Of a stretch of DNA of 64,000 bases, positions 1 through 64,000 are shown in pieces. Under the pieces are notes generated by a model, which did no database searches, was not told the DNA's origin, and worked only from the letters and a program-made list of their open reading frames with translations. Position numbers and translations under genes: made by a program. Numbering within the stretch: the stretch's first letter is position 1; each line of letters begins with the position of its first letter. The DNA is from Chroococcidiopsis thermalis PCC 7203 (GTDB lineage Bacteria; Cyanobacteriota; Cyanobacteriia; Cyanobacteriales; Chroococcidiopsidaceae), in the NCBI RefSeq assembly GCF_000317125.1, contig NC_019695.1, positions 4,328,336 to 4,392,335 on the forward strand, written 5' to 3'.

Positions 1-27
1 GTAAAAGATTGAATCAGTGAGCTAGAA

Positions 28-2079
28 ATGTTGCCACAGAGAAGAAAGGCGATCGCCAAACGCAAGTTTGCCCGTAAATTAGCTTCTTGGGTACTTGTCA
101 TTATCCTATTTCTCTCGCTATCGGGGCTTCCGGCTTCGGCGCAAAACACACCAGCCGATATACAAGTTATCGATCGCCAACCAGACCAGCCAGTTAACGA
201 ACCAGAGCAATCTGTACCTGCGGCTCCAAGTGCGCCTGGATTAAATAACCCACAAGAGTTTGAAGCATTTGTAGACAATTTCTTTCAAGAAGAGATGTCG
301 AAAACTCATGTTCCAGGTGGCGTTGTCTCTGTGGTGAAAGATGGCAAACTTTTTTTTGCTAAAGGTTATGGCTATGCCAACTTAGAAAAGAAAATGCCAG
401 TTGCAGCAGATAAAACTCTATTTCGCGTTGCCTCGCTTTCCAAACTGTTTACAGCTACAGCAGCAATGCAACTATACGAGCGGGGACAGCTCGATATACA
501 TGCTGATGTCAACAAGTATCTGACGGACTTTCAAATCAAAAATCCTTTTTCTGAGCCAGTCACGGCTGCCAGAATGATGCTGCATACAGACGGTACGACA
601 AAACGGCGGATCGGACTTGCCGCTCGTACTGCTGAGGAAATGGAGCCACTAGGAGACTATCTAGCCGACCATATGCCACCTGTTGTCTGGCAACCTGGCG
701 AGTTATACAGTTATTCCAGCCACAGCATTGCTTTGTTGGGATATCTCGTAGAGAAAATCTCTGGTACTCCCTTCGCCCAATATATTGACAAAAACATTTT
801 TCAACCGCTCCAGATGCGGCGGAGTACATTTCTTCAGCCACCTCCTCCACCTCTAGCTAACGATTTGGCTGTAGGTTATCAGTATCAAAGTGGCAAGTTT
901 AAACCCGTCCCCTACTTGTATCTCAACATCGCTCCAAGTGCGTCAATGCAAGCCACTGCTACCGATATGGCTCATTTTATGATTGCCCACCTGTTGCACG
1001 GTCGCTATGAAAACTCCCGCATTTTAAAGGAAGATACAGTGCGGCTAATGCACGAGCAGCACTTCACCCACCATCCCCTATTACCTGGTACTGGCTACAG
1101 TTTTCGCGAACGGTTGGAAAACAATATCCGTACAATCGGACACTTAGGCAGTTTGCGAGGGTATTCTAGCTCTCTGACCCTACTACCCGATCGCAACATC
1201 GGTATTTTTATTGCCACCAATAGCTTTAGTGGGATAAATGGCAAGCTATTGACTCAGTTTTTCGATCGCTATTTTCCCGCTCCACAGCAAACATCACCCA
1301 AGAAACCTCTGGCTCTAAGCGCAGAGCAGCTAGAACGATTCACTGGAACTTACCGAGATTTGGAATATCCTCGCCATACCTTCGCCAAGCTCACTGCACC
1401 ATTTGAACATATAAATATCAAACAGGGTGAGAAAGGTACTTTGCTCGTTAGCACTCCTGGTTTGTTCTTCGTTGGCAATGCTCCAAAGATCCAATTAGCT
1501 CCCATCGAACCATTGCTATTCCAACGAGTCAATGATGATGCTTTCACAGCCTTTGAGCCGGATGAAAGCGGGTGGATTAGGTATGCATTTAATCCTCTGT
1601 GGGCTAAAATTGGAGCCTACGAGCATATACCTTGGTATGAAACAAGTTGGGTGCAGCTAGGGATTTTAGGATTTTGTACAGTCCTGTTTCTATCAGCTAT
1701 CTTTGTTTATCCGATTAAGCCTTTAATTCAACGTTTGCGTGGCAAACGGTTTCAAGTAAAGCAATTGCGTTGGGCTTGGAGATTAGCAGGTTTAATCGGT
1801 ACTTTAAACTTAGTTTTTCTGATTGGCTTTCCTCTATCAATTTGGCTGTATGGCTTTTGGCGGCTAGTATATGGCGTGCCTGCTGTAGCGATCGCATTTC
1901 TTTGCATTCCCCTACTCACCACTTTTTTGACGCTAGGATTGTTTATCTTTACCGCTTGGGCTTGGAAAAATAATTACTGGTCTTTGGTAAAGCAATCTCA
2001 TTATTCCTTAATTACCCTCGCTGCTTTGGTCTTTATTCCCTTCCTGACCTACTGGAATTTATTAGGTTTTCAGTTTTAA
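28..2079 (+). CDS. Beta-lactamase-fold serine hydrolase with C-terminal membrane domain
   Basis: The protein has 683 residues. A hydrophobic signal segment lies at about residues 18-38 and ends in an ASA-Q site, followed by a Pro-rich linker. A class C beta-lactamase/penicillin-binding-like domain spans about 75-420. It holds the SxxK nucleophile motif SLSK at 136-139, a Tyr-Ser-Ser in the YxN position and a late GHLG motif. The last 140 residues contain about four membrane segments. Such proteins act outside the cytoplasmic membrane on peptides, esters or peptidoglycan stems; the substrate cannot be read from sequence. The YSS in place of YSN is a mild oddity. The start is the first ATG in the frame, near the window edge. 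Confidence 0.85.
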   Translation: MLPQRRKAIAKRKFARKLASWVLVIILFLSLSGLPASAQNTPADIQVIDRQPDQPVNEPEQSVPAAPSAPGLNNPQEFEAFVDNFFQEEMSKTHVPGGVVSVVKDGKLFFAKGYGYANLEKKMPVAADKTLFRVASLSKLFTATAAMQLYERGQLDIHADVNKYLTDFQIKNPFSEPVTAARMMLHTDGTTKRRIGLAARTAEEMEPLGDYLADHMPPVVWQPGELYSYSSHSIALLGYLVEKISGTPFAQYIDKNIFQPLQMRRSTFLQPPPPPLANDLAVGYQYQSGKFKPVPYLYLNIAPSASMQATATDMAHFMIAHLLHGRYENSRILKEDTVRLMHEQHFTHHPLLPGTGYSFRERLENNIRTIGHLGSLRGYSSSLTLLPDRNIGIFIATNSFSGINGKLLTQFFDRYFPAPQQTSPKKPLALSAEQLERFTGTYRDLEYPRHTFAKLTAPFEHINIKQGEKGTLLVSTPGLFFVGNAPKIQLAPIEPLLFQRVNDDAFTAFEPDESGWIRYAFNPLWAKIGAYEHIPWYETSWVQLGILGFCTVLFLSAIFVYPIKPLIQRLRGKRFQVKQLRWAWRLAGLIGTLNLVFLIGFPLSIWLYGFWRLVYGVPAVAIAFLCIPLLTTFLTLGLFIFTAWAWKNNYWSLVKQSHYSLITLAALVFIPFLTYWNLLGFQF

Positions 2080-2160
2080 CACTTGAATTATTCAGACCGG
2101 AAAACAGGAAGTCAAGCTAACTACTTCTTCAGGCGTAATTTTGCCAGCGATCGCCATTTT

Positions 2161-2187
2161 CCCCGATTTTTCCACTATTTAATCTTA
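2161..2187 (+). promoter_or_regulatory. Shared upstream motif, copy a
   Basis: CCCCGAT followed by TTTTCCAC (2168-2175) and a downstream AATCTTA. It lies 46 bases before the GTG start of the secreted two-domain protein and is one of about a dozen similar sites in the left 36 kb. Confidence 0.6.
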
Positions 2188-2221
2188 CCGTCGATCGGTA
2201 GAGAGTAAGTAGGAGAAAATT

Positions 2222-3100
2222 GTGTTTAAAAAACTAAATAACGAAAGAGTGAGTTCTCGTTCGACTAAGGGCGGTTCGTTGCGGTTGTGGAGTGCTAAAG
2301 GAGCATTTGCCCTAGCCGCGATCGCGATCGCTCTACCTATGGGTTATCTCAATGCCCAAGAAGTCACGCGAACCATCAACAAAAACAATATCATTGCTCA
2401 GGCGGATAGAAGAACGCCACAAGAGCGACGCAACGTTACTTCCGAAGAGTTAGCTGATAAATTCAAAGCGTTGGTTGGTAAAAGGGTGACTGTTAGAGGT
2501 AGATTTCTGGAGAAAATTGGTAACAACACTTTTACAATTGCTGACGAAGAGTTTCTTGGTGTTGAGCCGATTTTGATCGTAAATCTTTCTGGCAATCCGC
2601 TAGATCTCCCTTCTAATGACATAGAAGTGCAAGCAACGGGCGTAGTGCGGAGTTTTTCGCTGGCTGAGATTGCCAAAAGATACAACGTGCAATTCGATCG
2701 CGCCACGTATGCCCAATACGAGAACGATCCGGTAATTATTGCCCGCTCAGTTGCCCCAGCACCAGAACCAGAGGAGATTACTAGCAAGCCCAGCCCTTAT
2801 TACAACAGACGGCTTGCCGTACCAGGTAACGTCCAGCGTGTCTATAGCCCTAATGCTTTTGTACTAGAGAACAATTTGCTGGTTTTGAATCCATATCCGA
2901 AACAGGCTGCTAGACCAAGAGTGACTCAAGGTGAGAGAGTAGTTGCGACTGGGGTGCTAGATCGGCTGGTTATTGCTGACATAGAACGGGAATACGGCTT
3001 TACTTTAGATGCTGGTATACGAAAACAACTGGAAGCTGACTACGCCGACAGACCTGTATTGATTGTCGATAACGTGTATCCATCGGCAGTGGACGAATAG
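2222..3100 (+). CDS. Secreted two-domain protein, paralogue of 17927-18787
   Basis: The protein has 292 residues and a GTG start preceded by AGGAG. The N-terminus is basic, followed by a hydrophobic stretch ending near LNAQ, so it is probably exported. Two repeated segments follow. The first (about 75-175) has the pattern GKRVTVRG-NTFTIADEEF. The second (about 190-290) starts RLAVPGNV and ends VLIVDNVYPSA. The repeats look like small beta-barrel (OB-like) domains, but I cannot name a family. The same architecture recurs at 17927-18787, so this is an in-genome duplication. The role is unknown. It sits 46 bases behind a copy of the shared upstream motif, which suggests stress-type regulation. 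Confidence 0.8.
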   Translation: MFKKLNNERVSSRSTKGGSLRLWSAKGAFALAAIAIALPMGYLNAQEVTRTINKNNIIAQADRRTPQERRNVTSEELADKFKALVGKRVTVRGRFLEKIGNNTFTIADEEFLGVEPILIVNLSGNPLDLPSNDIEVQATGVVRSFSLAEIAKRYNVQFDRATYAQYENDPVIIARSVAPAPEPEEITSKPSPYYNRRLAVPGNVQRVYSPNAFVLENNLLVLNPYPKQAARPRVTQGERVVATGVLDRLVIADIEREYGFTLDAGIRKQLEADYADRPVLIVDNVYPSAVDE

Positions 3101-3156
3101 TATAGATGGCGAGTGGGAGTAATCTCGCTCGCACCCAATCGGGTAATTTTTCCTAA

Positions 3157-4179
3157 TTATTTTCCCCATTTATTCATCACATCTTTGACCAAAACTTCTT
3201 TGAGCCAAATTTGAACTACAATCAATAGCGGAATAGCAAGAAATAACCCTAAAAATCCGAATAAACTGGCAAAAACCACTACTGATAATATGGTAAACAC
3301 AGGCATTAGATTCACCTCGTGTTTCATAATTAAGGGAACTAAAACTAAGCTTTCAAACTGCTGAATTGCAATATAAAGTAATATAACTGCCCCTGCCTTC
3401 CAAGGAGCATCAAGCAGGGCGAGCAGAGCTGGTGGAACAACGCTCAAAGTTGGTCCCACATTGGGGATAAACTCTAATAATCCGGCTAAAGCAGCATTGA
3501 CTAAAGGCAGGGGTACTCCCAAAATTGTCAGCCCGATAAAAGATACTAAACCAATGACGACCATTGCTATGAGAGTTCCTTTAATCCACCCAACTAAGGA
3601 TGCTTCAGATTCAGACAAAATTTCGTCAATTCGTCGTCGATAAAAGTTAGGAAAAGCTAGAATGAAAACTCTTCGATATTGGGAAGGGTTCACCAATAGC
3701 ATGACGGTCAGTACCAGAAACAATAAAAAGCTCAAAACAACGGTAAGCGAGTTATTTAGAATGACAAAGAAGTTACCTAATAGCTGCGTTATCCATGCTT
3801 GAAGCTGTTGGGGAATATTTTCTAATACACGGAGCTGTTCAAAAATTGCTCCTGGAATCGTCGATTGCAGCCAATTCAACCAAGCCGCTATTCTTTCTGA
3901 TGTTTGGGGCAGTACACCCAGTAATTGTTGTAACTGATCGACAATACGCGGCACGATGAACGCAAAAAAGCCAATAATTAGTGCTAATAAGACTGTAATA
4001 GTAATCGCGATCGCAATCCCACGCTGAATGCGGTATCGCTGGATTCGTCGTACAACGCGATTTAAAACTGTTGCTAAGATTACAGCTGCAAACAACAGTA
4101 AAACAACTTGTCGAATTTGCCAAAGAATATAAAGAGAGATCGCCAGGGCAAATAAGCCGAGCCATTGACCTAAGCGCAC
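3157..4179 (-). CDS. AI-2E transporter family (PerM-like) membrane protein
   Basis: The 340-residue polytopic protein has the family layout. Two hydrophobic segments lie at about 7-35, with a third at about 60-80. A soluble amphipathic stretch rich in Gln and Leu comes next. A cluster of C-terminal membrane segments carries the conserved GLLEFIPNVGPTLSVVPP signature at about 235-255. Family members have been linked to signal export, sodium efflux or unspecific permease roles, so the substrate is open. It is convergent with the preceding gene and lies divergent from nothing obvious upstream. Confidence 0.88.
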   Translation of the reverse strand: MRLGQWLGLFALAISLYILWQIRQVVLLLFAAVILATVLNRVVRRIQRYRIQRGIAIAITITVLLALIIGFFAFIVPRIVDQLQQLLGVLPQTSERIAAWLNWLQSTIPGAIFEQLRVLENIPQQLQAWITQLLGNFFVILNNSLTVVLSFLLFLVLTVMLLVNPSQYRRVFILAFPNFYRRRIDEILSESEASLVGWIKGTLIAMVVIGLVSFIGLTILGVPLPLVNAALAGLLEFIPNVGPTLSVVPPALLALLDAPWKAGAVILLYIAIQQFESLVLVPLIMKHEVNLMPVFTILSVVVFASLFGFLGLFLAIPLLIVVQIWLKEVLVKDVMNKWGK

Positions 4180-4390
4180 AATACTGCCTCCATAGATTGC
4201 TTTTTTGAGCGGTTGACTCTCGCTTATTCCAACCTATACGAGCATCTCTTAGATCGGCGATCGCTCTTTAATGTGGAATCGCGCATACCCACGTTGAATG
4301 AAACTCGCCACCAATCATGAGGTGACGGTTTCTGACTCCCACAACAGAAAGTCATATTTACTGGTCACTGGTCACTTTTTTCTGCACCTG

Positions 4391-5263
4391 TTAGCGATCT
4401 TTATCCACAATTGGACGACCTTCGCTATCTATATCTAACTCTTCTCTACGCACCTGTTCTTGGGTGCTAACCATCTCCTGCTCTACTTCTTTCCTGATTC
4501 TGACTTCTTCGCGCAAGACTGCTTCTTTGCGAATATCAGGTTTCTCTTCATAGAGATCCACATGGGCAACTTCTCCTTCACGGAAAGTGGCTTCACCAGG
4601 AGAAACAGGCTTGCCAGCATTGTCAGGAGTGGTTCGCTCGACGACTACGCGCTCTTTTTCGACGGGAACTGAAACTCTTTGCGTTTCGGCTTCAACGTGT
4701 TTGCCAATCGATACTTCTCCAGCTTTTCTGCGGGTTTTGTTAGCAACTAGCCGTTCTTCATACAGTTTGAGTGTATCTTGGTTGCGATCGCCCATATTGT
4801 ATAGGTCTGGTTCTTGCTCGTAGTTGTAGGTATTGCGATCGTAAGCCGCCCTAGCTACATAAGGCATGGATGCAGCAGATGTCTCTAAAGGTGTTGCCGT
4901 ATCTGCGCGATCGCGATACACTCCCCGCACTTGTTCTTCATAGTCGTAATCAACCTTCAAATCGTCGCTGAACTCAGGCAGTGCTTCCGCTTGTTCTTTG
5001 GTAAAGCCGACAGCATAGACACGGCGATCGCCAGTGTCAATCCGAATCCGTCCTACTGGTAGTAAGACTTGCTTGCCAAAAATCCAAAAACCAGTGTCAA
5101 CCACCAGATACCGGAAACGTCCTGATTCTTCAACGAGTATGTTTTTGACAGTACCAACTTTTTCATTGTCTAGATCGGAATAGACTTCATAACCTTTGAT
5201 ATCGTTTCCATCAAAAGCATCTTGGTAGTTTGTATCAAAATCTTCTAATTTGTAAAGAACCAT
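4391..5263 (-). CDS. PRC-barrel plus DUF2382 stress protein
   Basis: The protein has 290 residues. An N-terminal PRC-barrel at about 15-100 contains KVGTVKNILVE and FWIFGKQVLLP. A linker follows, then a C-terminal DUF2382 (YsnF/AvaK-like) domain at about 165-285 that is very rich in Glu, Arg and Val (ERLVANKTRRKAGEVSIGKH). There is no signal peptide or membrane segment. Proteins of this type are found in stress- and desiccation-tolerant bacteria; the biochemical role is unknown. The PRC domain is paralogous to the stand-alone PRC protein at 16594-17040, including the shared FTKEQAE/LTKEQAE stretch. Confidence 0.88.
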   Translation of the reverse strand: MVLYKLEDFDTNYQDAFDGNDIKGYEVYSDLDNEKVGTVKNILVEESGRFRYLVVDTGFWIFGKQVLLPVGRIRIDTGDRRVYAVGFTKEQAEALPEFSDDLKVDYDYEEQVRGVYRDRADTATPLETSAASMPYVARAAYDRNTYNYEQEPDLYNMGDRNQDTLKLYEERLVANKTRRKAGEVSIGKHVEAETQRVSVPVEKERVVVERTTPDNAGKPVSPGEATFREGEVAHVDLYEEKPDIRKEAVLREEVRIRKEVEQEMVSTQEQVRREELDIDSEGRPIVDKDR

Positions 5264-5486
5264 TTGGTATTTATTTCCTCATTCAATTTGACTTAATATC
5301 AGGATAGAAGTTCGACTAAGATATCCATCTTTCTAAAGAGAGATTTGCATTTTTAAAAATTTAAATAATTTAGATGAAGATGAAAAAACAAAATTTGGAT
5401 TTTCTATCAGAAATAATGATAGATAGATTGCGTTTATTTGCCGAAATCAATTTGATTTATTCCAAAATTACCAGCATTATTACCAT

Positions 5487-5843
5487 ATGTCCAGTTCTTA
5501 TAGCTGTAAGTACGCTATCTTCGACGCTCACCTACATGGCGTTAATTTTATTCAACAAACTGACGGCTTTCAGGCTTTGTTACGAGAAATGGACAAAGCA
5601 CGAGTTGAAAAATGCGTAATTTTTGGTTTGCCAGTCTCTAAAACATGGTCGGAATGGGAAAACGAGGAGCCAAACTACTATTTGTCTGACGAAGGACGCT
5701 GCTATTATTACTCCCTCACTGATGCGATTATTGCTCAGGCTTATATGGATTTAAGCGCCGACGATAAAAAGCGGATTATTCCTTTAGTCTGTGGGTTTTC
5801 TCCTGTCGATCGCTATGCAGATGTATCGTTACGAGGACGATAA
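5487..5843 (+). pseudogene. Amidohydrolase, N-terminal fragment
   Basis: The open frame gives 118 residues and starts like a metal-dependent amidohydrolase (amidohydrolase_2/TIM barrel). It has IFDAHLHG, the first metal-binding HxH, at about 11-18, followed by KARVEKCVIFGLP and a conserved GFSPVDRYA at the end. Family members have 270-380 residues, so most of the barrel is missing. The homology stops at about 5816, exactly where the opposite-strand small membrane gene ends; the last residues are read from that gene's tail. The remnant is probably not functional. Confidence 0.65.
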
Positions 5844-6223
5844 TCTGGGCAGTCGATAGCTCGTCTAGTGAGAACTACAGATGGATTTACAGCACACTTG
5901 AGATGCGGATTCATGCTATAAAAATGACAGTTTATACAAGGAACTTGATGGAGACGATTCAAGAAATCGCTAGCCAGGTTTTGTTTTCTTTTACGCGAGA
6001 TCTGAAAAATAATTAGCACTCCTGTTGCTATTGCCAAGTAAACAGGTAAAACAATTCCTATATATTCAACCGCATTTACTAAATCTACTTTTTCTCTATT
6101 TAGTTGTCTCCCCTCTGGTTTTTCTACGATTAAATTTGTTCCCTGCAAACTTTTTGGGTTTACAGTTTCCGAGTGAAGGTTTTTCTGAACGAGTGTATTT
6201 TCCATCAAATCTTTGGCATTCAT
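5813..6223 (-). CDS. Small cysteine-motif membrane protein
   Basis: The protein has 136 residues: a polar N-terminus, one membrane segment at about 55-75 (GIVLPVYLAIATGVLIIF) and a cytosolic tail. The tail has four Cys in the arrangement PCINCHFYS-LKCAVNPS-CPDY. I recognise this Cys pattern from a family of short cyanobacterial proteins; the Cys probably bind a metal, but no function is established. Its 3' end overlaps the broken end of the amidohydrolase remnant, marking an old recombination junction. Confidence 0.7.
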   Translation of the reverse strand: MNAKDLMENTLVQKNLHSETVNPKSLQGTNLIVEKPEGRQLNREKVDLVNAVEYIGIVLPVYLAIATGVLIIFQISRKRKQNLASDFLNRLHQVPCINCHFYSMNPHLKCAVNPSVVLTRRAIDCPDYRPRNDTSA

Positions 6224-6314
6224 ACAATTTGCTCCCCGATGTTAAGAAGTGTCAGGGCAGACGAGATGCCTACCCCACAAAACATTGCATACTAAGCACA
6301 AAGACAACAGGGAA

Positions 6315-6824
6315 TTACTGCAACTGACTCAGATCCAAATTTGGTGGTAAGAGAACTTCATTTACTGCATGAATAATTCCATTGCTGGCTTGGATATTTG
6401 ATTGAATTACTCTGGCATCATTGACTGAAATTTGATTTCCATTTGGATCGATTTGAATATTTACAGGTCTATCGGCAAGCGTTTCCAATTCTCCTGCCGA
6501 GAGTTGTTTAGCAGTTTGTTGCCCTGGAACCAAGTGATACATCAAAATTTGCATCAGGACTTCACTATTTTCTGGCTGTTGCAACTTTTTCAAAATTCCT
6601 TGAGGGAGAGCTGCAAATGCCTCGTTAGTAGGAGCAAAAACTGTATACGGTCCTCGTTTTTGTAGACTTTCTGCTAGTCCTGTAGCTTTAAGTAAAGAAG
6701 TCAATGTGGAAAAAGATTGGTTTGATGTTGCTACTGCAACCAAGTTATTTGCAGCTGTCGTACCAGAAGTTTGAGGAGTTTGAGTATTTGGGGTGGTTTG
6801 ACTCACATTACTATTGCGACCCAC
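6315..6824 (-). pseudogene. Fasciclin (FAS1) domain, 3' half of split SLH-fasciclin gene
   Basis: The open frame of 169 residues begins at a GTG inside a Thr/Gln/Pro-rich linker and holds one complete FAS1 domain at about 25-165 (FSTLTSLLKATGL, YTVFAPTNEAFAALP, VNEVLLPP). It has no signal peptide and no clear ribosome binding site, although FAS1 proteins normally act on the cell surface. Directly upstream on the same strand is a 148-bp MITE-like element and then an SLH protein with a signal peptide. If the element is removed together with one TA, the two frames coincide, interrupted only by a TAA at the join. I read this as the orphaned C-terminal half of one surface protein. It could still be translated from the GTG. 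Confidence 0.65.
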
Positions 6825-6831
6825 AATATAT

Positions 6832-6979
6832 TAGACCTCCTGCGTGAATACTTGAATTGTCATCCACACGCGAAGCGAAACATCTGGGAGATTCTTCACT
6901 ACACTGCGTTGCGTACCCTTCGGGAAGGCTTCGCCAACAGAATGACATCCATGATTTTTTGATTCATGCAGGAGGTCTA
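6832..6979. mobile_element. MITE-like element with 18-bp terminal inverted repeats
   Basis: The ends are TAGACCTCCTGCGTGAAT on the left and, reverse-complemented, TAGACCTCCTGCATGAAT on the right (17 of 18 identical). TA at each end could be the target duplication typical of IS630/Tc1-mariner-mobilised elements. It is 148 bp long with no coding capacity. The interior carries a common cyanobacterial CCCTTCGGGAAGG hairpin. It lies between the SLH and fasciclin halves and supplies the stop codon of the SLH frame. Confidence 0.7.
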
Positions 6980-7729
6980 TTGAGTTGCTGCCACATTACT
7001 AGCTAGAGGTTGCACCTGTCCAAGCCGTACCAAAGCTTGATACAAGTGAGCTGCGGCTTCTGCTCGTGTCAGAGGTTGTTGGGGATTGAGTTGTCTAATA
7101 TTGGGATAGTTGACAACCAGGTTAGATTGGGTTGCGGCGGCGACTTCACCTGTGGCATAAGCTGGAACTGCTTCAGCATCTAAATAAGAAGTACTGATAA
7201 CATTTTGGAGAGAACGGTCGGCTTTCAAATTCAAGCCATCTGTTAAAGCAATTATCGCCTGTAACTTAGTAATGTCTTCTGCTGGCTGAAAAGCTCCTCC
7301 AGGTACGCCTCCCATAAACCCTGTTTCGTATGCTTCCTCAATCGCCGCCGCCGCCCAGTAGTCAGGTGGGACATCTTTAAATCCAGGTTCAGCTAACTGC
7401 CGCACGCGATTTTGATTAAAAGCTTTTTGAATCATGGCAGCAAATTCAGCCCGCTGCACGGGTTGTTCTGGTCTGAAAGTGCCGTTGGGAAAACCAGTAA
7501 TGATGTTTCTAGCTGCTAGGGCTTGAATAAATGGTTGCGCCCAGTAGTCAGCCCCAACATCAGAAAAGTTAGTCGTTGCGCTTTGAGTGGGGGATGGAGA
7601 AGCAGGAGTTGCAGAATCTTGTGCGAAGGCAGATTGAGAAATTGCGATTGGACTAACGACACCAACTGACACTCCGAAAGCTAGCAAGGCGGCACTTAAA
7701 GCAGACGAGCGACGAAATAAACTCTTCAT
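6977..7729 (-). CDS. S-layer-homology (SLH) domain surface protein, 5' half of split gene
   Basis: The protein has 250 residues. A signal peptide at about 1-37 ends SAFAQ and is followed by a short Ser/Pro/Thr linker. Three SLH-type repeats follow at about 52-110 (FSDVGADYWAQPFIQALA), 115-170 (FKDVPPDYWAAAAIEEA) and 175-240. SLH domains anchor proteins to peptidoglycan-linked polymers. The frame ends at a TAG supplied by the MITE, and the natural C-terminus was probably the fasciclin domain now at 6315-6824. The truncated product could still bind the wall. A copy of the shared upstream motif lies about 156 bases upstream. Confidence 0.85.
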   Translation of the reverse strand: MKSLFRRSSALSAALLAFGVSVGVVSPIAISQSAFAQDSATPASPSPTQSATTNFSDVGADYWAQPFIQALAARNIITGFPNGTFRPEQPVQRAEFAAMIQKAFNQNRVRQLAEPGFKDVPPDYWAAAAIEEAYETGFMGGVPGGAFQPAEDITKLQAIIALTDGLNLKADRSLQNVISTSYLDAEAVPAYATGEVAAATQSNLVVNYPNIRQLNPQQPLTRAEAAAHLYQALVRLGQVQPLASNVAATQ

Positions 7730-7871
7730 GGAATCCTTTTTTGCGGTATTTTAGTTAAATTTGGATTATGTTTGATAAATTTAAAATCAACTTAAATAAT
7801 CCACGAGCGACCTAGATCGCATCAACTGTTGAATCAGTTGAATCAAGTGTTGAAATAGCTATCTTCTTGAG

Positions 7872-7903
7872 GTTAAGTTGTAATAGTGGAAAACTGGTGG
7901 AGA
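7872..7903 (-). promoter_or_regulatory. Shared upstream motif, copy b
   Basis: On the minus strand this reads CTCCACCAGTTTTCCAC followed by TATTACAACTTAA. It points to the SLH gene, whose start is about 156 bases downstream. Confidence 0.6.
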
Positions 7904-8118
7904 AATTGAAGTTGTCTTTAACTGCTACTACGTAACTTACCGAGCGGCACAAACTTTATCGAGCTTGAAACAAAAACAAGTATCAAAAGTTATATACTGT
8001 TATCTATATAGCGTTAGGTTTGTCTCGCTTTAGATATCGATTTATAAAATTAAATGAATATCTCACACCGAATCGTATTTATTTGCAATTAACTTCTAGG
8101 CGATCGCAGTGAACGTTT

Positions 8119-8154
8119 CCATGTAGAGACATTACATGTAACGTCTCTACATGG
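8119..8154. repeat. 36-bp near-perfect palindrome, probable terminator
   Basis: The arms CCATGTAGAGAC and GTCTCTACATGG are perfect complements around a palindromic TTACATGTAA centre, with one mismatched pair. GTAGAGAC...GTCTCTAC palindromes are widespread in cyanobacterial intergenic DNA. This one lies just past the 3' end of the response-regulator gene and could end its transcript. Confidence 0.6.
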
Positions 8155-8224
8155 GCAATCGATTTCACAATTTATCTAGGATTGCTATAGCAATGAAAAG
8201 TTTTGTGAGTGAAGAAGAGATGCG

Positions 8225-9301
8225 TTAGTTAAGAAATAATCGATCCAAGTTTGCTTTATCGGGAGCTTGCTTTATTTGCTCCTTTAACTCTTCTAAGAGT
8301 TGACACAGACGCAGACAATAAGTAAAGAGATCGCCGTTTTTATCTTCTAATAAAGACTCGATCTCTTGAGCTAATTGCGAAGCTTGAGCAAAACCAAAAC
8401 TACCTAAAGCACCTGCAAGTTTGTGAGCTTCTCGCACAGCCTGTTTTTGTATTCCATTGTCGAGCGTACCGCGACATAAAGCTTCCACCGCTTGTTCTAA
8501 CACTGCAAGGCGATCGCCAATTCCTGCTGTAAAAACTTCCCTAAACTTAACGACTACCGATAGAATTTCTTGTTGCATCTCATCCAAATCCGACGCAGTT
8601 GATTCTGGATGAGATGTTTCCGACTCTAGAGGTTTGAGGCGATATCCCAGACCGTAAACTGTTTCAATCAAATCGCTGGGCGCACCTGCGGTTTTAAGTT
8701 TGTGGCGCAAGCTTTTGATGTAAGACTTGATTGTATTTTCTTGCGGTGGGTCTTCTAAATTCCACAGGCGATCGACGATCGCGCTGCGGCTAAACGTGCG
8801 CCGAGGGCTGCGGAGAAACAACTCTAACAGCGCGTATTCTCTAGGGGTTAAATGTAAAATTTGCTGCCCGTATGTCGCCTCGCAACTACTTGGATCGAGC
8901 CGCAGATCGCCCCATTCTAATACTGGTGGTAAAGCGGTACTACCTCGACGCAATAAAGCGCGAACGCGAGCAATTAATTCGGGAAAATCAAACGGTTTGA
9001 CGACGTAATCATCCGCACCAGCATCTAATCCCACAACTTTATCAGAGCTGGTATCTTTTGCTGTCAGCATTAAAATCGGTATGCGATCGCCTTTTTGCCT
9101 CAGTTGCCGACATAAACTCATACCATCTAATTTGGGCAACATCACATCAAGCAAAATTAAATCGTAACTGAATGCTGTTGCTAGTTCCCAACCCTCTTGA
9201 CCGTCAGCAGCAATATCGACAAGACAACGCTGCTGTTGTGATAGCGTTGCTGCAACAGCTTGAGCTATGGAATTATCGTCCTCAACCACCAGAATTTTCA
9301 T
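8225..9301 (-). CDS. OmpR-type response regulator with C-terminal HPt domain
   Basis: The protein has 358 residues from the ATG at 9301; a longer frame exists, but the receiver motif MKILVVEDD starts here. A receiver domain (1-120) has acidic residues 7-9 and phospho-acceptor D52 (LLDVMLP). A winged-helix DNA-binding domain follows at about 125-225 (LTPREYALLELF, YGLGYRL). A four-helix HPt domain follows at about 250-350 with H293 in REAHKLAGALGSFGF. HPt domains relay phosphate between His and Asp. The gene lies 168 bases downstream of a hybrid histidine kinase on the same strand, so both probably form one phosphorelay. The fused HPt could take phosphate from the kinase's receiver and pass it to D52. 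Confidence 0.9.
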   Translation of the reverse strand: MKILVVEDDNSIAQAVAATLSQQQRCLVDIAADGQEGWELATAFSYDLILLDVMLPKLDGMSLCRQLRQKGDRIPILMLTAKDTSSDKVVGLDAGADDYVVKPFDFPELIARVRALLRRGSTALPPVLEWGDLRLDPSSCEATYGQQILHLTPREYALLELFLRSPRRTFSRSAIVDRLWNLEDPPQENTIKSYIKSLRHKLKTAGAPSDLIETVYGLGYRLKPLESETSHPESTASDLDEMQQEILSVVVKFREVFTAGIGDRLAVLEQAVEALCRGTLDNGIQKQAVREAHKLAGALGSFGFAQASQLAQEIESLLEDKNGDLFTYCLRLCQLLEELKEQIKQAPDKANLDRLFLN

Positions 9302-9469
9302 TGGCGATCGCCTACCTCTAGATAAATTGTTCGTGATAAAAGTAGACTCTCTAACTCCAATAAAGACTTTTTTAGCTGCATCAAACATCTATCAAAAGTA
9401 ACGCCAGCTCATTTATAGATGTATGCGATAACACTCAAAAACGCAGATAAAGCATAGAAACACTCTAGC

Positions 9470-11596
9470 TCAGAGTTTTCCAGCCATTTTAGCCAAGCTC
9501 GTAACCACAGCCACTAACTCAGCCGCCCTAATTGGTTTAGCGACGTGGAGCTGAAAACCTTCTGCTAGAGCCTTGGTGTAATCTTCTTGCCTGGCATATC
9601 CCGTCAAAGCTACGGCGGGAATAGTTCCGCCCATTTGGGGTTCCAATTCTCTAATTTTCCGGATCAGTGTGTAGCCATCTTCCCCTGGCATTCCAATATC
9701 GCTGATGAGTACGTCTGGTCTGTGTTGTTCTATTACCTCTAGTGCCTTGCCCACTGAAGCAACAGCAATGACTTCTGCGCCTGACTCTTCCAGTACGACT
9801 ATAATCCACTGTCGCGCATCAGCTTCATCATCCACAACCAATACTCGCAAGCCACGTAGGGAAGGGGCTGGGGGTTGGAGGCTAGGGGCTGAAGGATTTT
9901 CTTCTCCTGTTTCCCCTGCTCTAGATACTCTTTCTGAAACGGGGAGTTCGATTGTAAATGTAGTCCCTTGTCCTCTGCCTGAACTATCGACTCGAATTGT
10001 GCCATTGTGGAGTTCTACTAGGTGGCGGGCGATCGCCAAACCCAAGCCCAAGCCTTTATTCGATCTCGCACTAGTACTATCTGCCTGACGAAAGCGATCG
10101 AAAACATATGGTAGAAAGTCGCGATCGATCCCTACACCTGTGTCGATGACTTGGATTTGAGCAAAGTTGGTAATTGGTAATTGGTAGTTGGTAGTTGGTA
10201 GTTGGTCTTGGGCAATATTTTTGACATTTAACTTTTGACTTTTGACTTTTTCTAGCCGCACCTCAACTCTTCCGCCTTCAGGAGTAAATTTAATTGCATT
10301 GGAAAGTAGATTCCACACCACTTGTTGCAAGCGTTCTGAGTCACCCCAGATAAGTGGTGAGTGGTGAGTGGTGAGTGGTGAGTGACTAGTCTCTCCCTCA
10401 GCTTCCTCAGCCTCCTCAGCTCCCTCAGCTCTCTTCGCCGACTCCCGCACAAACTCCAGAACGATCGCTTTCTCATTTGCGGCTGGCTGTACGACTTCAA
10501 TTGCTGCGGTGATGACTCTAGCGAGATCGACTCTAGCAACATTGAGTGAAATATCTCCTCTGACAATGCGGGAAATATCGAGCAGGTCTTCAATCAGTTG
10601 CATTTGCAAGTTAGCATTGCGCTCGATTGTTTCCACTGCTAGAGCCGCTCGATTATCATCTAGCATACCCGACCGCAACATCCCAGCCCAACCCACGATC
10701 GCTGTCATCGGGGTACGTAACTCGTGGGAAACCACAGCTAAAAAATCATCCTTGGCGCGATTGGCTGCTTCTGCCTCAGCGCGGGCAGCTTGTTCGCGTA
10801 CTAGCAATTCCTCTCGTTCTTCTTCAGCTAGCTTGCGCTGAGTAATATCTTGCATGATTTTGGCAAAACCCCGCAGATTTCCATTTTCATTTCGCAAGAC
10901 GGTGATGATGCAATGAGTCCAAATGTACGTCCCATCCTTGCGAATGTGCCAGCGATTCTCTCTCGAAAAGCCTTCAGCGATCGCCATTTGCAGCACTTGT
11001 GCGGGTAAGCCTTGCTGTATTGCTTCTGATGTAAAAATCCGTGCAAAAGGTTGACCGATAATTTCTGCCTCAGAGTAGCCTAGCATCCGCTCCGAACCGA
11101 CATTCCAACTTGCAAAGATTCCGTTTGGGTCTAGCATGAAAATGGCATATTCGGTGACTCCTTCTACTAATATGCGGTAGCGTTCTTCACTGCGGCGGAG
11201 ATTTTCTTGACTTTGGCGTAAAAACTCATAATTTTGTTCTGCTTCTCGCGCATTACGTTCGGCTCGGTGCTGAGTCGAGCGCAGCCTGGAGTTGAGAAAG
11301 CTAATGAATCCTGCTACTAGTCCAAATTGAATCAGCCCAACAATTCCATCTCGACCAGGTAACGACGAATAAAGTGGGGGGACAAAGAAGTGGTTGCATA
11401 GTACGGCAGCTAAAACAGTCGCCAGCAATCCTGGTCCAATACCACCATACCAAGAACTTACCATTACCGCAGCTAGGAATAGCGGATAAAGGTGAGGTTG
11501 GATCAACCCCCATACTAGTTGTGTTAAGAGAAAAGCAATGGCGACGGCAACAACAGCAACACCGTAGCCCTTAAGGTGACGGATCGAACTGAGCAT
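9470..11596 (-). CDS. Hybrid sensor histidine kinase with DUF4118, PAS and receiver domains
   Basis: The protein has 708 residues. N-terminal DUF4118 (KdpD-like) membrane segments span about 12-105, then a coiled stretch, and a PAS domain with PAC motif at about 138-255. HisKA follows with H291 in VVSHELRTP. HATPase_c covers about 365-545 (LLSNAIKF, DTGVGI, GLGLGLAI), and a C-terminal receiver at about 575-700 has phospho-acceptor LISDIGMP. Two low-complexity insertions interrupt the ATPase domain (about 387-416 and 449-478), and a third lies before the receiver. They are translated tandem DNA repeats that keep the frame. The downstream partner is the regulator with an HPt domain. The signal sensed is unknown. 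Confidence 0.9.
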   Translation of the reverse strand: MLSSIRHLKGYGVAVVAVAIAFLLTQLVWGLIQPHLYPLFLAAVMVSSWYGGIGPGLLATVLAAVLCNHFFVPPLYSSLPGRDGIVGLIQFGLVAGFISFLNSRLRSTQHRAERNAREAEQNYEFLRQSQENLRRSEERYRILVEGVTEYAIFMLDPNGIFASWNVGSERMLGYSEAEIIGQPFARIFTSEAIQQGLPAQVLQMAIAEGFSRENRWHIRKDGTYIWTHCIITVLRNENGNLRGFAKIMQDITQRKLAEEEREELLVREQAARAEAEAANRAKDDFLAVVSHELRTPMTAIVGWAGMLRSGMLDDNRAALAVETIERNANLQMQLIEDLLDISRIVRGDISLNVARVDLARVITAAIEVVQPAANEKAIVLEFVRESAKRAEGAEEAEEAEGETSHSPLTTHHSPLIWGDSERLQQVVWNLLSNAIKFTPEGGRVEVRLEKVKSQKLNVKNIAQDQLPTTNYQLPITNFAQIQVIDTGVGIDRDFLPYVFDRFRQADSTSARSNKGLGLGLAIARHLVELHNGTIRVDSSGRGQGTTFTIELPVSERVSRAGETGEENPSAPSLQPPAPSLRGLRVLVVDDEADARQWIIVVLEESGAEVIAVASVGKALEVIEQHRPDVLISDIGMPGEDGYTLIRKIRELEPQMGGTIPAVALTGYARQEDYTKALAEGFQLHVAKPIRAAELVAVVTSLAKMAGKL
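10165..10207. repeat. 7-bp tandem repeat inside kinase gene (GGTAATT/GGTAGTT)
   Basis: About six consecutive 7-bp units, GGTAATT or GGTAGTT, lie within the ATPase-domain coding region and encode the QLPTTNYQLPITN insertion. The flanking 10216-10252 has a TTTTGACTT tandem as well. This is a cyanobacterial short tandemly repeated repetitive (STRR) type sequence. Confidence 0.8.
10340..10433. repeat. Tandem repeats inside kinase gene (GGTGAGT and CTCAGCTTC-like)
   Basis: About five GGTGAGT heptamers are followed by about four CTCAGCYYC-like units. They encode HSPLTTHHSPL and the acidic AEEAEEAEG stretch in the kinase. Reading frame is retained. Confidence 0.75.
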
Positions 11597-11986
11597 ATTC
11601 TGCGGTTTGGGCTAGCTTTTCTATGTTGGCGCAACAGGTTGATTCATGACAGGTAATTTCTTTTTCATCTTTATCTGCCCGACTTTTCCACTTTTGCGCT
11701 TTAGCTTAGGAATCGTAAGGTTCGTAAGACCTACGCCTTTTCTGAAGTTCGACAGTTGTATAGGTAGTATATCTCACACACACTCCTGCTCATTGCAGGC
11801 ACTAACTTTAGAGTCAGCAGCACTTACTGTCTGTATGACTCTAAATCAACAACCCAGCAACATTCATCAAGGTGGCGATCGCTATCCTTTGAATAATTGC
11901 TTTTGTGTTGGTGCATCTGACTGGTTCGCACTGCCTGTACTTCTGTCGTGCCAGATGAGGCAAATTCAACCTCTATCTAGTGGCAG
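11597..11986. other. Intergenic region between divergent kinase and DUF3267 genes
   Basis: This 390-bp gap holds motif copy c at 11675-11707. An open frame through it has no recognisable protein features and I do not call it. Confidence 0.5.
11675..11707 (+). promoter_or_regulatory. Shared upstream motif, copy c
   Basis: CTGCCCGACTTTTCCAC followed by TTTTGCGCTTTAGC. It points toward the DUF3267 gene, about 296 bases away. Confidence 0.5.
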
Positions 11987-12874
11987 ATGTTTTCAGGCGA
12001 TCGCCCAATTCATATTTTCCGCCTCACTCCAGCACTAGCCTTGCGTTGGAGTAGTTTGAGTATCATCTTGTTTGTCGTCACGGCAGCAGCTATCAGTACC
12101 TTTTACCAAGTTATTCACGGATACAAGCGATCGTGGATTTTTGATGCCGCAGTCTATTCTGAACAAGCATGGCAAATTATGTTGTTTTTAGTTTATTTTG
12201 TAGCAATTCCTCTCGGTACGTTTATTCTCCACGAACTTATACACGGTTTGGCTTTCATTGCCTTTGGCGGTAAACCGCGATCTGGAGTAGGAATCGAATA
12301 TTTTCTTCCCTACGCTTACACGACTGCACCGAGAAGGCGTTTTTCCCGCAACGCTTTTTTAGTGATTTCGCTAACTCCTTTATTTATCGTTAACGCAGCG
12401 GCTATACTTCTACTAGCCGTTTTACCTCAAGCACCTTGGTTAGGCTGGATAGCCATTCTCAATACTGCTGGCGCGAGTGGCGATATTTGGATTGCAACGC
12501 TACTGCTGCGCTGTCCGCGATCGGTTACAGTGGAAGACCGTAAGACAGGAGTAGCAATTTATGCGCCTGCTGATGTCGATACACGTTCCTTGCCTTTTCG
12601 ACAACGCGACAAGTTTAAATCTACATTCCGAAAATGGCTAGATTTGACCGTTTTAGTGCTTGGATTAATCGTTTTCGTAAGTTTTCTCTTGCCTATCTTA
12701 TTCGATCTTTTGAACGTGCCTTCATTTATGGTTGGCACGGATTCGTTACAGTTTTTGAATTGGGAGAATAGTGCGAAAGGATTTGGGATCTCGTTTAACC
12801 CGTGGTTATGGATAGCGATCGCTACCGTACTGAGTTTAGTCGGAGTGTTGTTTAAATCAATGGGCGATCGCTAA
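11987..12874 (+). CDS. DUF3267-type membrane zinc metalloprotease-like protein
   Basis: The protein has 295 residues with about five membrane segments. The second, at about 65-85, runs into HELIH at 82-86 (FILHELIHGLAFIAFGG), an HExxH zinc site within a membrane helix as in site-2-type proteases and DUF3267. A later NTAGASGDIW (about 158-167) may supply the third ligand. The C-terminus has two further membrane segments. The substrate is unknown. The chosen ATG gives MFSGDRPIHI; an overlapping upstream frame is not convincing. Confidence 0.8.
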   Translation: MFSGDRPIHIFRLTPALALRWSSLSIILFVVTAAAISTFYQVIHGYKRSWIFDAAVYSEQAWQIMLFLVYFVAIPLGTFILHELIHGLAFIAFGGKPRSGVGIEYFLPYAYTTAPRRRFSRNAFLVISLTPLFIVNAAAILLLAVLPQAPWLGWIAILNTAGASGDIWIATLLLRCPRSVTVEDRKTGVAIYAPADVDTRSLPFRQRDKFKSTFRKWLDLTVLVLGLIVFVSFLLPILFDLLNVPSFMVGTDSLQFLNWENSAKGFGISFNPWLWIAIATVLSLVGVLFKSMGDR

Positions 12875-12907
12875 AGCTCATACAACCATTCTGTTCAAAC
12901 GTTTTAA

Positions 12908-12940
12908 CTCTCCACCACTTTTCCACTTTTGGTCCTTAAT
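12908..12940 (+). promoter_or_regulatory. Shared upstream motif, copy d
   Basis: CTCTCCACCACTTTTCCAC followed by TTTTGGTCCTTAAT. It lies about 259 bases before the single-domain response regulator. A short GGGAGTA tandem follows at about 12947-12964. Confidence 0.55.
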
Positions 12941-13184
12941 ATTATAGGGAGTAGGGAGTAGGGAAGAAGAAATGCGCTAAAAGGGTTTGAAGCTTAACTT
13001 CAATAATGATAGTTATGTCGAGAGTCGGAGTCCGAGACATGACATAATAAATCGATATTTCAATTTTTGTATTATTCTATTTCAATAAATCAAAACTTTT
13101 TCAGGCAAAAATAGCCAGCAACAACATTAACGCAACGCTTAATCAAGTCGCAGGATGCTTGAAATTGAGAAGGAGAAGAAAATA

Positions 13185-13553
13185 GTGACAAGCAAACGAA
13201 TTTTAGTTATTGATGACGAAGACGATATTCTAAAATTAGTTCAAACCTGCTTAGAAATTATGGGGGGATGGCAGGTAATAACCGCTCATTCAGGTCGGGA
13301 AGGCTTAAACTTAGCTCAAGATAACCAACCAGATGCAATTCTCTTGGATGTCATGATGCCAGATGAAGATGGCTTATCTACTTTAAAAAAACTGCAATCT
13401 AATACAATAACTAGCAACATTCCTGTTATTTTACTAACGGCTAGAGGGCGCTTTGTCGAGCAGAAATTTACTCAATTAGGTGTTAGAGGTGTACTCAACA
13501 AACCGTTTAATCCTCTAAAGCTTGCCGAACAAGTGGAGGCGGCTTTGACTTAA
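13185..13553 (+). CDS. Single-domain response regulator (CheY-like)
   Basis: This is a 122-residue receiver domain with VIDDEDD at the acidic pocket, phospho-acceptor Asp in AILLDVMMPD, Thr in LLTARG and Lys in VLNKPFNP. There is no output domain. I choose the GTG at 13185 because AGGAG lies 10 bases upstream; an upstream ATG at 13155 would add ten residues over that site. It probably acts as a phosphotransfer or protein-protein switch. No kinase gene is adjacent. Confidence 0.85.
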   Translation: MTSKRILVIDDEDDILKLVQTCLEIMGGWQVITAHSGREGLNLAQDNQPDAILLDVMMPDEDGLSTLKKLQSNTITSNIPVILLTARGRFVEQKFTQLGVRGVLNKPFNPLKLAEQVEAALT

Positions 13554-14222
13554 AATAAAAACATTGAGTGCGAACCTAACCAAATCTATAAATAGCAATA
13601 GCAATCTAAAAAATTAGAAATATATTATTTGTTGTTTGTTGAGATTTTGAATTCGATCGACATCACACTTACATGTTTAATATCACGAGAACGATCGTCA
13701 TTTATCGTAATATAATTTACATATTAAATCAGTTTCATATCCTTCTAGAGGATGAGAAGAAAAGGAGAGCTGCATCGCTAGTATAGTGACCGATCGCAAG
13801 TGTGATGCAGTCTATAAAAACTCAGTTTTTGGCTAGAAACATCATCGGAAAATTTAGTATCGGCTGAGATATTTTCCGATCTGCTGCCGAAACGATCGCT
13901 CGTGCTTTAGTAGTGACAAGCTCGGTACTGGCTTCAAATTAATTCGCTAAGAGAGCTGTTGGATCGATGTAATGCTCCGTCTCAAGCGTTAGCCAAAGCC
14001 AGAACGCTGAAGGTGAAGTTAGTGCCAGGAGTCGCAGCCTAGTTAATGTTTAGTTCTTGCTTCCTCGATTCTGTTGAAGAGGCAAGAAAATTGCAAATAC
14101 GATCGGGCAGAAGCGATCGCATTTCTCCACGAGTTTTCCACCATTGCCATCTAAGTTGAAGTTAGCTCTATCTTCCAATTCAGAGCGAGTTAAAGCTAGT
14201 CAGAATTAATAGGCTTACGGTC
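13554..14222. other. Intergenic region before the HhoA-type protease gene
   Basis: A 669-bp gap. Only motif copy e near its right end is recognisable; I see no gene in the rest. Confidence 0.5.
14122..14160 (+). promoter_or_regulatory. Shared upstream motif, copy e
   Basis: CTCCACGAGTTTTCCAC (TTTTCCAC at 14134-14141) followed by CATTGCCATCTAAG. It lies about 80 bases before the protease start codon. Confidence 0.65.
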
Positions 14223-15401
14223 ATGGAATTGAAAAAACGGCGTGGGGAGACAAGTAAACAAATTTTCAAACAACCAATTTTATATTTAGGCATACTTATA
14301 ATTGGTAGTTCTGCGGGATGCGAATCTTTAGGAAATAGAGAAGTCCAAGTCCAACCTTCACCTACCCAACCGACAGCTAATTTACAAAACAATCCTAACT
14401 TTGTTGCTGAAGTTGTCAAAGATGTAGGACCCGCAGTTGTACGAATCGATGCTACCCGTACAGTAGAAGTACCCACAGCAGTATATAGCAATCCTTTGAT
14501 TGAGCGATTTTTTGGGGAAAACTTCTTTCCGCCTCAAGAGAAAGTTCAACGCGGTATCGGTTCGGGATTTATTATTAGCCAAGATGGTCGCATTCTAACT
14601 AATGCCCATGTGGTAGAAGGTGCAGATAAAGTATCAGTCGTGCTAAGAGATGGTCGCCGCTTTGCTGGAAAAGTTGTGGGTGCAGACCCAGTTACAGACG
14701 TAGCAGTTGTTGATATTGAGGGGACAAATTTACCTACAGTTGAGCTGGCTAATTCCGATAATATTACTGTTGGACAATGGGCGATCGCCATTGGTAATCC
14801 TTTAGGTCTAGATAACACCGTAACTCAAGGAATTATCAGCGCCACAGGACGCAGTGGTTCAGATATTGGTGTCAACGACAAACGACTTGACTTTTTGCAA
14901 ACTGATACGGCAATTAATCCTGGTAATTCTGGCGGACCTTTGCTCAATGCTCAAGGCGAAGTTGTAGGCGTGAATACTGCTATTATTGGCGGAGCGCAAG
15001 GTTTAGGTTTTGCCATTCCGATTAATACGGCACAAAGAATTGCCGAGCAGTTAATTACAACTGGTCGAGTCGAACATCCATATATTGGCGTGCGACTGAT
15101 TGAGTTAACGCCGGAAATTCAACAGGAAATTAACCAAAGTAATCTTGGTTTTAAAGTCGAGCGCGATCGGGGAGTTTTAATTGTACAAGTTGCTCCCAAC
15201 TCTCCCGCAGCTCGTGCTGGTTTGCGTCCTGGTGACATTATTACTCAAATTAACTCAACTGAAGTTCAAACTGCTGACTCTGTACAAGATGCTGTAGAAG
15301 CAACAAATTTAGGCAAATCGCTACAGATTACAGTCAACCGTAATGGCTCGACTCAACAGCTAACTTTGAAACCAGAACAGTTACCATCTCCCTCCAGATA
15401 G
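14223..15401 (+). CDS. HhoA/DegP-type serine protease with PDZ domain
   Basis: The protein has 392 residues. The N-terminal hydrophobic segment ends in GSSAGC (C33), a possible lipobox. The trypsin-like domain carries the catalytic triad H129 (TNAHVV), D159 (VTDVAVVD) and S236 (GNSGGP). One PDZ domain follows at about 285-385 (YIGVRLIEL, LRPGDIITQINST). Proteases of this family degrade or refold damaged envelope or lumen proteins under stress. Cyanobacteria have three paralogues (HtrA, HhoA, HhoB), and I cannot assign which one this is. A shared-motif copy lies about 80 bases upstream, and a DUF3611 gene follows on the same strand. Confidence 0.93.
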   Translation: MELKKRRGETSKQIFKQPILYLGILIIGSSAGCESLGNREVQVQPSPTQPTANLQNNPNFVAEVVKDVGPAVVRIDATRTVEVPTAVYSNPLIERFFGENFFPPQEKVQRGIGSGFIISQDGRILTNAHVVEGADKVSVVLRDGRRFAGKVVGADPVTDVAVVDIEGTNLPTVELANSDNITVGQWAIAIGNPLGLDNTVTQGIISATGRSGSDIGVNDKRLDFLQTDTAINPGNSGGPLLNAQGEVVGVNTAIIGGAQGLGFAIPINTAQRIAEQLITTGRVEHPYIGVRLIELTPEIQQEINQSNLGFKVERDRGVLIVQVAPNSPAARAGLRPGDIITQINSTEVQTADSVQDAVEATNLGKSLQITVNRNGSTQQLTLKPEQLPSPSR

Positions 15402-15500
15402 AAGCTCTTTGATTGTAAATAGACAACTCTACTTCTAGGCAATTATTTTGTGTTGAAGATTTTTCTAAATTAATTTGGCATCACCTAATAGGAGAAAATC

Positions 15501-16067
15501 ATGTCTGAACTGCTCCAAACTTCGCTGCCAACCCCAACGAAACAAAGATTTGCAGCAACTTTCCGCGTTGTTAGCCGCTTTAGCTTCTGGATACAGTTGG
15601 CTTTAGCTAGTACTTCCGGTATTGCTTTAACATTTGCAGTCTTTAGTCGCAGCCTCAGCGTAGCAACAGAGAATGCAGCTATTGGTTTAAGTATCTTTCT
15701 AGCCGTCGTTGGCGTATTACTCGCAGTCTTTAGAATATTTTGGGCATTTCGAGGTCGTGTTTTAGCTAGACGCTTGCAGTCACCAGAGCGCGAATTGCAT
15801 CCGAGAAAAGAAGAGGTAATTCAAGTTTTGAAAATTGGCTTGATTGCGAGCTTCATTGGCATGTTGTTAGCATTTATCGCATCGGAAGTCAGCGCCATCT
15901 CAATACTCTCACAAGCTTTAGCTGTACCCCAAGGTGTAGCTGTGTACCAGCAGGGAAATGTCATTCGTTCGCTCGATATTCTTGTCATCTTAGCGAATGT
16001 CAATCTCATCGGGACTCACTTAGTTGGTAGTCTTTCATCTTTAGGACTACTCGAATGGATAGACTAA
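15501..16067 (+). CDS. DUF3611 membrane protein
   Basis: The 188-residue protein has four membrane segments at about 25-48, 60-82, 112-135 and 155-185. RFSFWIQLALAS near the start and NLIGTHLVGSLSSLGLLEW at the end are typical of this cyanobacterial/plastid family. No function is established. It starts with ATG after AGGAG and follows the protease gene by 100 bases, so they may share a transcript. Confidence 0.85.
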   Translation: MSELLQTSLPTPTKQRFAATFRVVSRFSFWIQLALASTSGIALTFAVFSRSLSVATENAAIGLSIFLAVVGVLLAVFRIFWAFRGRVLARRLQSPERELHPRKEEVIQVLKIGLIASFIGMLLAFIASEVSAISILSQALAVPQGVAVYQQGNVIRSLDILVILANVNLIGTHLVGSLSSLGLLEWID

Positions 16068-16075
16068 GCAAGTCA

Positions 16076-16272
16076 AAAGTTAAAAGTCAAAGGGAGCAGG
16101 GAGTAGGGAGTAGGGGGAACCCATACTTTTTAAGTATAGAATTGAAATATTGATTTCCAACTGTTTCGTGCAACGCATCTCAACATAATTGTTTTTTTAA
16201 GATGCGCTTGTAACCCACAACGCGCATTTTTTGTACAACTCTGCTCCCTGCTCCCCTATCCCTACTCCCTCT
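16076..16272. repeat. Inverted pair of GGGAGTA/CTCCCT-type tandem repeats
   Basis: GGGAGCAGGGAGTAGGGAG units at about 16085-16110 are matched by CTCCCTGCTCCCCTATCCC units at about 16243-16272, roughly 130 bases apart. They could pair into a long hairpin behind the DUF3611 gene. The unit is the same type of 7-9-bp tandem seen elsewhere in the window. Confidence 0.55.
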
Positions 16273-16336
16273 TGTCAATTACTCCAATTGGTTTAGTTAA
16301 AGTCTATCTAAAGTAGTAACTGGCGGAGAAACCTGA

Positions 16337-16371
16337 TTTCTCCACCAGTTTTCCACTTTTTGAATCTAACC
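16337..16371 (+). promoter_or_regulatory. Shared upstream motif, copy f
   Basis: CTCCACCAGTTTTCCAC (TTTTCCAC at 16349-16356), then TTTTTGAA and TCTAAC. It is the best match to the consensus and lies about 238 bases before the PRC-barrel gene. The rest of 16068-16593 has no gene. Confidence 0.65.
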
Positions 16372-16593
16372 TAAAAATAGGTTCAATCAAAAAGGTTGAA
16401 TTCTACACCAGTTCAAACAATTGAACTTACACCCCCCAGTTGGGCGCTCAACTTTTTCTCTTGACTTCCTAGGACAATCAACTCTAATTGCAAACGATCG
16501 TTTCTCTGGCAGGCTCTCCCACTTGAATGAGGCTGGTAGTTATGCATACGCGCAGTCTATTCGATCGCCCAAACGGCAACGTTAGTTGAAAAA

Positions 16594-17040
16594 ATGGCTT
16601 TACTAAAACTGAAAGATATCTATCCACAGATGATAAACAGAATGAGAGATTGTGCTGTTATTGGATTTACTGTATATGCAAATGAAGACGAAAAAGTTGG
16701 CACGGTCAAAGATATTTTAGTTGATGAAGACACGGGAAAATTTCGGTATCTGATTGTCGATCTTGGCTTTTGGATTTTTGGCAAAGAAGTTTTACTCCCA
16801 ATAGAAAGAGCGCGAGTTAGTGCGATAGAAAGCAGAGTAGATGTTGAAGGATTAACAAAAGAGCAAGCCGAGAATTTACCCCAATTCAACGACGATTTGA
16901 AGCTCGATCGCGACTATGAGGTTCGCGTCAGCAATGCTTATCGCCCTGCACATAACAAAACTTCAATTCAACCCGCACCGATCGCACCAATCGATCCAAT
17001 GGTACTCAATACTACAGCAACTTTAAATGAGCCATCATGA
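16594..17040 (+). CDS. Stand-alone PRC-barrel protein
   Basis: The protein has 148 residues, with a PRC-barrel at about 18-105 (EKVGTVKDILVDEDTG, LGFWIFGKEVLLP) and a short Pro-rich tail. It is soluble with no signal peptide. It is paralogous to the N-terminal domain of the PRC-DUF2382 protein at 4391-5263 but lacks DUF2382. PRC-barrels bind other proteins, RNA or nucleotides in different systems, so the partner is unknown. It is probably part of the stress set because the best copy of the shared motif lies upstream. Confidence 0.85.
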   Translation: MALLKLKDIYPQMINRMRDCAVIGFTVYANEDEKVGTVKDILVDEDTGKFRYLIVDLGFWIFGKEVLLPIERARVSAIESRVDVEGLTKEQAENLPQFNDDLKLDRDYEVRVSNAYRPAHNKTSIQPAPIAPIDPMVLNTTATLNEPS

Positions 17041-17144
17041 GTTGTTTTGTTAAAAAGTAGCAAAGGCGATCGCTTCTTTTAGCTAATGCAGATTGCCAAT
17101 AAATAAAATCAAAAAACCCAAAAAACTTAAAATCGGAGTTACAG

Positions 17145-17798
17145 ATGCTTAAAAAAAATAGAATTCAACCAAAAAAAATAGTAGGAACAGTCTTTGGTGG
17201 CTTACTAATTGGTATACCAGCAATTCCTCTAGTGGCATCGGCACAGGGATCTCAAGTACTCAATCCTTGTCCGAAAATCTACTACGAAGAACCTTTCAAT
17301 AGTATGCGTCTGGCTCCCGAAGGCTGTCCGCCTAATGCTGCAACTAGAATCGTGCAAGGACAAGGTACGCCTGAAGTTACCCGTCCTAGTGCTAGGTCAG
17401 CAGATCCTTACTACACCCCCAGAATGCGCGATCGAACGAACCCGCCTGTAACACCGCCTCTACCAGAAAACCGCTCCCAGGCAGTTGCTAAAATCATGTC
17501 GATGGACGGCAATGTAGAGGTGAGAGTGAAGAACAATACAAACGCGATCGTCACCTATGAAGCAGTTGGGCATACACAACGCCGAGTTCTGCAAGGTGGA
17601 GAAGAAACTGTTTTACGATTACCCGTGCCTGTAACCGTGACTTTTACACGTCAGGATGATGGTTTCGTGCAAGTTATGCCCATGTCTGCATCTCAGGATG
17701 AAGTCTTAGAGGTAGCGTTGGATGAAGATGCGAACCCTCGCGATCGCAACCAGGGTGTTCTGAGAATTCAAAAAGATGGTCAAGTTTTCTTGAACTAA
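17145..17798 (+). CDS. Exported hypothetical protein
   Basis: The protein has 217 residues. A signal sequence at about 1-33 ends in ASAQG. A Pro/Arg-rich middle follows, and a C-terminal beta-rich domain at about 110-215 (GNVEVRVKNNTNAIVTYE, RVLQGGEETVLRLP) looks like a small beta-sandwich. I do not recognise the family. It starts with ATG after a GGAG site. It sits between the PRC-barrel gene and the second two-domain paralogue, all on one strand. Confidence 0.8.
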   Translation: MLKKNRIQPKKIVGTVFGGLLIGIPAIPLVASAQGSQVLNPCPKIYYEEPFNSMRLAPEGCPPNAATRIVQGQGTPEVTRPSARSADPYYTPRMRDRTNPPVTPPLPENRSQAVAKIMSMDGNVEVRVKNNTNAIVTYEAVGHTQRRVLQGGEETVLRLPVPVTVTFTRQDDGFVQVMPMSASQDEVLEVALDEDANPRDRNQGVLRIQKDGQVFLN

Positions 17799-17926
17799 TT
17801 CGCTTCCACAAAGACTAGATAATTCGTACCCAAAATTATCTAGCACCAGTCAAAACTGTATCTAAACATTTTGACTTATGACTTTTAACTTTTGACTTAA
17901 CTAAGAGGAGTAAGGAGATTTTCTCA

Positions 17927-18787
17927 ATGTTAAATAAGATCTGGAATACTAAAAGCGCGATCGCCTTAGCACTAGCCGCGATCGTTCTTCCCGCTTGCAC
18001 GAATCAATTAGAGACAAATAGACCAGCAGCTCCCACAGGAGAGACTGCAACAACAAATGCTCCTACATCTCCAACTGGAAACGTCACTACAGAGGAAGTG
18101 ACCGACAACACAAAGCAACTCATCGGTAAGACTGTAACAGTAAGAAGCGAACCCGTGAGAAAAGTTGGTAACAACACCTTCACAATTAGCGACGAGGAAT
18201 TTTTTGGCAACGAAACAATTCTAGTTGTTAATGCTTCAGGACAGCCCTTAGCTCTACCTACTGACAATACAGAAGTTCAAGTCACAGGTGAAGTACGTCA
18301 ATTTGTCGTGGCTGATGTCAATCGAGACTACGATTTTCTGGACTTGGAGCCGAACTTATACGTAGACTACGAGGGCAAACCAGCAATTATTGCTCAGTCG
18401 ATCGCTCCTGCACCCGAACCAGGGGAAATTACTTCAAATCCAAAACAGTACTACGGCAGAACGCTAGCTGTAACGGGTGAAGTTGAGGAAATACTCAGTC
18501 CAACTACTTTTACTCTGGACGAAGACCAACTGTTTGGTGCTACCGACTTACTAGTATTAGTGGCAAATCCTAAAACAGGCAATACAGCAAACACAGCAGT
18601 TAAAGAAGATCAGACGGTTGCTGTAACAGGTGTACTGCGTCCCTTGGTCGTCGCTGACCTCGAAAGAGAATACGATTTCAATTGGGACGAGGGTTTTGTC
18701 AGGCAGCTAGAAGCAGAATATAGCCAAAAGCCCGTACTTGTCGTTCAATCTGTGTACCCGTCAGCAATTCCCAGAGCAGCTAAATAA
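17927..18787 (+). CDS. Lipoprotein-like two-domain protein, paralogue of 2222-3100
   Basis: The protein has 286 residues. The signal sequence ends in VLPAC, a plausible lipobox Cys at about residue 24, then a Thr-rich linker. Two repeats follow at about 65-165 (GKTVTVRSEPVRKVGNNTF) and 180-283 (RTLAVTGEVEEILSPTTF), closing in VLVVQSVYPSA. It matches 2222-3100 over its full length, but membrane anchoring replaces the simple signal peptide. The function is unknown. A strong AGGAG lies before the ATG, and a hairpin terminator follows at 18844-18884. Confidence 0.83.
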   Translation: MLNKIWNTKSAIALALAAIVLPACTNQLETNRPAAPTGETATTNAPTSPTGNVTTEEVTDNTKQLIGKTVTVRSEPVRKVGNNTFTISDEEFFGNETILVVNASGQPLALPTDNTEVQVTGEVRQFVVADVNRDYDFLDLEPNLYVDYEGKPAIIAQSIAPAPEPGEITSNPKQYYGRTLAVTGEVEEILSPTTFTLDEDQLFGATDLLVLVANPKTGNTANTAVKEDQTVAVTGVLRPLVVADLEREYDFNWDEGFVRQLEAEYSQKPVLVVQSVYPSAIPRAAK

Positions 18788-18843
18788 ATTAACTTGAGAC
18801 AGACGGCTGTTACTAAATCGACCGATCGAAACAGCGTAGATCG

Positions 18844-18884
18844 AAACAGCGTAGATGATACAAGGGTGTATCTCTACGTTGTTT
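18844..18884 (+). terminator. Long hairpin terminator
   Basis: AAACAGCGTAGA pairs with TCTACGTTGTTT (one G-T pair), enclosing GATACA-AGGG-TGTATC, and is followed by a T-rich stretch. A direct repeat of GATCGAAACAGCGTAGA precedes it. Confidence 0.6.
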
Positions 18885-19095
18885 ATGTATTTAGATTTTT
18901 ATACACTCAGAAAACAAGAAACAAAGTTAGAGTGTAGCAAATTAGGCAAATAGCGATCGCAGCATAGAAGAATGAAATTCAGATGAAATGGTTGTCTTTC
19001 ATTTGCGAGAAATTGTGATTACCTCACGAGACAGAGATATAAATTTTTTTTCAATTTATAGACTGACAAAGTAAGCATTTGAACGGGAGGATTTT

Positions 19096-19429
19096 CTGCC
19101 TCATCAACAATATCAAACCAGTATTGATGCTGCGATTCACTGCGCGAGGAACTGCGAACACTGTGCCGATGAGTATCTGGGTTCTATGCCAGAATGCGCT
19201 CGTCTGTGCCGCGACTGCGCTCAAATCTGTTGGACGAGCGCGGGTTTTATGAGTCGCAGTTCTCGCTTCATTCCGAATGTCGTCCGTGCCTGCATCGATA
19301 TCTGCGAAGCCTGTGAAGCGCGAATGCGAACAGCACGATAATCCACACTGCCAGAACTGTGCTAAAGCTTGCCGCAATGCAGTAGAAGAATATCGAAAAA
19401 TTTCAGGTATTGCCACAGCAAGAGCATAA
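19096..19429 (+). pseudogene. Four-helix-bundle Cys-rich protein (DUF326-like), frameshifted
   Basis: Reading from 19096 gives a Cys-rich sequence typical of DUF326 copper-binding-type four-helix bundles (CARNCEHCADEYL, CARLCRDCAQICW, CIDICEACEA). At 19321 one extra base shifts the frame. From 19322 the family pattern resumes as ECEQHDNPHCQNCAKACR and runs to a TAA at 19429. The expected initiator codon reads CTG with GGGAGG upstream, so the ATG seems lost too. Some Cys positions have become Ser or Ala. This is a decayed gene unless the frameshift is a sequencing error. Confidence 0.7.
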
Positions 19430-19435
19430 TTCAAT

Positions 19436-19467
19436 GAATTCGTAATTCGTAATTCGTAATTCGTAAT
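19436..19467. repeat. AATTCGT heptamer tandem
   Basis: Four consecutive AATTCGT units of the STRR type, just past the end of the DUF326 remnant. Confidence 0.8.
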
Positions 19468-19507
19468 TAAAAAGCAATAATTACGAGTTATGCGATGTGC
19501 GACTTTC

Positions 19508-19640
19508 TCTTGTTCCCCCCTTGAGAAAGGGGAGCCACTTGCGTGGGCGGGTTTCCCGACTTGAGCAAAGTGGCGTGGGCTAGGGGGGATCTTTTCGCGA
19601 TCGGCATAGTTTTCGATCCCCCAACTGAGTTAACAAGGGG
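19508..19640. repeat. Interspersed CCCCCTTGA / TAGGGGGGATC repeat block
   Basis: This repetitive intergenic sequence has an internal GGAGCCACTTGCGTGGGCGG unit nested between CCCCCTT and GGGGGGATC arms. A related GGAGCCACTTACGTGCG unit occurs at about 59055-59075 upstream of rarA. No gene is seen in 19430-19755. Confidence 0.55.
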
Positions 19641-19755
19641 GCTAAGAAAAAAGTCGCGCATGGGGTGAGTTAGTAATTATAAGTGGGGTCAGCTAGATGA
19701 CAGGAGATGGTAGTTGAAAAACCACACGCGAATTGCTTGGGTTCATAGCACAAAG

Positions 19756-20463
19756 CTAGCGAATTTCTTCTCGCTTATCCACAATCTCGACTTCGGGCTG
19801 AGCATCTCTATCTATGTCTATGGAGGAGCGATCGCTCACAGTCTCTTCTCTATACGTTGCTGTTTGCCGATTCATCGGTGCAGCAGATGTACTAACATTA
19901 GCGCGATCGCCGTCAGACATATTGTATACGTTCCACTCTTCGACACCGCGATCTCTTAACAGCGAACCAGCGCGATCGATCTCTGAGGGCGTACCTTCGA
20001 TCATCACTAAGTAATCACCTTGAGACACTCGCTTGTCGTAAGCTTTAGCGTCCTCTTCGGGAATTCCCAATCCGGTCAGCGCACCAACAATCGCACCTGC
20101 TGCTGCACCAATGCCAGCACCAGCTAAGGTAGTCGCTACAGTACCAGCTGCCAGAAATGGACCTACGCCTGGAATGATTAAAGCTTCCAAACCTACTAAT
20201 AAACCACCAACGCCACCTAGAGCAGTACCAGCTACAGCACCAATACCAGCACCTTCTGGAGCTTCATTATCACCGCGATCTTTCATTTGGTTGCGGTCTT
20301 GTACGTCAATACCTGCAATCTCTTCGTTGCGGTTTGCATCTTTAGCCAACACGGATATTCGATCTGTCGAAAAACCTGAATCTCTTAATGCGTTCAGTGC
20401 GTTTTCAGCTTCTCTACGGCTGCGAAATACCCCAACTGCACGTTTGTATTGTTGAGTTGCCAT
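19756..20463 (-). CDS. General stress protein with Gly/Ala-rich hydrophobic core
   Basis: The 235-residue protein begins with an N-terminal YflT/general-stress-17M-like alpha/beta domain at about 8-60 (RAVGVFRSRREAENALNALRD). Next is a long Gly/Ala-rich hydrophobic stretch at about 70-135, resembling glycine-zipper membrane-associated segments. A second small alpha/beta unit follows at about 145-180 (GDYLVMIEGTPSEIDRAGSLL), then a charged tail. Family members accumulate under salt, drought or heat stress, and the molecular role is not established. Confidence 0.8.
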   Translation of the reverse strand: MATQQYKRAVGVFRSRREAENALNALRDSGFSTDRISVLAKDANRNEEIAGIDVQDRNQMKDRGDNEAPEGAGIGAVAGTALGGVGGLLVGLEALIIPGVGPFLAAGTVATTLAGAGIGAAAGAIVGALTGLGIPEEDAKAYDKRVSQGDYLVMIEGTPSEIDRAGSLLRDRGVEEWNVYNMSDGDRANVSTSAAPMNRQTATYREETVSDRSSIDIDRDAQPEVEIVDKREEIR

Positions 20464-21291
20464 TTTTCCTCCTAATACTCAAATAAATACATCTACGCGA
20501 TCGCCACACTAGGATAAACCTAAGACCTTCAAACAACAGCCTTAGCATATTCTTCTGCTACAAATAGATAAGGCTCTGCAAGTTTTGCATTCTTAAAAAT
20601 TTTGTCAATCTGAGTAGTTAAAGTTTAAATATCGCTACTCACAATTTGCCTTTGCTTGCAGTCTCTTGGTCAAGACTATCCTTCTTTGACCAGTCTAGGC
20701 TTTAGGTTTGCAAACTGCTCAGACTAGGCAGCAGCCTTTTTTTGCTGGACTAGCAGCCGATCGCGTTATTACTAGTCTCTTTGCTAGAGCCAAAATCTAC
20801 ATCAGTCCATAGGTTTAGCTTGAGTCTACCAAAAGAGAGGGATAGGCTCAGGCAACACCTTTCTGTGACACGATACGTAACAAAAAATCTGAAAGCATAC
20901 AGTTAGTTCGAGCGATAAATTCAATCAGGAAAAAATAAGGTATAAGTACAAGTGAAGTTTCGCTTGATTTCGATTCTACTTCTCCACTTGAGCGGGATTT
21001 GGCTGTGATTTATTTCATCGTAAAATGCCCGAACTCGAATCCCAAGAGCGACATTAGTATCGGAGAAATACAGTTTTCAGCTTTGGGAAGTGGTAGCTCT
21101 GGGTGGGGTTTATCTCGTTTGTCTAGCCATGATGCTCTTTGGCATTTTGAATGTTATTTAAATAGATTTTTATGTAGAACTCTAGCCCAGGAAGATTAGC
21201 GTTCTCCCCAACTTTTCCACTTTTTTAGTTCAAGCTGGAATTAATCTTGTTTCTCAAGCTGGAGTGCGATCGCTCAAGCACTCATCGAATT
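20464..21291. other. Long intergenic region with motif copy g
   Basis: This 828-bp gap lies between divergent genes. Apart from motif copy g near the right end, I see no gene or RNA in it. A short open frame at about 21000-21200 has no protein-like features. Confidence 0.5.
21202..21235 (+). promoter_or_regulatory. Shared upstream motif, copy g
   Basis: CTCCCCAACTTTTCCAC (TTTTCCAC at 21213-21220) followed by TTTTTTAGTTCAAG. It lies about 72 bases before the M48 protease start. Confidence 0.65.
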
Positions 21292-22125
21292 ATGTCTAAC
21301 ATTCCTCGTTCCCATCGCCCTTGGTTTTATCCGTTAATTACGTCTTCAGTCGCAATTGGCGTAGTTGTTGTTGCGCCTCAAAGCGCGCCAGCTGCTCCTT
21401 TGTGGGAATTACTGCTTCGCGGCGCTCAAGTGTATCAACTTTACAATGTTTCCGATAAAGAGGAAGTTCAACTAGGCAAGCAGATTAACCAACAGCTAAT
21501 TGGCGAACAGTTTCAACTTTATAATAATGCGCGGGTCAACAATTATATCGATCGCATCGGTCAGCGGTTGGCAAAAAACAGCACTCGCCCTGACATTCCC
21601 TATGCATTTCAAGTTGTCAAGGATGACAGTATCAATGCCTTTGCGACTGCTGGCGGTTACGTTTACGTCACCACAGGCTTGCTCAAAGCCGCAGATAACG
21701 AAGCCCAACTAGCGGGTGTATTGGCACACGAAATCGGTCACATTACCGAACGTCATTTAATCGAACAGATGCGAGAAACTGCGATCGCGCGTGGATTGGC
21801 TTCTGCTGCTGGACTAGATGAAAGTACGGCGGTGCAATTAGGTGTAGAACTGGCTTTGCGCCGTCCCAACAGTCGCTCAGATGAGTTCCAAGCTGACGCA
21901 AGAGGCGTTCAGACTTTAGGAAAAGCTGGTTACGCTCAAGTGGCGATGATTAACTTTCTCGAAAAATTACGCAGCCAGCGATCGGTTCCCACATTTTTGA
22001 GTACTCACCCAGCAACAGGCGATCGCATTGCCAGACTGGAAAAAATTATCGATTCCCAACAAGCAAATCGCGGTCAAGGTTTAAATGAATCTTACTATCA
22101 AGCACAAACCCAACCCTTGAACTAG
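21292..22125 (+). CDS. M48-family zinc metalloprotease
   Basis: The protein has 277 residues from the ATG at 21292; an upstream TTG would add 15 residues without family similarity. A signal segment at about 12-35 is followed by the M48 catalytic domain. The zinc motif is H146-E147-xx-H150 (VLAHEIGHITERH), and the third ligand Glu is in SRSDEFQADA at about 212-221. A GYVYVTTGLL strand precedes it, as in BepA/LoiP-type proteases. It probably acts in the periplasm on misfolded outer-membrane proteins. A shared-motif copy lies about 72 bases upstream. Confidence 0.9.
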   Translation: MSNIPRSHRPWFYPLITSSVAIGVVVVAPQSAPAAPLWELLLRGAQVYQLYNVSDKEEVQLGKQINQQLIGEQFQLYNNARVNNYIDRIGQRLAKNSTRPDIPYAFQVVKDDSINAFATAGGYVYVTTGLLKAADNEAQLAGVLAHEIGHITERHLIEQMRETAIARGLASAAGLDESTAVQLGVELALRRPNSRSDEFQADARGVQTLGKAGYAQVAMINFLEKLRSQRSVPTFLSTHPATGDRIARLEKIIDSQQANRGQGLNESYYQAQTQPLN

Positions 22126-22217
22126 TAGTGCCATATTTTGACTCTTACTTCAGATAGAAAAAATCACAACTTTCATCCGCTTGCATAAGTGTAGCAGTCT
22201 ATAAATTTCCGAGGTAA

Positions 22218-22364
22218 TATCTGAGTAATAGCACCATTGGCTCTAGCTATGGAGCAGCAAGTTCTTTAGTTATCGTATTAATTTGGGTCTTTTTTTCAGC
22301 TCAAATACTCTTATTGGGAGCAGAATTTACACAAGTTTATACTCAGCGTTACCAGTCTAAGTAG
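22218..22364 (+). pseudogene. YihY/BrkB-family C-terminal remnant
   Basis: In one frame this reads SYGAASSLVIVLIWVFFSAQ, then ILLLGAEFTQVY and a TAG. That is the last membrane helix and tail of YihY/BrkB membrane proteins (usually about 280-320 residues). The preceding part is gone; an in-frame TAA lies just upstream. No complete copy is in the window. Confidence 0.65.
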
Positions 22365-22956
22365 TGGCAGCAATTTTAATGTTTAGACCGAGATCCATAT
22401 GCAAATGTTTCCTTTGATTTGTTACTACTCATAGCACTCGAACTAAAGGTCAGGACATTAATGCAGCTTTTACCCTTTGCCTTGCAAGGTTTTTCCTTCT
22501 GCCGTCTGCCCTGGAGCCGTCTGTCTTCTGCTATAATCCCGAAGGAATCGCTCGTCCTTAAAAAGAGAGATGCTATAGCGATCGATTAATTTATTAATCG
22601 CTCTAATTTTTAGAAACTTTCGTTTTTTTACTCTATTAGAAAATTTCCAATTCTTTTAATAACGAACAATTTATTGTTAAAAAAAACTTCGGTCTTTAGA
22701 TAGGTGCGAATATCAAAACTAATGCCGTAGCAGCGCGCAAGTATTTACTGAAACTTCGTGATTTTCAAAAGATCGAAACTGGTATTTAAACCTGTCCTGA
22801 CATAAATTTGTCTATAATATAACTTTGCATTTAAAAAGTCAAAGCTCTGTTCAAACAATAAAGTAGATAAGTCAAATACAGTTAATTCATAGGTTATAAA
22901 TTATTTTTACGATATGCGATCGCACTACTAATTGTTTGTAACTAATACAAATTTCT
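22365..22956. other. AT-rich intergenic region
   Basis: 592 bp between the BrkB remnant and the antiporter gene. I see no gene, motif copy or RNA in it. Confidence 0.5.
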
Positions 22957-24249
22957 ATGGAAGAATCTTTAAAAACTACTGTTTTGCTGAGTGAAACTGT
23001 TGTTGCTGGTATCTTTGCTCAAGTAATAGCCAGCTATCTTCAAATTCCTAGCATTGTCTTCCTACTCTTATTTGGGATTCTTCTGGGATCGGACGGTTTT
23101 GGTTTTTTACATCCATCGCTATTGGGTGATGGTCTGGAAGTACTCGTTTCGATGTTAGTGGCGCTAATTTTATTTGAGGGTGGTTTAAATCTACAGCTAC
23201 GAGAGTTAAAAGAAGTTTCTAGTAGCCTGCGTAATCTCGTGACTATAGGGGTGCTAATTACCTTAATCGGTGGTGCGATCGCCGCTCGCTGGCTGAGCGA
23301 GTTTCCTTGGTCAATTGCTTTTCTTTATGCCTCGTTGGTAGTTGTCACGGGTCCGACGGTCATTCAACCACTGCTCAAACAGGTAGGTGTAGATCGACAG
23401 GTATCGACGCTTTTGGAAGGGGAAGGCGTTTTTATCGATCCGATTGGTGCAATTTTAGCAGCGATCGTACTTCATTTAGTTTTAAGTGGAAACGTGGAGT
23501 TGTTCGTCTCAATTGAGAGTCTGCTCGTCCGTTTAGGCATAGGTGGAGCAATTGGTGCAGTTGGAGGCTGGTTGCTTAGCTTGATTCTCAGGCAGGACAG
23601 CTTTCTGTCGCAAGAGTTGAAAAATTTGGTGGTTTTAGCTAGCGTTTGGGGCTTGTTTAGTCTGGCACAGGTAATACGCGGCGAATCGGGTCTGGTGGTT
23701 GTCGTTGTCATGGGTATAGTTTTACGCGCTGCTTACCTCCCCTCTGAGCCATTGCTGCGTCATTTTAACGAGCAGTTGAGTATTTTAGCTAATTCGGTTT
23801 TATTTATCTTGCTAGCGGCAGATTTATCGATCGCCAGTGTTTTCGCTCTAGGTTGGGGAAGCGTCCTCACTGTTCTAGTATTAATGTTTGTGGTACGTCC
23901 GATAAATATATTGGTCTCAACTTGGAATCAAGGTTTCAACTGGCGACAGCAGTTATTTTTGTGTTGGATTGCTCCGCGTGGAATTGTGGCTGCTTCTTTA
24001 GCTTCTTTGTTTGCGGTGGCGCTGACGAAGCAAGGCATCAATGGCGGCGATTCGATTAAAGCTTTGGTATTTTTGACGATTATGATGACAGTTTTTTGTC
24101 AAGGACTAACAGCTCGTTGGGTTGCCAGCCTGCTTAATCTCCGTATCAGTCAGGTGGATGAAGGGCGATCGCGATCGGTTAGCGAAGAAGTAAAAATGCT
24201 AGAAAACAGAGAAAAACTTGATCTTGCTTCCGAGCCAGTGGATTCATAA
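22957..24249 (+). CDS. CPA1-type cation:proton antiporter (NhaP-like)
   Basis: The 430-residue protein has about 12 membrane segments covering residues 10-395 and a short charged tail. Family signatures include LFEGGLNL at about 70, VVTGPTVIQPLL at about 128-140 and GEGVFIDPIGAILA at about 153-167, where the Asp of FIDP is the ion-binding residue. It should exchange Na+ or K+ for protons across the cytoplasmic or thylakoid membrane; ion choice cannot be read from sequence. There is no C-terminal TrkA domain. It fits the osmotic and ionic theme of the window. Confidence 0.9.
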   Translation: MEESLKTTVLLSETVVAGIFAQVIASYLQIPSIVFLLLFGILLGSDGFGFLHPSLLGDGLEVLVSMLVALILFEGGLNLQLRELKEVSSSLRNLVTIGVLITLIGGAIAARWLSEFPWSIAFLYASLVVVTGPTVIQPLLKQVGVDRQVSTLLEGEGVFIDPIGAILAAIVLHLVLSGNVELFVSIESLLVRLGIGGAIGAVGGWLLSLILRQDSFLSQELKNLVVLASVWGLFSLAQVIRGESGLVVVVVMGIVLRAAYLPSEPLLRHFNEQLSILANSVLFILLAADLSIASVFALGWGSVLTVLVLMFVVRPINILVSTWNQGFNWRQQLFLCWIAPRGIVAASLASLFAVALTKQGINGGDSIKALVFLTIMMTVFCQGLTARWVASLLNLRISQVDEGRSRSVSEEVKMLENREKLDLASEPVDS

Positions 24250-24307
24250 TTTTATGATGCGATCGCGAATTATATTAATTCACAACAATTATTCGCGTTA
24301 CATCAGC

Positions 24308-24817
24308 TCAATACAACCAGCTCTGATACTCTGGATTTGCATCTTTCATGTCTTGGTACAGCCAAACCATGCGATCGACAAACCATAGTTTACCGAGGTA
24401 AATCAGGGCAGTTCCCAATAGAGTAGACCAAATATGGAGAACAACCAAACCCCAGATTGCAAAAACCATACCCAAGGCAGAAACACTAGTGAGAATGTTG
24501 GGTACGTGACGATGATGCTGTGGTACGGGAATTTTATCGCGGTTCAACCAGACTCGTTCGCCAAAAACTCCTTTTGAAGCCCAATTATTAGTTGAGCGCG
24601 GTTTGGGAAAGATGCGTGGATTTAACCAGATCCAAACAACTGCTATGGCAACCGGAATCAGCGACAACCAACCCAGCCAAACGCGACTCCAAACTGCCAA
24701 GATGAAAAGTGGTAGTGCAGTAGTCACCCGCGTCCATACACTCCAAGGGTTAGCATGACGCGCCCAAGCGTCTTCGCTCATGTTAAAGGCTGCGGCAATT
24801 TTTCTTTCCAGAGTCAT
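24308..24817 (-). CDS. DUF6653-like membrane protein
   Basis: The 169-residue protein has a polar start (MSEDAWARHANPWSVWTR), two close membrane segments at about 32-65, a charged loop (NNWASKGVFGERVWLNR) and two more segments at about 110-145. The tail is WLYQDMKDANPEYQSW. I associate this layout with DUF6653; no function is known. It lies 47 bases downstream of the sterol-desaturase-family gene on the same strand, so co-transcription is likely. Confidence 0.7.
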   Translation of the reverse strand: MTLERKIAAAFNMSEDAWARHANPWSVWTRVTTALPLFILAVWSRVWLGWLSLIPVAIAVVWIWLNPRIFPKPRSTNNWASKGVFGERVWLNRDKIPVPQHHRHVPNILTSVSALGMVFAIWGLVVLHIWSTLLGTALIYLGKLWFVDRMVWLYQDMKDANPEYQSWLY

Positions 24818-24864
24818 GGGAAGATCTCCTTGCTACCCTTGACTATTAGTTTATTGTTTCCGTT

Positions 24865-25782
24865 CTACCTTTGGGATTTTAGCTGTAATTTACAAGCGCG
24901 ATCGCGCTGTTGCACGGATATATCCTCGTTATCCACCATCCGAGTCATATCTTCTCCCAAAACGGCTGGATTACGCTCTACAGTGGTTCCATCTGCACTG
25001 TGCCAGTAGTCGCGCTGCTGCTGGAAGGGCATCAGGAAGAGATGCTGTATTTTGTTGTCCTGGGAGTCAGAATAAGCGGGAATACCAATGGTAATTTCTG
25101 AGTGTGGTATGTTCAAGCGCAAGGTGCGATGCAATCTATCCCACCAAGGAAAAACAACAGAATAGTTAGAGTTGGTTTCCTGCTGTACCTGAGAGTGATG
25201 GATGCCGTGCATTCGCGGTGTCACTAATACCAAGTTCAGCCAGCGTTCCAACCATAGGGGTAACTTAACATTGCTGTGGTGAAAGAGTGTATTAACTTGG
25301 AAGACCAACTCGTAGATCGCATAAACTCCAGCAGATACTCCAATCAAAGCAACTTGAAGCACCCGAAATCCAGTAGAGAAAGCAATTTCGATAAAGTGAA
25401 AGCGAAATCCCGTGGAAACATCCAAATCTGGATCGATATGGTGGACGTTGTGAAACCGCCACAGCAAGGGAAATCTATGGGTAGCGCGATGCCAATAGTA
25501 GAAAGTTAAATCCATCAGTAAAAAAGCGATCGCCCCTTGCACCCATACAGGTAGTTCCACAAGATGAATTAGTCCAAAAGTCTGATGCTGCGTCCACTGC
25601 AACATGAATGAGGCAGCAGGTTGCACCATAGTTGCATTTACGCCAAAGGCTAGGGCAGTCACGCAGAAGTTGATGGCTAAGCGTCCTATCCACCAGTTTT
25701 TAGCTTGGCGCAGGGGGTCGATTCTTTCTAACAGCAAAAGCAATAAAAATACTCCGGCTGTCACGATTGGAATGTAAGACAT
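24865..25782 (-). CDS. Sterol desaturase/fatty acid hydroxylase family protein
   Basis: The 305-residue protein has an N-terminal membrane anchor and paired helices. The di-iron histidine clusters are HRATHR (about 98-103), HNVHHID (about 111-117), FHHSN (about 172-176) and MHGIHHS (about 195-201). Enzymes with this pattern hydroxylate or desaturate lipids, sterols or carotenoids using O2. The substrate is unknown. The last residues are charged. It is the first gene of a probable two-gene unit with the DUF6653 gene. Confidence 0.87.
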   Translation of the reverse strand: MSYIPIVTAGVFLLLLLLERIDPLRQAKNWWIGRLAINFCVTALAFGVNATMVQPAASFMLQWTQHQTFGLIHLVELPVWVQGAIAFLLMDLTFYYWHRATHRFPLLWRFHNVHHIDPDLDVSTGFRFHFIEIAFSTGFRVLQVALIGVSAGVYAIYELVFQVNTLFHHSNVKLPLWLERWLNLVLVTPRMHGIHHSQVQQETNSNYSVVFPWWDRLHRTLRLNIPHSEITIGIPAYSDSQDNKIQHLFLMPFQQQRDYWHSADGTTVERNPAVLGEDMTRMVDNEDISVQQRDRACKLQLKSQR

Positions 25783-25863
25783 TATCGTTAGCCTTTTGGC
25801 TCAATTTCTTTAATTGCGCTCTTAGTAATTTTATCGCGATCGCTCTTAAGGTAGAGTTCGTAC

Positions 25864-25904
25864 TTTCTCCACGAGTTTTCCACTATCTCTGTCTATCTTC
25901 TAAC
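25864..25904 (+). promoter_or_regulatory. Shared upstream motif, copy h
   Basis: CTCCACGAGTTTTCCAC (TTTTCCAC at 25876-25883), with TATCTCTGTCTATC and TTCTAAC downstream. It lies about 246 bases before the DUF2808 gene. The rest of 25783-26128 has no gene. Confidence 0.6.
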
Positions 25905-26128
25905 TATAACCAATTGAATTTGGCTCAAAGTTGATGTTGAGGAGTTTGGATAGATCGCATGACTCTTTACAAATCCCTTACGGTTTAGCTCGGATTACAG
26001 TTCAGTAATTATCTCAGCGACAGGGGTATGTTGGACTGAGAAATAAAGTTAGAGCAAAATCTGCCCTGCTCCCATTGGCATAAGGTTAAATGCCAAGTAG
26101 AAAGTTATTGGTATGGAGGAAAATTTTT

Positions 26129-26593
26129 ATGAAATATTCAATTGGGTTATTGAGTCTGGCGATCGTCTCTGCAACAGCTCCACCTGTGGAAGCACAACAA
26201 ATTCGGTCTGTTCAGTTTAGCTATCCTCAAATTCTCAGCAGCAGGGCAGTAGGTAACACTCATTACATTACTTTGAATACTGGAGCTTACCAGCCTTTGT
26301 CCTACCTAGAAATTCTTCCGATGTCCAATGTTGTCGAGCTTACTAAAGGTAATATTCTCGTTACAGATCGATACGAGCGCGTCATTAATACAGACGTGTC
26401 TCAAATAGGTGGGGGAATTAGAATTAATTTTGAACGACCGATTCCCCCGCGCACCACTTTGCGAATTGCAATGGACGACGTGTATACTGCACCGCGAACC
26501 AATGCCAGAGTTTACAAATATCGCGTGTACGGTAGGCATATTGGTTTTAATCAAAATATTACCTACGGTATAGCTTCAATTAATACTTATTAA
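26129..26593 (+). CDS. DUF2808 exported protein
   Basis: The protein has 154 residues from the ATG at 26129, chosen because GGAGGA lies just upstream and the signal peptide starts here (an upstream ATG adds 13 residues). The signal sequence ends in PPVEAQQ. The mature part is all-beta, with HYITLNTGAYQPLSYLEI and FERPIPPRTTLRIAMDDV, a pattern of cyanobacterial DUF2808 proteins. No function is known; a surface role is likely. Confidence 0.8.
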   Translation: MKYSIGLLSLAIVSATAPPVEAQQIRSVQFSYPQILSSRAVGNTHYITLNTGAYQPLSYLEILPMSNVVELTKGNILVTDRYERVINTDVSQIGGGIRINFERPIPPRTTLRIAMDDVYTAPRTNARVYKYRVYGRHIGFNQNITYGIASINTY

Positions 26594-26693
26594 ATATTTG
26601 TTCGTACTAGTGACGTTTGCCTAAAAGGAGATAAACAAAGTAATGTTTACATCTTATGCATAGAGATAAAATATTAAGATTTGCCAGCAAACT

Positions 26694-27614
26694 ATGAAAA
26701 GAATTAAGTACGTTTTATTAAGTTTATTAGGTTTAGTTAGTGCAATTCTGATTTGGGGTTTGCTCGAACCATACCTAATTGACGTAGAACCACAAGTTGC
26801 AATAATTCCCAATTTACCTGCTGCTTGGTCAGGGCAAAAAGTTGCGGTTATTGGTGATTGGCAGGTGGGCATGTGGTTGGACAACACTCCTACTATTCAT
26901 CGCATTGTTCGGCAAATAGTTAAAGAACGACCCGCGATCGCGTTGATTATTGGCGACTTTATTTACTCTCCTGGCGAGAACCCTAACGAAGAAATTAGTA
27001 GGGCGATCGAGCTTGTTCGTCCGCTGCCTGCCTCTGGTATTCCTACCTACGCCGTATTGGGCAATCACGATTATGGCATGAAAGCAAAAGATGCTCCTCC
27101 AAATGTGACTTTAGCCGCTAAATTAGCTGAATCTCTGGAAGCGGCAGGCGTGCAAGTGCTGAAAAATGAGGCTGTAGAACTCGTACCGTCTCAAGGTCAA
27201 AGCCAATCGTCAGCTAAAAGCGATCGCATGTATTTAGTAGGTGTAGGATCGCATTGGGCTAATCGGGACAAACCAGCAGCACCACTGGCTGAAGTGCCGG
27301 ACTCAGCGCCCAGGGTTGTGATGATGCATCATCCCGAATCTTTTGCCCTATTTCCCGCCAACACTGCACCTGTGGCTGTAGCAGGACACACCCACGGCGG
27401 ACAAATTCGCTTACCATTTACTCCAGAATGGTCTTGGCTGACTTTTAGTAAGCAAGATCGGGTTCATGCAGACGGCTGGATCGATGGATATGGAAAGCCA
27501 GGAAACCAGCTTTACGTGAACCGAGGGATTGGTTTCAGCATCATACCAATCAGAATCAACTGCCCACCTGAAATCACTCTGTTCACACTGACACAAGCCC
27601 GCGAATCTACCTGA
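26694..27614 (+). CDS. Membrane-anchored metallophosphoesterase
   Basis: The 306-residue protein has an N-terminal anchor at about 5-25 and a calcineurin-like phosphoesterase domain. Metal ligands occur in VIGDWQVG, IIGDFIY, LGNHDYG, MMHHPE and AGHTHGGQIR. It is similar to YaeI-type phosphodiesterases that face the periplasm and act on lipid or nucleotide phosphoesters. Here the first motif is GDWQ rather than GDxH, a small deviation. Confidence 0.85.
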   Translation: MKRIKYVLLSLLGLVSAILIWGLLEPYLIDVEPQVAIIPNLPAAWSGQKVAVIGDWQVGMWLDNTPTIHRIVRQIVKERPAIALIIGDFIYSPGENPNEEISRAIELVRPLPASGIPTYAVLGNHDYGMKAKDAPPNVTLAAKLAESLEAAGVQVLKNEAVELVPSQGQSQSSAKSDRMYLVGVGSHWANRDKPAAPLAEVPDSAPRVVMMHHPESFALFPANTAPVAVAGHTHGGQIRLPFTPEWSWLTFSKQDRVHADGWIDGYGKPGNQLYVNRGIGFSIIPIRINCPPEITLFTLTQAREST

Positions 27615-27905
27615 ATATTGTTACATAAACTCTAAACTTTAAACAGCTTAAAGTAAATAATAAGTTGAAAGTTGAAACAGGGACTCACCATGTCTATTCG
27701 ATGGAAAAAAGTAGATAATAAGTTTTCTTTAAATGAGCTTTTTCTTTGAAATATTGTTATAAAGATTTGCGAAATAAAGATTGATACAAATCTATTTCTT
27801 TAGAACGAGATTGCAAAACTATCTTTATAGCCAAAGAACGATCTATTTTAGATTGGTAAGTATATAAATTAATAAAAAAGTAGATACATAAGGAGAAGAT
27901 GAACG

Positions 27906-28280
27906 ATGCGACTTTCTAGTTTTTCTAAAATTATTGGCATCAGTGCAATTGCAGTAAGTGCCACAATTCTACCGCTAAATCTACCTGCTAACGCCCAGAT
28001 TATTGCACCTGAAGTCGAGCGTGAAGACATTTATGAAGATGATGATGATGGTTTTGATTGGGGCTGGCTGGGATTGATTGGTTTATTTGGTCTGGCTGGT
28101 CTAGGGGGTAAGAACAAGCGCCGAGAACCCGTGATAGAACGAGACGCTCGCTTAGGAAATCGGATTGAAGATCGCGAACCTACTGCATATAGAGATCCCG
28201 ATTCAATGAATGGTATTGGCGATCGCGAACCTACTGCATATAGAGATCCCAACCAAAGCGATCGCACGGGTTATCGTTGA
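27906..28280 (+). CDS. WGxxGxxG-type surface protein with 17-residue repeats
   Basis: The protein has 124 residues. A signal peptide ends in PANAQ and an acidic DDDD stretch follows. The core is GFDWGWLGLIGLFGLAGLGG, a hydrophobic WGxxGxxG segment followed by KNKRR. The tail carries two identical 17-residue units containing DREPTAYRDP, from a 51-bp direct repeat (copies starting at 28169 and 28220). WGxxGxxG proteins may be sorted or membrane-anchored by the motif. The next gene has the same core. Confidence 0.8.
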   Translation: MRLSSFSKIIGISAIAVSATILPLNLPANAQIIAPEVEREDIYEDDDDGFDWGWLGLIGLFGLAGLGGKNKRREPVIERDARLGNRIEDREPTAYRDPDSMNGIGDREPTAYRDPNQSDRTGYR

Positions 28281-28381
28281 TAGCATTTTTACTTGATGTT
28301 GAGAGCTTCAAAAATCCAGATAAGACTTTCAGCATCAAAGCTCTGAATTCGATCGGTTTTTAGCAAAAAAACACTTAAATT

Positions 28382-28624
28382 ATGATGAGTTTCAAACTAC
28401 CTAAAATTGTGAGTGCTAGTGTCCTCATCTTGAGTGCAGTAGTTTTAATTTTCACTTTGTATTCCTGTGCGCCAAGACCAGTAACTCCCGTTCCTCCAAC
28501 CACAGTTGCGCCAAGAGTGGTTTATACTGATGGCGGTTTTGACTGGGGATGGTTGGGATTAATTGGTCTATTTGGTCTAGCAGGTTTAGCAGGCGGTAGG
28601 AAGCGGAGAGATACTACTCGCTAG
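28382..28624 (+). CDS. Short WGxxGxxG-type lipoprotein-like protein
   Basis: The protein has 80 residues. The signal sequence ends in TLYSCAP, with a possible lipobox Cys at about 29, and a Pro/Thr linker follows. The C-terminal sorting-like segment is GFDWGWLGLIGLFGLAGLAG and ends with GRKRRDTTR. The core is nearly identical to that of the upstream gene, indicating local duplication. The function is unknown. Confidence 0.78.
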   Translation: MMSFKLPKIVSASVLILSAVVLIFTLYSCAPRPVTPVPPTTVAPRVVYTDGGFDWGWLGLIGLFGLAGLAGGRKRRDTTR

Positions 28625-28661
28625 TAAGAAAGTTAGAGCATGAGCTAGTTTTAATAGCTGT

Positions 28662-28723
28662 AAGGAGATAACTTTTTGTACCTAGAGTGAAAGGCTGAGT
28701 TTTCTTGCCCTTGTTATCTCCTT
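28662..28723. terminator. Inverted repeat between convergent genes
   Basis: AAGGAGATAAC (28662-28672) pairs perfectly with GTTATCTCCTT (28713-28723) around a 40-base loop between the WGxxGxxG gene and the convergent SH3 gene. It is probably a bidirectional terminator. Confidence 0.45.
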
Positions 28724-28792
28724 CTAAATTAAATAGCCTGCCTACCTACGTGTAGATTAATAGCCATGATATTCTCTGCGATCGCCAACAAG

Positions 28793-29395
28793 CTAGCCAG
28801 GAAAATTCCGACAGTAAACCAGTTGAGCTGATGGTACATATCCCTTAAAAGGAATGGAAATTGGCACCCAACCATTTGCTCCTCTACCTGTGAGTATGAC
28901 TCTCCGACCACTAGAGATATATCCGACCACTTTACTGTCACTAGAAGGTTCTTGTCGAGCTGGAATTCCTCGATTGGCAACGACTCGACGGCAACTGCTG
29001 GGTGGTGGGGCTTTAGCTTGACAGCGACCGATCCAATCTGCATAAACATATCCCTTTAAAGGTGCAGAAATAGGAACCCAGTTATTTGTAATCCCGCCTG
29101 CAACTTCTACGTTACGCCCGTAGGCAACGATCCCAACTGCATTACTATAAACTGTGGGCTTTTCTCGAACGTATAAACCTCTTTGGGCAATGACTTGGTG
29201 ACAACTATACGACTGTTGAGCTATTTGAGTTCCTATTATAGATGCCAATGTACTGTTTGAGCTGGAAGACGTACTATTTTGCAGTTCAATCGCACTGACG
29301 GAAAGCATGGGAGTGACAAGAATTGCTGCTGTTAAGAAAGGTATTGTTAATGCTGAATATTCTTTTGGGCTATTTTTTTGACTCATAAAGACCAT
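28793..29395 (-). CDS. Exported protein with two bacterial SH3 domains
   Basis: The protein has 200 residues. A signal peptide at about 15-35 and a Ser-rich linker precede two SH3b domains at about 70-130 (GLYVREKPTVYSNAVGIV) and 135-197 (GIPARQEPSSDSKVVGYI). Each ends in NNWVPIS or NGWVPIS plus KGYV. SH3b domains usually bind cell-wall peptides. There is no attached hydrolase domain. The motif-like sequence at 29503-29534 lies upstream. Confidence 0.85.
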   Translation of the reverse strand: MVFMSQKNSPKEYSALTIPFLTAAILVTPMLSVSAIELQNSTSSSSNSTLASIIGTQIAQQSYSCHQVIAQRGLYVREKPTVYSNAVGIVAYGRNVEVAGGITNNWVPISAPLKGYVYADWIGRCQAKAPPPSSCRRVVANRGIPARQEPSSDSKVVGYISSGRRVILTGRGANGWVPISIPFKGYVPSAQLVYCRNFPG

Positions 29396-29502
29396 CCTAC
29401 AATTGACAATTGAAGATTTTTGATTTGTGCCAAATGAAACATACTCGAGCTAAGCCTTTAGATAGATGTTTACTCGGTTTGCTTATACCCATATATATTC
29501 TG

Positions 29503-29534
29503 CTCGAAAAAAGTGCAGATCTCGTGGAAAAAAT
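29503..29534 (-). promoter_or_regulatory. Weak shared-motif copy on minus strand
   Basis: On the minus strand this reads TTCCACGAGATCTGCAC followed by TTTTTTCGAG. It resembles copy j (CCACGAG then GCAC, TTTTTT) and points to the SH3 gene about 110 bases away. It is divergent from copy i. Confidence 0.35.
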
Positions 29535-29542
29535 AACTTTAT

Positions 29543-29579
29543 TTTCTCCCCTAGTTTTCCACCTTTTTAGTTTTTAATG
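29543..29579 (+). promoter_or_regulatory. Shared upstream motif, copy i
   Basis: CTCCCCTAGTTTTCCAC (TTTTCCAC at 29555-29562) followed by CTTTTTAGTTTTTAA. It lies about 92 bases before the small secreted protein gene. Confidence 0.6.
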
Positions 29580-29653
29580 GAAGCACGCAATTTATTTCCT
29601 ACTTATGTCTTTCTCGAACTTATGAACCTCGAATTATTAGCAGGAGAGCGAGA

Positions 29654-29928
29654 ATGCGCTTTTTCAAAAAATTAATTTCTTTAGCGTTGGTGTTGCTCGT
29701 GTTAGTTGCCATAGCCGTGCCAGTCTTAGCTCAAGCTCAAAATCCCCTTCCGCCTGATGCGATTAAAGCAGCGCCAGGTCAGCTTGGGGTGTAGTGACGC
29801 AACAGGTTATCTATACCGTTGCAGACATTACTTCAAAGGTGATTTACGGAGCGATTTTGAGCTACATTGCCCAGAAGTGCAGCGAGACTTTGAAATACGA
29901 ACCCGCGATCGCCACTTCACGACGATAA
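29654..29928 (+). pseudogene. Small secreted protein, apparently frameshifted
   Basis: The ATG at 29654 follows AGGAGAGCGAGA and opens a clear signal peptide (MRFFKKLISLALVLLVLVAI) that ends LAQAQ. The frame stops at 29794 after about 46 residues. A second frame continues immediately with AWGVVTQQVIYTVADITSKV and IYGAILSYIAQK to a TAA at 29928, which looks like the rest of the same protein. Either a small indel has broken a gene of about 90 residues, or a short peptide is made. The family is not recognised. Confidence 0.5.
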
Positions 29929-29936
29929 TAAGTTCA

Positions 29937-32438
29937 TCAATCGCAGCGAAATCGAACTCTGTGAAAGAAATGGCATTGTAGTTGTTGTCCCTGTACGGGT
30001 GTTTCGCGATCGTCTACCCAGGCTTGCTGCAACGACACGCCATGTACGTGCAATTGTACGCTTTGATAAGGGAAGTCATAGTTTCCCTGCTGCTCCCATG
30101 TCAGTTCTAAACTGTCTTCATACTGAGTCAGAGTGAAGCGATCGCGCCGAGATTCTCCATAACCATCTCCCGCGTCAGTGTAGAGGGTGTAGGAATTTTG
30201 GATTGGTAATTGGTAATTGGTAATTGGTGGTTGTTGGTAACTATTCTCCTCTGCCCCTCTGCCCCTCTGCTCCTCTGCTCTCTTCACGGGTGGGTAAAGG
30301 TGAAGAATGAGTTGCCGATCTTCTTCCATTGGTAAAATACTTCCTGCCTTTACCAATAGAGGAATCTGTTCGAGCGGGGAATCTAGTTCGATTGTCTTTC
30401 CTCCTTCGATCGCCGTATCGTTCCAGAAGTTGTACCAATATCCTTGAGGTAGGTAAAGCGATCGCGATCGCTCTTTTTCTCGGACAACTGGACAGACAAG
30501 CAGCGCATCACCCAAATAAAACGCATCTTCTATATCCCAAAGCGAGCGATCGCGGCGATCGAACCAGAATAAAGGACGCACGGGTGGATATCCTTTTTGG
30601 GTTACTTCCCACGCTAGGGTATAAAAGTAAGGCATCAATCGGTAGCGTAATTGTAAGAAGCTACGGACGATACTTAAATAAGGTTCGCCATAAGTCCAAG
30701 GTGTACGCGGAGCAACGCTAGTGGAACTGTGGGTTCGGCAAAACATCAAAAACGTTGCCATCTGAAACCAACGCACATAGAGTTCGGCTGAGGGGTTACC
30801 TTGAAAACCGCCAATATCAGGACCAGTATAGGGAATACCTGATAATCCCAATCCGACGACTGTTGCTACTGTCTGGCGCAATGCTTCCCATGTCGAGATG
30901 GTATCCCCCGTCCAAGTCCACGCATAACGCTGTAATCCCGCCCAACCCGATCGCGATACGATGAAGGGGCGTTGTTGCGGTCGATATTGACGAATGCTTT
31001 CGTAGGCAGCTTCAGCTTCTAGTAACCCGTAGACATTATGCGCTTCGCGATGATCGCCCCCCCTGCCTTCCAAACAATGTTGTGCGACTTGAGGTAAGGA
31101 GGGATCGCCCCAGGAAACGAATGCCGCAGGTTCGTTCATGTCGTGCCAAAATCCCGCGACTCCTACATCCAGCAAATAGGCATATTGACGGCTCCACCAC
31201 GCCCGCACTTTGGGGTTAGTAAAGTCGGGGAATGCCATCGCGCCCGCCCAGACTGAGGCGATCGCTAGTTCTCCGGTAGGATACGTGCAAAAGCCATTTA
31301 GGACTTGTCCCTCTAAAAATAAATTACTTTTACGACTGAACTTAATACCAGGGTTGTTAATGGCAATTAATCGCACGCCTGTCTCTGCCAGTTCTTGAGT
31401 GAAACTGTCGATTTTGGGAAAGCGTTTGGGGTCGATCGTAAAAGCGCGATGTCCGACTTGACAATCAATATCGAGATGAACGGCGCTTAAGGGTAAATTG
31501 TAAGTTTGAAACGCCTTGACTTCTTGGCGCACGTTTGCTTCTGTGCGGTATCCCCAACGCGATTGGTGATAGCCTAATGCCCAGCGCGGGGGTAGCGGCG
31601 CACGTCCTGTTAACTGGGTATAGCGATCGCTTAGTTGAGATGGCTCGCCAATCGTCATGTAGTAACGCAGAGACCCACCAGCAAAGTTGGCGATCGCCAT
31701 GTCTGCAAATGTAAATTCAGCCCGAAAAGAGTTTTCATAAAAAATCAGGTAGCTGCCCCGATCGTGCAATCCTAAATAAACCGGAATGCAGATATATATT
31801 GGATCTGTCCCTGGCGCATACCTACCCCCAGGATCTCGATTCCACATCTGGTAGGTTTTAGGCTTTTGCAGCTCGTCCTTGACGGCGCGTAAATTTAGAG
31901 ATGATGCTCGTTCTCCTAATCCATAAATGCGTTCTTCCGAGCGCAATTGTGCTTGATGCACCCATTTTTCTCCTTGTCGCTGGGGCGGTAATTCTGTTCT
32001 GAGGATTTGCCCCGTGCGATCGCAGAACTTGAGACTGCCATCTATACCAACAGTCACGCTCAATGCATCACTGGCGATCGCCCAACCGTTACCTATTTCT
32101 GATAGGGTTGTTTCAACAGTCTCCCAGTTGCGATCGACAACAGCATAGGGGAGCGGTGGCAGATCGGGAAACCAGTTCACTCGTACCAGATCGGCAGTGA
32201 GAAAAGAAATTTCTAGTTCAGCTTGCTTGAAATAGAAATATGCACCTCGGTCTATTGCTTGAGCCTGAAGTAATTTTCCAGGTTGGATAACCGGATTGGC
32301 AGATGGATCGGGAAGATATTGGCGCTGGAGGCGATCGCGTTTTAAAGAATAGAAAAATGCGTGCGGTATATACTGGAGAAAAAATAGCGACTTGAAAACG
32401 TAATTTATTTGCAGCGATAGCTGTTTGAAAAATGTCAT
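29937..32438 (-). CDS. Glycoside hydrolase family 31 alpha-glucosidase
   Basis: The 833-residue protein has an N-terminal beta domain (to about 270) and a (beta/alpha)8 barrel at about 280-620. The catalytic nucleophile is D433 in GFWHDMNEPAAF and the acid/base is D512 in WTWTGDTIS. A beta-sandwich follows at about 630-833. GH31 enzymes release glucose or xylose from alpha-linked oligosaccharides. The C-terminal region carries an insertion at about 725-755 made of translated 7-9-bp repeats (AEEQRGRGAEE, QPPITNYQLPI). It is convergent with the small secreted gene by 8 bases. There is no signal peptide, so it is probably cytosolic. Confidence 0.93.
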   Translation of the reverse strand: MTFFKQLSLQINYVFKSLFFLQYIPHAFFYSLKRDRLQRQYLPDPSANPVIQPGKLLQAQAIDRGAYFYFKQAELEISFLTADLVRVNWFPDLPPLPYAVVDRNWETVETTLSEIGNGWAIASDALSVTVGIDGSLKFCDRTGQILRTELPPQRQGEKWVHQAQLRSEERIYGLGERASSLNLRAVKDELQKPKTYQMWNRDPGGRYAPGTDPIYICIPVYLGLHDRGSYLIFYENSFRAEFTFADMAIANFAGGSLRYYMTIGEPSQLSDRYTQLTGRAPLPPRWALGYHQSRWGYRTEANVRQEVKAFQTYNLPLSAVHLDIDCQVGHRAFTIDPKRFPKIDSFTQELAETGVRLIAINNPGIKFSRKSNLFLEGQVLNGFCTYPTGELAIASVWAGAMAFPDFTNPKVRAWWSRQYAYLLDVGVAGFWHDMNEPAAFVSWGDPSLPQVAQHCLEGRGGDHREAHNVYGLLEAEAAYESIRQYRPQQRPFIVSRSGWAGLQRYAWTWTGDTISTWEALRQTVATVVGLGLSGIPYTGPDIGGFQGNPSAELYVRWFQMATFLMFCRTHSSTSVAPRTPWTYGEPYLSIVRSFLQLRYRLMPYFYTLAWEVTQKGYPPVRPLFWFDRRDRSLWDIEDAFYLGDALLVCPVVREKERSRSLYLPQGYWYNFWNDTAIEGGKTIELDSPLEQIPLLVKAGSILPMEEDRQLILHLYPPVKRAEEQRGRGAEENSYQQPPITNYQLPIQNSYTLYTDAGDGYGESRRDRFTLTQYEDSLELTWEQQGNYDFPYQSVQLHVHGVSLQQAWVDDRETPVQGQQLQCHFFHRVRFRCD
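30194..30287. repeat. STRR repeats inside the glucosidase gene
   Basis: ATTGGTA heptamers at about 30198-30238 are followed by CCTCTGCC-type octamers to about 30287. Both are in frame within the GH31 coding sequence. The ATTGGTA unit is the same as in the kinase gene at 10165-10207. Confidence 0.8.
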
Positions 32439-32830
32439 GATGTCAAAATAATTTGGACTTATGAACTTGCGTTCGCCCTAATTACGAACTTCAAGAGAAA
32501 CAAAGGGCTTCTTTTTCTTGACTCTCTATAAATTGCTTCATATAACTCAGAATTTTAACTATCGATTGCGATTTACTGAGTCATTCTTTTCAGATTAATT
32601 ACTGAGTTGCTGTCGTTCTTCTCCTCAAAGAATTAATTATCCATCTATCTAAGGAGCGATTCAATTTTAAGCCCACTCTTCTATACATAGTTAATGAGAA
32701 CATTTACTTAGATACTACTAATAACAAGCAACTTCTAGGTAAATTTTGCGCGATTGAGAAGTCAAGTGTTCTTAGCGCAACGAGCGTATTGGGTTATTAC
32801 AAAATAGCCAGTAAGTTACAAGGAAGGCGT
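32439..32830. other. Intergenic region between divergent genes
   Basis: 392 bp, AT-rich. I see no gene and no good copy of the shared motif. Confidence 0.45.
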
Positions 32831-34282
32831 ATGCAATTTTCCTCACCCTATTTAACAATAACTAATCAACTGGCATCATTGGGAGTCAAGCCCAAATATA
32901 TTACGGATCTTGATTCGGCAACGACGGCATTACGTGCAACTGCTAAATTCTTGCATGGCAAAGAGTTGCGATCGGGGGGCTTTGCACCATCTCTTGCCGC
33001 TTCAATCACAGATGCCGTTAGCTATCTCCCTAAAGAACTTGGGAAAAATCTGTCTACTCGGTCGGGCTGGCTTAGTGCCTCCTCGCCCAACGTTGTAAAC
33101 GACGTGCGGGCAGAAACCATGTCCCAATGGGTAGTAAACCAATATCCTCAACGGCGTTATCCTGGTGCCGTCATTGGTTCTTCAAATGGTGCTGCCGTGC
33201 ATCTGTGTGCCGCACTTGGTATCCCCTGGTTGCCGCAAACACTCCTCATCTCTTTGCGACACCCTGTCGATCCTGACGAACCAAAACAGGAACTAGAGTG
33301 GGCTAAAGCACCAGCCCAACAACTGCTAGCAAAGAATCCCGATTTGTGCGTGTACCAAATGCACGACCCGAACCAAGATCGCTTAAAGGTTCCTCGCGTC
33401 ACTTACTTTCGGCTGAAGCGCACTCGTCTCGGCACGCAATTCCAGCAGTTTCTCCAGCAGAATTTAGAGCCAGGGGCGACGCTATTCTTACTTGAGTGCC
33501 AATATAGCTGGTTGTCCACACAAGTTAGCGATCGCCATGTCTTTCAATTTGGTGGCAAAGGCAAATTAGCTCCAGATGATTATTTTCAGCACAGCCAGCA
33601 GATCGCTGACTTCCTGCAACAGAACGGATCTCAACACCGATATTGGGAACCGCCTACCCCAGATGGTAGATTGCCAGAGTCAGAGTGGGGGTTTGAAGGG
33701 GCTTTACGCGACGATGTAGAGCAGTTTGCCCGTCAGCACGGCTTTCGCGTTCGTCGGATTGTTTTCGATTTTCCCCAAGATCTGAGTCCGCTAGTTGCTG
33801 ACTTATATCGCTGGTGGTATCAGGAACGGGGTCTACCAAGCGATCGCCTCTTGGTGGAATCGTTCGTTTACCTTCAGCCTTGGTTGGCGTTACGCCTGGG
33901 ATTAGTGCCATTTTGGACGGTATTTAACGATCGCATGTCGGCAGAGCGGCTCAATAACTATTTAGATACTGCCAAGCCCTACGATGAAATTTACATGACT
34001 TTGTTCTCGAATGGTTTGAAAGCACTCGGTCAGGCTTCCATTGAAGAATGGCAATCTATTCTCAATCGCGCCCGTACTCGCGGTCAATTTATTGGGGTAA
34101 ACGAGCAGACATATCCTGGAGATTTAGCATCGTATACTCGCCACTACACCGATTTGAAGAAACTTGAGGAACGCTACCCAATACCAGAATCGCTGACAAT
34201 ACAACAACTCGATAAATTTTTATCGCAAGCAGGCGCGCGCTATCCAGTGCAATGGATCGATCGGTGTTGTCAGGTTAACTGA
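32831..34282 (+). CDS. Hypothetical protein with alpha/beta-hydrolase-like elbow
   Basis: The protein has 484 residues from the ATG at 32831, which has AAGGAAGG just upstream (a TTG at 32789 would add 14 residues). There is no signal peptide. The segment VIGSSNGAAVHLCAALG at about 118-134 resembles a GxSxG nucleophile elbow of alpha/beta hydrolases, followed by IPWLPQTLLISL. I do not recognise the family and cannot place a full catalytic triad. The protein is Gln-, Leu- and Trp-rich. The gene stands alone, divergent from the GH31 gene. Confidence 0.7.
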   Translation: MQFSSPYLTITNQLASLGVKPKYITDLDSATTALRATAKFLHGKELRSGGFAPSLAASITDAVSYLPKELGKNLSTRSGWLSASSPNVVNDVRAETMSQWVVNQYPQRRYPGAVIGSSNGAAVHLCAALGIPWLPQTLLISLRHPVDPDEPKQELEWAKAPAQQLLAKNPDLCVYQMHDPNQDRLKVPRVTYFRLKRTRLGTQFQQFLQQNLEPGATLFLLECQYSWLSTQVSDRHVFQFGGKGKLAPDDYFQHSQQIADFLQQNGSQHRYWEPPTPDGRLPESEWGFEGALRDDVEQFARQHGFRVRRIVFDFPQDLSPLVADLYRWWYQERGLPSDRLLVESFVYLQPWLALRLGLVPFWTVFNDRMSAERLNNYLDTAKPYDEIYMTLFSNGLKALGQASIEEWQSILNRARTRGQFIGVNEQTYPGDLASYTRHYTDLKKLEERYPIPESLTIQQLDKFLSQAGARYPVQWIDRCCQVN

Positions 34283-34317
34283 TTCCACGAGTTTTGCACC
34301 TTTTTTCCCTAAAATAC
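34282..34317 (+). promoter_or_regulatory. Shared upstream motif, degenerate copy j
   Basis: TTCCACGAGTTTTGCAC (TTTTGCAC at 34292-34299) followed by CTTTTTTCCCTAAAAT. One base differs in the core. It lies about 100 bases before the ion-channel gene. Confidence 0.45.
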
Positions 34318-34368
34318 AGCAGGCGATCGCAACTGAATTGCAACAACAATGACAAAGGGACAGAAGTT

Positions 34369-34404
34369 ATGAACTCTAACAAAAAAGCAAAAGTTGCTAG
34401 ATGA
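34369..34404 (+). CDS. Possible 11-codon leader peptide overlapping the channel start
   Basis: ATG after GGGACAG opens an 11-codon frame (MNSNKKAKVAR). Its TGA overlaps the channel's ATG as ATGA. The basic Lys/Arg peptide could couple translation to the channel gene. No homology is expected at this size; support is only the position and the overlap. Confidence 0.35.
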   Translation: MNSNKKAKVAR

Positions 34405-35207
34405 AATCCTCAGAGAAACACGTACTCAATCGAGAACGACAGGAGATTTTGCAACAGCTAGAAGACTGGCTGGAAACACCCATGCTGCTGTTAGGCTTCG
34501 CGTGGTTGGCGTTGTTTGTCGTTGAGTTAATTTGGGGTTTGACTCCGTTACTCCAAGCGATCGGTACAGTTGTTTGGATAATTTTTATTCTTGATTTCAT
34601 TCTCGAATTTACCCTAGCTCCACATAAACTTGCCTATCTTCGACGCAACTGGCTGACAGTTATTGCTCTACCACTACCAGCATTGCGCCTGTTCCGGTTC
34701 GTGCGCGTTTTACGGGTGCTAAATACTGCAAGAGCGGCTCGTGGTATTAGGTTGCTACGTGTCATTACTCGCACGAATCGGGGGATGCGGGCGATCGGTG
34801 CTAGTTTAGGTCGTCGCGGTTTCGGATATGTTGTAGCAACAACGTTGGTAATTACCCTAGTCGGAGCAGCAGGGATGTATGCGTTTGAAAGTAATATTCC
34901 CAACGGTGAGGGACTAAATGACTACGGCTCGGCACTCTGGTGGACGGCAATGCTCATGACTACGATGGGTTCGGAATACTGGCCCCAGACTCCTGAAGGG
35001 CGAGTGCTTTGCTTTTTCCTGGCGCTGTATGCTTTTGCCGTATTTGGTTACTTGACAGCCGCGATCGCCACATTTTTTATCGGTCGCGATGCCGATGATG
35101 ACGAGGCAGAAATCGCCGGGGCTAAATCTATCGCCGCACTACACGCCGAAATTACAGCTTTGCGTCAAGAGATTCAGGCGCTATCTCGTCAGCAATCGGA
35201 ACAGTAA
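34401..35207 (+). CDS. Voltage-gated-like ion channel with atypical filter
   Basis: The 268-residue protein has membrane segments S1-S6 at about 30-215. An Arg-rich S4-like stretch lies at about 95-125 (RFVRVLRVLNTARAARGIRL), and the pore loop is at about 176-195. The filter region reads TTMGSEYWPQT instead of the K+ signature TxGYGD, so ion choice is uncertain. The C-terminus has a coiled coil (LHAEITALRQEIQAL) that could tetramerise the channel. It probably conducts cations across the cytoplasmic membrane. It heads a run of co-directional transport genes. Confidence 0.83.
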   Translation: MKSSEKHVLNRERQEILQQLEDWLETPMLLLGFAWLALFVVELIWGLTPLLQAIGTVVWIIFILDFILEFTLAPHKLAYLRRNWLTVIALPLPALRLFRFVRVLRVLNTARAARGIRLLRVITRTNRGMRAIGASLGRRGFGYVVATTLVITLVGAAGMYAFESNIPNGEGLNDYGSALWWTAMLMTTMGSEYWPQTPEGRVLCFFLALYAFAVFGYLTAAIATFFIGRDADDDEAEIAGAKSIAALHAEITALRQEIQALSRQQSEQ

Positions 35208-35327
35208 ATTTGGTGACTCATCCGTGAACGAACTGAACACGGAGCTAGTAAAACCTGTAATAGCTGCAAATGCTCCTACAGCAGCGACAATACTTCTCCT
35301 GTCTCCTTTTTTCGGAATTTCGCTGAA

Positions 35328-35363
35328 ATCTCCCCGACTTTTCCACTATTTAAATCTAACTTC
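35328..35363 (+). promoter_or_regulatory. Shared upstream motif, copy k
   Basis: CTCCCCGACTTTTCCAC (TTTTCCAC at 35339-35346), then TATTTAAA and TCTAAC. It is a near-consensus copy about 198 bases before the small exported ORF and about 385 before the DUF389 gene. The region 35208-35543 has no other gene. Confidence 0.6.
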
Positions 35364-35543
35364 AAAAAAAGAGGCAGTTAAACCGAGTAACTGTTGTTCA
35401 TAACTCCTGTTTCAACAAATGCTGGCGTTGCGTGTCTTATGAGCGATTTAGTCAAGATTTTCACTAGGAAATGGCTAAATCGCCAAAGCGATCGCGCAAC
35501 GCTCTTTATTACTCAAACACAACATACTGAGGCGATCGGCACT

Positions 35544-35663
35544 ATGAATAGTATTTTTTCGCGGCAACTTTCGCTGAGTCTAGCATTGTTAGCACCAATA
35601 GCCACAGGTGTCGCTGTCTTTGGTAGTGGGTTGTCAGCACAAGCACAAACAATGACTCTCTGA
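35544..35663 (+). CDS. Very short exported peptide or remnant
   Basis: 39 codons: a Ser/Arg start, a hydrophobic stretch ALLAPIATGVAVFG and a signal-peptidase-like SAQAQ, then only four residues before the stop. It could be the 5' end of a truncated exported protein. No family can be recognised. Confidence 0.35.
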   Translation: MNSIFSRQLSLSLALLAPIATGVAVFGSGLSAQAQTMTL

Positions 35664-35731
35664 ACGATAATAGATTCAAGTACTACAACGGTTTTGACAT
35701 TTACGCGATCGCATCTAAATAAAAGGATAAC

Positions 35732-37006
35732 GTGCGTCAGTTACTAATACAGGTTCCGCGTGGCTGTGGCAAACAAGTGTTGGCAACTGCCAAAGCTTTT
35801 GACGGAGCGAATTTAACACTAATTGAAGCGACTGGGAGCGATGGCGCGATTGACTTAGCGATCGCCCACATCTCCAACAGCAAAGTTGAAGGACTGTTAG
35901 GAGAGTTGCAATCTTTACCACAACTACACGTCACGCTGATCCCGCAGGGGGTGATGGCACTACAGCCACCACCAGAAGAAGCACCCCAGCAAGTCACAAA
36001 TGTAGAACTTCGCAGCCCAATTGAAATCTTTTTGGCTGGTCTGCAAAGCGTCGGTTCGTGGAAAGGCTTTCTAGGATATGCGGCGGCTGCGGGTGTAGTG
36101 GTTTGGATTGGCTTGTATACAAATACGAATTATCTGCTGGTTGCCGCGATGCTGATTGCACCGTTCGCGGGACCAGCAATGAATTTGGCGATCGCCACAG
36201 CACGGGGCGATCTAACTTTGCTCAAGCGTAGCATCATCCGTTACTTTAGCGCCCTGGGCGTGACAATTTTAGTTGCTCTAGCACTCAGCCTGATTCTGCA
36301 ACAGGAGATTCCCACAACTCAAATGGTGCAAACGAGCGAACAATCTTCAGTGGCGGTATTGCTACCGTTAGCAGCTGGCGCAGCTGGGGCGCTCAATCTC
36401 GTACAATCTCAAAGAAGTAGCCTGGTATCGGGTGCATCAGTAGGAATGCTCGTCGCTGCTTCGCTTGCACCGCCTGCCGGACTCGTGGGGATGGCTGTGG
36501 CGATCGGCAGGTGGGATATGGTCGCGAGTGGATTGTTCGTCCTCTTGCTGCAACTGGTAGGAATCAATTTGACTGCGGCGCTGTTGTTTCGCGTCTTTGG
36601 CTTGTCCACAAAAGGTTCTCGCTATCGGCGGGGTAAGCAATGGGTGTTTGCGGCTACTCTGGCTGTGACTGTGGCAGCTTTGGTAGGATTATTAACTTGG
36701 CAGTTGAGCAACCCACCAGAATTTCAACGTTCTACCCGCGCCCAAAGAGCTACGGCTGAAATTCAGCAAGTGGTAGAAGCAAATAATACTACCAATTTGG
36801 TTGAGGCTAATATCCGTTTCACTCGCTCGGAAGTTCCAGGGCAGAATACGCTGCTGGGTGTGGTTTACGTCCAACGGCGATCGGGAGTCACCGCATCAGG
36901 GGAGGAAATTCGCAATACGCTCACCCGTCAGATCCAAACGCGCTTATTAGAACAAGGTTTTAATGTCACACCGTTGATTGATGTCAATGTCTTAGAAGCA
37001 CCCTAA
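35732..37006 (+). CDS. DUF389 membrane protein
   Basis: The 424-residue protein starts at GTG with AGGA upstream. It has a soluble N-terminal alpha/beta domain at about 1-85 (LLIQVPRGCGKQVL). The DUF389 membrane core is at about 110-320 with several segments and AAMLIAPFAGPAMNLAIATARGD as a family signature. A C-terminal soluble domain follows. No transport activity is established for the family. Its place among channels suggests an osmotic or ionic role. Confidence 0.83.
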   Translation: MRQLLIQVPRGCGKQVLATAKAFDGANLTLIEATGSDGAIDLAIAHISNSKVEGLLGELQSLPQLHVTLIPQGVMALQPPPEEAPQQVTNVELRSPIEIFLAGLQSVGSWKGFLGYAAAAGVVVWIGLYTNTNYLLVAAMLIAPFAGPAMNLAIATARGDLTLLKRSIIRYFSALGVTILVALALSLILQQEIPTTQMVQTSEQSSVAVLLPLAAGAAGALNLVQSQRSSLVSGASVGMLVAASLAPPAGLVGMAVAIGRWDMVASGLFVLLLQLVGINLTAALLFRVFGLSTKGSRYRRGKQWVFAATLAVTVAALVGLLTWQLSNPPEFQRSTRAQRATAEIQQVVEANNTTNLVEANIRFTRSEVPGQNTLLGVVYVQRRSGVTASGEEIRNTLTRQIQTRLLEQGFNVTPLIDVNVLEAP

Positions 37007-37106
37007 AACTTGAGCTATTCAGCCCCTCAAGCACTTGTGGAACACTATGACTATACATCTGCTGGAAATATCCGTTATCGATCGCAGCTGAAACAGGAGG
37101 CAACAG

Positions 37107-38072
37107 TTGGAGCAAGTTTTTAAATTGATTAGCTTCAATACCGAAATCGGGCTAAAGGTATTATTCACGCTTGCCTTCCTGATTGTCCTCTGGCTACTGC
37201 GTCGCGTCGCGAATGCTTTTATTAGAGAATCAATTCGCGATCGCTACAACGGACGGATTTGGTTCTGGGCAGGGCAGGGATTAAATTTAGTTACAGCAGT
37301 ATTGTTAATCTTAGGGTTGCTGGAAATTTGGTTTGACAACCCCAATCGACTTGCTACTGCTATCGGTTTAGTCACAGCAGGTGTAGCCTTTGCCCTACAA
37401 AAACTGATTACGGCGATCGCGGGTTACTTTGTGATTTTGCGGAGCAATATTTTTAGCGTTGGCGATCGGATTACGATGGGTGGGGTGCGCGGCGATGTCA
37501 TTGCTCTAGGTTTTATCCACACGAAAATCATGGAAATGGGACAGCCAGTTTCATTTCAAGATACAACTTCTCCAAGTTGGGTGAAAAGCCGTCAATTTAC
37601 TGGCAGAGTTGTTAGTATCACCAACGACAAAATTTTTGACCAACCAGTTTACAACTACACGCAAGATTTCCCCTATCTTTGGGAAGAAATTAGCGTGCCG
37701 ATTTCTTATACAGCCGATCGCGATCGCGCCGAACAAATTTTATTAGAATGTGCTGAGCGTCACACGGAAAATATTAATCAGATGAGTCAAGAATCTTTAA
37801 AAGTGATGCGCGATCGCTATTTTCTCCATTCTCACGATTTGACACCCAAGGTTTACTATCGCATTACTAATAATTGGCTAGAAATGACTGTCCGCTTTGT
37901 CGTCAGAGAACATGGAATTCGCGATCTCAAAGATGCGGTTAGCCGCGATATCCTCAAAGCTTTCGATGTGGCTGGAATTAGAATTGCCACGACGACTTAT
38001 AACGTTGTCGGATTTCCTCCACTTCAGATCGAGAATAGCTTTAGTAATCCAAAAGAAAATTCGCAACACTAA
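37107..38072 (+). CDS. Mechanosensitive channel (MscS family), short form
   Basis: The 321-residue protein starts at TTG 7 bases behind AGGAGG. It has two or three membrane segments (about 12-30, 55-75, 85-115). The MscS pore helix and beta-domain follow at about 85-160 (LVTAGVAFALQKLITAIAGYF, FSVGDRITMGGVRGDVI). The beta-domain carries an unusually long loop with PSWVKSRQFTG. These channels open on hypo-osmotic shock. It lies directly upstream of a second MscS gene. Confidence 0.87.
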   Translation: MEQVFKLISFNTEIGLKVLFTLAFLIVLWLLRRVANAFIRESIRDRYNGRIWFWAGQGLNLVTAVLLILGLLEIWFDNPNRLATAIGLVTAGVAFALQKLITAIAGYFVILRSNIFSVGDRITMGGVRGDVIALGFIHTKIMEMGQPVSFQDTTSPSWVKSRQFTGRVVSITNDKIFDQPVYNYTQDFPYLWEEISVPISYTADRDRAEQILLECAERHTENINQMSQESLKVMRDRYFLHSHDLTPKVYYRITNNWLEMTVRFVVREHGIRDLKDAVSRDILKAFDVAGIRIATTTYNVVGFPPLQIENSFSNPKENSQH

Positions 38073-38102
38073 TCTACATTTTAAGCATTAGGATAAACAA
38101 CT

Positions 38103-39125
38103 ATGGATATTCAAGCAGCAATAACAGCAGCATGGCAGAAAATTGGGGGACAGATTGACAGCTTTATTATCATGCTGCCAAATATTATATTGGCAGTTAT
38201 TGTTTTTTTCATATTTTTCTTCGTGGCTCGCTGGCTGAAGCTATTAGTAAAACGCCTTACCCGCAGGCATCGGCAGGCACGAAATTTAGGTATGGTACTA
38301 GGGCGATTGGCTCAAGGAGCTGTGATTCTCTTGGGCTTATTTGTCGCACTATCAATCGTTGTCCCCACATTTAGAGCCGGAGATTTAGTTCAGCTACTCG
38401 GTATTAGTGGTGTAGCAATTGGTTTCGCTTTCCGCGATATTTTGCAAAACTTCCTAGCTGGGATTCTGATTCTGTTGACCGAACCATTCAAAATTGAGGA
38501 TCAAATTGTTTTCAAAGACTTTGAAGGCACGGTGGAAAATATCGAGACACGCGCTACGACAATTAGAACCTACGACGGTCGCCGAATTGTGATTCCCAAT
38601 TCCGAACTATTTACAAATTCGGTCACTGTTAACACTGCATTTGATGCTCGTCGCATCGAATACGATGTCGGCATCGGTTACGGTGACGATGTGAATGAAG
38701 CAAAACGGTTGATGCTAGAAGCAATTTATAGCGTGGATGATGTTTTGCGAGATCCTACTGCTGATGTCTTGGTACTAGAATTAGCCCAAAGTAGCGTCAA
38801 TATCCGTGCCAGGTGGTGGATTAAACCGCCAAGGCGAATAGACGATCTCAATTCGCGAGACAAGGTAATTTCTGCGATTAAGCAAAAGCTTTATGTAGAA
38901 AATGGCATTGACTTGCCTTATCCGACACGCCAAATTTTATTCCACGACCAAACCGAAGAGACAGATGGCGATCGCACTCGTCAGCGTGAAGGATGGCCCG
39001 CTGGCAGCAACGAAGTTCCAAAACCACGCAGTATCAGCGGTTCTCTTAAACGAATAGCCCAAATCCAAGCCTCAAAAAACGGTAATGGCAGCGATCGAAA
39101 TCTGGCAGCGGACGATAACAGATGA
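38103..39125 (+). CDS. Mechanosensitive channel (MscS family)
   Basis: The 340-residue protein has three membrane segments at about 22-45, 65-90 and 97-125. The pore helix has ISGVAIGFAFRDILQNFLAGI, and a typical MscS beta-domain follows (FKIEDQIVFKDFEGTVENIE, RTYDGRRIVIPNSELFTN). The alpha/beta tail ends in a disordered charged stretch. It lies 30 bases after the shorter MscS gene, and its stop overlaps the next start (ATGA), so the genes are co-transcribed. Confidence 0.92.
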   Translation: MDIQAAITAAWQKIGGQIDSFIIMLPNIILAVIVFFIFFFVARWLKLLVKRLTRRHRQARNLGMVLGRLAQGAVILLGLFVALSIVVPTFRAGDLVQLLGISGVAIGFAFRDILQNFLAGILILLTEPFKIEDQIVFKDFEGTVENIETRATTIRTYDGRRIVIPNSELFTNSVTVNTAFDARRIEYDVGIGYGDDVNEAKRLMLEAIYSVDDVLRDPTADVLVLELAQSSVNIRARWWIKPPRRIDDLNSRDKVISAIKQKLYVENGIDLPYPTRQILFHDQTEETDGDRTRQREGWPAGSNEVPKPRSISGSLKRIAQIQASKNGNGSDRNLAADDNR

Positions 39126-40441
39126 AAAACGTCAAAATTGGGAAAATTTGGGATAACTTGCACTCTAGCTACTGGTTCTTGCCCACAATTATGGCAGCGA
39201 TCGCGATCGCCCTGGCATTTACAATGCTGAATCTCGATCGCGCTGGTTTCTACGGACCGTTGGAAAAATGGGGCTGGATCTACGCGGGTGGTGCTAACGG
39301 GGCGCGAGAGGTACTTTCATCTGTAGCTGGTTCGGTGATTTCTGTTGCGGCTACTGCTTTCTCAATTACCATCGTGGCGCTTCAGCTGGCTGCGTCTAAC
39401 TACAGTCCTCGCGTGCTGCGTAACTTTATGCAAGATAGAGGCAATCAAGTTGTCTTAGGGACATTTATTGCTACGTTCGTCTACAGCTTGCTGGTACTGC
39501 GGACTGTGCGCGGTGACGGCGATGATTACGACTCTTTTGTACCGCAATTGTCAGTTACAGTCGGGTTGCTGTTAGGACTTGCCAGTATTGGCGTACTGAT
39601 TTATTTCATCCATCATGCCGCCACAATCATTCAAGTGTCCCATATCATTATGGACGCTAGTAACGATCTTCACGGCGCGATCGAGCGCTTGTTTCCCGAA
39701 AAGTTAGGGCGGAGTTTGCCCAAGCCGCACGAACATGCAATTCCAGCTAATTTCGATTGGGATGCTTATCCAGTCAAAGCTAATAATAGCGGTTATGTCC
39801 AAGCAATTGATAACGAAGAATTGATGCAAATTGCCTGCGATCGCCAACTATTATTACAAATAAAATCTCGACCAGGTAGGTTTGTGGTCAAGGGTAGCGA
39901 TTTAGTCATGGTGTTTCCAGGAGATAAGGTCAATCGGAAACTGAGCGATCGAATTAACGATGCTTTTATGTTTGGCAGACAACGCACCGAACAACAGGAT
40001 GTCGAGTTTCCCGTGAATCAATTAGTTGATATTGCCCTACGTGCCATTTCTCCTGGGATCAACGATCCGACAACTGCGATTGAGTGTATCGACCAACTAA
40101 GTGCTGGGTTGTCTCATTTAGCTCAAAGGGAGATTCCTTCTGCTTACCGCTACGACGACGATAACAACCTGCGTGTCATTGCCGAACCGTTCACGTTTGC
40201 CGGATTGACCGATGCTGCTTTCAACCAAATTCGTCAATATGGGAAATCAGATGTAGGAGTAGTGATTCGGCTTTTGGAAGCGATCGCTACGATTGCGCGT
40301 TATACCCAAAATGAAAAAGACCGTGCGGCACTACGCCGCCACGCCGAAATGATTCGGCACGATAGCCACCAAGCTGTTTCTCAGGAGTTGGATCGCCAAG
40401 ATATTGAAAAGCGATATCAGGCAGTTTTGCAAGTGCTTTAG
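39122..40441 (+). CDS. DUF2254 membrane protein
   Basis: The 439-residue protein has four membrane segments in the first 175 residues (LPTIMAAIAIALAF; VLSSVAGSVISVAATAFSIT; VVLGTFIATFVYSLLVL; LSVTVGLLLGLASIGVL). A large soluble domain follows with FPVNQLVDIALRAISPGINDPTTA, the family signature. No function is established. It overlaps the upstream MscS gene by 4 bases. The first residue follows a CAGATGA junction. Confidence 0.88.
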   Translation: MKNVKIGKIWDNLHSSYWFLPTIMAAIAIALAFTMLNLDRAGFYGPLEKWGWIYAGGANGAREVLSSVAGSVISVAATAFSITIVALQLAASNYSPRVLRNFMQDRGNQVVLGTFIATFVYSLLVLRTVRGDGDDYDSFVPQLSVTVGLLLGLASIGVLIYFIHHAATIIQVSHIIMDASNDLHGAIERLFPEKLGRSLPKPHEHAIPANFDWDAYPVKANNSGYVQAIDNEELMQIACDRQLLLQIKSRPGRFVVKGSDLVMVFPGDKVNRKLSDRINDAFMFGRQRTEQQDVEFPVNQLVDIALRAISPGINDPTTAIECIDQLSAGLSHLAQREIPSAYRYDDDNNLRVIAEPFTFAGLTDAAFNQIRQYGKSDVGVVIRLLEAIATIARYTQNEKDRAALRRHAEMIRHDSHQAVSQELDRQDIEKRYQAVLQVL

Positions 40442-40601
40442 ATGACTTGTGGCGATCGCCAAAATTATTCTTATTGGCAGAAGCAATATTGTTCTAACCA
40501 GCTCAGCCTGAAAAAAGAAATGACTTGCAATGCAGGTAATTTGCAATCTCAGATCGTCAGAAAATGACTTTAACTAAAAATGTCTAGAATTTTGTTCGCA
40601 G

Positions 40602-40722
40602 TTGCCGAGCCAGCAACATCTAAATTCTCATATCGTTTGGTTATCGGCACTATTTGCTGTCATTTTAGCTCTAGTGCATCTATTTTCCGGTAAACTCCGC
40701 TTTCTCGAAAGAACTCCTCGCA
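40602..40722 (+). pseudogene. N-terminal fragment of an integral membrane protein cut by IS
   Basis: From a TTG at 40602 the frame gives about 40 residues (HIVWLSALFAVILALVHLFS, then GKLRFLERTPR) that look like the first membrane helix of a polytopic transporter. The reading frame enters the IS end at 40723. The rest of the gene is not on the other side of the IS. The family is uncertain. Confidence 0.45.
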
Positions 40723-41995
40723 CTGAAGGGGTGACAAGGAGGTTGAAAGGACTGGTGTGTGGGAGCGTTACGGTTTTGCGGTAGAAAAAGATAGGTCGAA
40801 AAATTGTCAAGCCGACCTATCAGACAAATGTTGCCTCAATTCTACCAGACCTGTTTCCAAAAACTGCTAACTCCCACGCAGTACAAAATGTTACAAATTT
40901 TGGTAATGCTATTACAATTTCATAAATCTGTGACAATAGAAAAGCTTGCGACTATCTTTCCACAGCCGATACTATTTGAAAGCCGTCGTCGCAGTATCCA
41001 ACGATTCTTATTCGTACCACAATTGAGTATTAAAGCCTTTTGGTTTCCATTACTGAAGCGATGGGTAAAAGACCGGAAACTCAAACAGGGGAAACGACTA
41101 ACATTAGCGATTGACCGTACCCAGTGGCGTGACCAAAACGTTTTTGCGATCAGTCTCATAGAAGACCGACGAGCAATTCCGATTTATTGGCAATTGTTAT
41201 CGAAAAGAGGATGTAGCAATCTGGGTGAGCAAAAAGCCTTAATCCGTCCAGTCTTACAGTTGTTTAAAGGATACAAAGTCTTGTTGTTAGGTGACAGAGA
41301 GTTTCATAGTGTAAGATTGGCGAACTGGCTACAGTCCAAGCAAATTGGGTTTGTCCTACGTCAAAAGAAAGGGACATATATTCGCCTCTGAAAATCAATC
41401 TTACCAACGCGCTCGTAATGCTAGGGATAGTTCCAGGAGTCTCGTTCTTTTTAGAAGATATTCAAGTGACTAAACAACAGGGATTTAGTCGGTTTAATTT
41501 AGCTGGATATTATCCCCGTAAATATCGAGGAAAAGTCGAGCCATCCGGTTGGTATCTACTCACCAACCTTTCCAGTTTGAAAGCAGCACTTCAAGCATTT
41601 AAACAACGTAGCGGTATAGAAGCAATGTTTAAAGACTGCAAAACTGGTGGCTACAATCTAGAAGCTTCTCATACTACCAATGAACGCTTAATTGCCCTAA
41701 TTTTATGAATCGCCATTGCCTATAGTTGTGCTGTTTTATCTGGTCGTCGTAGCAGACACATGGGAGTACAAAAATATGTGGGACGGTTAAATGAGTTACG
41801 GCGAACGTGCCGCCGACATAGTGCCTTTTGGGTTGGTTTATATGGTCAGCTATGGGTAGGTGCAATGGAGTCATGGACAGATTTAGCATCTGCATTAATG
41901 CAAACTAAGCCCAATAAACTGCTCTATTTCCAGAAAGGTCTACGGGCTATGGTACTGATTCAGTCTGCTTTGTAGCCTCGTTGTCACCCCTTCAG
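40723..41995 (+). mobile_element. IS4-family insertion sequence, 1273 bp, decayed
   Basis: The terminal inverted repeats are CTGAAGGGGTGACAAGGAGG on the left and CTGAAGGGGTGACAACGAGG read inward from the right (19 of 20 identical). The single transposase gene is broken. The bases flanking each end show no direct repeat, and the flanking genes are unrelated. Confidence 0.85.
40831..41975 (+). pseudogene. IS4-family transposase, broken
   Basis: Three segments are collinear with one IS4-family transposase. The first (to 41391) carries LAIDRTQW (first Asp) and LLLGDREFHS (second Asp). The second (about 41418-41708) carries RSGIEAMFKDCKTGGYN (catalytic Glu). The third runs to SAL at 41975. A frameshift near 41391-41418 and an in-frame TGA at 41706 separate them. 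It cannot produce an active enzyme without recoding. Confidence 0.85.
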
Positions 41996-42893
41996 CAGCA
42001 GGTAAAGGTAGCGACGACTTGCCCTTACCCGCGATCGCAATTAGATCGATGGGAAAACCATCCCCCTGCCTGTGGTAGAGGTCGCCCCAGATCGAAAAGT
42101 GATGGATGACATTGTACTCCTGGTACAAGGTAAAGTAAAAAGCCCGACTCGATCGCAAATTGTAGCGGTTGGAACGCTCCGCCTCTGCCCCTAACTTTCC
42201 CCTCAAAATCAGAACTGCCCTCCCCTCTGGTTTCATCGCCTTGAGCGCGTTGAGGGCGATCGCGTGGTCGATTTGCGTCGTGCTGTAGCGCCCTAAGTTA
42301 AATAACTTGACTCGTCCGCGCTCGTCCATCACCGAGTTAAAAGGAGGATTGGCAATGACGATATCGTGCTGTTGGGCGGGAAGGTAAGTCACGGCATCTT
42401 CTTGAGTCACCGTATATCCCTGTTGCCGCAGGTCAGCCGCTCGTTCGCGGTTGAGTTCGTTGACCGAAGCAAGAGTCGGATTGGCTGCGGGCAAAAGCGC
42501 GCCGTTGCCAGCTGTCGGTTCGTAGACAGTCTTTTCTGAAGTCATTTGGGCTAGCATTGCCGCCAAATACGCGATCGGAACGGGAGTGCTGTATGCTTGT
42601 TGAGCGATACTGGTACTAGAGCGCGTACCGAGCGTTGGCTGACGTTGGTATAAGTCTACCAGTCGAGCGTATGCTTGACGAGGATCTAGCTGGGCAGTAG
42701 CAATAATTTTGGCAGCTCGGACTAACCCTCTCTCCACTGACTCATCGACTAACTTGGCGAGCGCCGTTCCAGGTAAAACTGAAGTATCTAATATCTTTGA
42801 TGCTCGTTCGCGGGCTGAGACAATTGTGGCAAAACTTCCGCCTTGGATGAAGCGATCGGCGAAAGCCGAAACTAGTTCGTATTCTCGATCCAT
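41996..42893 (-). pseudogene. Adenine-specific DNA methyltransferase domain, C-terminally truncated
   Basis: The frame runs from the ATG at 42893 to the IS edge (the open frame continues into IS sequence to 41940). It has a leading helical region (to about 110), motif I (TVYEPTAGNGALLPAA at about 135-150) and catalytic NPPF (DIVIANPPFNSVMDERG). The C-terminal side ends at IAGKGKSSLPLPA where the IS begins. Similar domains occur at the start of large helicase-methylase proteins on plasmids and phages, so a long C-terminal part is probably lost. Methylation target unknown. Confidence 0.7.
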
Positions 42894-43113
42894 ATTGCTT
42901 AAAAGTTCGGTTGAAGGTCAAGCAGAGGATGATGCTGGATATTTGTCTCCCAATCGCAGATCAAATTTTCCTCTCTTCATGCCTTATAAACAGATGCTCG
43001 CCAACCAATTTACCGCTGGACTGACTTGCTTTTGTACTTTAGTAATTGCAATATAATCTATCATGCAAAAATGTCGGAATTTCACTCTCAAATATTAAGT
43101 AAAGTAAAGCACG

Positions 43114-44622
43114 TTGCGAACGATTGATTGTCAAGAAGCTATTGAAGCAATAGACGAGCTAATGCTTCTCAAAGCAGGTAGACGCTTGAGCCAGGATGAA
43201 CAGCTCGTTATAGAAGCGGCTTGGGAAGACAAACACTACAAGGAGATAGCCCAAACTCACTCCTCCACAATCGATCGGTTACAGCGCGATGTCGGGCAAA
43301 AGTTGTGGATTTTGCTGACAGGAATTTTAGGGAATGGGGAAAAAATTACCAAGAAACGGCTGCGGAGCATCTTAGAACGAAGAATGGTAGCAGGCTTCCT
43401 TTTGTCATCCGCTCCCAGTCAGTCCAATCCTGTTAATACCTCTGCTATACCCGTGATTGGGGGACAGCCTCCTAACGTGCAGACTTTTTTTGGACGCGAG
43501 GTAGAACTGAATCAACTGAGGGAAGCGATCGCCAATTGCCGCTGCTTAGTTATCTATGGAGCGCCAGGAATTGGTAAAAGTGCTATGTCCGCAAAATTAA
43601 TCGAAGAAATCAGTACAAAGCGTCAGCCCCAGTTCGATTGTTTAATTTGGCAATCAGTTCACTATGGTCCGACACTTAAAGGCTTACTCGTCAATCTGCT
43701 TGACGATCTAGCTCTACCAGCAATCCCAGAGCAACATCTACCTCAAAACACGCAAGAGCTAGCTACTCTCTTAATAGAAACACTCTCCATGCGTCGTTGT
43801 CTAATAGTACTAGATAGTGCCGAAGCCTGGTTGCGAAAAGATAGAAATAGTAGCTTCAATCTCTATGGCGAGCAATACTCGGAATCTGGCGTTTTCTTCC
43901 GTCGAATTATAGAAGCAAAGCACTCTAGCTGCATTATTTTAATCTGTAGAGAGCCTTTCAAAGACTTAATGAAATTACAACGTTCGGGACGACCAAGTGA
44001 TTCGTTCAAGCTGGAAGGATTGAATGTGAAAGCAGCTGGAGAAATTTTGCGAACTAGAAGATTAACTGACGAGCAGAAATGGTCAGAATTGCTCGAACCC
44101 TACTTAGGCAATCCCGCAGCAATCGAATTAGTTGCCAGTCGTATTGAAAATTTCTTTAGCGGCAGTGTAGCTGAATTCCTTCACTATAAAACTCTTTTGA
44201 CATCTGAAATATTTAGGCAAACTTTAGCTCATCAATACCAGCCTGAAAGATTGAGCATTTTGGAACAGCAAATCTTAAGCCATTTAGCCCAAAGAGCAGA
44301 CGATACAAATGATTTTGTTAGCTTTATACAGATGGTTGAAGAATTACACGTTCGACTGCCAAGCAGTTTATCTGTCTCAGAACTCATGAGTTCTATAGAA
44401 AATCTCAACAGTTTTTCTTTAATTATAAGAAATAAAAGCTGGAAAAACAAAAGAGCTTTTCTTAAAACTTCCACCTCTATTAAAAAAATATATTCTTCAA
44501 GAGAAGCAAGTAAAATTATTACGTACAGCCCACGCTTTTTCGACATCAAATATGCGTATTATTGCCCGCAATACCCTCCGTTGCTTCTGGGAGGAACATC
44601 CAGATGCAGAAGAACCTCTTAA
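43114..44622 (+). CDS. NB-ARC ATPase with vMAP-type N-terminal helix-turn-helix
   Basis: The frame from TTG gives 502 residues. An N-terminal domain at about 1-90 resembles the vWA-MoxR-associated-protein HTH (LSQDEQLVIEAAW, DVGQKLWILL). An NB-ARC domain follows with FFGREVELNQL, Walker A GAPGIGKS at about 148-155 and Walker B RCLIVLDSAEAW, then a winged-helix region. The usual end FxLPPLxKKY is present in the next frame (LPPLLKKYI, about 44475-44505), so a one-base shift near 44470 scrambles the last residues. There is no repeat effector domain at the end, unlike typical STAND proteins. It could be a truncated signalling or immune ATPase. Confidence 0.7.
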   Translation: MRTIDCQEAIEAIDELMLLKAGRRLSQDEQLVIEAAWEDKHYKEIAQTHSSTIDRLQRDVGQKLWILLTGILGNGEKITKKRLRSILERRMVAGFLLSSAPSQSNPVNTSAIPVIGGQPPNVQTFFGREVELNQLREAIANCRCLVIYGAPGIGKSAMSAKLIEEISTKRQPQFDCLIWQSVHYGPTLKGLLVNLLDDLALPAIPEQHLPQNTQELATLLIETLSMRRCLIVLDSAEAWLRKDRNSSFNLYGEQYSESGVFFRRIIEAKHSSCIILICREPFKDLMKLQRSGRPSDSFKLEGLNVKAAGEILRTRRLTDEQKWSELLEPYLGNPAAIELVASRIENFFSGSVAEFLHYKTLLTSEIFRQTLAHQYQPERLSILEQQILSHLAQRADDTNDFVSFIQMVEELHVRLPSSLSVSELMSSIENLNSFSLIIRNKSWKNKRAFLKTSTSIKKIYSSREASKIITYSPRFFDIKYAYYCPQYPPLLLGGTSRCRRTS

Positions 44623-44844
44623 ACTTGGTATGCGGAAGTTTCTCAAGCAATCTGGTCGAGTCCAGCAGATATAAAAGCACTGTATCGCAATGTTAGTATT
44701 GTGGCAAATAACCGAGCGATCTTTAACATCAAAGGTAATTCCTATCGTTTGATTGTAGCAGTACGGTATGACATTAAAATCGTATTTATTCGTTTTATCG
44801 GCACTCACGCCCAATACGACAAAGTTGACGCGAAAACTATTTAG
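44552..44844 (+). pseudogene. higB: HigB-type toxin, frameshifted
   Basis: ATG at 44552 opens MRIIARNTLRCFWEEHPDAE, the start of a HigB mRNA-interferase. The frame is lost near 44620. The family sequence then continues in another frame as WYAEVSQAIWSSPADIKALY and ends VRYDIKIVFIRFIGTHAQYD before the stop at 44844. The total of 293 bases is one short of 98 codons, so a single-base deletion (in the TTAAACTT run) explains it. The toxin is probably dead, leaving the antitoxin active. Confidence 0.8.
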
Positions 44845-44856
44845 CTAAGCTAAAAC

Positions 44857-45234
44857 ATGGAAATTCATCCGATTAAAAACGAGCGAGATTACCAAGCTGC
44901 ACTGAGAGAAATTGAGTTGCTGTTTGACGCACAACCCAATACTCCCGAATTAGAGCGATTGGATATTCTCAGTACGTTAGTTGAAGCCTACGAAAAAACT
45001 CATTATCCTATTTCCAGCCCCGATCCAATTGAGGCGATCGCGTACTACATGGAATCACGCGGACTTTCTAGCAAAGATTTAGAACAATGTCTTGGAAGCT
45101 ATGAGGGAGTATTAGAAGTTTTAGCGCGGAAACAACCCCTGACCCTAGAAATGATTCGTTGCTTGAATCAAGAGTTAGGCATTCCCGCAGAAATTCTGAT
45201 TCAGCCGTATACCTTAGCCGAAACTTCTGCATAA
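44857..45234 (+). CDS. higA: HigA-type antitoxin
   Basis: The protein has 125 residues. The N-terminal part (MEIHPIKNERDYQAALREIE) is typical of HigA partners, and a helix-turn-helix at about 60-110 includes GLSSKDLEQCLGSYEGVLEV. HigA binds HigB and the operon's own promoter. It follows the broken higB by 12 bases. The stop lies within the arm of a perfect inverted repeat. It is intact, but its toxin partner is not. Confidence 0.87.
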   Translation: MEIHPIKNERDYQAALREIELLFDAQPNTPELERLDILSTLVEAYEKTHYPISSPDPIEAIAYYMESRGLSSKDLEQCLGSYEGVLEVLARKQPLTLEMIRCLNQELGIPAEILIQPYTLAETSA

Positions 45235-45277
45235 ACTACTCCGACCTCAGCGTAGCGGGTCGGAGTAGTTTATGCAG
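45227..45277 (+). terminator. Perfect 20-bp stem overlapping the higA stop codon
   Basis: CTGCATAAACTACTCCGACC (45227-45246) pairs perfectly with 45258-45277 around an 11-base loop. There is no T-run after it, so it may act as a mRNA-stabilising or attenuating hairpin rather than a standard terminator. Confidence 0.6.
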
Positions 45278-45301
45278 CCCTAGATCGTTGCCAATTGAAA
45301 A

Positions 45302-45324
45302 TTTGTGCGCCAATGGCGCACAAA
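45302..45324 (-). terminator. 10-bp hairpin with short T-run on minus strand
   Basis: TTTGTGCGCC and GGCGCACAAA enclose a 3-base loop. On the minus strand the hairpin is followed by AAATTTTC. It lies about 230 bases beyond the methyltransferase stop codon. The remainder of 45235-45550 shows no gene. Confidence 0.4.
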
Positions 45325-45550
45325 AAAGAGCGGATACAAATAACAATGAATTTTCTCAAGCAGCGAACGTCAGTACAGACCGCGCTTCTTAACTAGAAAC
45401 AGCCCAACAAATTATGGCGCTTGCAGCAAACTGTCGAGTTAGCAAGTCGAGTGGCAAGGCTACCCAGTGGTCGTGTTTCTCCAATCATTTTCATATTTTT
45501 CTTTTTCAAGGGAGTTTCCCTGCTATGTTAATTGATAGCCCTTTACTCCT

Positions 45551-46675
45551 TTAGTACAGTTCGTACTTAAGTAAAGTACAAGCGATCGCACCATTATAAA
45601 CCCGAAAGCGAGCAGAGGTTCTCAGCCCCACTTGTTTAGCCAACTCTTTGTTTCCTGTCAAAATAAAGGCAGTCCAACCTTTAAAGCGTTGTTTGAAGAT
45701 ATCACCTAGCATTTTGTAGAGCGCGCCTAGTTCTCTTGCAACTCCTAAACGCTCTCCATAAGGTGGGTTACAAACGATTGTCCCACATCCTGCTGGAGCT
45801 TCCAACTGAGCTAACTCAGTTTGGCTAAACTGGAGCTGATGTTCCAAGCCACATCGTTCGCTATTACTGCGTGCCTGGGTCAATACCTCTGCGTCGCGAT
45901 CGCTCCCCCAAATCGGTGCTTTTAGTTGCTGCAATCGCTCCTTTTTGGCTTGCGTCAGCAGTTGTTGCCATAGCTCTTGGTCGAAATCAGGAAAGCTTTC
46001 AAAGCCAAATTTTTGTCGCCACAAACCAGGCGCAATGTTTAAGGCTTTTAATCCAGCTTCTATCGGCAGGGTTCCCGATCCACATAAAGGATCTAGAAAC
46101 GGAAGACTGGTATTCCAATCTGCAATTTCCAGCAGGGCTGCGGCTAAAGTTTCTTTCAGCGGGGCTGCTCCCATTGCTGGGTGATAACCTCGTCGATGCA
46201 GACTCGTCCCCGAACTATCCAGGCTTAAAATACAACGCTGTTGCTGGATGTGAACGTTGACCAGAAGATCCGGATTTTGGGGGGCGATCGTGGATCTTTG
46301 ACCGAATTTACGCCGCTGTTGGTCTACAATAGCGTTTTTCACCTGTAGTGCAGTAAAGTGGGTATGGTTCAGTTTTTGATTGCCACCCGTACAGCTGACT
46401 GCTAGGGTGTTATGGCTTTGCAGGTATTTATCCCAGGAAATTTTTTGCACCTCACGGTAGAGGATGTCTGCATTAGGGCAGTAAAATTCGCGGAGCGGTA
46501 CTAGCACCCGAAAAATTGTCCTTGCCCAGAGATTGACTCGGTATAGCGTTGCTTTATCCCCAACAAAATGTACCCCAGCGAAGTCGGGGCGGACTTGGCT
46601 CGCCCCTAAACGTTCTATCTCCTGGGCTGCAATCGATTCTAGACTACGAGCCACTGTTGCAAAATAATGGTTCAT
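45551..46675 (-). CDS. THUMP-domain class I rRNA methyltransferase (RlmL-like)
   Basis: I take 375 residues from the ATG at 46675, where the family starts with MNHYFATVARSLESIAAQEI; a longer upstream frame lacks similarity. An N-terminal ferredoxin-like/THUMP region covers about 1-150. The SAM-binding methyltransferase follows, with FLDPLCGSGTLPIEAGL and catalytic NPPYGERLG. Such enzymes make N2-methylguanosine in 23S rRNA. It is a housekeeping gene and looks intact. Confidence 0.9.
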   Translation of the reverse strand: MNHYFATVARSLESIAAQEIERLGASQVRPDFAGVHFVGDKATLYRVNLWARTIFRVLVPLREFYCPNADILYREVQKISWDKYLQSHNTLAVSCTGGNQKLNHTHFTALQVKNAIVDQQRRKFGQRSTIAPQNPDLLVNVHIQQQRCILSLDSSGTSLHRRGYHPAMGAAPLKETLAAALLEIADWNTSLPFLDPLCGSGTLPIEAGLKALNIAPGLWRQKFGFESFPDFDQELWQQLLTQAKKERLQQLKAPIWGSDRDAEVLTQARSNSERCGLEHQLQFSQTELAQLEAPAGCGTIVCNPPYGERLGVARELGALYKMLGDIFKQRFKGWTAFILTGNKELAKQVGLRTSARFRVYNGAIACTLLKYELY

Positions 46676-47061
46676 CAACGCTGCTATCTCAACTCGATCC
46701 ATTCGAGTAACGTAACAAATCCCCTTTGAGGCTACCTCCGTCCTTAGCTTCAATGCTGCAAGTCGCAACGCTCGGCTTCCACTCAGCTCAGAGAACGATC
46801 GCGTTGCTCTGGTTGTAGATCGTCTGCGCCTTCTGACGATGATCTAAGTAGAGGTGGATGGAAAATTAGTCCCAAGGTTTAACCCTATTATGTCACTCGG
46901 AAGGCAAAAATCGAAGCTCACTCCCTGTAACCGCGATCGGCTCAAGGTTAGAAGCTTTATTTTCGCGCCAGCAACCCAACTTTCTAACCAAAAAGTTAAA
47001 TAGTATTGCACTAAAAGCCTTTCAGGAATTAGCTCCCAAAGTGACAAAACAGGGGTATGAA
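46676..47061. other. Intergenic region upstream of the methyltransferase gene
   Basis: 386 bp. I see no supported gene; small open frames here have no recognisable features. Confidence 0.4.
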
Positions 47062-47325
47062 CTAAATAAATTGGAAGTAGTCTGCGCTCAAGTCCAAAGT
47101 TTCAGGACTAATACCGGGGAGTGCAGCGATCTGCTCCGGCAGTGCGCCTGAGATGCTGGCATATATCCCTGTTCCAGAGGGCAGTCCTTCGGGTAGATTG
47201 CCGAGAGTGTACTGCACCTCAACAGTAGGAGTCACTAGAGTTGATGCAGTCCGACTTAGTATTACAGTTGTAGATAAGCTAAACAAGATTGATAAGTAAA
47301 TACACTTTAGCAATGCTCGATACAT
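47062..47325 (-). CDS. Possible small exported protein
   Basis: Counting from an internal ATG at 47325 gives 87 residues with a signal-like start (LLKCIYLSILFSLSTTVIL). A Gly/Pro-rich body follows, with GNLPEGLPSGTGIYASISGA. The frame also extends upstream into the antisense of the IS701 remnant, which is not credible. It may be a small gene clipped by that insertion. Not recognised. Confidence 0.35.
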   Translation of the reverse strand: MYRALLKCIYLSILFSLSTTVILSRTASTLVTPTVEVQYTLGNLPEGLPSGTGIYASISGALPEQIAALPGISPETLDLSADYFQFI

Positions 47326-48713
47326 CCAACGTGTTTTTAACAGGTGTTGCATTAGAAGCGCTCGCCCAATGGAGCAGTACATTGAAGGCGTTTCAGCAAA
47401 AACTGGAAAAACACTTTGCTCGTTCTGAAGCACGCAAAGCAGCAAATGACTAGATCCAGGCACTACTAAGCCCAGTTGAGCGGAAGAATGGATGGCAGAT
47501 GGCAGAACAAGTAGGCTATGTCAATCCCTATCGCTTCCAGCATCTACTAGGGCGAGCGCAGTGGAGCGCGGATGCAGTATGTGCAGAAGTTAGGCAGTAT
47601 GCGATGGAGCATTTGAAGAGTGAAACAGATATTTTGGCAATTGATGAAACAGGCTTTCTCAAACAAGGAGAGCAATCAGTAGGGGTGCAGGTGCAGTATT
47701 ACGGTACGACTGGACATTTGGAGAACTGCCAAGTGGGTGTGTTCATGTCCTATATCAGTGATAAAGGGCATACGTTAATAGATCGCCGCCTGTATCTACC
47801 GCGCTCGTGGAGCGAAGATCAAAACAAACGTAAGAAGGGAGCAATTCCAGAAGCAATTAAATTTGCAACTTCGCCTCAATTAGCGCAACAGATGTTGGAA
47901 TCAGCCTTTAAAGACGGAATACGCCCCACCTGGTTTGTGGCTTTGGAGGTTTATGGCAACGACGGTTCCCAAGCGGTGGTGGCTGGAGAAGACTGCCAAA
48001 CAACCGTATATACTCACAGTCAGCAAGAAGCAGCCTGTAGTTATTGGATGGCAACGCTATCAAGCCTCCGACCTAGTTCCGCAGAAGGATAGCCAGCAGT
48101 GGCAACGCCTCAGTTGTGGAACCGGTAGCAAAGGAGAACGACACTATGATTGGGCGAGTGTTGCCGTTAACTGCGATCGATCGGATGGTTTCCAGCGCTG
48201 GATATTGTTCCGCCGCTGTTTAGAACATCCTGAAGACCCTCGCATCAGCTATTACCAAGTGTTTGCCAAGAGCGATACTACTCTAGAAACGATGGCTCAG
48301 ATAGCTGGGCAAAGGTGGCGAATTGAGGAGTGCTTTAAATTCGCTAAAGACTCTCTCGGTTTAGGAGAATACGAAGTTCGTTCCTGGCACGGTTGGCATC
48401 GACATATCACTCTTGTCCTGACGGCTCAAACATTTCTCACCGTATTACGACACCAAACTGAGCCTGCCATTTACTCCTCTACCCCCCCTTTAACGATCGC
48501 ACCCACTGGCAGTCTGGCTGCGTTCAAAGCGGCACGAGGTTTATTGTCCGACTGAGTATTTGGGAGATGAAGCGATGGATCTCTAGACTCTTATTTCCTA
48601 CAGTTTGGTGTCTCGAACATGTTTTACACTGGTCTTATTGGCGACGCCACCCCAGAACGCTACTGCGCGTTACTGGCATTATCAAAAACGAGCTAGTCCC
48701 TCATCTACTTAAA
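47313..48713 (+). pseudogene. IS701-family transposase, decayed
   Basis: Fragments in several frames match one IS701-type transposase: an N-terminal part ending in a TAG at about 47450, then MAEQVGYVNPYRFQHLLGRA with LAIDETGFLKQG and WFVALEVYGNDG (frame from 47499). The next part is WWLEKTAKQPYILTVSKKQP (frame from 47935) with AGQRWRIEECF, then a tail past 48555. At least one stop and two frameshifts are present. The ends of the element cannot be located. Confidence 0.8.
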
Positions 48714-48727
48714 TAGAACTGTAGTAC

Positions 48728-49195
48728 TAGTATGCTTACCGACACGACCACATAGAATCAAGTAGCGAATTACTGGGCGAAACTTAAAGCTATCCAACAG
48801 TCTCCGGCAACGACTTCTTCAGGTAAGCAATGATGAAGTGTTTTTTTCGACGAACGACCACATTTCATCTGCGCTCATCGCATCCGGATCAACAGCTTGT
48901 ACTTGGGCATGATGAAATGCGTTGTGCTTTTTGACGCTTAGGCTCGTATCAAGCTGACTCCCGTGTTGTAGGATAGTCCACTAATTCGACTAATACCGCG
49001 CTTTTCTTGTGCCCTCACAATGCGACTGCAAAACAATCCGTACTTCCTCGTCTGTGACTTGCCGCCCTTGATAAATTGTGTCCAAGGTATCGGTAAACGA
49101 TTGAAGAGCACTTTGGGCAACAGTAGCGTTGGCTACCCTTACTCGTTAAACCCTTGTTTATGGGTCTTATTGTGGCTACATAGTGGACAAGGCAT
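48728..49195 (-). pseudogene. IS1-family transposase, decayed
   Basis: The minus strand starts MPCPLCSHNKTHKQGFN (zinc-finger end of IS1 transposases). It continues in other frames as KGSQRYCCPKC, FTDTLDTIYQGRQVTDEEV, RGISRISGLSYNTGVSLI, SADEMWSFVEK and EVVAGDCWIALS. Several frameshifts and stops occur in under 500 bases. It abuts the IS701 remnant head to tail. Confidence 0.75.
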
Positions 49196-49222
49196 GGCTT
49201 CGTGGAACCGGAGTAGTTTTCT

Positions 49223-50896
49223 TTACCTAAAACATAATATCAGTCCCACGCTTTGCTGACGCACAACCCCATTCTTCACCCTCAACCTGCTGGTATTTAC
49301 AGTTACATTGCCTGCTCGACCTGTAGAAAAAGTTGCAGCACTAATGGCGCTGGGGAGGGATAAGTTCGGTGCAGTGCCCTCAACTTGGACGAGATCGGCG
49401 GCATTGATGCTGATGTCCCCTGAATCCCCTGCTACTACACCCGATGTTGTTGGTGTTGCATTTGCACTCAAGATAACTCCACCATTGCCGATCTCTAACT
49501 GCGAGCGTGGAAATCGTGATGTTACCAGACTGCCCGCTACCTAGTGCGAAGGAACCAACAATGGTTCCTCCCCCTACCTGATTCGGCAGCAGACCGATGA
49601 CTCGCAAAGCTTTTGGCACGGACAAAGTAATGTCAGCTGCCTTGGCAGCACCATAGGTTGAGCTAAAAATTTGCCCACTGGATTGCAGCGCCAGCTGGGG
49701 AGTTGAAACTATAACCTGCCAGCCATCTGCCCACCCTAAAGTTTCGCTCCAAATACCGCTATAGACTCTTCCAGATGGATTGATATCTGCAATTTCCAGC
49801 GATTCGGTAGCGTTGACTTTCAAAGTTCCTGTTGGCAGTACTCCTTGATTTTGAATCAAAACCAGAGAGCTATCACCTAGCTGCAATTTTCTACCTTAGT
49901 ATTTGAATAGAACTACCGCCAACTCCACTCGCATCTAGTAGCGATCGCCCACCCAGTTGAATATCCTTGAAAGTTGACACTCCTTCATATCCCAAAGACC
50001 AACCAGAATTTGTTCGCTCGATCTTGACTAACCCGTTATCCACGCTGCCTAAATCAATCCCTCCTGCTTGAGCGGTTAAAACGCCACCTTCTAGACTGAC
50101 ATCTCCCCCTACAATTGCCAGCGTTTGTTGTGGCTGAACTTGTAACCCGACATCAGAGCTATTACCTCTAAGGATCGGTTGGTAGTCCGCAGCAATGATA
50201 TCGTGACCCTTGCCCAATACGCGAATTGCACCCGAATTACCACCAAATTGCAAACCTATTGGTACGCTGGTCAGCAGTGGCGTGGTTTGGGTCGCCGATG
50301 GCACTAAACTGAGTGCCTTCGGCGAATTTGAGACTATTAGCTGTACTGGCAAGAAATGAACCACCAATGTTTAAACGAGCGTTGCCACCAAAAATAATTC
50401 CATTCGGATTGAGCAGAAATAAGTTAGCCGCTCCGTTAGCTGCGATCGCGCCATCAATTTTTGAGACAAATTTTCCCGTAACTCGACTAATAATGTTCTC
50501 AATCGCAGCAGAATTGTTGAAATAGGCAGTAGTACCAGTTGGGATGGAAAAGGAATCGAAGCTGTGAAATAAATTAGTTCCTTTGGTAGTGCCAGCGTCG
50601 ATCGAAATGGTATCACCCCGCTCTCTAACTAAAGAATTAGTAGGTAGCGTAGAATCTGGAACGATCTGCGCTTTGGCAGGTGGAGTAGATAGTAGAGAAC
50701 ACAGCATTCCTACTTGGATTGAAATTGCCAAAAATCTCGCGCAGATCTTCGCGATTGTACCAGGGCGATCGCTCGAATAGAATTCAAGTAATGACGGTTG
50801 CTGCCGAGCAACATGGCTCAAAAGCTTGATTCGGGCTAAATTGCCTAACTTATTACCAGTTAGGTTCATACAACTACAAATCCTCAATCTTTTCAA
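49223..50896 (-). pseudogene. Filamentous-haemagglutinin-like secreted protein (TPS family), broken
   Basis: The minus strand starts with a long signal peptide ([20 protein letters not shown]) and the TPS secretion domain ([40 protein letters not shown]). Beta-helix-like repeats follow in at least three frames (starting near 50367, 49886 and 49471). The frame shifts near 50290, 49890 and 49470, and the sequence ends at the IS1 remnant. A full gene would be over 2.5 kb, so the 3' part is gone. The product would be a surface adhesin exported by a TpsB partner, which is not in the window. It lies 26 bases behind the P450 gene. Confidence 0.8.
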
Positions 50897-50922
50897 TTTA
50901 GCTAGCCGCGAGTTTACGTGTT

Positions 50923-52215
50923 TTAATTAGGGCGATTTGCTACCATTTCCAGGCTCAGTGGGGGAGTCAAAGTTACGCCACGCCCGACAGGACGAACTGG
51001 ACGGTCATCGACTAGGGATAAGTGCCAGTGCGAGAGAATCGTCGCTAGCACCAATTCGATCTCCATTTGGGCAAATGCCATCCCAATGCATCGACGATTA
51101 CCACCACCAAAGGGATAATACTCGTATGGTGAAAACTGTCGCACCAGAAAGCGTTCTGGCTGGAATTGCTTGGGGAGTGGGTAAAGATCTTCTCGTTGAT
51201 GAGTCAAGTAAGTACAAGGACTCAGGACTGTTCCTGGCTCAAACTGGTAGCCCATAATACTCAGCGGCACTTTCACAACGCGATCGAAGGTAAACCCAGT
51301 GATGGAATAAATACGTAGAGTTTCCGAGCAAACTGCACCAAGATACGACAATCGAGCGATTTCGCTGGGTGCTGGGTGAGAACCAAGACTACATAACTCC
51401 TTATCCAGCTTTTCTCGGATCTGGGGCAGTTTCGCTACCCAGTACAATGCCCACAAAACTGCTGTAGTCGTTGTCTCGTAGCCTGCCATTATTAGAGTAA
51501 TTAACTCATCCCGAATCTCTTCATCTGTGAGGGCTGCACCAGCTTCATCGCGAGCAGAGAGCAGTAGACTTAAGATGTCTGGTGTCGAGCAGGCAGTTTC
51601 TTGTCGGCGTTGGCGAATTTGGGCATAGACGAGTCGATCGAGTTGCTGCTTTTTCTGGGGAAACGAAAAACGTTGCCACCAAAAGGGAGAGATAAAAGAA
51701 TCAACTAACTCGCTCAAGCATTGATTTAGTGACTCAACACTAGACTCCTGTTGGGAGCCAAAAATAATTTGCAAGATAATTCGCAGGGTAATGGCTTGCA
51801 CTTGAGGGCGAATCGCGAAAGGTCGATCTACTGCCCACTGTTGAATCTCCTGCTGGGTGATGCCACAAATAATTTGACCGTATTTGGACAAGTGTTCTCC
51901 GTGAAAAGGAGGCAGTAGCAGCTTGCGCTGTTGCTGATGTTGAATACCATCAAGTAAAAGCAGTGAGTTATTTCCCAACAGTGCGCGGAAAGCTTGATTT
52001 GCCTTTCCCGAATCAAAATACCCTGCTGGTGCAGTAAAAATTTCCTCGATCGCTTGAGGATGGCTAACGACAACAAATGGGCGAGAACCAATTACCCTAA
52101 AGGTGAAGATGTCACCATAGCGCCCAACGCAGTACTCTAAAAATTCGAGAAAGCGACCTCGCCATTTGAGATTGTGGAGAAAGGGTATAACTCGTGGACC
52201 ATGAGGTAAAGACAT
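50923..52215 (-). CDS. Cytochrome P450, CYP110-like
   Basis: The 430-residue protein has the oxygen-binding I-helix ([16 protein letters not shown]), the ExxR pair (SETLR at about 295) and the haem-binding loop [13 protein letters not shown] with the Cys ligand at about 378. There is no membrane anchor. Similar cyanobacterial P450s of the CYP110 type hydroxylate fatty acids or terpenes. I did not find its redox partner or a terpene synthase nearby. It is intact, and the broken haemagglutinin gene lies directly downstream. Confidence 0.88.
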
Positions 52216-52752
52216 GGTAACTTTGTTTTCTTTTCTTATATGTAGAATAATATATATGTCCGACGATTGGCGAATTTTTTGCTAGGATTTAAAGTAATAA
52301 TTTTTTCGTTAGTCTAACTTTCCAACCGTGAAAATAGGCTTTTTTACCTCTTACTTTTAAGATTGTAAAATCTTAGCTAAGAGAGCATAGTAAAGTATAG
52401 AGATAAAGCTTTAAATATACAGATTAATTTCGCACCTCAGCTCCGATCGCTAACTACTATTATTACAACTCTCGTTGTTTTCAACTTCTGCGTAGAAGCT
52501 GGTAGGGTAAAAATAGTAGTTTCAAAACGATTCGTATATCAAGTTTAGAGACATTAGCTCCGAACCAAATAAGTCAGTAGCTAGCAATAGGCTTGGAAAT
52601 AAGTCGATCGATCTCTGAAAATTGCAATTAATTATGAAGGGTTGACTAGAGCGTTCCTTATCTGTTGAGATAGGTAGACAATGTTGTTATATTTTGCACG
52701 AGAGGCAGGAATTTTAACAATATTGTTAAATATTTTTTATATCCTGTTTATC
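52216..52752. other. AT-rich intergenic region
   Basis: 537 bp, more AT-rich than the neighbouring P450 gene. I see no gene or repeat. It may mark the left edge of acquired DNA. Confidence 0.45.
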
Positions 52753-53016
52753 TCATGTTGAAGAAAGATAATTTAATAGTATACTTTCAAAATAGAAATT
52801 AGAAGTATCTGGGTTTGCCACAGTATTATCTATTTTTTTACTCTGGTTTTGTAGATATTTATAATATGCATCACTTCTCGTATACAGAACTAATTCACGA
52901 ACAACATTTTTAAGTGCGATCGCATAAATATCTTTCCTTCCAGAAGTTTTTCTGACACTACAAAGCTTTTGCAACAAATCTGAAAAAGTACGATGAAGAC
53001 TGCTAATCGTTTTCAA
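52753..53016 (-). CDS. Possible small hypothetical protein
   Basis: 87 residues, rich in Lys, Leu and Tyr (IYAIALKNVVRELVLYTRSD). The 5' end overlaps the divergent excisionase-like frame by 24 bases, and no family is recognised. It could be chance coding. Confidence 0.35.
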   Translation of the reverse strand: MKTISSLHRTFSDLLQKLCSVRKTSGRKDIYAIALKNVVRELVLYTRSDAYYKYLQNQSKKIDNTVANPDTSNFYFESILLNYLSST

Positions 53017-53217
53017 GAGGGCGATCGCCTGCTACCAATTGAAATTGCCAAGACAGAACTAGAAGCCAAACTAGGTGTGGGTTGGAGTCGGAAATCAATT
53101 AAGCGCAAGATCGACCAAGGGTGTCCGTTTGCTTGGAAGCAGGGTATCCATTATATTCAAATTGGTAACAAACTAGCATCTGTCAATGTTGATGCTATCT
53201 TGCGTGAATTAGTTTAG
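52993..53217 (+). CDS. Small helix-turn-helix protein, excisionase-like
   Basis: 74 residues, highly basic, with a helix-turn-helix-like RKSIKRKIDQG and VGWSRK. Its 3' end overlaps the integrase end by 4 bases on the opposite strand. Size, charge and position next to an integrase suggest a recombination directionality factor or small regulator of the element. This is inference from context. Confidence 0.55.
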   Translation: MKTANRFQEGDRLLPIEIAKTELEAKLGVGWSRKSIKRKIDQGCPFAWKQGIHYIQIGNKLASVNVDAILRELV

Positions 53218-54323
53218 ATAGGTGCTTTAGGAGGATTATTTGCCATAATCTCCTTGAATGTATCAAGAGTATGCTGACCATTAATCCAGCGATTATATGT
53301 TTTTAAATGAACAGTTGGCGAGTGCACCATCATTCGAGCGGCAACTGCGATTGGAAACTTAAATGCTACGCTGGCGCGAATAGCATAAGCGTGTCTGAGG
53401 TTATAAGGAGTAAAAGGCACTGCCAATCGCTTGAATGCTCGTGCAGTCCGTTCTCCATAAACTGTGAAATCGCCTTGACAGTTTACTGTTGGTAAGTTTC
53501 CTTCCCAAGGTCTCCAAGCTGTTGCCCACTCTGGGTAAAGTGGCATTACCCCCTCACGCGGACCAGTCTTACCTAAAAGTACCTGACAAGCATGAGGTGG
53601 TTGAGAATCAATTTGGCAATGCCAAACTTCGTGGTCGCGCAATCCATAGATTGCCATACGGGTATAGACTAGTTGCCATTGAGGATTAGCAATTGCCGAT
53701 CTGATAGTGGATATCTCTTCATCATTGGGAATGTTGCGGGACTGAACTTTACTAGCTCAATAGCTGCCTTGATAGGGAGACAAATCTATAAGAATATCAG
53801 CGAACCTAGCTAGTCTTGTCAGAATTTGCACTAATCGCTGGCGCGAGCGCGTATTTGGCGGCTTGGTCTGTGCCACTTCTATCAATAATTCAGCAGTTAG
53901 GTTTTTTTCTGGTGGCAGGCATTTTAGTCCTAGCTGCCACTCTTCACGCTCCCAGTAAATCCGGTTTTTCTCGCTGTCGCCTTTGCACTGGAACCAGTGT
54001 TTTTTGTAGCGATCGATCCACGCCTGGCAAGACTGCCAGTTTGTAATTTCGGTGTAGTCGTTCCAGTCAAACTTATTTTGATCGAGTGCTGCCCAAATCT
54101 TTAAAGCCTCGGAGAGTGCCATTTTGTAGCCATAGCTTGTGGTGTCCAAACCCAATGCCAAATAAGTTTGCTTTGGTTTAGTCTCGGTTGAACCAGGGCG
54201 GGGTGGTAATGTCCCGCGTAGGGAGAGTTTGCGGTTACGCACCACGACTCGCAATCGGACTCCTGCTGCCTCAAGCTTTTGATTGATGCCATCTATGTCA
54301 GTTGCTGATTTATTTCGAGCCAT
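53214..54323 (-). pseudogene. Tyrosine integrase with one in-frame stop
   Basis: The reading frame from 54323 covers an N-terminal arm/core-binding half (to the TGA at 53757-53759). It then continues in the same frame to 53214 with the catalytic half. The catalytic part shows YGLRDHEVWH, a LRHAYAIRAS box (H-xx-R) and NRWINGQH with the following helix. The overall length of about 369 codons fits phage/island integrases. Only the single TGA interrupts it. The nearby repeats and tRNA fragment support a tRNA-targeting integrase. Confidence 0.8.
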
Positions 54324-54355
54324 GCAACTTTTCCTATTTATAGCGAGCGGCAGTT

Positions 54356-54439
54356 CTGTACTAAAACTCTGTACTGACGGCTGGATACCAATACCTAAGC
54401 GGTTTTTTCAGCCAAAAAACCTGTACTAAGTACTGTACT
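54356..54439. repeat. Four CTGTACT repeats, candidate integrase arm sites
   Basis: CTGTACT occurs at 54356, 54369, 54421 and 54433, between the integrase start and the tRNA fragment. The first and last are followed by AAAACT. This spacing and position suit arm-type binding sites of a tyrosine integrase. Confidence 0.5.
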
Positions 54440-54590
54440 AAAACTGAGGTTAATTATGCGCGATTTTTAGTTGTTTTGCCGATTGACTGCCAGATTTGTC
54501 CAGTCCAAACCTACAAAACAATAAGGGCTAAAAACCTTACCAGCGGCAAGTTTCAAGCCAAAGCCATTACCCAAACTCATTCACAAAAAA

Positions 54591-54626
54591 AGCTGGTGAC
54601 GGGATTTGAACCTGCGACCGGCTGAT
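54591..54626 (-). other. tRNA-Thr 3' fragment, attachment-site half
   Basis: The minus strand carries the 3' strand of the anticodon stem (ATCAGC), the variable region CGGTC, the T-arm with GGTTCAAATCC and the acceptor end CACCAGC-T. This matches the 3' half of a cyanobacterial tRNA-Thr. The D-arm and 5' acceptor strand are not on the right side, so it is not a working tRNA. Such partial tRNA copies are left by integrases that target the tRNA 3' end. Confidence 0.7.
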
Positions 54627-55273
54627 GACAAAACTGCAATCCAGTTTTTACAGTTTTTGTCGAATAACGGTTTGAGCAGGGCTAGAATTAGCTTTACTAA
54701 ATTCTATGCTATTTTCATCGGCTACTCCTGCCACTACGATCGGTCATCCAGGAAAATGCAGCCACCTAAAATTCTCGGGGTTCTACAGGTCAGGAACAGC
54801 ATACAAACGCTATCCCTACCCCAGTGTCTAATTTGCCACAATTGTCAATACTCATACAGCATAATTTAGAAAAACAGGGGGGACGATCGTTCCATTGGCA
54901 AAACCGTAAAATAGGAAATTCAGGATTTGCGATCGCTGCTATTCTTAACGTCTAACGATCGGTGTAAGCGTTAGTTAGAGCTTACCCTGGAAGCTTTTTA
55001 GCAGATGGGATAACGATAGCAGAAGGCAGGATTAGATCGGTGACACGAAAATTTTCAGTTCAATAAACAAAACGTCATAGCATTTTAACAACAAAGGTTT
55101 TGCTGTCGAGCATTTCGATTAACACCGAAATTCACACCGAATTGGTGGAGATATTAGAGGATAAAAGCAGGGCATAGCAATAACCGTAGCTCCCACGAGC
55201 GCGATCGCGTTCTAGAATTGGATGTAGAAATAGATAAGTTACCCCCAAAATAGCTTTTGAGCAGAAGCCACAG
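54627..55273. other. Region right of the tRNA fragment, no supported gene
   Basis: 647 bp. An open frame at about 54606-54869 reads through the tRNA fragment and is not credible. I see no further gene up to the toxin-antitoxin pair. Confidence 0.5.
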
Positions 55274-55525
55274 ATGAGTCACTTTGTAGATTCAATCGGA
55301 ATAGAAATCTCTCCAGATACTCTCAATCAAGGAGAAGGGGCAATTTTAAGAGAAATCGCGCTTCAGCTATATGCGCGTCAGATTTTTACCTTTGGTCAAG
55401 CTCGTCGCTTAGCTAATTTATCAGTTTGGGAGTTTCAACAACTACTGGGTCAACATCATGTAGAGCGTCATTACAATGAAACAGACTTAGCTGAGGATAT
55501 CGATACGATTGCAGCGAGTTATTAG
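55274..55525 (+). CDS. UPF0175-family antitoxin
   Basis: The 83-residue protein has the conserved pattern of UPF0175: LREIALQLYARQIFTFGQAR followed by LANLSVWEFQQLLG. It is a small helix-turn-helix-like antitoxin that pairs with DUF3368 PIN toxins. It lies 6 bases upstream of such a toxin. Antitoxins of this kind also bind the operon promoter. The start ATG follows no strong ribosome binding site. Confidence 0.85.
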   Translation: MSHFVDSIGIEISPDTLNQGEGAILREIALQLYARQIFTFGQARRLANLSVWEFQQLLGQHHVERHYNETDLAEDIDTIAASY

Positions 55526-55531
55526 GCAACT

Positions 55532-56020
55532 GTGACAGTTATTTGTAATGCTACGCCTCTAATTAACTTTGCGGCGATCGCTCGTCTCGATATCTTACCA
55601 GCAATATTCGAGCGAATTATTATTCCTCAAGCAGTTTATGATGAAACTACTGGTTCGGGCTTCCCAGGTACTCCGTTTGTACTACAAGCGATTGCCTCTG
55701 GGTGGCTGCAAGTTCGTCCGGTAGCTACCATAGCGCCTATCATTCCTGTAGAACTAGATGATGGAGAAAGGGAAGCAATCGCACTAGCGATTGAAATTGC
55801 TGAAAGGCGAATTTTGTTAGATGAGCGTGAAGCTCGACAAATAGCGCAGAGACTTGGCTTACAAGTTATGGGCACGCTGGGTATTCTCTTATTGGCTAAG
55901 AACAACCAAACCATACCTCAAGTTAGACCGATACTCGATAACACGATGAATGTGGCTCAATATTGGGTGAGTGCTGCACTCTACGCACAGGTTCTACAAC
56001 TAGCTGGGGAAGATATCTAG
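55532..56020 (+). CDS. DUF3368 PIN-like toxin
   Basis: The 162-residue protein starts at GTG. Its PIN-fold signatures are CNATPLINFA (first acidic/polar position), DDGEREAIALA and LLDEREARQIAQRLGL. It probably acts as an RNase toxin neutralised by the upstream UPF0175 protein. The pair looks complete and sits beside the tRNA fragment, as is usual for genomic-island cargo. Confidence 0.87.
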   Translation: MTVICNATPLINFAAIARLDILPAIFERIIIPQAVYDETTGSGFPGTPFVLQAIASGWLQVRPVATIAPIIPVELDDGEREAIALAIEIAERRILLDEREARQIAQRLGLQVMGTLGILLLAKNNQTIPQVRPILDNTMNVAQYWVSAALYAQVLQLAGEDI

Positions 56021-56114
56021 TAGCGCACTCGTTGGCGCGATCGCGCTCTTCCGTGCGAGGGATCGCGGTTTTCTTCCCGATTCTATGGAGTGCGATCGCT
56101 GCTCGATCTCTACA

Positions 56115-56570
56115 TCACGCGATCGCCTTGAGAAAAGCAACTGTAGTAGACCAATCTATGGTTCGATTCAACAGGGAGCGTTCAAAGAGGGAACGAATAA
56201 GGCTAATTTCTGGCGCTGACAAGTAGCGCGATAGATACTCGACATACGCAGGTCGCGTTGTATCAGCAGCACTAGCACTAAACCAACGGTTGAATAAATC
56301 TGGTGACACGTAAAGCTGAGTAGGATAATGTTCGACGGTGATTTTGACTTCGATCCCTGCTGCTGTCAGTGCCAAGCGTAGATCTTCCACATCCCAATTC
56401 ACCATCGGATCGGTAGGATTAGCATAGATTTCCTCTTCTGCTGCTGCTAAACGCTCGGAAAGCTGGGCATCTAGCCTGTTAACATCAAGCAGACGATACA
56501 ACCGTTGTGTATGGCGAGTGAGATTTTCTGCTACTAATGAGAGTGCAGTATGGGGAACGCTTTTGTCCAA
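56115..56570 (-). pseudogene. RarA-fusion methyltransferase C-terminal fragment
   Basis: The open frame from TTG at 56570 covers 151 residues. RHTQRLYRLLDVNRLDAQLSER, YANPTDPMVNWDVEDL and SLFERSLLNRTIDWSTTVAF match the end of the long cyanobacterial RarA proteins, in which an AAA+ recombination factor is fused to a methyltransferase-like domain. The matching N-terminal half is at 58173-58982 on the same strand, and about 340 internal residues are missing. It is not functional as such. Confidence 0.75.
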
Positions 56571-56770
56571 ATGTCATTCCTTGTAAATTTGCTCCTAGAG
56601 AACGTTTCGAGAAATTAATGGATGTTAACCATACCCCGCTCCCAGTAGTAAGTGTAATTATGGGCGAAATTCAGGTAAAGCTCAAGCAAGCAAATGTATC
56701 AAAAGGCTACATTAATGTGGGATGGCGAGAAGCTAGGGAAATGATGGAAAAACAGCGCAACAAGTTCTAG
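56571..56770 (+). pseudogene. Unidentified C-terminal gene fragment
   Basis: A frame here ends VKLKQANVSKGYINVGWREA and REMMEKQRNKF at a TAG. It reads upstream into rarA antisense, so only the part after about 56570 can be real. It does not match a family I recognise and might be the end of a gene joined here by deletion. Confidence 0.3.
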
Positions 56771-56849
56771 CTTTTAGCTTTAGAAGGTATGTTCCGAAAA
56801 TTATACAAGCTTTTCAGGCGAAGTGGTTGGAAAGACACCTCCTGAAAAA

Positions 56850-56920
56850 CCGTAATCTTACGGATTTACCAACTCTTGGTTTGGGAATTCTCCTCAAAAA
56901 AACCGTAAGATTACGGTTTC
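56850..56920 (-). terminator. Two successive CCGTAA-NN-TTACGG hairpins
   Basis: CCGTAATCTTACGG at 56850-56863 and AAACCGTAAGATTACGGTTT at 56901-56920 are both symmetric. On the minus strand each is followed by a T-run (TTTTT and TTTTTTT), which suits tandem terminators behind the phospholipase-D-like fragment. Their near-identical palindromes, 54 bases apart, could also be binding sites. Confidence 0.5.
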
Positions 56921-56983
56921 GTGCGGTCAGATAACGAAATAATCTTATTATCGCCCTTAATTCGATAAGTACTTTTATACTAT

Positions 56984-57913
56984 TTAGCTGTAACAATAAT
57001 TTTGCAAATAAATTTTTGGTGCAAATTTAGAAAAGCAAAGGGGGTAGAAATACGTTAAACAAATTACGTTAAACAAATTAAAAATTAACGATAATATATT
57101 GAGGTCAGATTTCAAAGTGAACAAAGAAAGAGACATAAATATTTTTATCAAAGAATAATTGGTAGGTATGTATCGTTTTGCCCACTCGCCTTCCAATAAC
57201 TCAGCACATGCTCGTGCAAGAGCTTCTTGCCAAGTAACAACATTTAATAGATCTTCAAGTAATACAATTAACTCATTATTATAATCTCTTCCTAACCTCC
57301 AGTAACTTTCTGCTATCTGACAAGATTCTTCGTAACGTTTTCTCTCTTTATTTTTTTCGTATCTATTGTTTTTTTCTAGTTGATATATAAGTCCAGATTG
57401 GCTGAAGTTACTAGAACCACTAGTGATTGCGTTATCTCCTCTAAATATTTTGGCATGAAATGGTCTTTTAGTGTTAGCAAGCTTAGCTTTCACTTTACCA
57501 CTTTTGATTAACTCAATAGCAACAATAACTTTGGCACAAAGAAATATAGATATTCCTCGCTCTTGAAGCCAATACTTCTTTACTTCTTCAGATAATTCAT
57601 GTTGAAATAATCTTTGCTGACTACTTTGAATTGTATTAGGTTCATGACCTATGAAAAGTTGAATTTCTTCAAAAGCCTTCGCATCTATATGGAGACCTGC
57701 ATGACATAAAGCTAAAAACTCAACAATCATCCCCAAAGATGTGTATCCTGTAATAATTAATGGCTTTTTTGAAATAAGTAAATCTTCAAAAACTAAAGAC
57801 TTAACAGTATGACCTGCATAGTTATAAGGAAATCGTTCATGAGAAGGTAACTCAATCTCTGTTTCTTGTGGGTTTTCATCTTCATCAAAAAGGCTAAGTT
57901 AAATAGATTTCAT
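56984..57913 (-). pseudogene. Phospholipase-D-like nuclease region of a helicase-type protein, truncated
   Basis: From the ATG at 57913 the frame meets a TAA at 57899-57901 after four codons. It then stays open and carries the HxK nuclease signature (PFHAKIFRGDNAITSGSSNF) at about 145-165. This N-terminal arrangement is typical of proteins in which a PLD nuclease precedes a SNF2-type helicase. Here the homology ends near GEWAKRYIP and the last 60 residues are low-complexity and AT-rich. The helicase part is missing. Such proteins often belong to defence islands. Confidence 0.6.
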
Positions 57914-58172
57914 AAACCAGAATTTTTGTCAATAACTATTGATAAAAAATAATACTAAGATAAGGATAAATCTCAGCACGTGAATTGCACAGTTACTATA
58001 TTAGTAGAACGAAGCAAGTAAAAGTTTTTGCGTATCATTTAACACAAGCAACTGGACACACACGCTGAAAAAAATGCAATAGGCATTTGTTACTTCGTAG
58101 CTATTCTACTAGGTGAATCAGATATTCTCGAAGTAATACTTTGATAAGAATTTACTATCGTTCATTTGAATG
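57914..58172. other. AT-rich segment upstream of the nuclease fragment
   Basis: 259 bp between the broken rarA N-terminal half and the nuclease fragment. It is AT-rich, with no gene seen. Confidence 0.45.
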
Positions 58173-58982
58173 CTATGTTGTGAGAACCCTATCTACAAAA
58201 GACATATAAGAAAAAGCTATAGAAAATTGTCGGAGTACAGCACGTTGCTGGATCGATTCCTCTGCAACCGCTAGGGTGATGTAGATCGCACCCTGACGAT
58301 CTGGAGGTGTAGTTTCTACTGCTAGCTCTAGTGCGTTGAGCAAAGAACGGGCATCACCATTCGCAACGTTGACTAAGTGCGCTAAGGCATCTTGTTCCAG
58401 CTTGACTTTGAGCTTGCCATAGCCGCGTTCTGGGTCTGATAGTGCTTGTTCGGCAATGCGGTACAAATCGCGATCGCCCAAGGGTTTGAGTTGGAAAATC
58501 CGCGAGCGACTGACGAGTGCTTTATTGACTTCAAAGAAAGGATTTTCAGTCGTTGCGCCAATGAGAATCACAGTCCCATTTTCTACCCACGGTAGCAGCG
58601 CATCCTGTTGTGACTTATTAAAGCGGTAGACTTCATCGACAAACAGGATCGTGCGCTGTTTGTTTTTGTTAGCTCTATCTTGAGCAGTTTCGATCGCTGC
58701 CCGAATTTCTTTGACTCCTGCAAGTACAGCATTAATAGCGATGAAGTGAGCGCGGGTGGTATTGGCGATAATTCGTGCTAGGGTAGTTTTTCCAGTTCCA
58801 GGTGGTCCAGCAAAAATGACAGAAGATAATTGGTCGGCTTCAATGGCACGGCGTAGGAGACGACCAGGGGCGATCGCGTGGTCTTGTCCGACAAATTCAT
58901 CGAGCGTGCGCGGACGCATTCGATCTGCTAGGGGTGAGGAGTTGGTTGTCGATTGGCGATCGCGACTGAATAATTCCGTCAT
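58173..58982 (-). pseudogene. rarA: RarA (MgsA) AAA+ ATPase, N-terminal half of broken gene
   Basis: I take the ATG at 58982 (MTELFSRDRQSTTN); a longer upstream frame has no family similarity. The AAA+ domain holds Walker A (FAGPPGTGKTTLARII) and a DEVYRF Walker B, then sensor-1 GATTENPFFEV. The family sequence stops at SIQQRAVL, after which about 20 unrelated residues lead to a stop at 58173. RarA acts on stalled replication forks. About 270 residues remain of an expected 730, so helicase-lid and methyltransferase parts are lost; see 56115-56570. Confidence 0.8.
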
Positions 58983-59510
58983 TTGTGCGTCGATACTCTT
59001 GGTAATGCAATACTTCAGAGGAGAAGGTTCGTTTCCTCCATCCGCCGATGAGTTGGGGAGCCACTTACGTGCGCCACATCCCCTCATTGAGGAGCAAGTG
59101 CGCTGCCCCTGTCCCCTCGTTATAGCACCCCTCGTCTTTTCACTGTAACTGTAAAGCTATAGTGGGAGCATCACGTGCGACATTTTCAGGCAAAGCATAA
59201 CAGAAGAAAGGATTGGGCAATAGACGCGGTTTGGGCGGTTGTGCCGCTCGGATTTGCTCTAGTGGCAAAAACTCATGCAGTTGCATCCCACAAAGCTAAT
59301 CATCAAAACGCATTAGGACTCTAGCAGTGTAAGTTACCAAAAGACTTGAATATTCTACACTCAAGCCGAAATTCATGCCCAACTCAACCATCCATTCCAA
59401 TAATAGTAGCTTGCGTATCATGTCTCACCGGACGCGAGCGACCAATCCAAGTTTCAGCTTTCGCTAGCTATCCTAGTGAAACAATGCGATCGCAAAGATA
59501 TCTCACCAAG
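58983..59510. other. Intergenic region with repeat units
   Basis: 528 bp upstream of rarA. A GGAGCCACTTACGTGCG unit at about 59055-59075 resembles that at 19508-19640. I see no gene. Confidence 0.45.
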
Positions 59511-59846
59511 ATGCAGACTTTTCAACGAATCAATTGGTTAAAGTATTGGAGGGCTAATCGGTTATTTAGCCAATTAGTCGTTTTGGGAGTCAGTAGCGGT
59601 ATTTTACTTTACAGCACTGGAGTAAATGCAGCCGAACAGGTGTTTTTAAAGTACGGTGGCTTTAAAGTGACACGTAGAACCTCTCCCTGTGAAGTGTGGT
59701 TTCACCCCACCTTGACTCACTGGGAGATTCGCTATCGTGAGGAGGGTGAGAGGGAAACAAACAGAGCAATAATAGCTCGTTCCTTTGTAAAGAAAAGTCA
59801 GCGCACCTACCGCTACTTACTTGATTTGAAGTCGTATGAAATTTAA
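59511..59846 (+). pseudogene. DUF1400/alpha-beta hydrolase N-terminal remnant
   Basis: From the ATG at 59511 the frame has a hydrophobic segment and NAAEQVFLKYGGFKVT, the start of cyanobacterial DUF1400 hydrolases (usually over 400 residues). The similarity ends near 59676. The rest to 59846 is unrelated Arg-rich reading. The remnant overlaps the start of the DUF411 gene by 11 bases. Confidence 0.5.
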
Positions 59847-60345
59847 GAGATCTAGCTCTCAAGTTCGTCGCTCCCTTAAGTGGCTAGCGATCGCTTTTGC
59901 GACAATTACTGCAACATTGGTACTGCTGAGTGCTCCAAGTCTGGCAGCTACTCAAACTTCAACACTCACTGTCTATCGCGATCCCTCCTGTAGTTGCTGT
60001 GGGGGCTGGATGTCTCACCTAGTGTCAGAGGGCTTTGAGATCGAAGAGATCGCCACATCCAAGATGAATCTAGTCAAGCAGCAACAAGGTGTACCGAATC
60101 GCTTGGCATCCTGCCACACCGCAACGATTGGGGGGTATGCGATCGAGGGACACGTTCCCGCTAAAGACATTAAACGCCTGTTGGCACAACAGCCTCAAGT
60201 AGCTGGAATCGCCGTAGCTGGGATGCCAATCGGTACGCCTGGGATGGAGGATGGCGAGAGACGAGAGCCATTTACTGTCTTCTGGTTCGATCGACAAGGA
60301 AATGCAGGAGCTTTCAATCGTTACGTGTTTGAAAAGTTAAATTGA
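59836..60345 (+). CDS. DUF411 exported metal-binding protein
   Basis: The 169-residue protein has an N-terminal signal segment ending SLAAT. The DUF411 domain has DPSCSCCGGWMSHL, a conserved Cys cluster, and later LASCHTATIGGYAIEGHVPA with further conserved Cys and His. Family members bind copper or related metals in the periplasm. No other metal-handling gene is adjacent. Confidence 0.88.
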   Translation: MKFKRSSSQVRRSLKWLAIAFATITATLVLLSAPSLAATQTSTLTVYRDPSCSCCGGWMSHLVSEGFEIEEIATSKMNLVKQQQGVPNRLASCHTATIGGYAIEGHVPAKDIKRLLAQQPQVAGIAVAGMPIGTPGMEDGERREPFTVFWFDRQGNAGAFNRYVFEKLN

Positions 60346-60556
60346 TTACCAAGTATGGCTTCCACCGTAGGACTGATAAAAGTTGTTTCTACTGTTGTTT
60401 GCACTCTTGCCATTAACTTTTCAAGAGGCACGATCGCGTCTTTCACCCCGATCGGCTTAGGCTAGAATTTCTGGTAAGTAGTATGCCTGCAACGGCTGGG
60501 GTAGTAGATGAACCATTTTTTCAAACTGCCCCGTAGCAAGAATTTTTGATGTCGGA

Positions 60557-61372
60557 GTGAAGCTCGTGGAAATAGTCACGCAACAGGGACACTCAGCCAG
60601 CATTCTCGGTTTAGCAGCTTCTGGGGGCATGGATGCGAATTGTATCGCCGCCGCATTTGAGGCAGGGATCAATTACTTTTTCTTTTACGATTTCACTAAT
60701 GAGAAATTTTTAGCTGGTCTAAGATCGCTGTTAGCAACAAAGCGAGAGCAAGTTTTAGTTGCCACGGGTAGTCAAGAACGAGATCTCAACTGGTTGCGCC
60801 GTGACTTCGATTCTGTGCGCCAGCAACTAAATATTGATGTCGTCGATGCCTTCTTTGTCGAATATATCTATCCGAGTGAGGATATGCAGCAAGTTGAGGC
60901 AGTACTGGAGCAGTTGCAGCTTTGGCAACAAAAAGGACTTGTGCGCTACGTCGGAGTCACCACCCACAACCGACCGATTGCTTTAGAGCTGATAAAGCGC
61001 GGCAAGTGCGAGTTATTAATGCACCGCTACAACATGGCGCATCGTAAAGCAGAAGAAAACGTTTTACCTAGCGCTCAAGCAGCAAGTATTCCTGTCGTCG
61101 CATTTACCTGTACGCGCTGGGGAACGCTGTTGAAAGGACATCCCAACTGGCAAGAAAAACCACCAACAGCCGCCGACTGTTATCGCTACGTTCTGAGTCA
61201 TGGGGCAGTACGCTTAGCACTCACCGCACCGCAGAATTTACAGCAGTTGCAGGAAAACCTAGCTGTTTTGCCAGCACCTCCCCTCTCGCCAGCAGAAATC
61301 ACCCGTTGGCAGAAATATGGTGACTTAATCTATGGCAGTGGTGAAGATGCCTTTGAAACTCAATGGGTGTAA
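60557..61372 (+). CDS. Aldo/keto reductase-like protein
   Basis: The 271-residue protein starts at GTG. It has the alpha/beta-barrel pattern of aldo/keto reductases (SILGLAASGGMDANCIAAAF; ALELIKRGKCELLMHRYN; VVAFTCTRWGTLL). The usual catalytic D-Y pair region reads NYFFFYDFTNE and the GWH/GVTTHN segment has no clear active-site His-Tyr pair, so activity is uncertain. It is convergent with the FAD oxidoreductase gene, 6 bases apart. Confidence 0.72.
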   Translation: MKLVEIVTQQGHSASILGLAASGGMDANCIAAAFEAGINYFFFYDFTNEKFLAGLRSLLATKREQVLVATGSQERDLNWLRRDFDSVRQQLNIDVVDAFFVEYIYPSEDMQQVEAVLEQLQLWQQKGLVRYVGVTTHNRPIALELIKRGKCELLMHRYNMAHRKAEENVLPSAQAASIPVVAFTCTRWGTLLKGHPNWQEKPPTAADCYRYVLSHGAVRLALTAPQNLQQLQENLAVLPAPPLSPAEITRWQKYGDLIYGSGEDAFETQWV

Positions 61373-61378
61373 ATTGTG

Positions 61379-62833
61379 CTAGAAAATCCCCTGACCTGGT
61401 GTAAGTAGATTGTCGGGATCGTAACGGCGCTTGGCGCTGACTAGCTTGCCCCACACTGGATGAAAGTGTTGTTTCCAGTCGGCTTGGGAAAAAGGAACAG
61501 CATCAATTGGGTAGCGATATCCATCCAGAGAACGGTTACGCTCGAAGAACGTGCGGTTGTCAGCTAGCATTTTGGCGATCGCGCTAGCATCAGGTGGTGC
61601 AGTGCGTAGAATAGCAAACAGGAACACGACTGCCTCATCAGGAACCCGAAACAGCGGTAGTGTCAAGCGGTCTGTCGGCACGGGATACAGTAGCACTGGA
61701 CCCTGACCCGTATCTGATAAAGTCAAGCCAGAGACGATCTCTCCAACAAAGCGATCGACCACTGTTGCTGGGACAAATAAATCTAACCAAGGATGCGGGT
61801 AAAACCAAGCACCATTCTCCTTTAAAAAAGCCACAGTTGGAGCTAACCGATTGGCAAAATCAAAGTAAGACTTGTCTTCAATCTGCTCTGTACCCTGACT
61901 GTAGCTCAGCCCAGCCAGCAAACTGTTGTTGTTTGGCTTATTTGGTGGAGTATAAAAGCTAGCTGCTTCCAGCAAATAGCGCCATCCACCACTGGCATCG
62001 GCTACGACTTGACCTTCTACGTAGTCGAATCGTTTTTGAGCAATTAGTAGGCGTTGGTCGCCAGTCAAAGCAGCCAGCTCGTTGTAAAACAAGAGAAATA
62101 CGCGGGAATTTTGGGCAGCAGGAACCAGACGAACTGTTGCCCTGACGATAATGCCACATTGACCCAATCCTGCCAGCACTGCTTCAAACAAGTCGCGATT
62201 TTGGGTACGCGAACAAGTTTCTAAGTTGCCCAAGCCCGTCACTACCTGAAGCGATAGAACATTATCCACCTGCACGCCGTAGCGATGGCTCGTACCGCCG
62301 ATCCCACCAACTGCTAAAGTGCCACCAACAGATAGCTCGATGTAATCTGTCAGGACGGGGGGTGTTAGTTGTCGCTCTAAGGATGATTGCAGCAGTTGAC
62401 TCCACAACAAGCCTGCATCTACTTCTGCCCGCTGTGTATCAATAGAATGAATCGTGTTGAGCGTACCCATGTCAATAACTATCCCCGCCTCTACCTGGGA
62501 TTGACCGTAGGTGGAGTGAGCTTGACCGCGTGCGGCAACTTTTAGTTTATGGCTGCGAGCAAACCGCACGATCCTGACGACATCTTCAACCGAACCTGGT
62601 TTGAGGAGGGCAGTTGGGTAGCGGCGCACCAGATGACCGAAATCATCAGCGGCAGCATTGCGCGTCGTAGCATCGGTGTACAGTATGCCATCCAGGGGTG
62701 GCAGTGATTCAAATTCAGATGCAGCACTGGCTGATGTCACCCACTCTCGGTTAACTAGATCGAACCCAACAACGATCGCGATTGCGATCGCACCTTGCAA
62801 AACTTGACGGCGTGAGGCATTGTGCTTCATCAA
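61379..62833 (-). CDS. Tat-exported FAD-binding oxidoreductase (PCMH type)
   Basis: The 484-residue protein has an N-terminal Tat signal (SRRQVLQGAIAIAIVVGF). The FAD-binding PCMH domain at about 60-230 includes KVAARGQAHSTYGQSQVEAG. The substrate-binding half resembles cytokinin-dehydrogenase/BBE proteins (RYDPDNLLTPGQGIF at the end). It should oxidise a small amine or alcohol in the periplasm. The substrate is unknown. Confidence 0.85.
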   Translation of the reverse strand: MMKHNASRRQVLQGAIAIAIVVGFDLVNREWVTSASAASEFESLPPLDGILYTDATTRNAAADDFGHLVRRYPTALLKPGSVEDVVRIVRFARSHKLKVAARGQAHSTYGQSQVEAGIVIDMGTLNTIHSIDTQRAEVDAGLLWSQLLQSSLERQLTPPVLTDYIELSVGGTLAVGGIGGTSHRYGVQVDNVLSLQVVTGLGNLETCSRTQNRDLFEAVLAGLGQCGIIVRATVRLVPAAQNSRVFLLFYNELAALTGDQRLLIAQKRFDYVEGQVVADASGGWRYLLEAASFYTPPNKPNNNSLLAGLSYSQGTEQIEDKSYFDFANRLAPTVAFLKENGAWFYPHPWLDLFVPATVVDRFVGEIVSGLTLSDTGQGPVLLYPVPTDRLTLPLFRVPDEAVVFLFAILRTAPPDASAIAKMLADNRTFFERNRSLDGYRYPIDAVPFSQADWKQHFHPVWGKLVSAKRRYDPDNLLTPGQGIF

Positions 62834-63158
62834 GAATTCCCCAAACTACCTTTGACAGGCTGAAACTCTTTTGCCCGATAAGAACTGCTTCAAACTTAAA
62901 TGGCGGTATTTCTCATTGGAGTTAATAAAATTTGTGTCGGGGTAGTCAGAGCGGCATTGCATCATGATTTTGAGCCATTCAATACCTTATGAATTTTCGA
63001 TAGCAATGCCCAGCCCCGATTGAGTAGGAAAGGAACCACAGCGTATTGAGTAATTGATGTCTCGCTGTACGCAACTCACACTACAATGCGAAGGACAAGT
63101 GCAGTTATAGTAGTTACAATCAAAGTCAGACAGCCTATGGCTATGGAACCAGAGGATT
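62834..63158. other. Intergenic region before the AAA ATPase gene
   Basis: 325 bp between divergent genes. No gene seen; AGAGGA lies just before the ATPase ATG. Confidence 0.45.
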
Positions 63159-64000
63159 ATGCGAATTAAGCAAATTTCCGTTAGTGGTTTATTTGGAATT
63201 TTCGATCATGTAATTCCATTGAATATGGACGAACGGATCACGATTGTTCATGGACCGAATGGCTTTGGAAAAACAGCAGTACTGAGAATACTGAATGGAT
63301 TGTTTAACTCTCGATACTCAGAATTAAAAACTATTCCATTTAGTACTTTTCAAGTTGCATTTGATGATAATAGTTATGTTGAAATAATAAAAGATTCTAG
63401 CGATGCTGATAAAATAGATAAAAAGAGGAACATAAGTTTTAACTTTTATAAGCATGGATTGGAGAAATGTTCCTTCCTTCTAAAGAGTGCAAAAGCTCGT
63501 GCCGATCTAGATTCGTTGATTGAGATTTTCGACGATGTGATACCTGGGCTTCGTCGAATAAATTCTAAAACCTGGCGATATATTCCTACTGGCGAAGCTC
63601 TTTCTATAGAAGAAGTCATAGATCGTTTTGAAAACCTCTTACCTTCAAAAATGAGGTTAATACAAGAACCCGATTGGTTGGAAAAATTAAAAGATACTAT
63701 TCATATTCGTCTTATAGAATCGCAACGATTGCTAAATTTTGTTCCTATACGTTCATCTAAATATTTTTATGAATCCCCTACAATGTTACCAACTGTATCT
63801 GCATATTCTGATGAGCTTGCAAAACTTATGCGAGATAAGTTTACTGAATACGGTACAACATCTCAATCTCTTGATAGAACTTTTCCATTAAGAGTAGTAA
63901 AACAACAGCTATCACCAGATTTAACAGACGAACAACTTCGTTCGCAATTAAATGAACTTGAAACAATCCGTTCTCGCTTGATAGAAGTGGGTTTATTGGA
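63159..64000 (+). CDS. AAA ATPase (SMC/RecF-like), partial, runs off the window
   Basis: From the ATG at 63159 the frame stays open to the window end (about 280 residues). It starts MRIKQISVSGLFGIFDHVIP and has Walker A GPNGFGKTA at about 33-41. The layout matches large ATPases that sense or process DNA, often found in defence islands. It is AT-rich compared with the FAD and aldo/keto genes, which suggests horizontal transfer. Partner genes would lie beyond position 64000. Confidence 0.8.
   Translation, partial: MRIKQISVSGLFGIFDHVIPLNMDERITIVHGPNGFGKTAVLRILNGLFNSRYSELKTIPFSTFQVAFDDNSYVEIIKDSSDADKIDKKRNISFNFYKHGLEKCSFLLKSAKARADLDSLIEIFDDVIPGLRRINSKTWRYIPTGEALSIEEVIDRFENLLPSKMRLIQEPDWLEKLKDTIHIRLIESQRLLNFVPIRSSKYFYESPTMLPTVSAYSDELAKLMRDKFTEYGTTSQSLDRTFPLRVVKQQLSPDLTDEQLRSQLNELETIRSRLIEVGLL

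Follow-up and report, generated by a model that had tools for sequence, protein, structure and literature searches.

Proteins of the RarA/MgsA/Mgs1/WRNIP1 family are the closest described relatives of the gene examined here, and E. coli MgsA (3pvs) is the top solved match of its relatives both by sequence and by fold. A longer form, in which RarA is fused to a methyltransferase-fold domain, is described by the NCBIfam model NF009881, and intact copies of this fusion are present in four genomes of the same family as our host (G002, G005, G006 and G008). The locus reported here departs from both: it keeps the RarA module only up to codon 249, without the MgsA_C oligomerisation domain, and although both of its parts fit the one fusion model, foreign DNA stands in place of 353 internal codons. 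Inactivation by a transposable element with an adjacent deletion offers a second comparison, with rarA genes elsewhere in the order inactivated by elements in G075, in G094 (behind codon 103) and in a copy of G002 (in place of codons 1-292). Our locus likewise has a MITE-like repeat at one junction, but the remaining filler appears to be defence-type DNA rather than a single insertion sequence. Within that filler lies a fragment whose full-length relative matches the PLD (HKD) plus SNF2 defence candidates (PADLOC C3a139 'HKD+Snf2', 2.5e-10; DpdE, 1.4e-15); the fragment itself retains the PLD front only, and the defence role of the family is putative.

A term search of the main text of a review of cyanobacterial repair genes (PMC5101192) gave 0 matches for RarA and MgsA, and one of PMC13308351 likewise returned no mention of either. 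In PMC3711429, a table row lists 104 genes from 52 genera, frame-broken and clustered as 'Recombination factor RarA'. We set PMC11602899 aside as a source on rarA, its term matches being an author's name. Our literature search found no paper on rarA, its loss or its plasmid carriage in cyanobacteria.

The DNA analysed is a stretch of 64,000 nucleotides from Chroococcidiopsis thermalis PCC 7203 (C1:4328336-4392335; hereafter the window), whose genome (G000) comprises 3 contigs and 6,689,401 bases and is rated 100% complete. Codons are numbered throughout after the intact 741-aa protein of G006. The locus holds the following features:

55274..56020, plus strand: UPF0175 and DUF3368 gene pair beside the rarA 3' part (Pfam)
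56115..56531, minus strand: rarA 3' part, codons 603-739, the back half of a class-I methyltransferase-fold domain with the stop included (homology)
56532..56651, no strand: complete MITE-like repeat of about 116 bp, its ends inverted over about 24 bp (by eye) and a TA flanking each
56658..56770, plus strand: 3' tail of an unnamed gene (56658-56751 is 73% identical in DNA to the tail of a gene on G484 contig C125)
56847..56919, no strand: inverted repeat with 21-nt arms spaced 31 nt
57110..57899, minus strand: truncated PLD-domain front of a PLD plus SNF2 helicase (57865-57155 aligned, 55% identical)
58147..58227, no strand: 81-bp repeat at the junction with the rarA 5' part (copies in G484, 81% identical, and G008, 75%)
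58233..58982, minus strand: rarA 5' part, the AAA+ domain and most of AAA_assoc_2 (Pfam, NF009881, tblastn, DNA comparison)

A preliminary description of this DNA had proposed that a rarA gene is split into an N-terminal AAA+ half and a C-terminal end on the same strand, and our analysis bears this out. The 5' part (58976..58233, minus strand) spans codons 2-249, is open and is 93.5% identical to the G006 protein, the 3' part spans codons 603-739, and NF009881 lies in register on both, matching them with its positions 2-250 and 597-732 (of 736) and with bit scores (480.8 and 109.7, respectively) that are each below the curated whole-protein cut-off of 651. Codon 249, the last of the 5' part, corresponds to residue 250 when the frame of the window is numbered by itself, and this frame ends its rarA portion with AVL before it enters filler DNA; the frame open from 58982 has 269 codons, made up of 249 from rarA and about 20 out of the filler. 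Over its reading frame the 3' part is 78% (G006) to 84.5% (G002 copy A) identical to intact proteins. The listed start of that frame, 56570, falls inside the MITE-like repeat; tblastn starts the rarA match at codon 597, but DNA comparison with G002 copy B shows that the homology sets in at the TA of codon 602. The two parts are co-oriented and in the correct order, and codons 250-602 are absent from the locus, making the loss 353 codons where about 340 residues had been estimated. The DNA separating them, put earlier at 1.6 kb and correctly called AT-rich, measures 1,699 bases at 33% G+C, against about 45-53% in the surroundings. Profile searches found no intact rarA elsewhere in this genome, the one further piece being a frame-broken scrap on contig C3.

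Intact relatives of the window's rarA carry AAA, AAA_assoc_2 and MgsA_C by Pfam. The AAA+ core is kept in the 5' part (PF00004, 4.7e-19; Walker A GPPGTGKT), with a Walker B stretch that reads DEVY and not DEVH owing to an H-to-Y change at residue 119 of the window's frame, within a stretch (DEVHRF) whose H is invariant in 32 aligned relatives. The lesion removed the end of AAA_assoc_2, the whole of MgsA_C (PF12002, for which the locus, lacking codons 250-602, gives no Pfam match) as well as the front half of the domain with the methyltransferase fold. What had been called the methyltransferase end thus has the fold claimed for it, judged from a relative's model, but only the back half of the domain is left. 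A whole-model fold search reached the AAA+ part only, so we folded the C-terminal domain of a Nostoc relative (L070) separately. The predicted model (pLDDT 92) matched known folds at Z 16.9-20.1 in the 50 matches listed, nearly all of them methyltransferases, among them 1xxl (Z 20.1, 200 aligned, rmsd 3.8) and 3ccf (Z 19.3, 230 aligned, rmsd 5.0), while Pfam methyltransferase models matched below cut-off only, in one of the two proteins scanned. According to this prediction, the C-terminal domain of the fusion family is a methyltransferase by fold, with putative catalysis. Fusion frames of similar length also occur on contigs labelled Chloroflexota, Spirochaetales, Deinococcales, Myxococcales and others and, going by these labels, the RarA-methyltransferase fusion is found beyond cyanobacteria.

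The history of the locus can be read against G002, which we treat as a genome of the same genus and do not call a sister. Its locus B is 90.8% identical to window positions 54407-56533, across the gene pair, the intervening DNA and rarA. The rarA frame of this locus has 450 codons and is unbroken between codon 293 and the stop (293-740), whereas codons 1-292 have given way to a two-frame transposase gene (IS630-type by eye). Since copy B has codons 293-740 unbroken, the loss of codons 293-602 in the window is derived. The earlier proposal of an insertion and a deletion in a replication-repair gene accordingly holds up against this close relative, which is uninterrupted in the middle and repeat-free at codon 602, with its own 5' part broken. 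Beyond copy B, G002 contains copy A, which is intact (C1:4592082-4594298), and a stub (codons 628-737) adjoined by a further copy of the UPF0175/DUF3368 pair. Profile searches of the three genomes of the genus recovered these three pieces in G002, the two parts and the C3 scrap in C. thermalis and no rarA piece in G001; the other matches, none better than E 2.4e-9 and all limited to the AAA+ region, we read as probably other AAA+ proteins. Copies A and B, the stub and the scrap together imply that the genus had several rarA copies, by duplication or gain, and that locus B was damaged in two ways. Synteny with the surroundings of G006 rarA or of G002 copy A was also sought and rejected, as the shared DNA amounts to rarA, about 50 bp behind the G006 gene and a 47-bp piece (54588-54634).

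The gene pair, which we take to be of toxin-antitoxin type, adjoins both broken rarA copies of G002 (L214 11098-11844; L215 9655-10401) and is thus found with a rarA 3' end in three places in two species. In G484 an 85% match to the pair (window 55252-55953) has no rarA found there.

At the other end of the 3' part, the MITE-like repeat, possibly of IS630/Tc1 type, sits at the TA of rarA codon 602 (TTA), and the repeat-free version of this site is present in G002 copy B. Further copies comprise 8 matches in G002 and 1 each in G001, G008 and G006. Aligning eight of them to the window copy (6 from G002, 1 from G001 and 1 from G008, the 72% G006 copy being left out), we found TA beside the repeat on the left in 8/8 and on the right in 6/8, the right end deviating in L160 (G002) and L152 (G008). 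No transposase able to mobilise the repeat was identified.

The rest of the filler has a different affinity. The 'truncated PLD nuclease' of the preliminary description does contain a PLD domain, yet that label was incomplete: over 242 positions the fragment aligns with residues 30-266 of a 1,098-codon PLD plus SNF2 helicase frame, whose front it represents, and the SNF2 helicase part is missing (PLDc_2 scores 18.5 bits on it, under the cut-off of 27). This front was matched in 6 of 340 genomes of the order, C. thermalis included, and in the other five the frames have 1,087-1,098 codons in four cases and 839 in one. With an E limit of 1e-4, 3 of the 340 (G000, G484 and G008) contain the 81-bp repeat. 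On contig C125 of G484, another genome of the family (L172, 6264-11251), the gene tail and the 81-bp repeat are found together, in the order and orientation of the window, and flank a 1,517-codon NTPase frame (PADLOC PDC-M54A, LmuA). The same pair of sequences thus encloses the NTPase frame in G484 and the PLD/SNF2 fragment in the window. By sequence comparison, the region between the 81-bp repeat and the gene tail is possibly an exchange site for defence genes, and we read the filler as what is probably a reduced piece of a defence-type locus. A search for the source of the filler gave no DNA match in the plasmid collection and none on contig C3.

We consider it highly probable that the window's rarA is a recent pseudogene of one of several copies carried by the genus, in which the MITE and filler replaced codons 250-602. 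Directly seen are the two parts in their order, the repeat, G002's unbroken middle and its site free of the repeat, and the lack of any other intact copy. For the course of events we infer a start from one of several rarA copies of the genus at this locus, into which the MITE would have inserted at the TA in codon 602; the stretch between the MITE and codon 249 would then have been lost and replaced via recombination with defence-type mobile DNA, which would be the source of the filler. No intermediate between the MITE insertion and the replacement of codons 250-602 was seen. RarA would no longer be made, its function having been lost only recently, and any truncated product would keep the ATPase module without the MgsA_C oligomerisation and methyltransferase-fold domains. 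An assembly error would mimic such a structure, and we hold it to be very improbable indeed: nothing was found in its support, the insert is single-copy in the genome except for 25 bp, the genome is in 3 contigs with a 100% completeness rating, and the order of the locus on the side of the 3' part is common to G002.

The two parts could also stem from different copies joined by recombination, the 5' part from copy A or another and the 3' part from copy B. In DNA the 3' part differs by 8.9% from copy B, 11.3% from copy A and 14.1% from G006, and its being nearer to B than to A speaks for the favoured pseudogene reading. Against that reading, copy B is without codons 1-292, so the window's 5' part is not linkable to it by sequence. 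The 5' part differs from copy A by about 9%, which does not exceed the 10.5-11.5% between A and B. Together with the several copies and stubs of the genus this last distance would suit such a joining, but a single broken gene already gives the same strand and the right order, and we regard two origins as unlikely.

Whether the gene died recently can be judged from private substitutions counted by codon position. In the 5' part these are 7:2:15 with no stop, alongside 3:1:11, 6:2:19 and 11:7:31 in intact copies, and suggest, with small numbers, that selection acted on the chromosomal 5' part until a recent time. The 3' part cannot decide, its counts being 3:2:8 when the set includes copy B and 3:2:4 when G008 takes its place, the same region giving 4:4:11 in copy A, 4:1:5 in copy B and 10:8:10 in the intact G006. 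As the 5' part still looks constrained, we infer loss of function from architecture and not from decay. The same open frame of 269 codons from 58982 and the same counts would fit retention of the 5' part as a working short AAA+ protein, a truncation and not a dead gene. Such a protein would be without MgsA_C and would carry the private H-to-Y change at the otherwise invariant residue 119, and a recent break explains the codon-position pattern equally, making retention improbable in our judgement.

The scrap on contig C3 (370,830 bases), at 274135-274389, covers codons 256-343 and includes a degraded piece of MgsA_C; its frame is broken by one stop, two 1-nt insertions and one gap. Private substitutions number 9:9:7 there, versus 1:1:8, 0:0:8 and 1:0:12 for the same codons in intact copies, and the contrast with the 5' part is modest (Fisher p 0.037 for the second position against the rest, 0.022 for first plus second against third). 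The numbers are small and point to the scrap being an old, dead extra copy. Its start at codon 256, perhaps 250, lies near the end of the 5' part at 249, as would be expected had the missing middle moved to C3 in the event that broke the gene. The scrap has, however, decayed far more than the constrained 5' part and has thus been dead for longer, it shares sites about equally with copies A and B (10 and 8 of 152), and the insert DNA common to both places consists of chance-length pieces only; we find such a move quite improbable.

Under the favoured reading of a recent pseudogene, the locus captures one loss of rarA, whereas G002 broke the same locus differently but kept another copy, so that C. 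thermalis and G002 offer a natural comparison for RarA's role. As a gene, the window's rarA is an ordinary pseudogene in an interesting setting.

That setting extends across the order, where the widely conserved rarA is often duplicated, plasmid-borne, damaged or missing. With the E limit set at 1e-30, where shorter rarA traces would be missed, NF009881 matched only 30 of the 148 genomes searched in the order: 19 matches are full length without stops (1,099-1,269 bits) and 11 are partial. Of 14 control genomes with ordinary RarA, the same search matched 9, which indicates that a plain RarA in the order would have been detected. Among the 11 genomes with partial genes (G000, G032, G064, G075, G083, G094, G113, G116, G124, G130 and G138), some genes are not dead. 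Those of G064 and G124 are partial because they lie at contig ends. G138 has an open RarA core without the C-terminal domain, and G116 has that domain alone. In G032 (L055, 8304-10907), a group II intron (Rfam RF00029) carrying a reverse-transcriptase-like frame lies between codons 414 and 415, and this rarA may still be made through splicing. The damage is clear in G075 (a transposase and a deletion), G130 (frame breaks), G083 (an internal deletion, with front and last codons read by eye) and G094. Contig C4 of G094 (309 kb; L050, L051) carries a stub of codons 1-103 twice, about 109 kb apart, with a transposase gene behind each (IS1-type by eye) and with much of the surroundings duplicated too; beside the stub in L050 lies a 1,162-codon frame that we take, from its appearance, to be a plasmid replication protein. 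In G113 (L052, 8040-8366), a stub of codons 16-102 lies directly behind the stop of a mnmG/gidA-like gene (by eye).

In the phylum sample, MgsA_C was found in 265 of 386 genomes, at least 6 of the same order among the matches listed, C. thermalis included. RarA matched 111 plasmid records at E up to 1e-30, and among the 30 of these matches listed, at least 15 records, all cyanobacterial, cover at least 80% of the fusion, in one piece in 11 and in two pieces in 4. One species accounts for two of the 15, as different strains, and the hosts include Nostoc, Trichormus, Calothrix, Pseudanabaena, Stanieria and others.

Horizontal spread was considered as the cause of the patchy distribution and rejected, the rarA tree grouping its rows by family. 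This tree, with 27 rows of which 23 belong to the order and 4 do not, bears on family grouping and not on plasmid versus chromosome, and requires 12 label changes where the minimum is 11; shuffled labels averaged 20.3 and were as low in 0 of 200 trials. Its topology favours descent with loss as the probable source of the distribution. Only 9 of its 24 inner branches are well supported, however, and against pure descent two Chloroflexota-labelled rows fall among those of the order, f1_G005 stands apart from the three remaining f1 rows, f15 sits inside f12, and a row of f20 groups with f32, misplacements that imply that transfers also happened. It is a tentative and rather doubtful suggestion that the RarA fusion is, in this order, an accessory gene, duplicated, plasmid- and toxin-antitoxin-associated, hit by mobile elements and missing from most lineages, with a role maybe in plasmid or mobile-element maintenance and not in general fork repair.

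Two frames at 53214-54323 resemble tyrosine recombinase halves by eye, with no Pfam match. Compared with locus B of G002, about 650 bases are additional in the window (53758-54406); the preceding 53506-53757 is 98.4% identical, against the 90.8% of 54407-56533. A frame-broken transposase gene (IS701-like by eye) lies at 47257-48730, and a relative of it adjoins locus B in G002.
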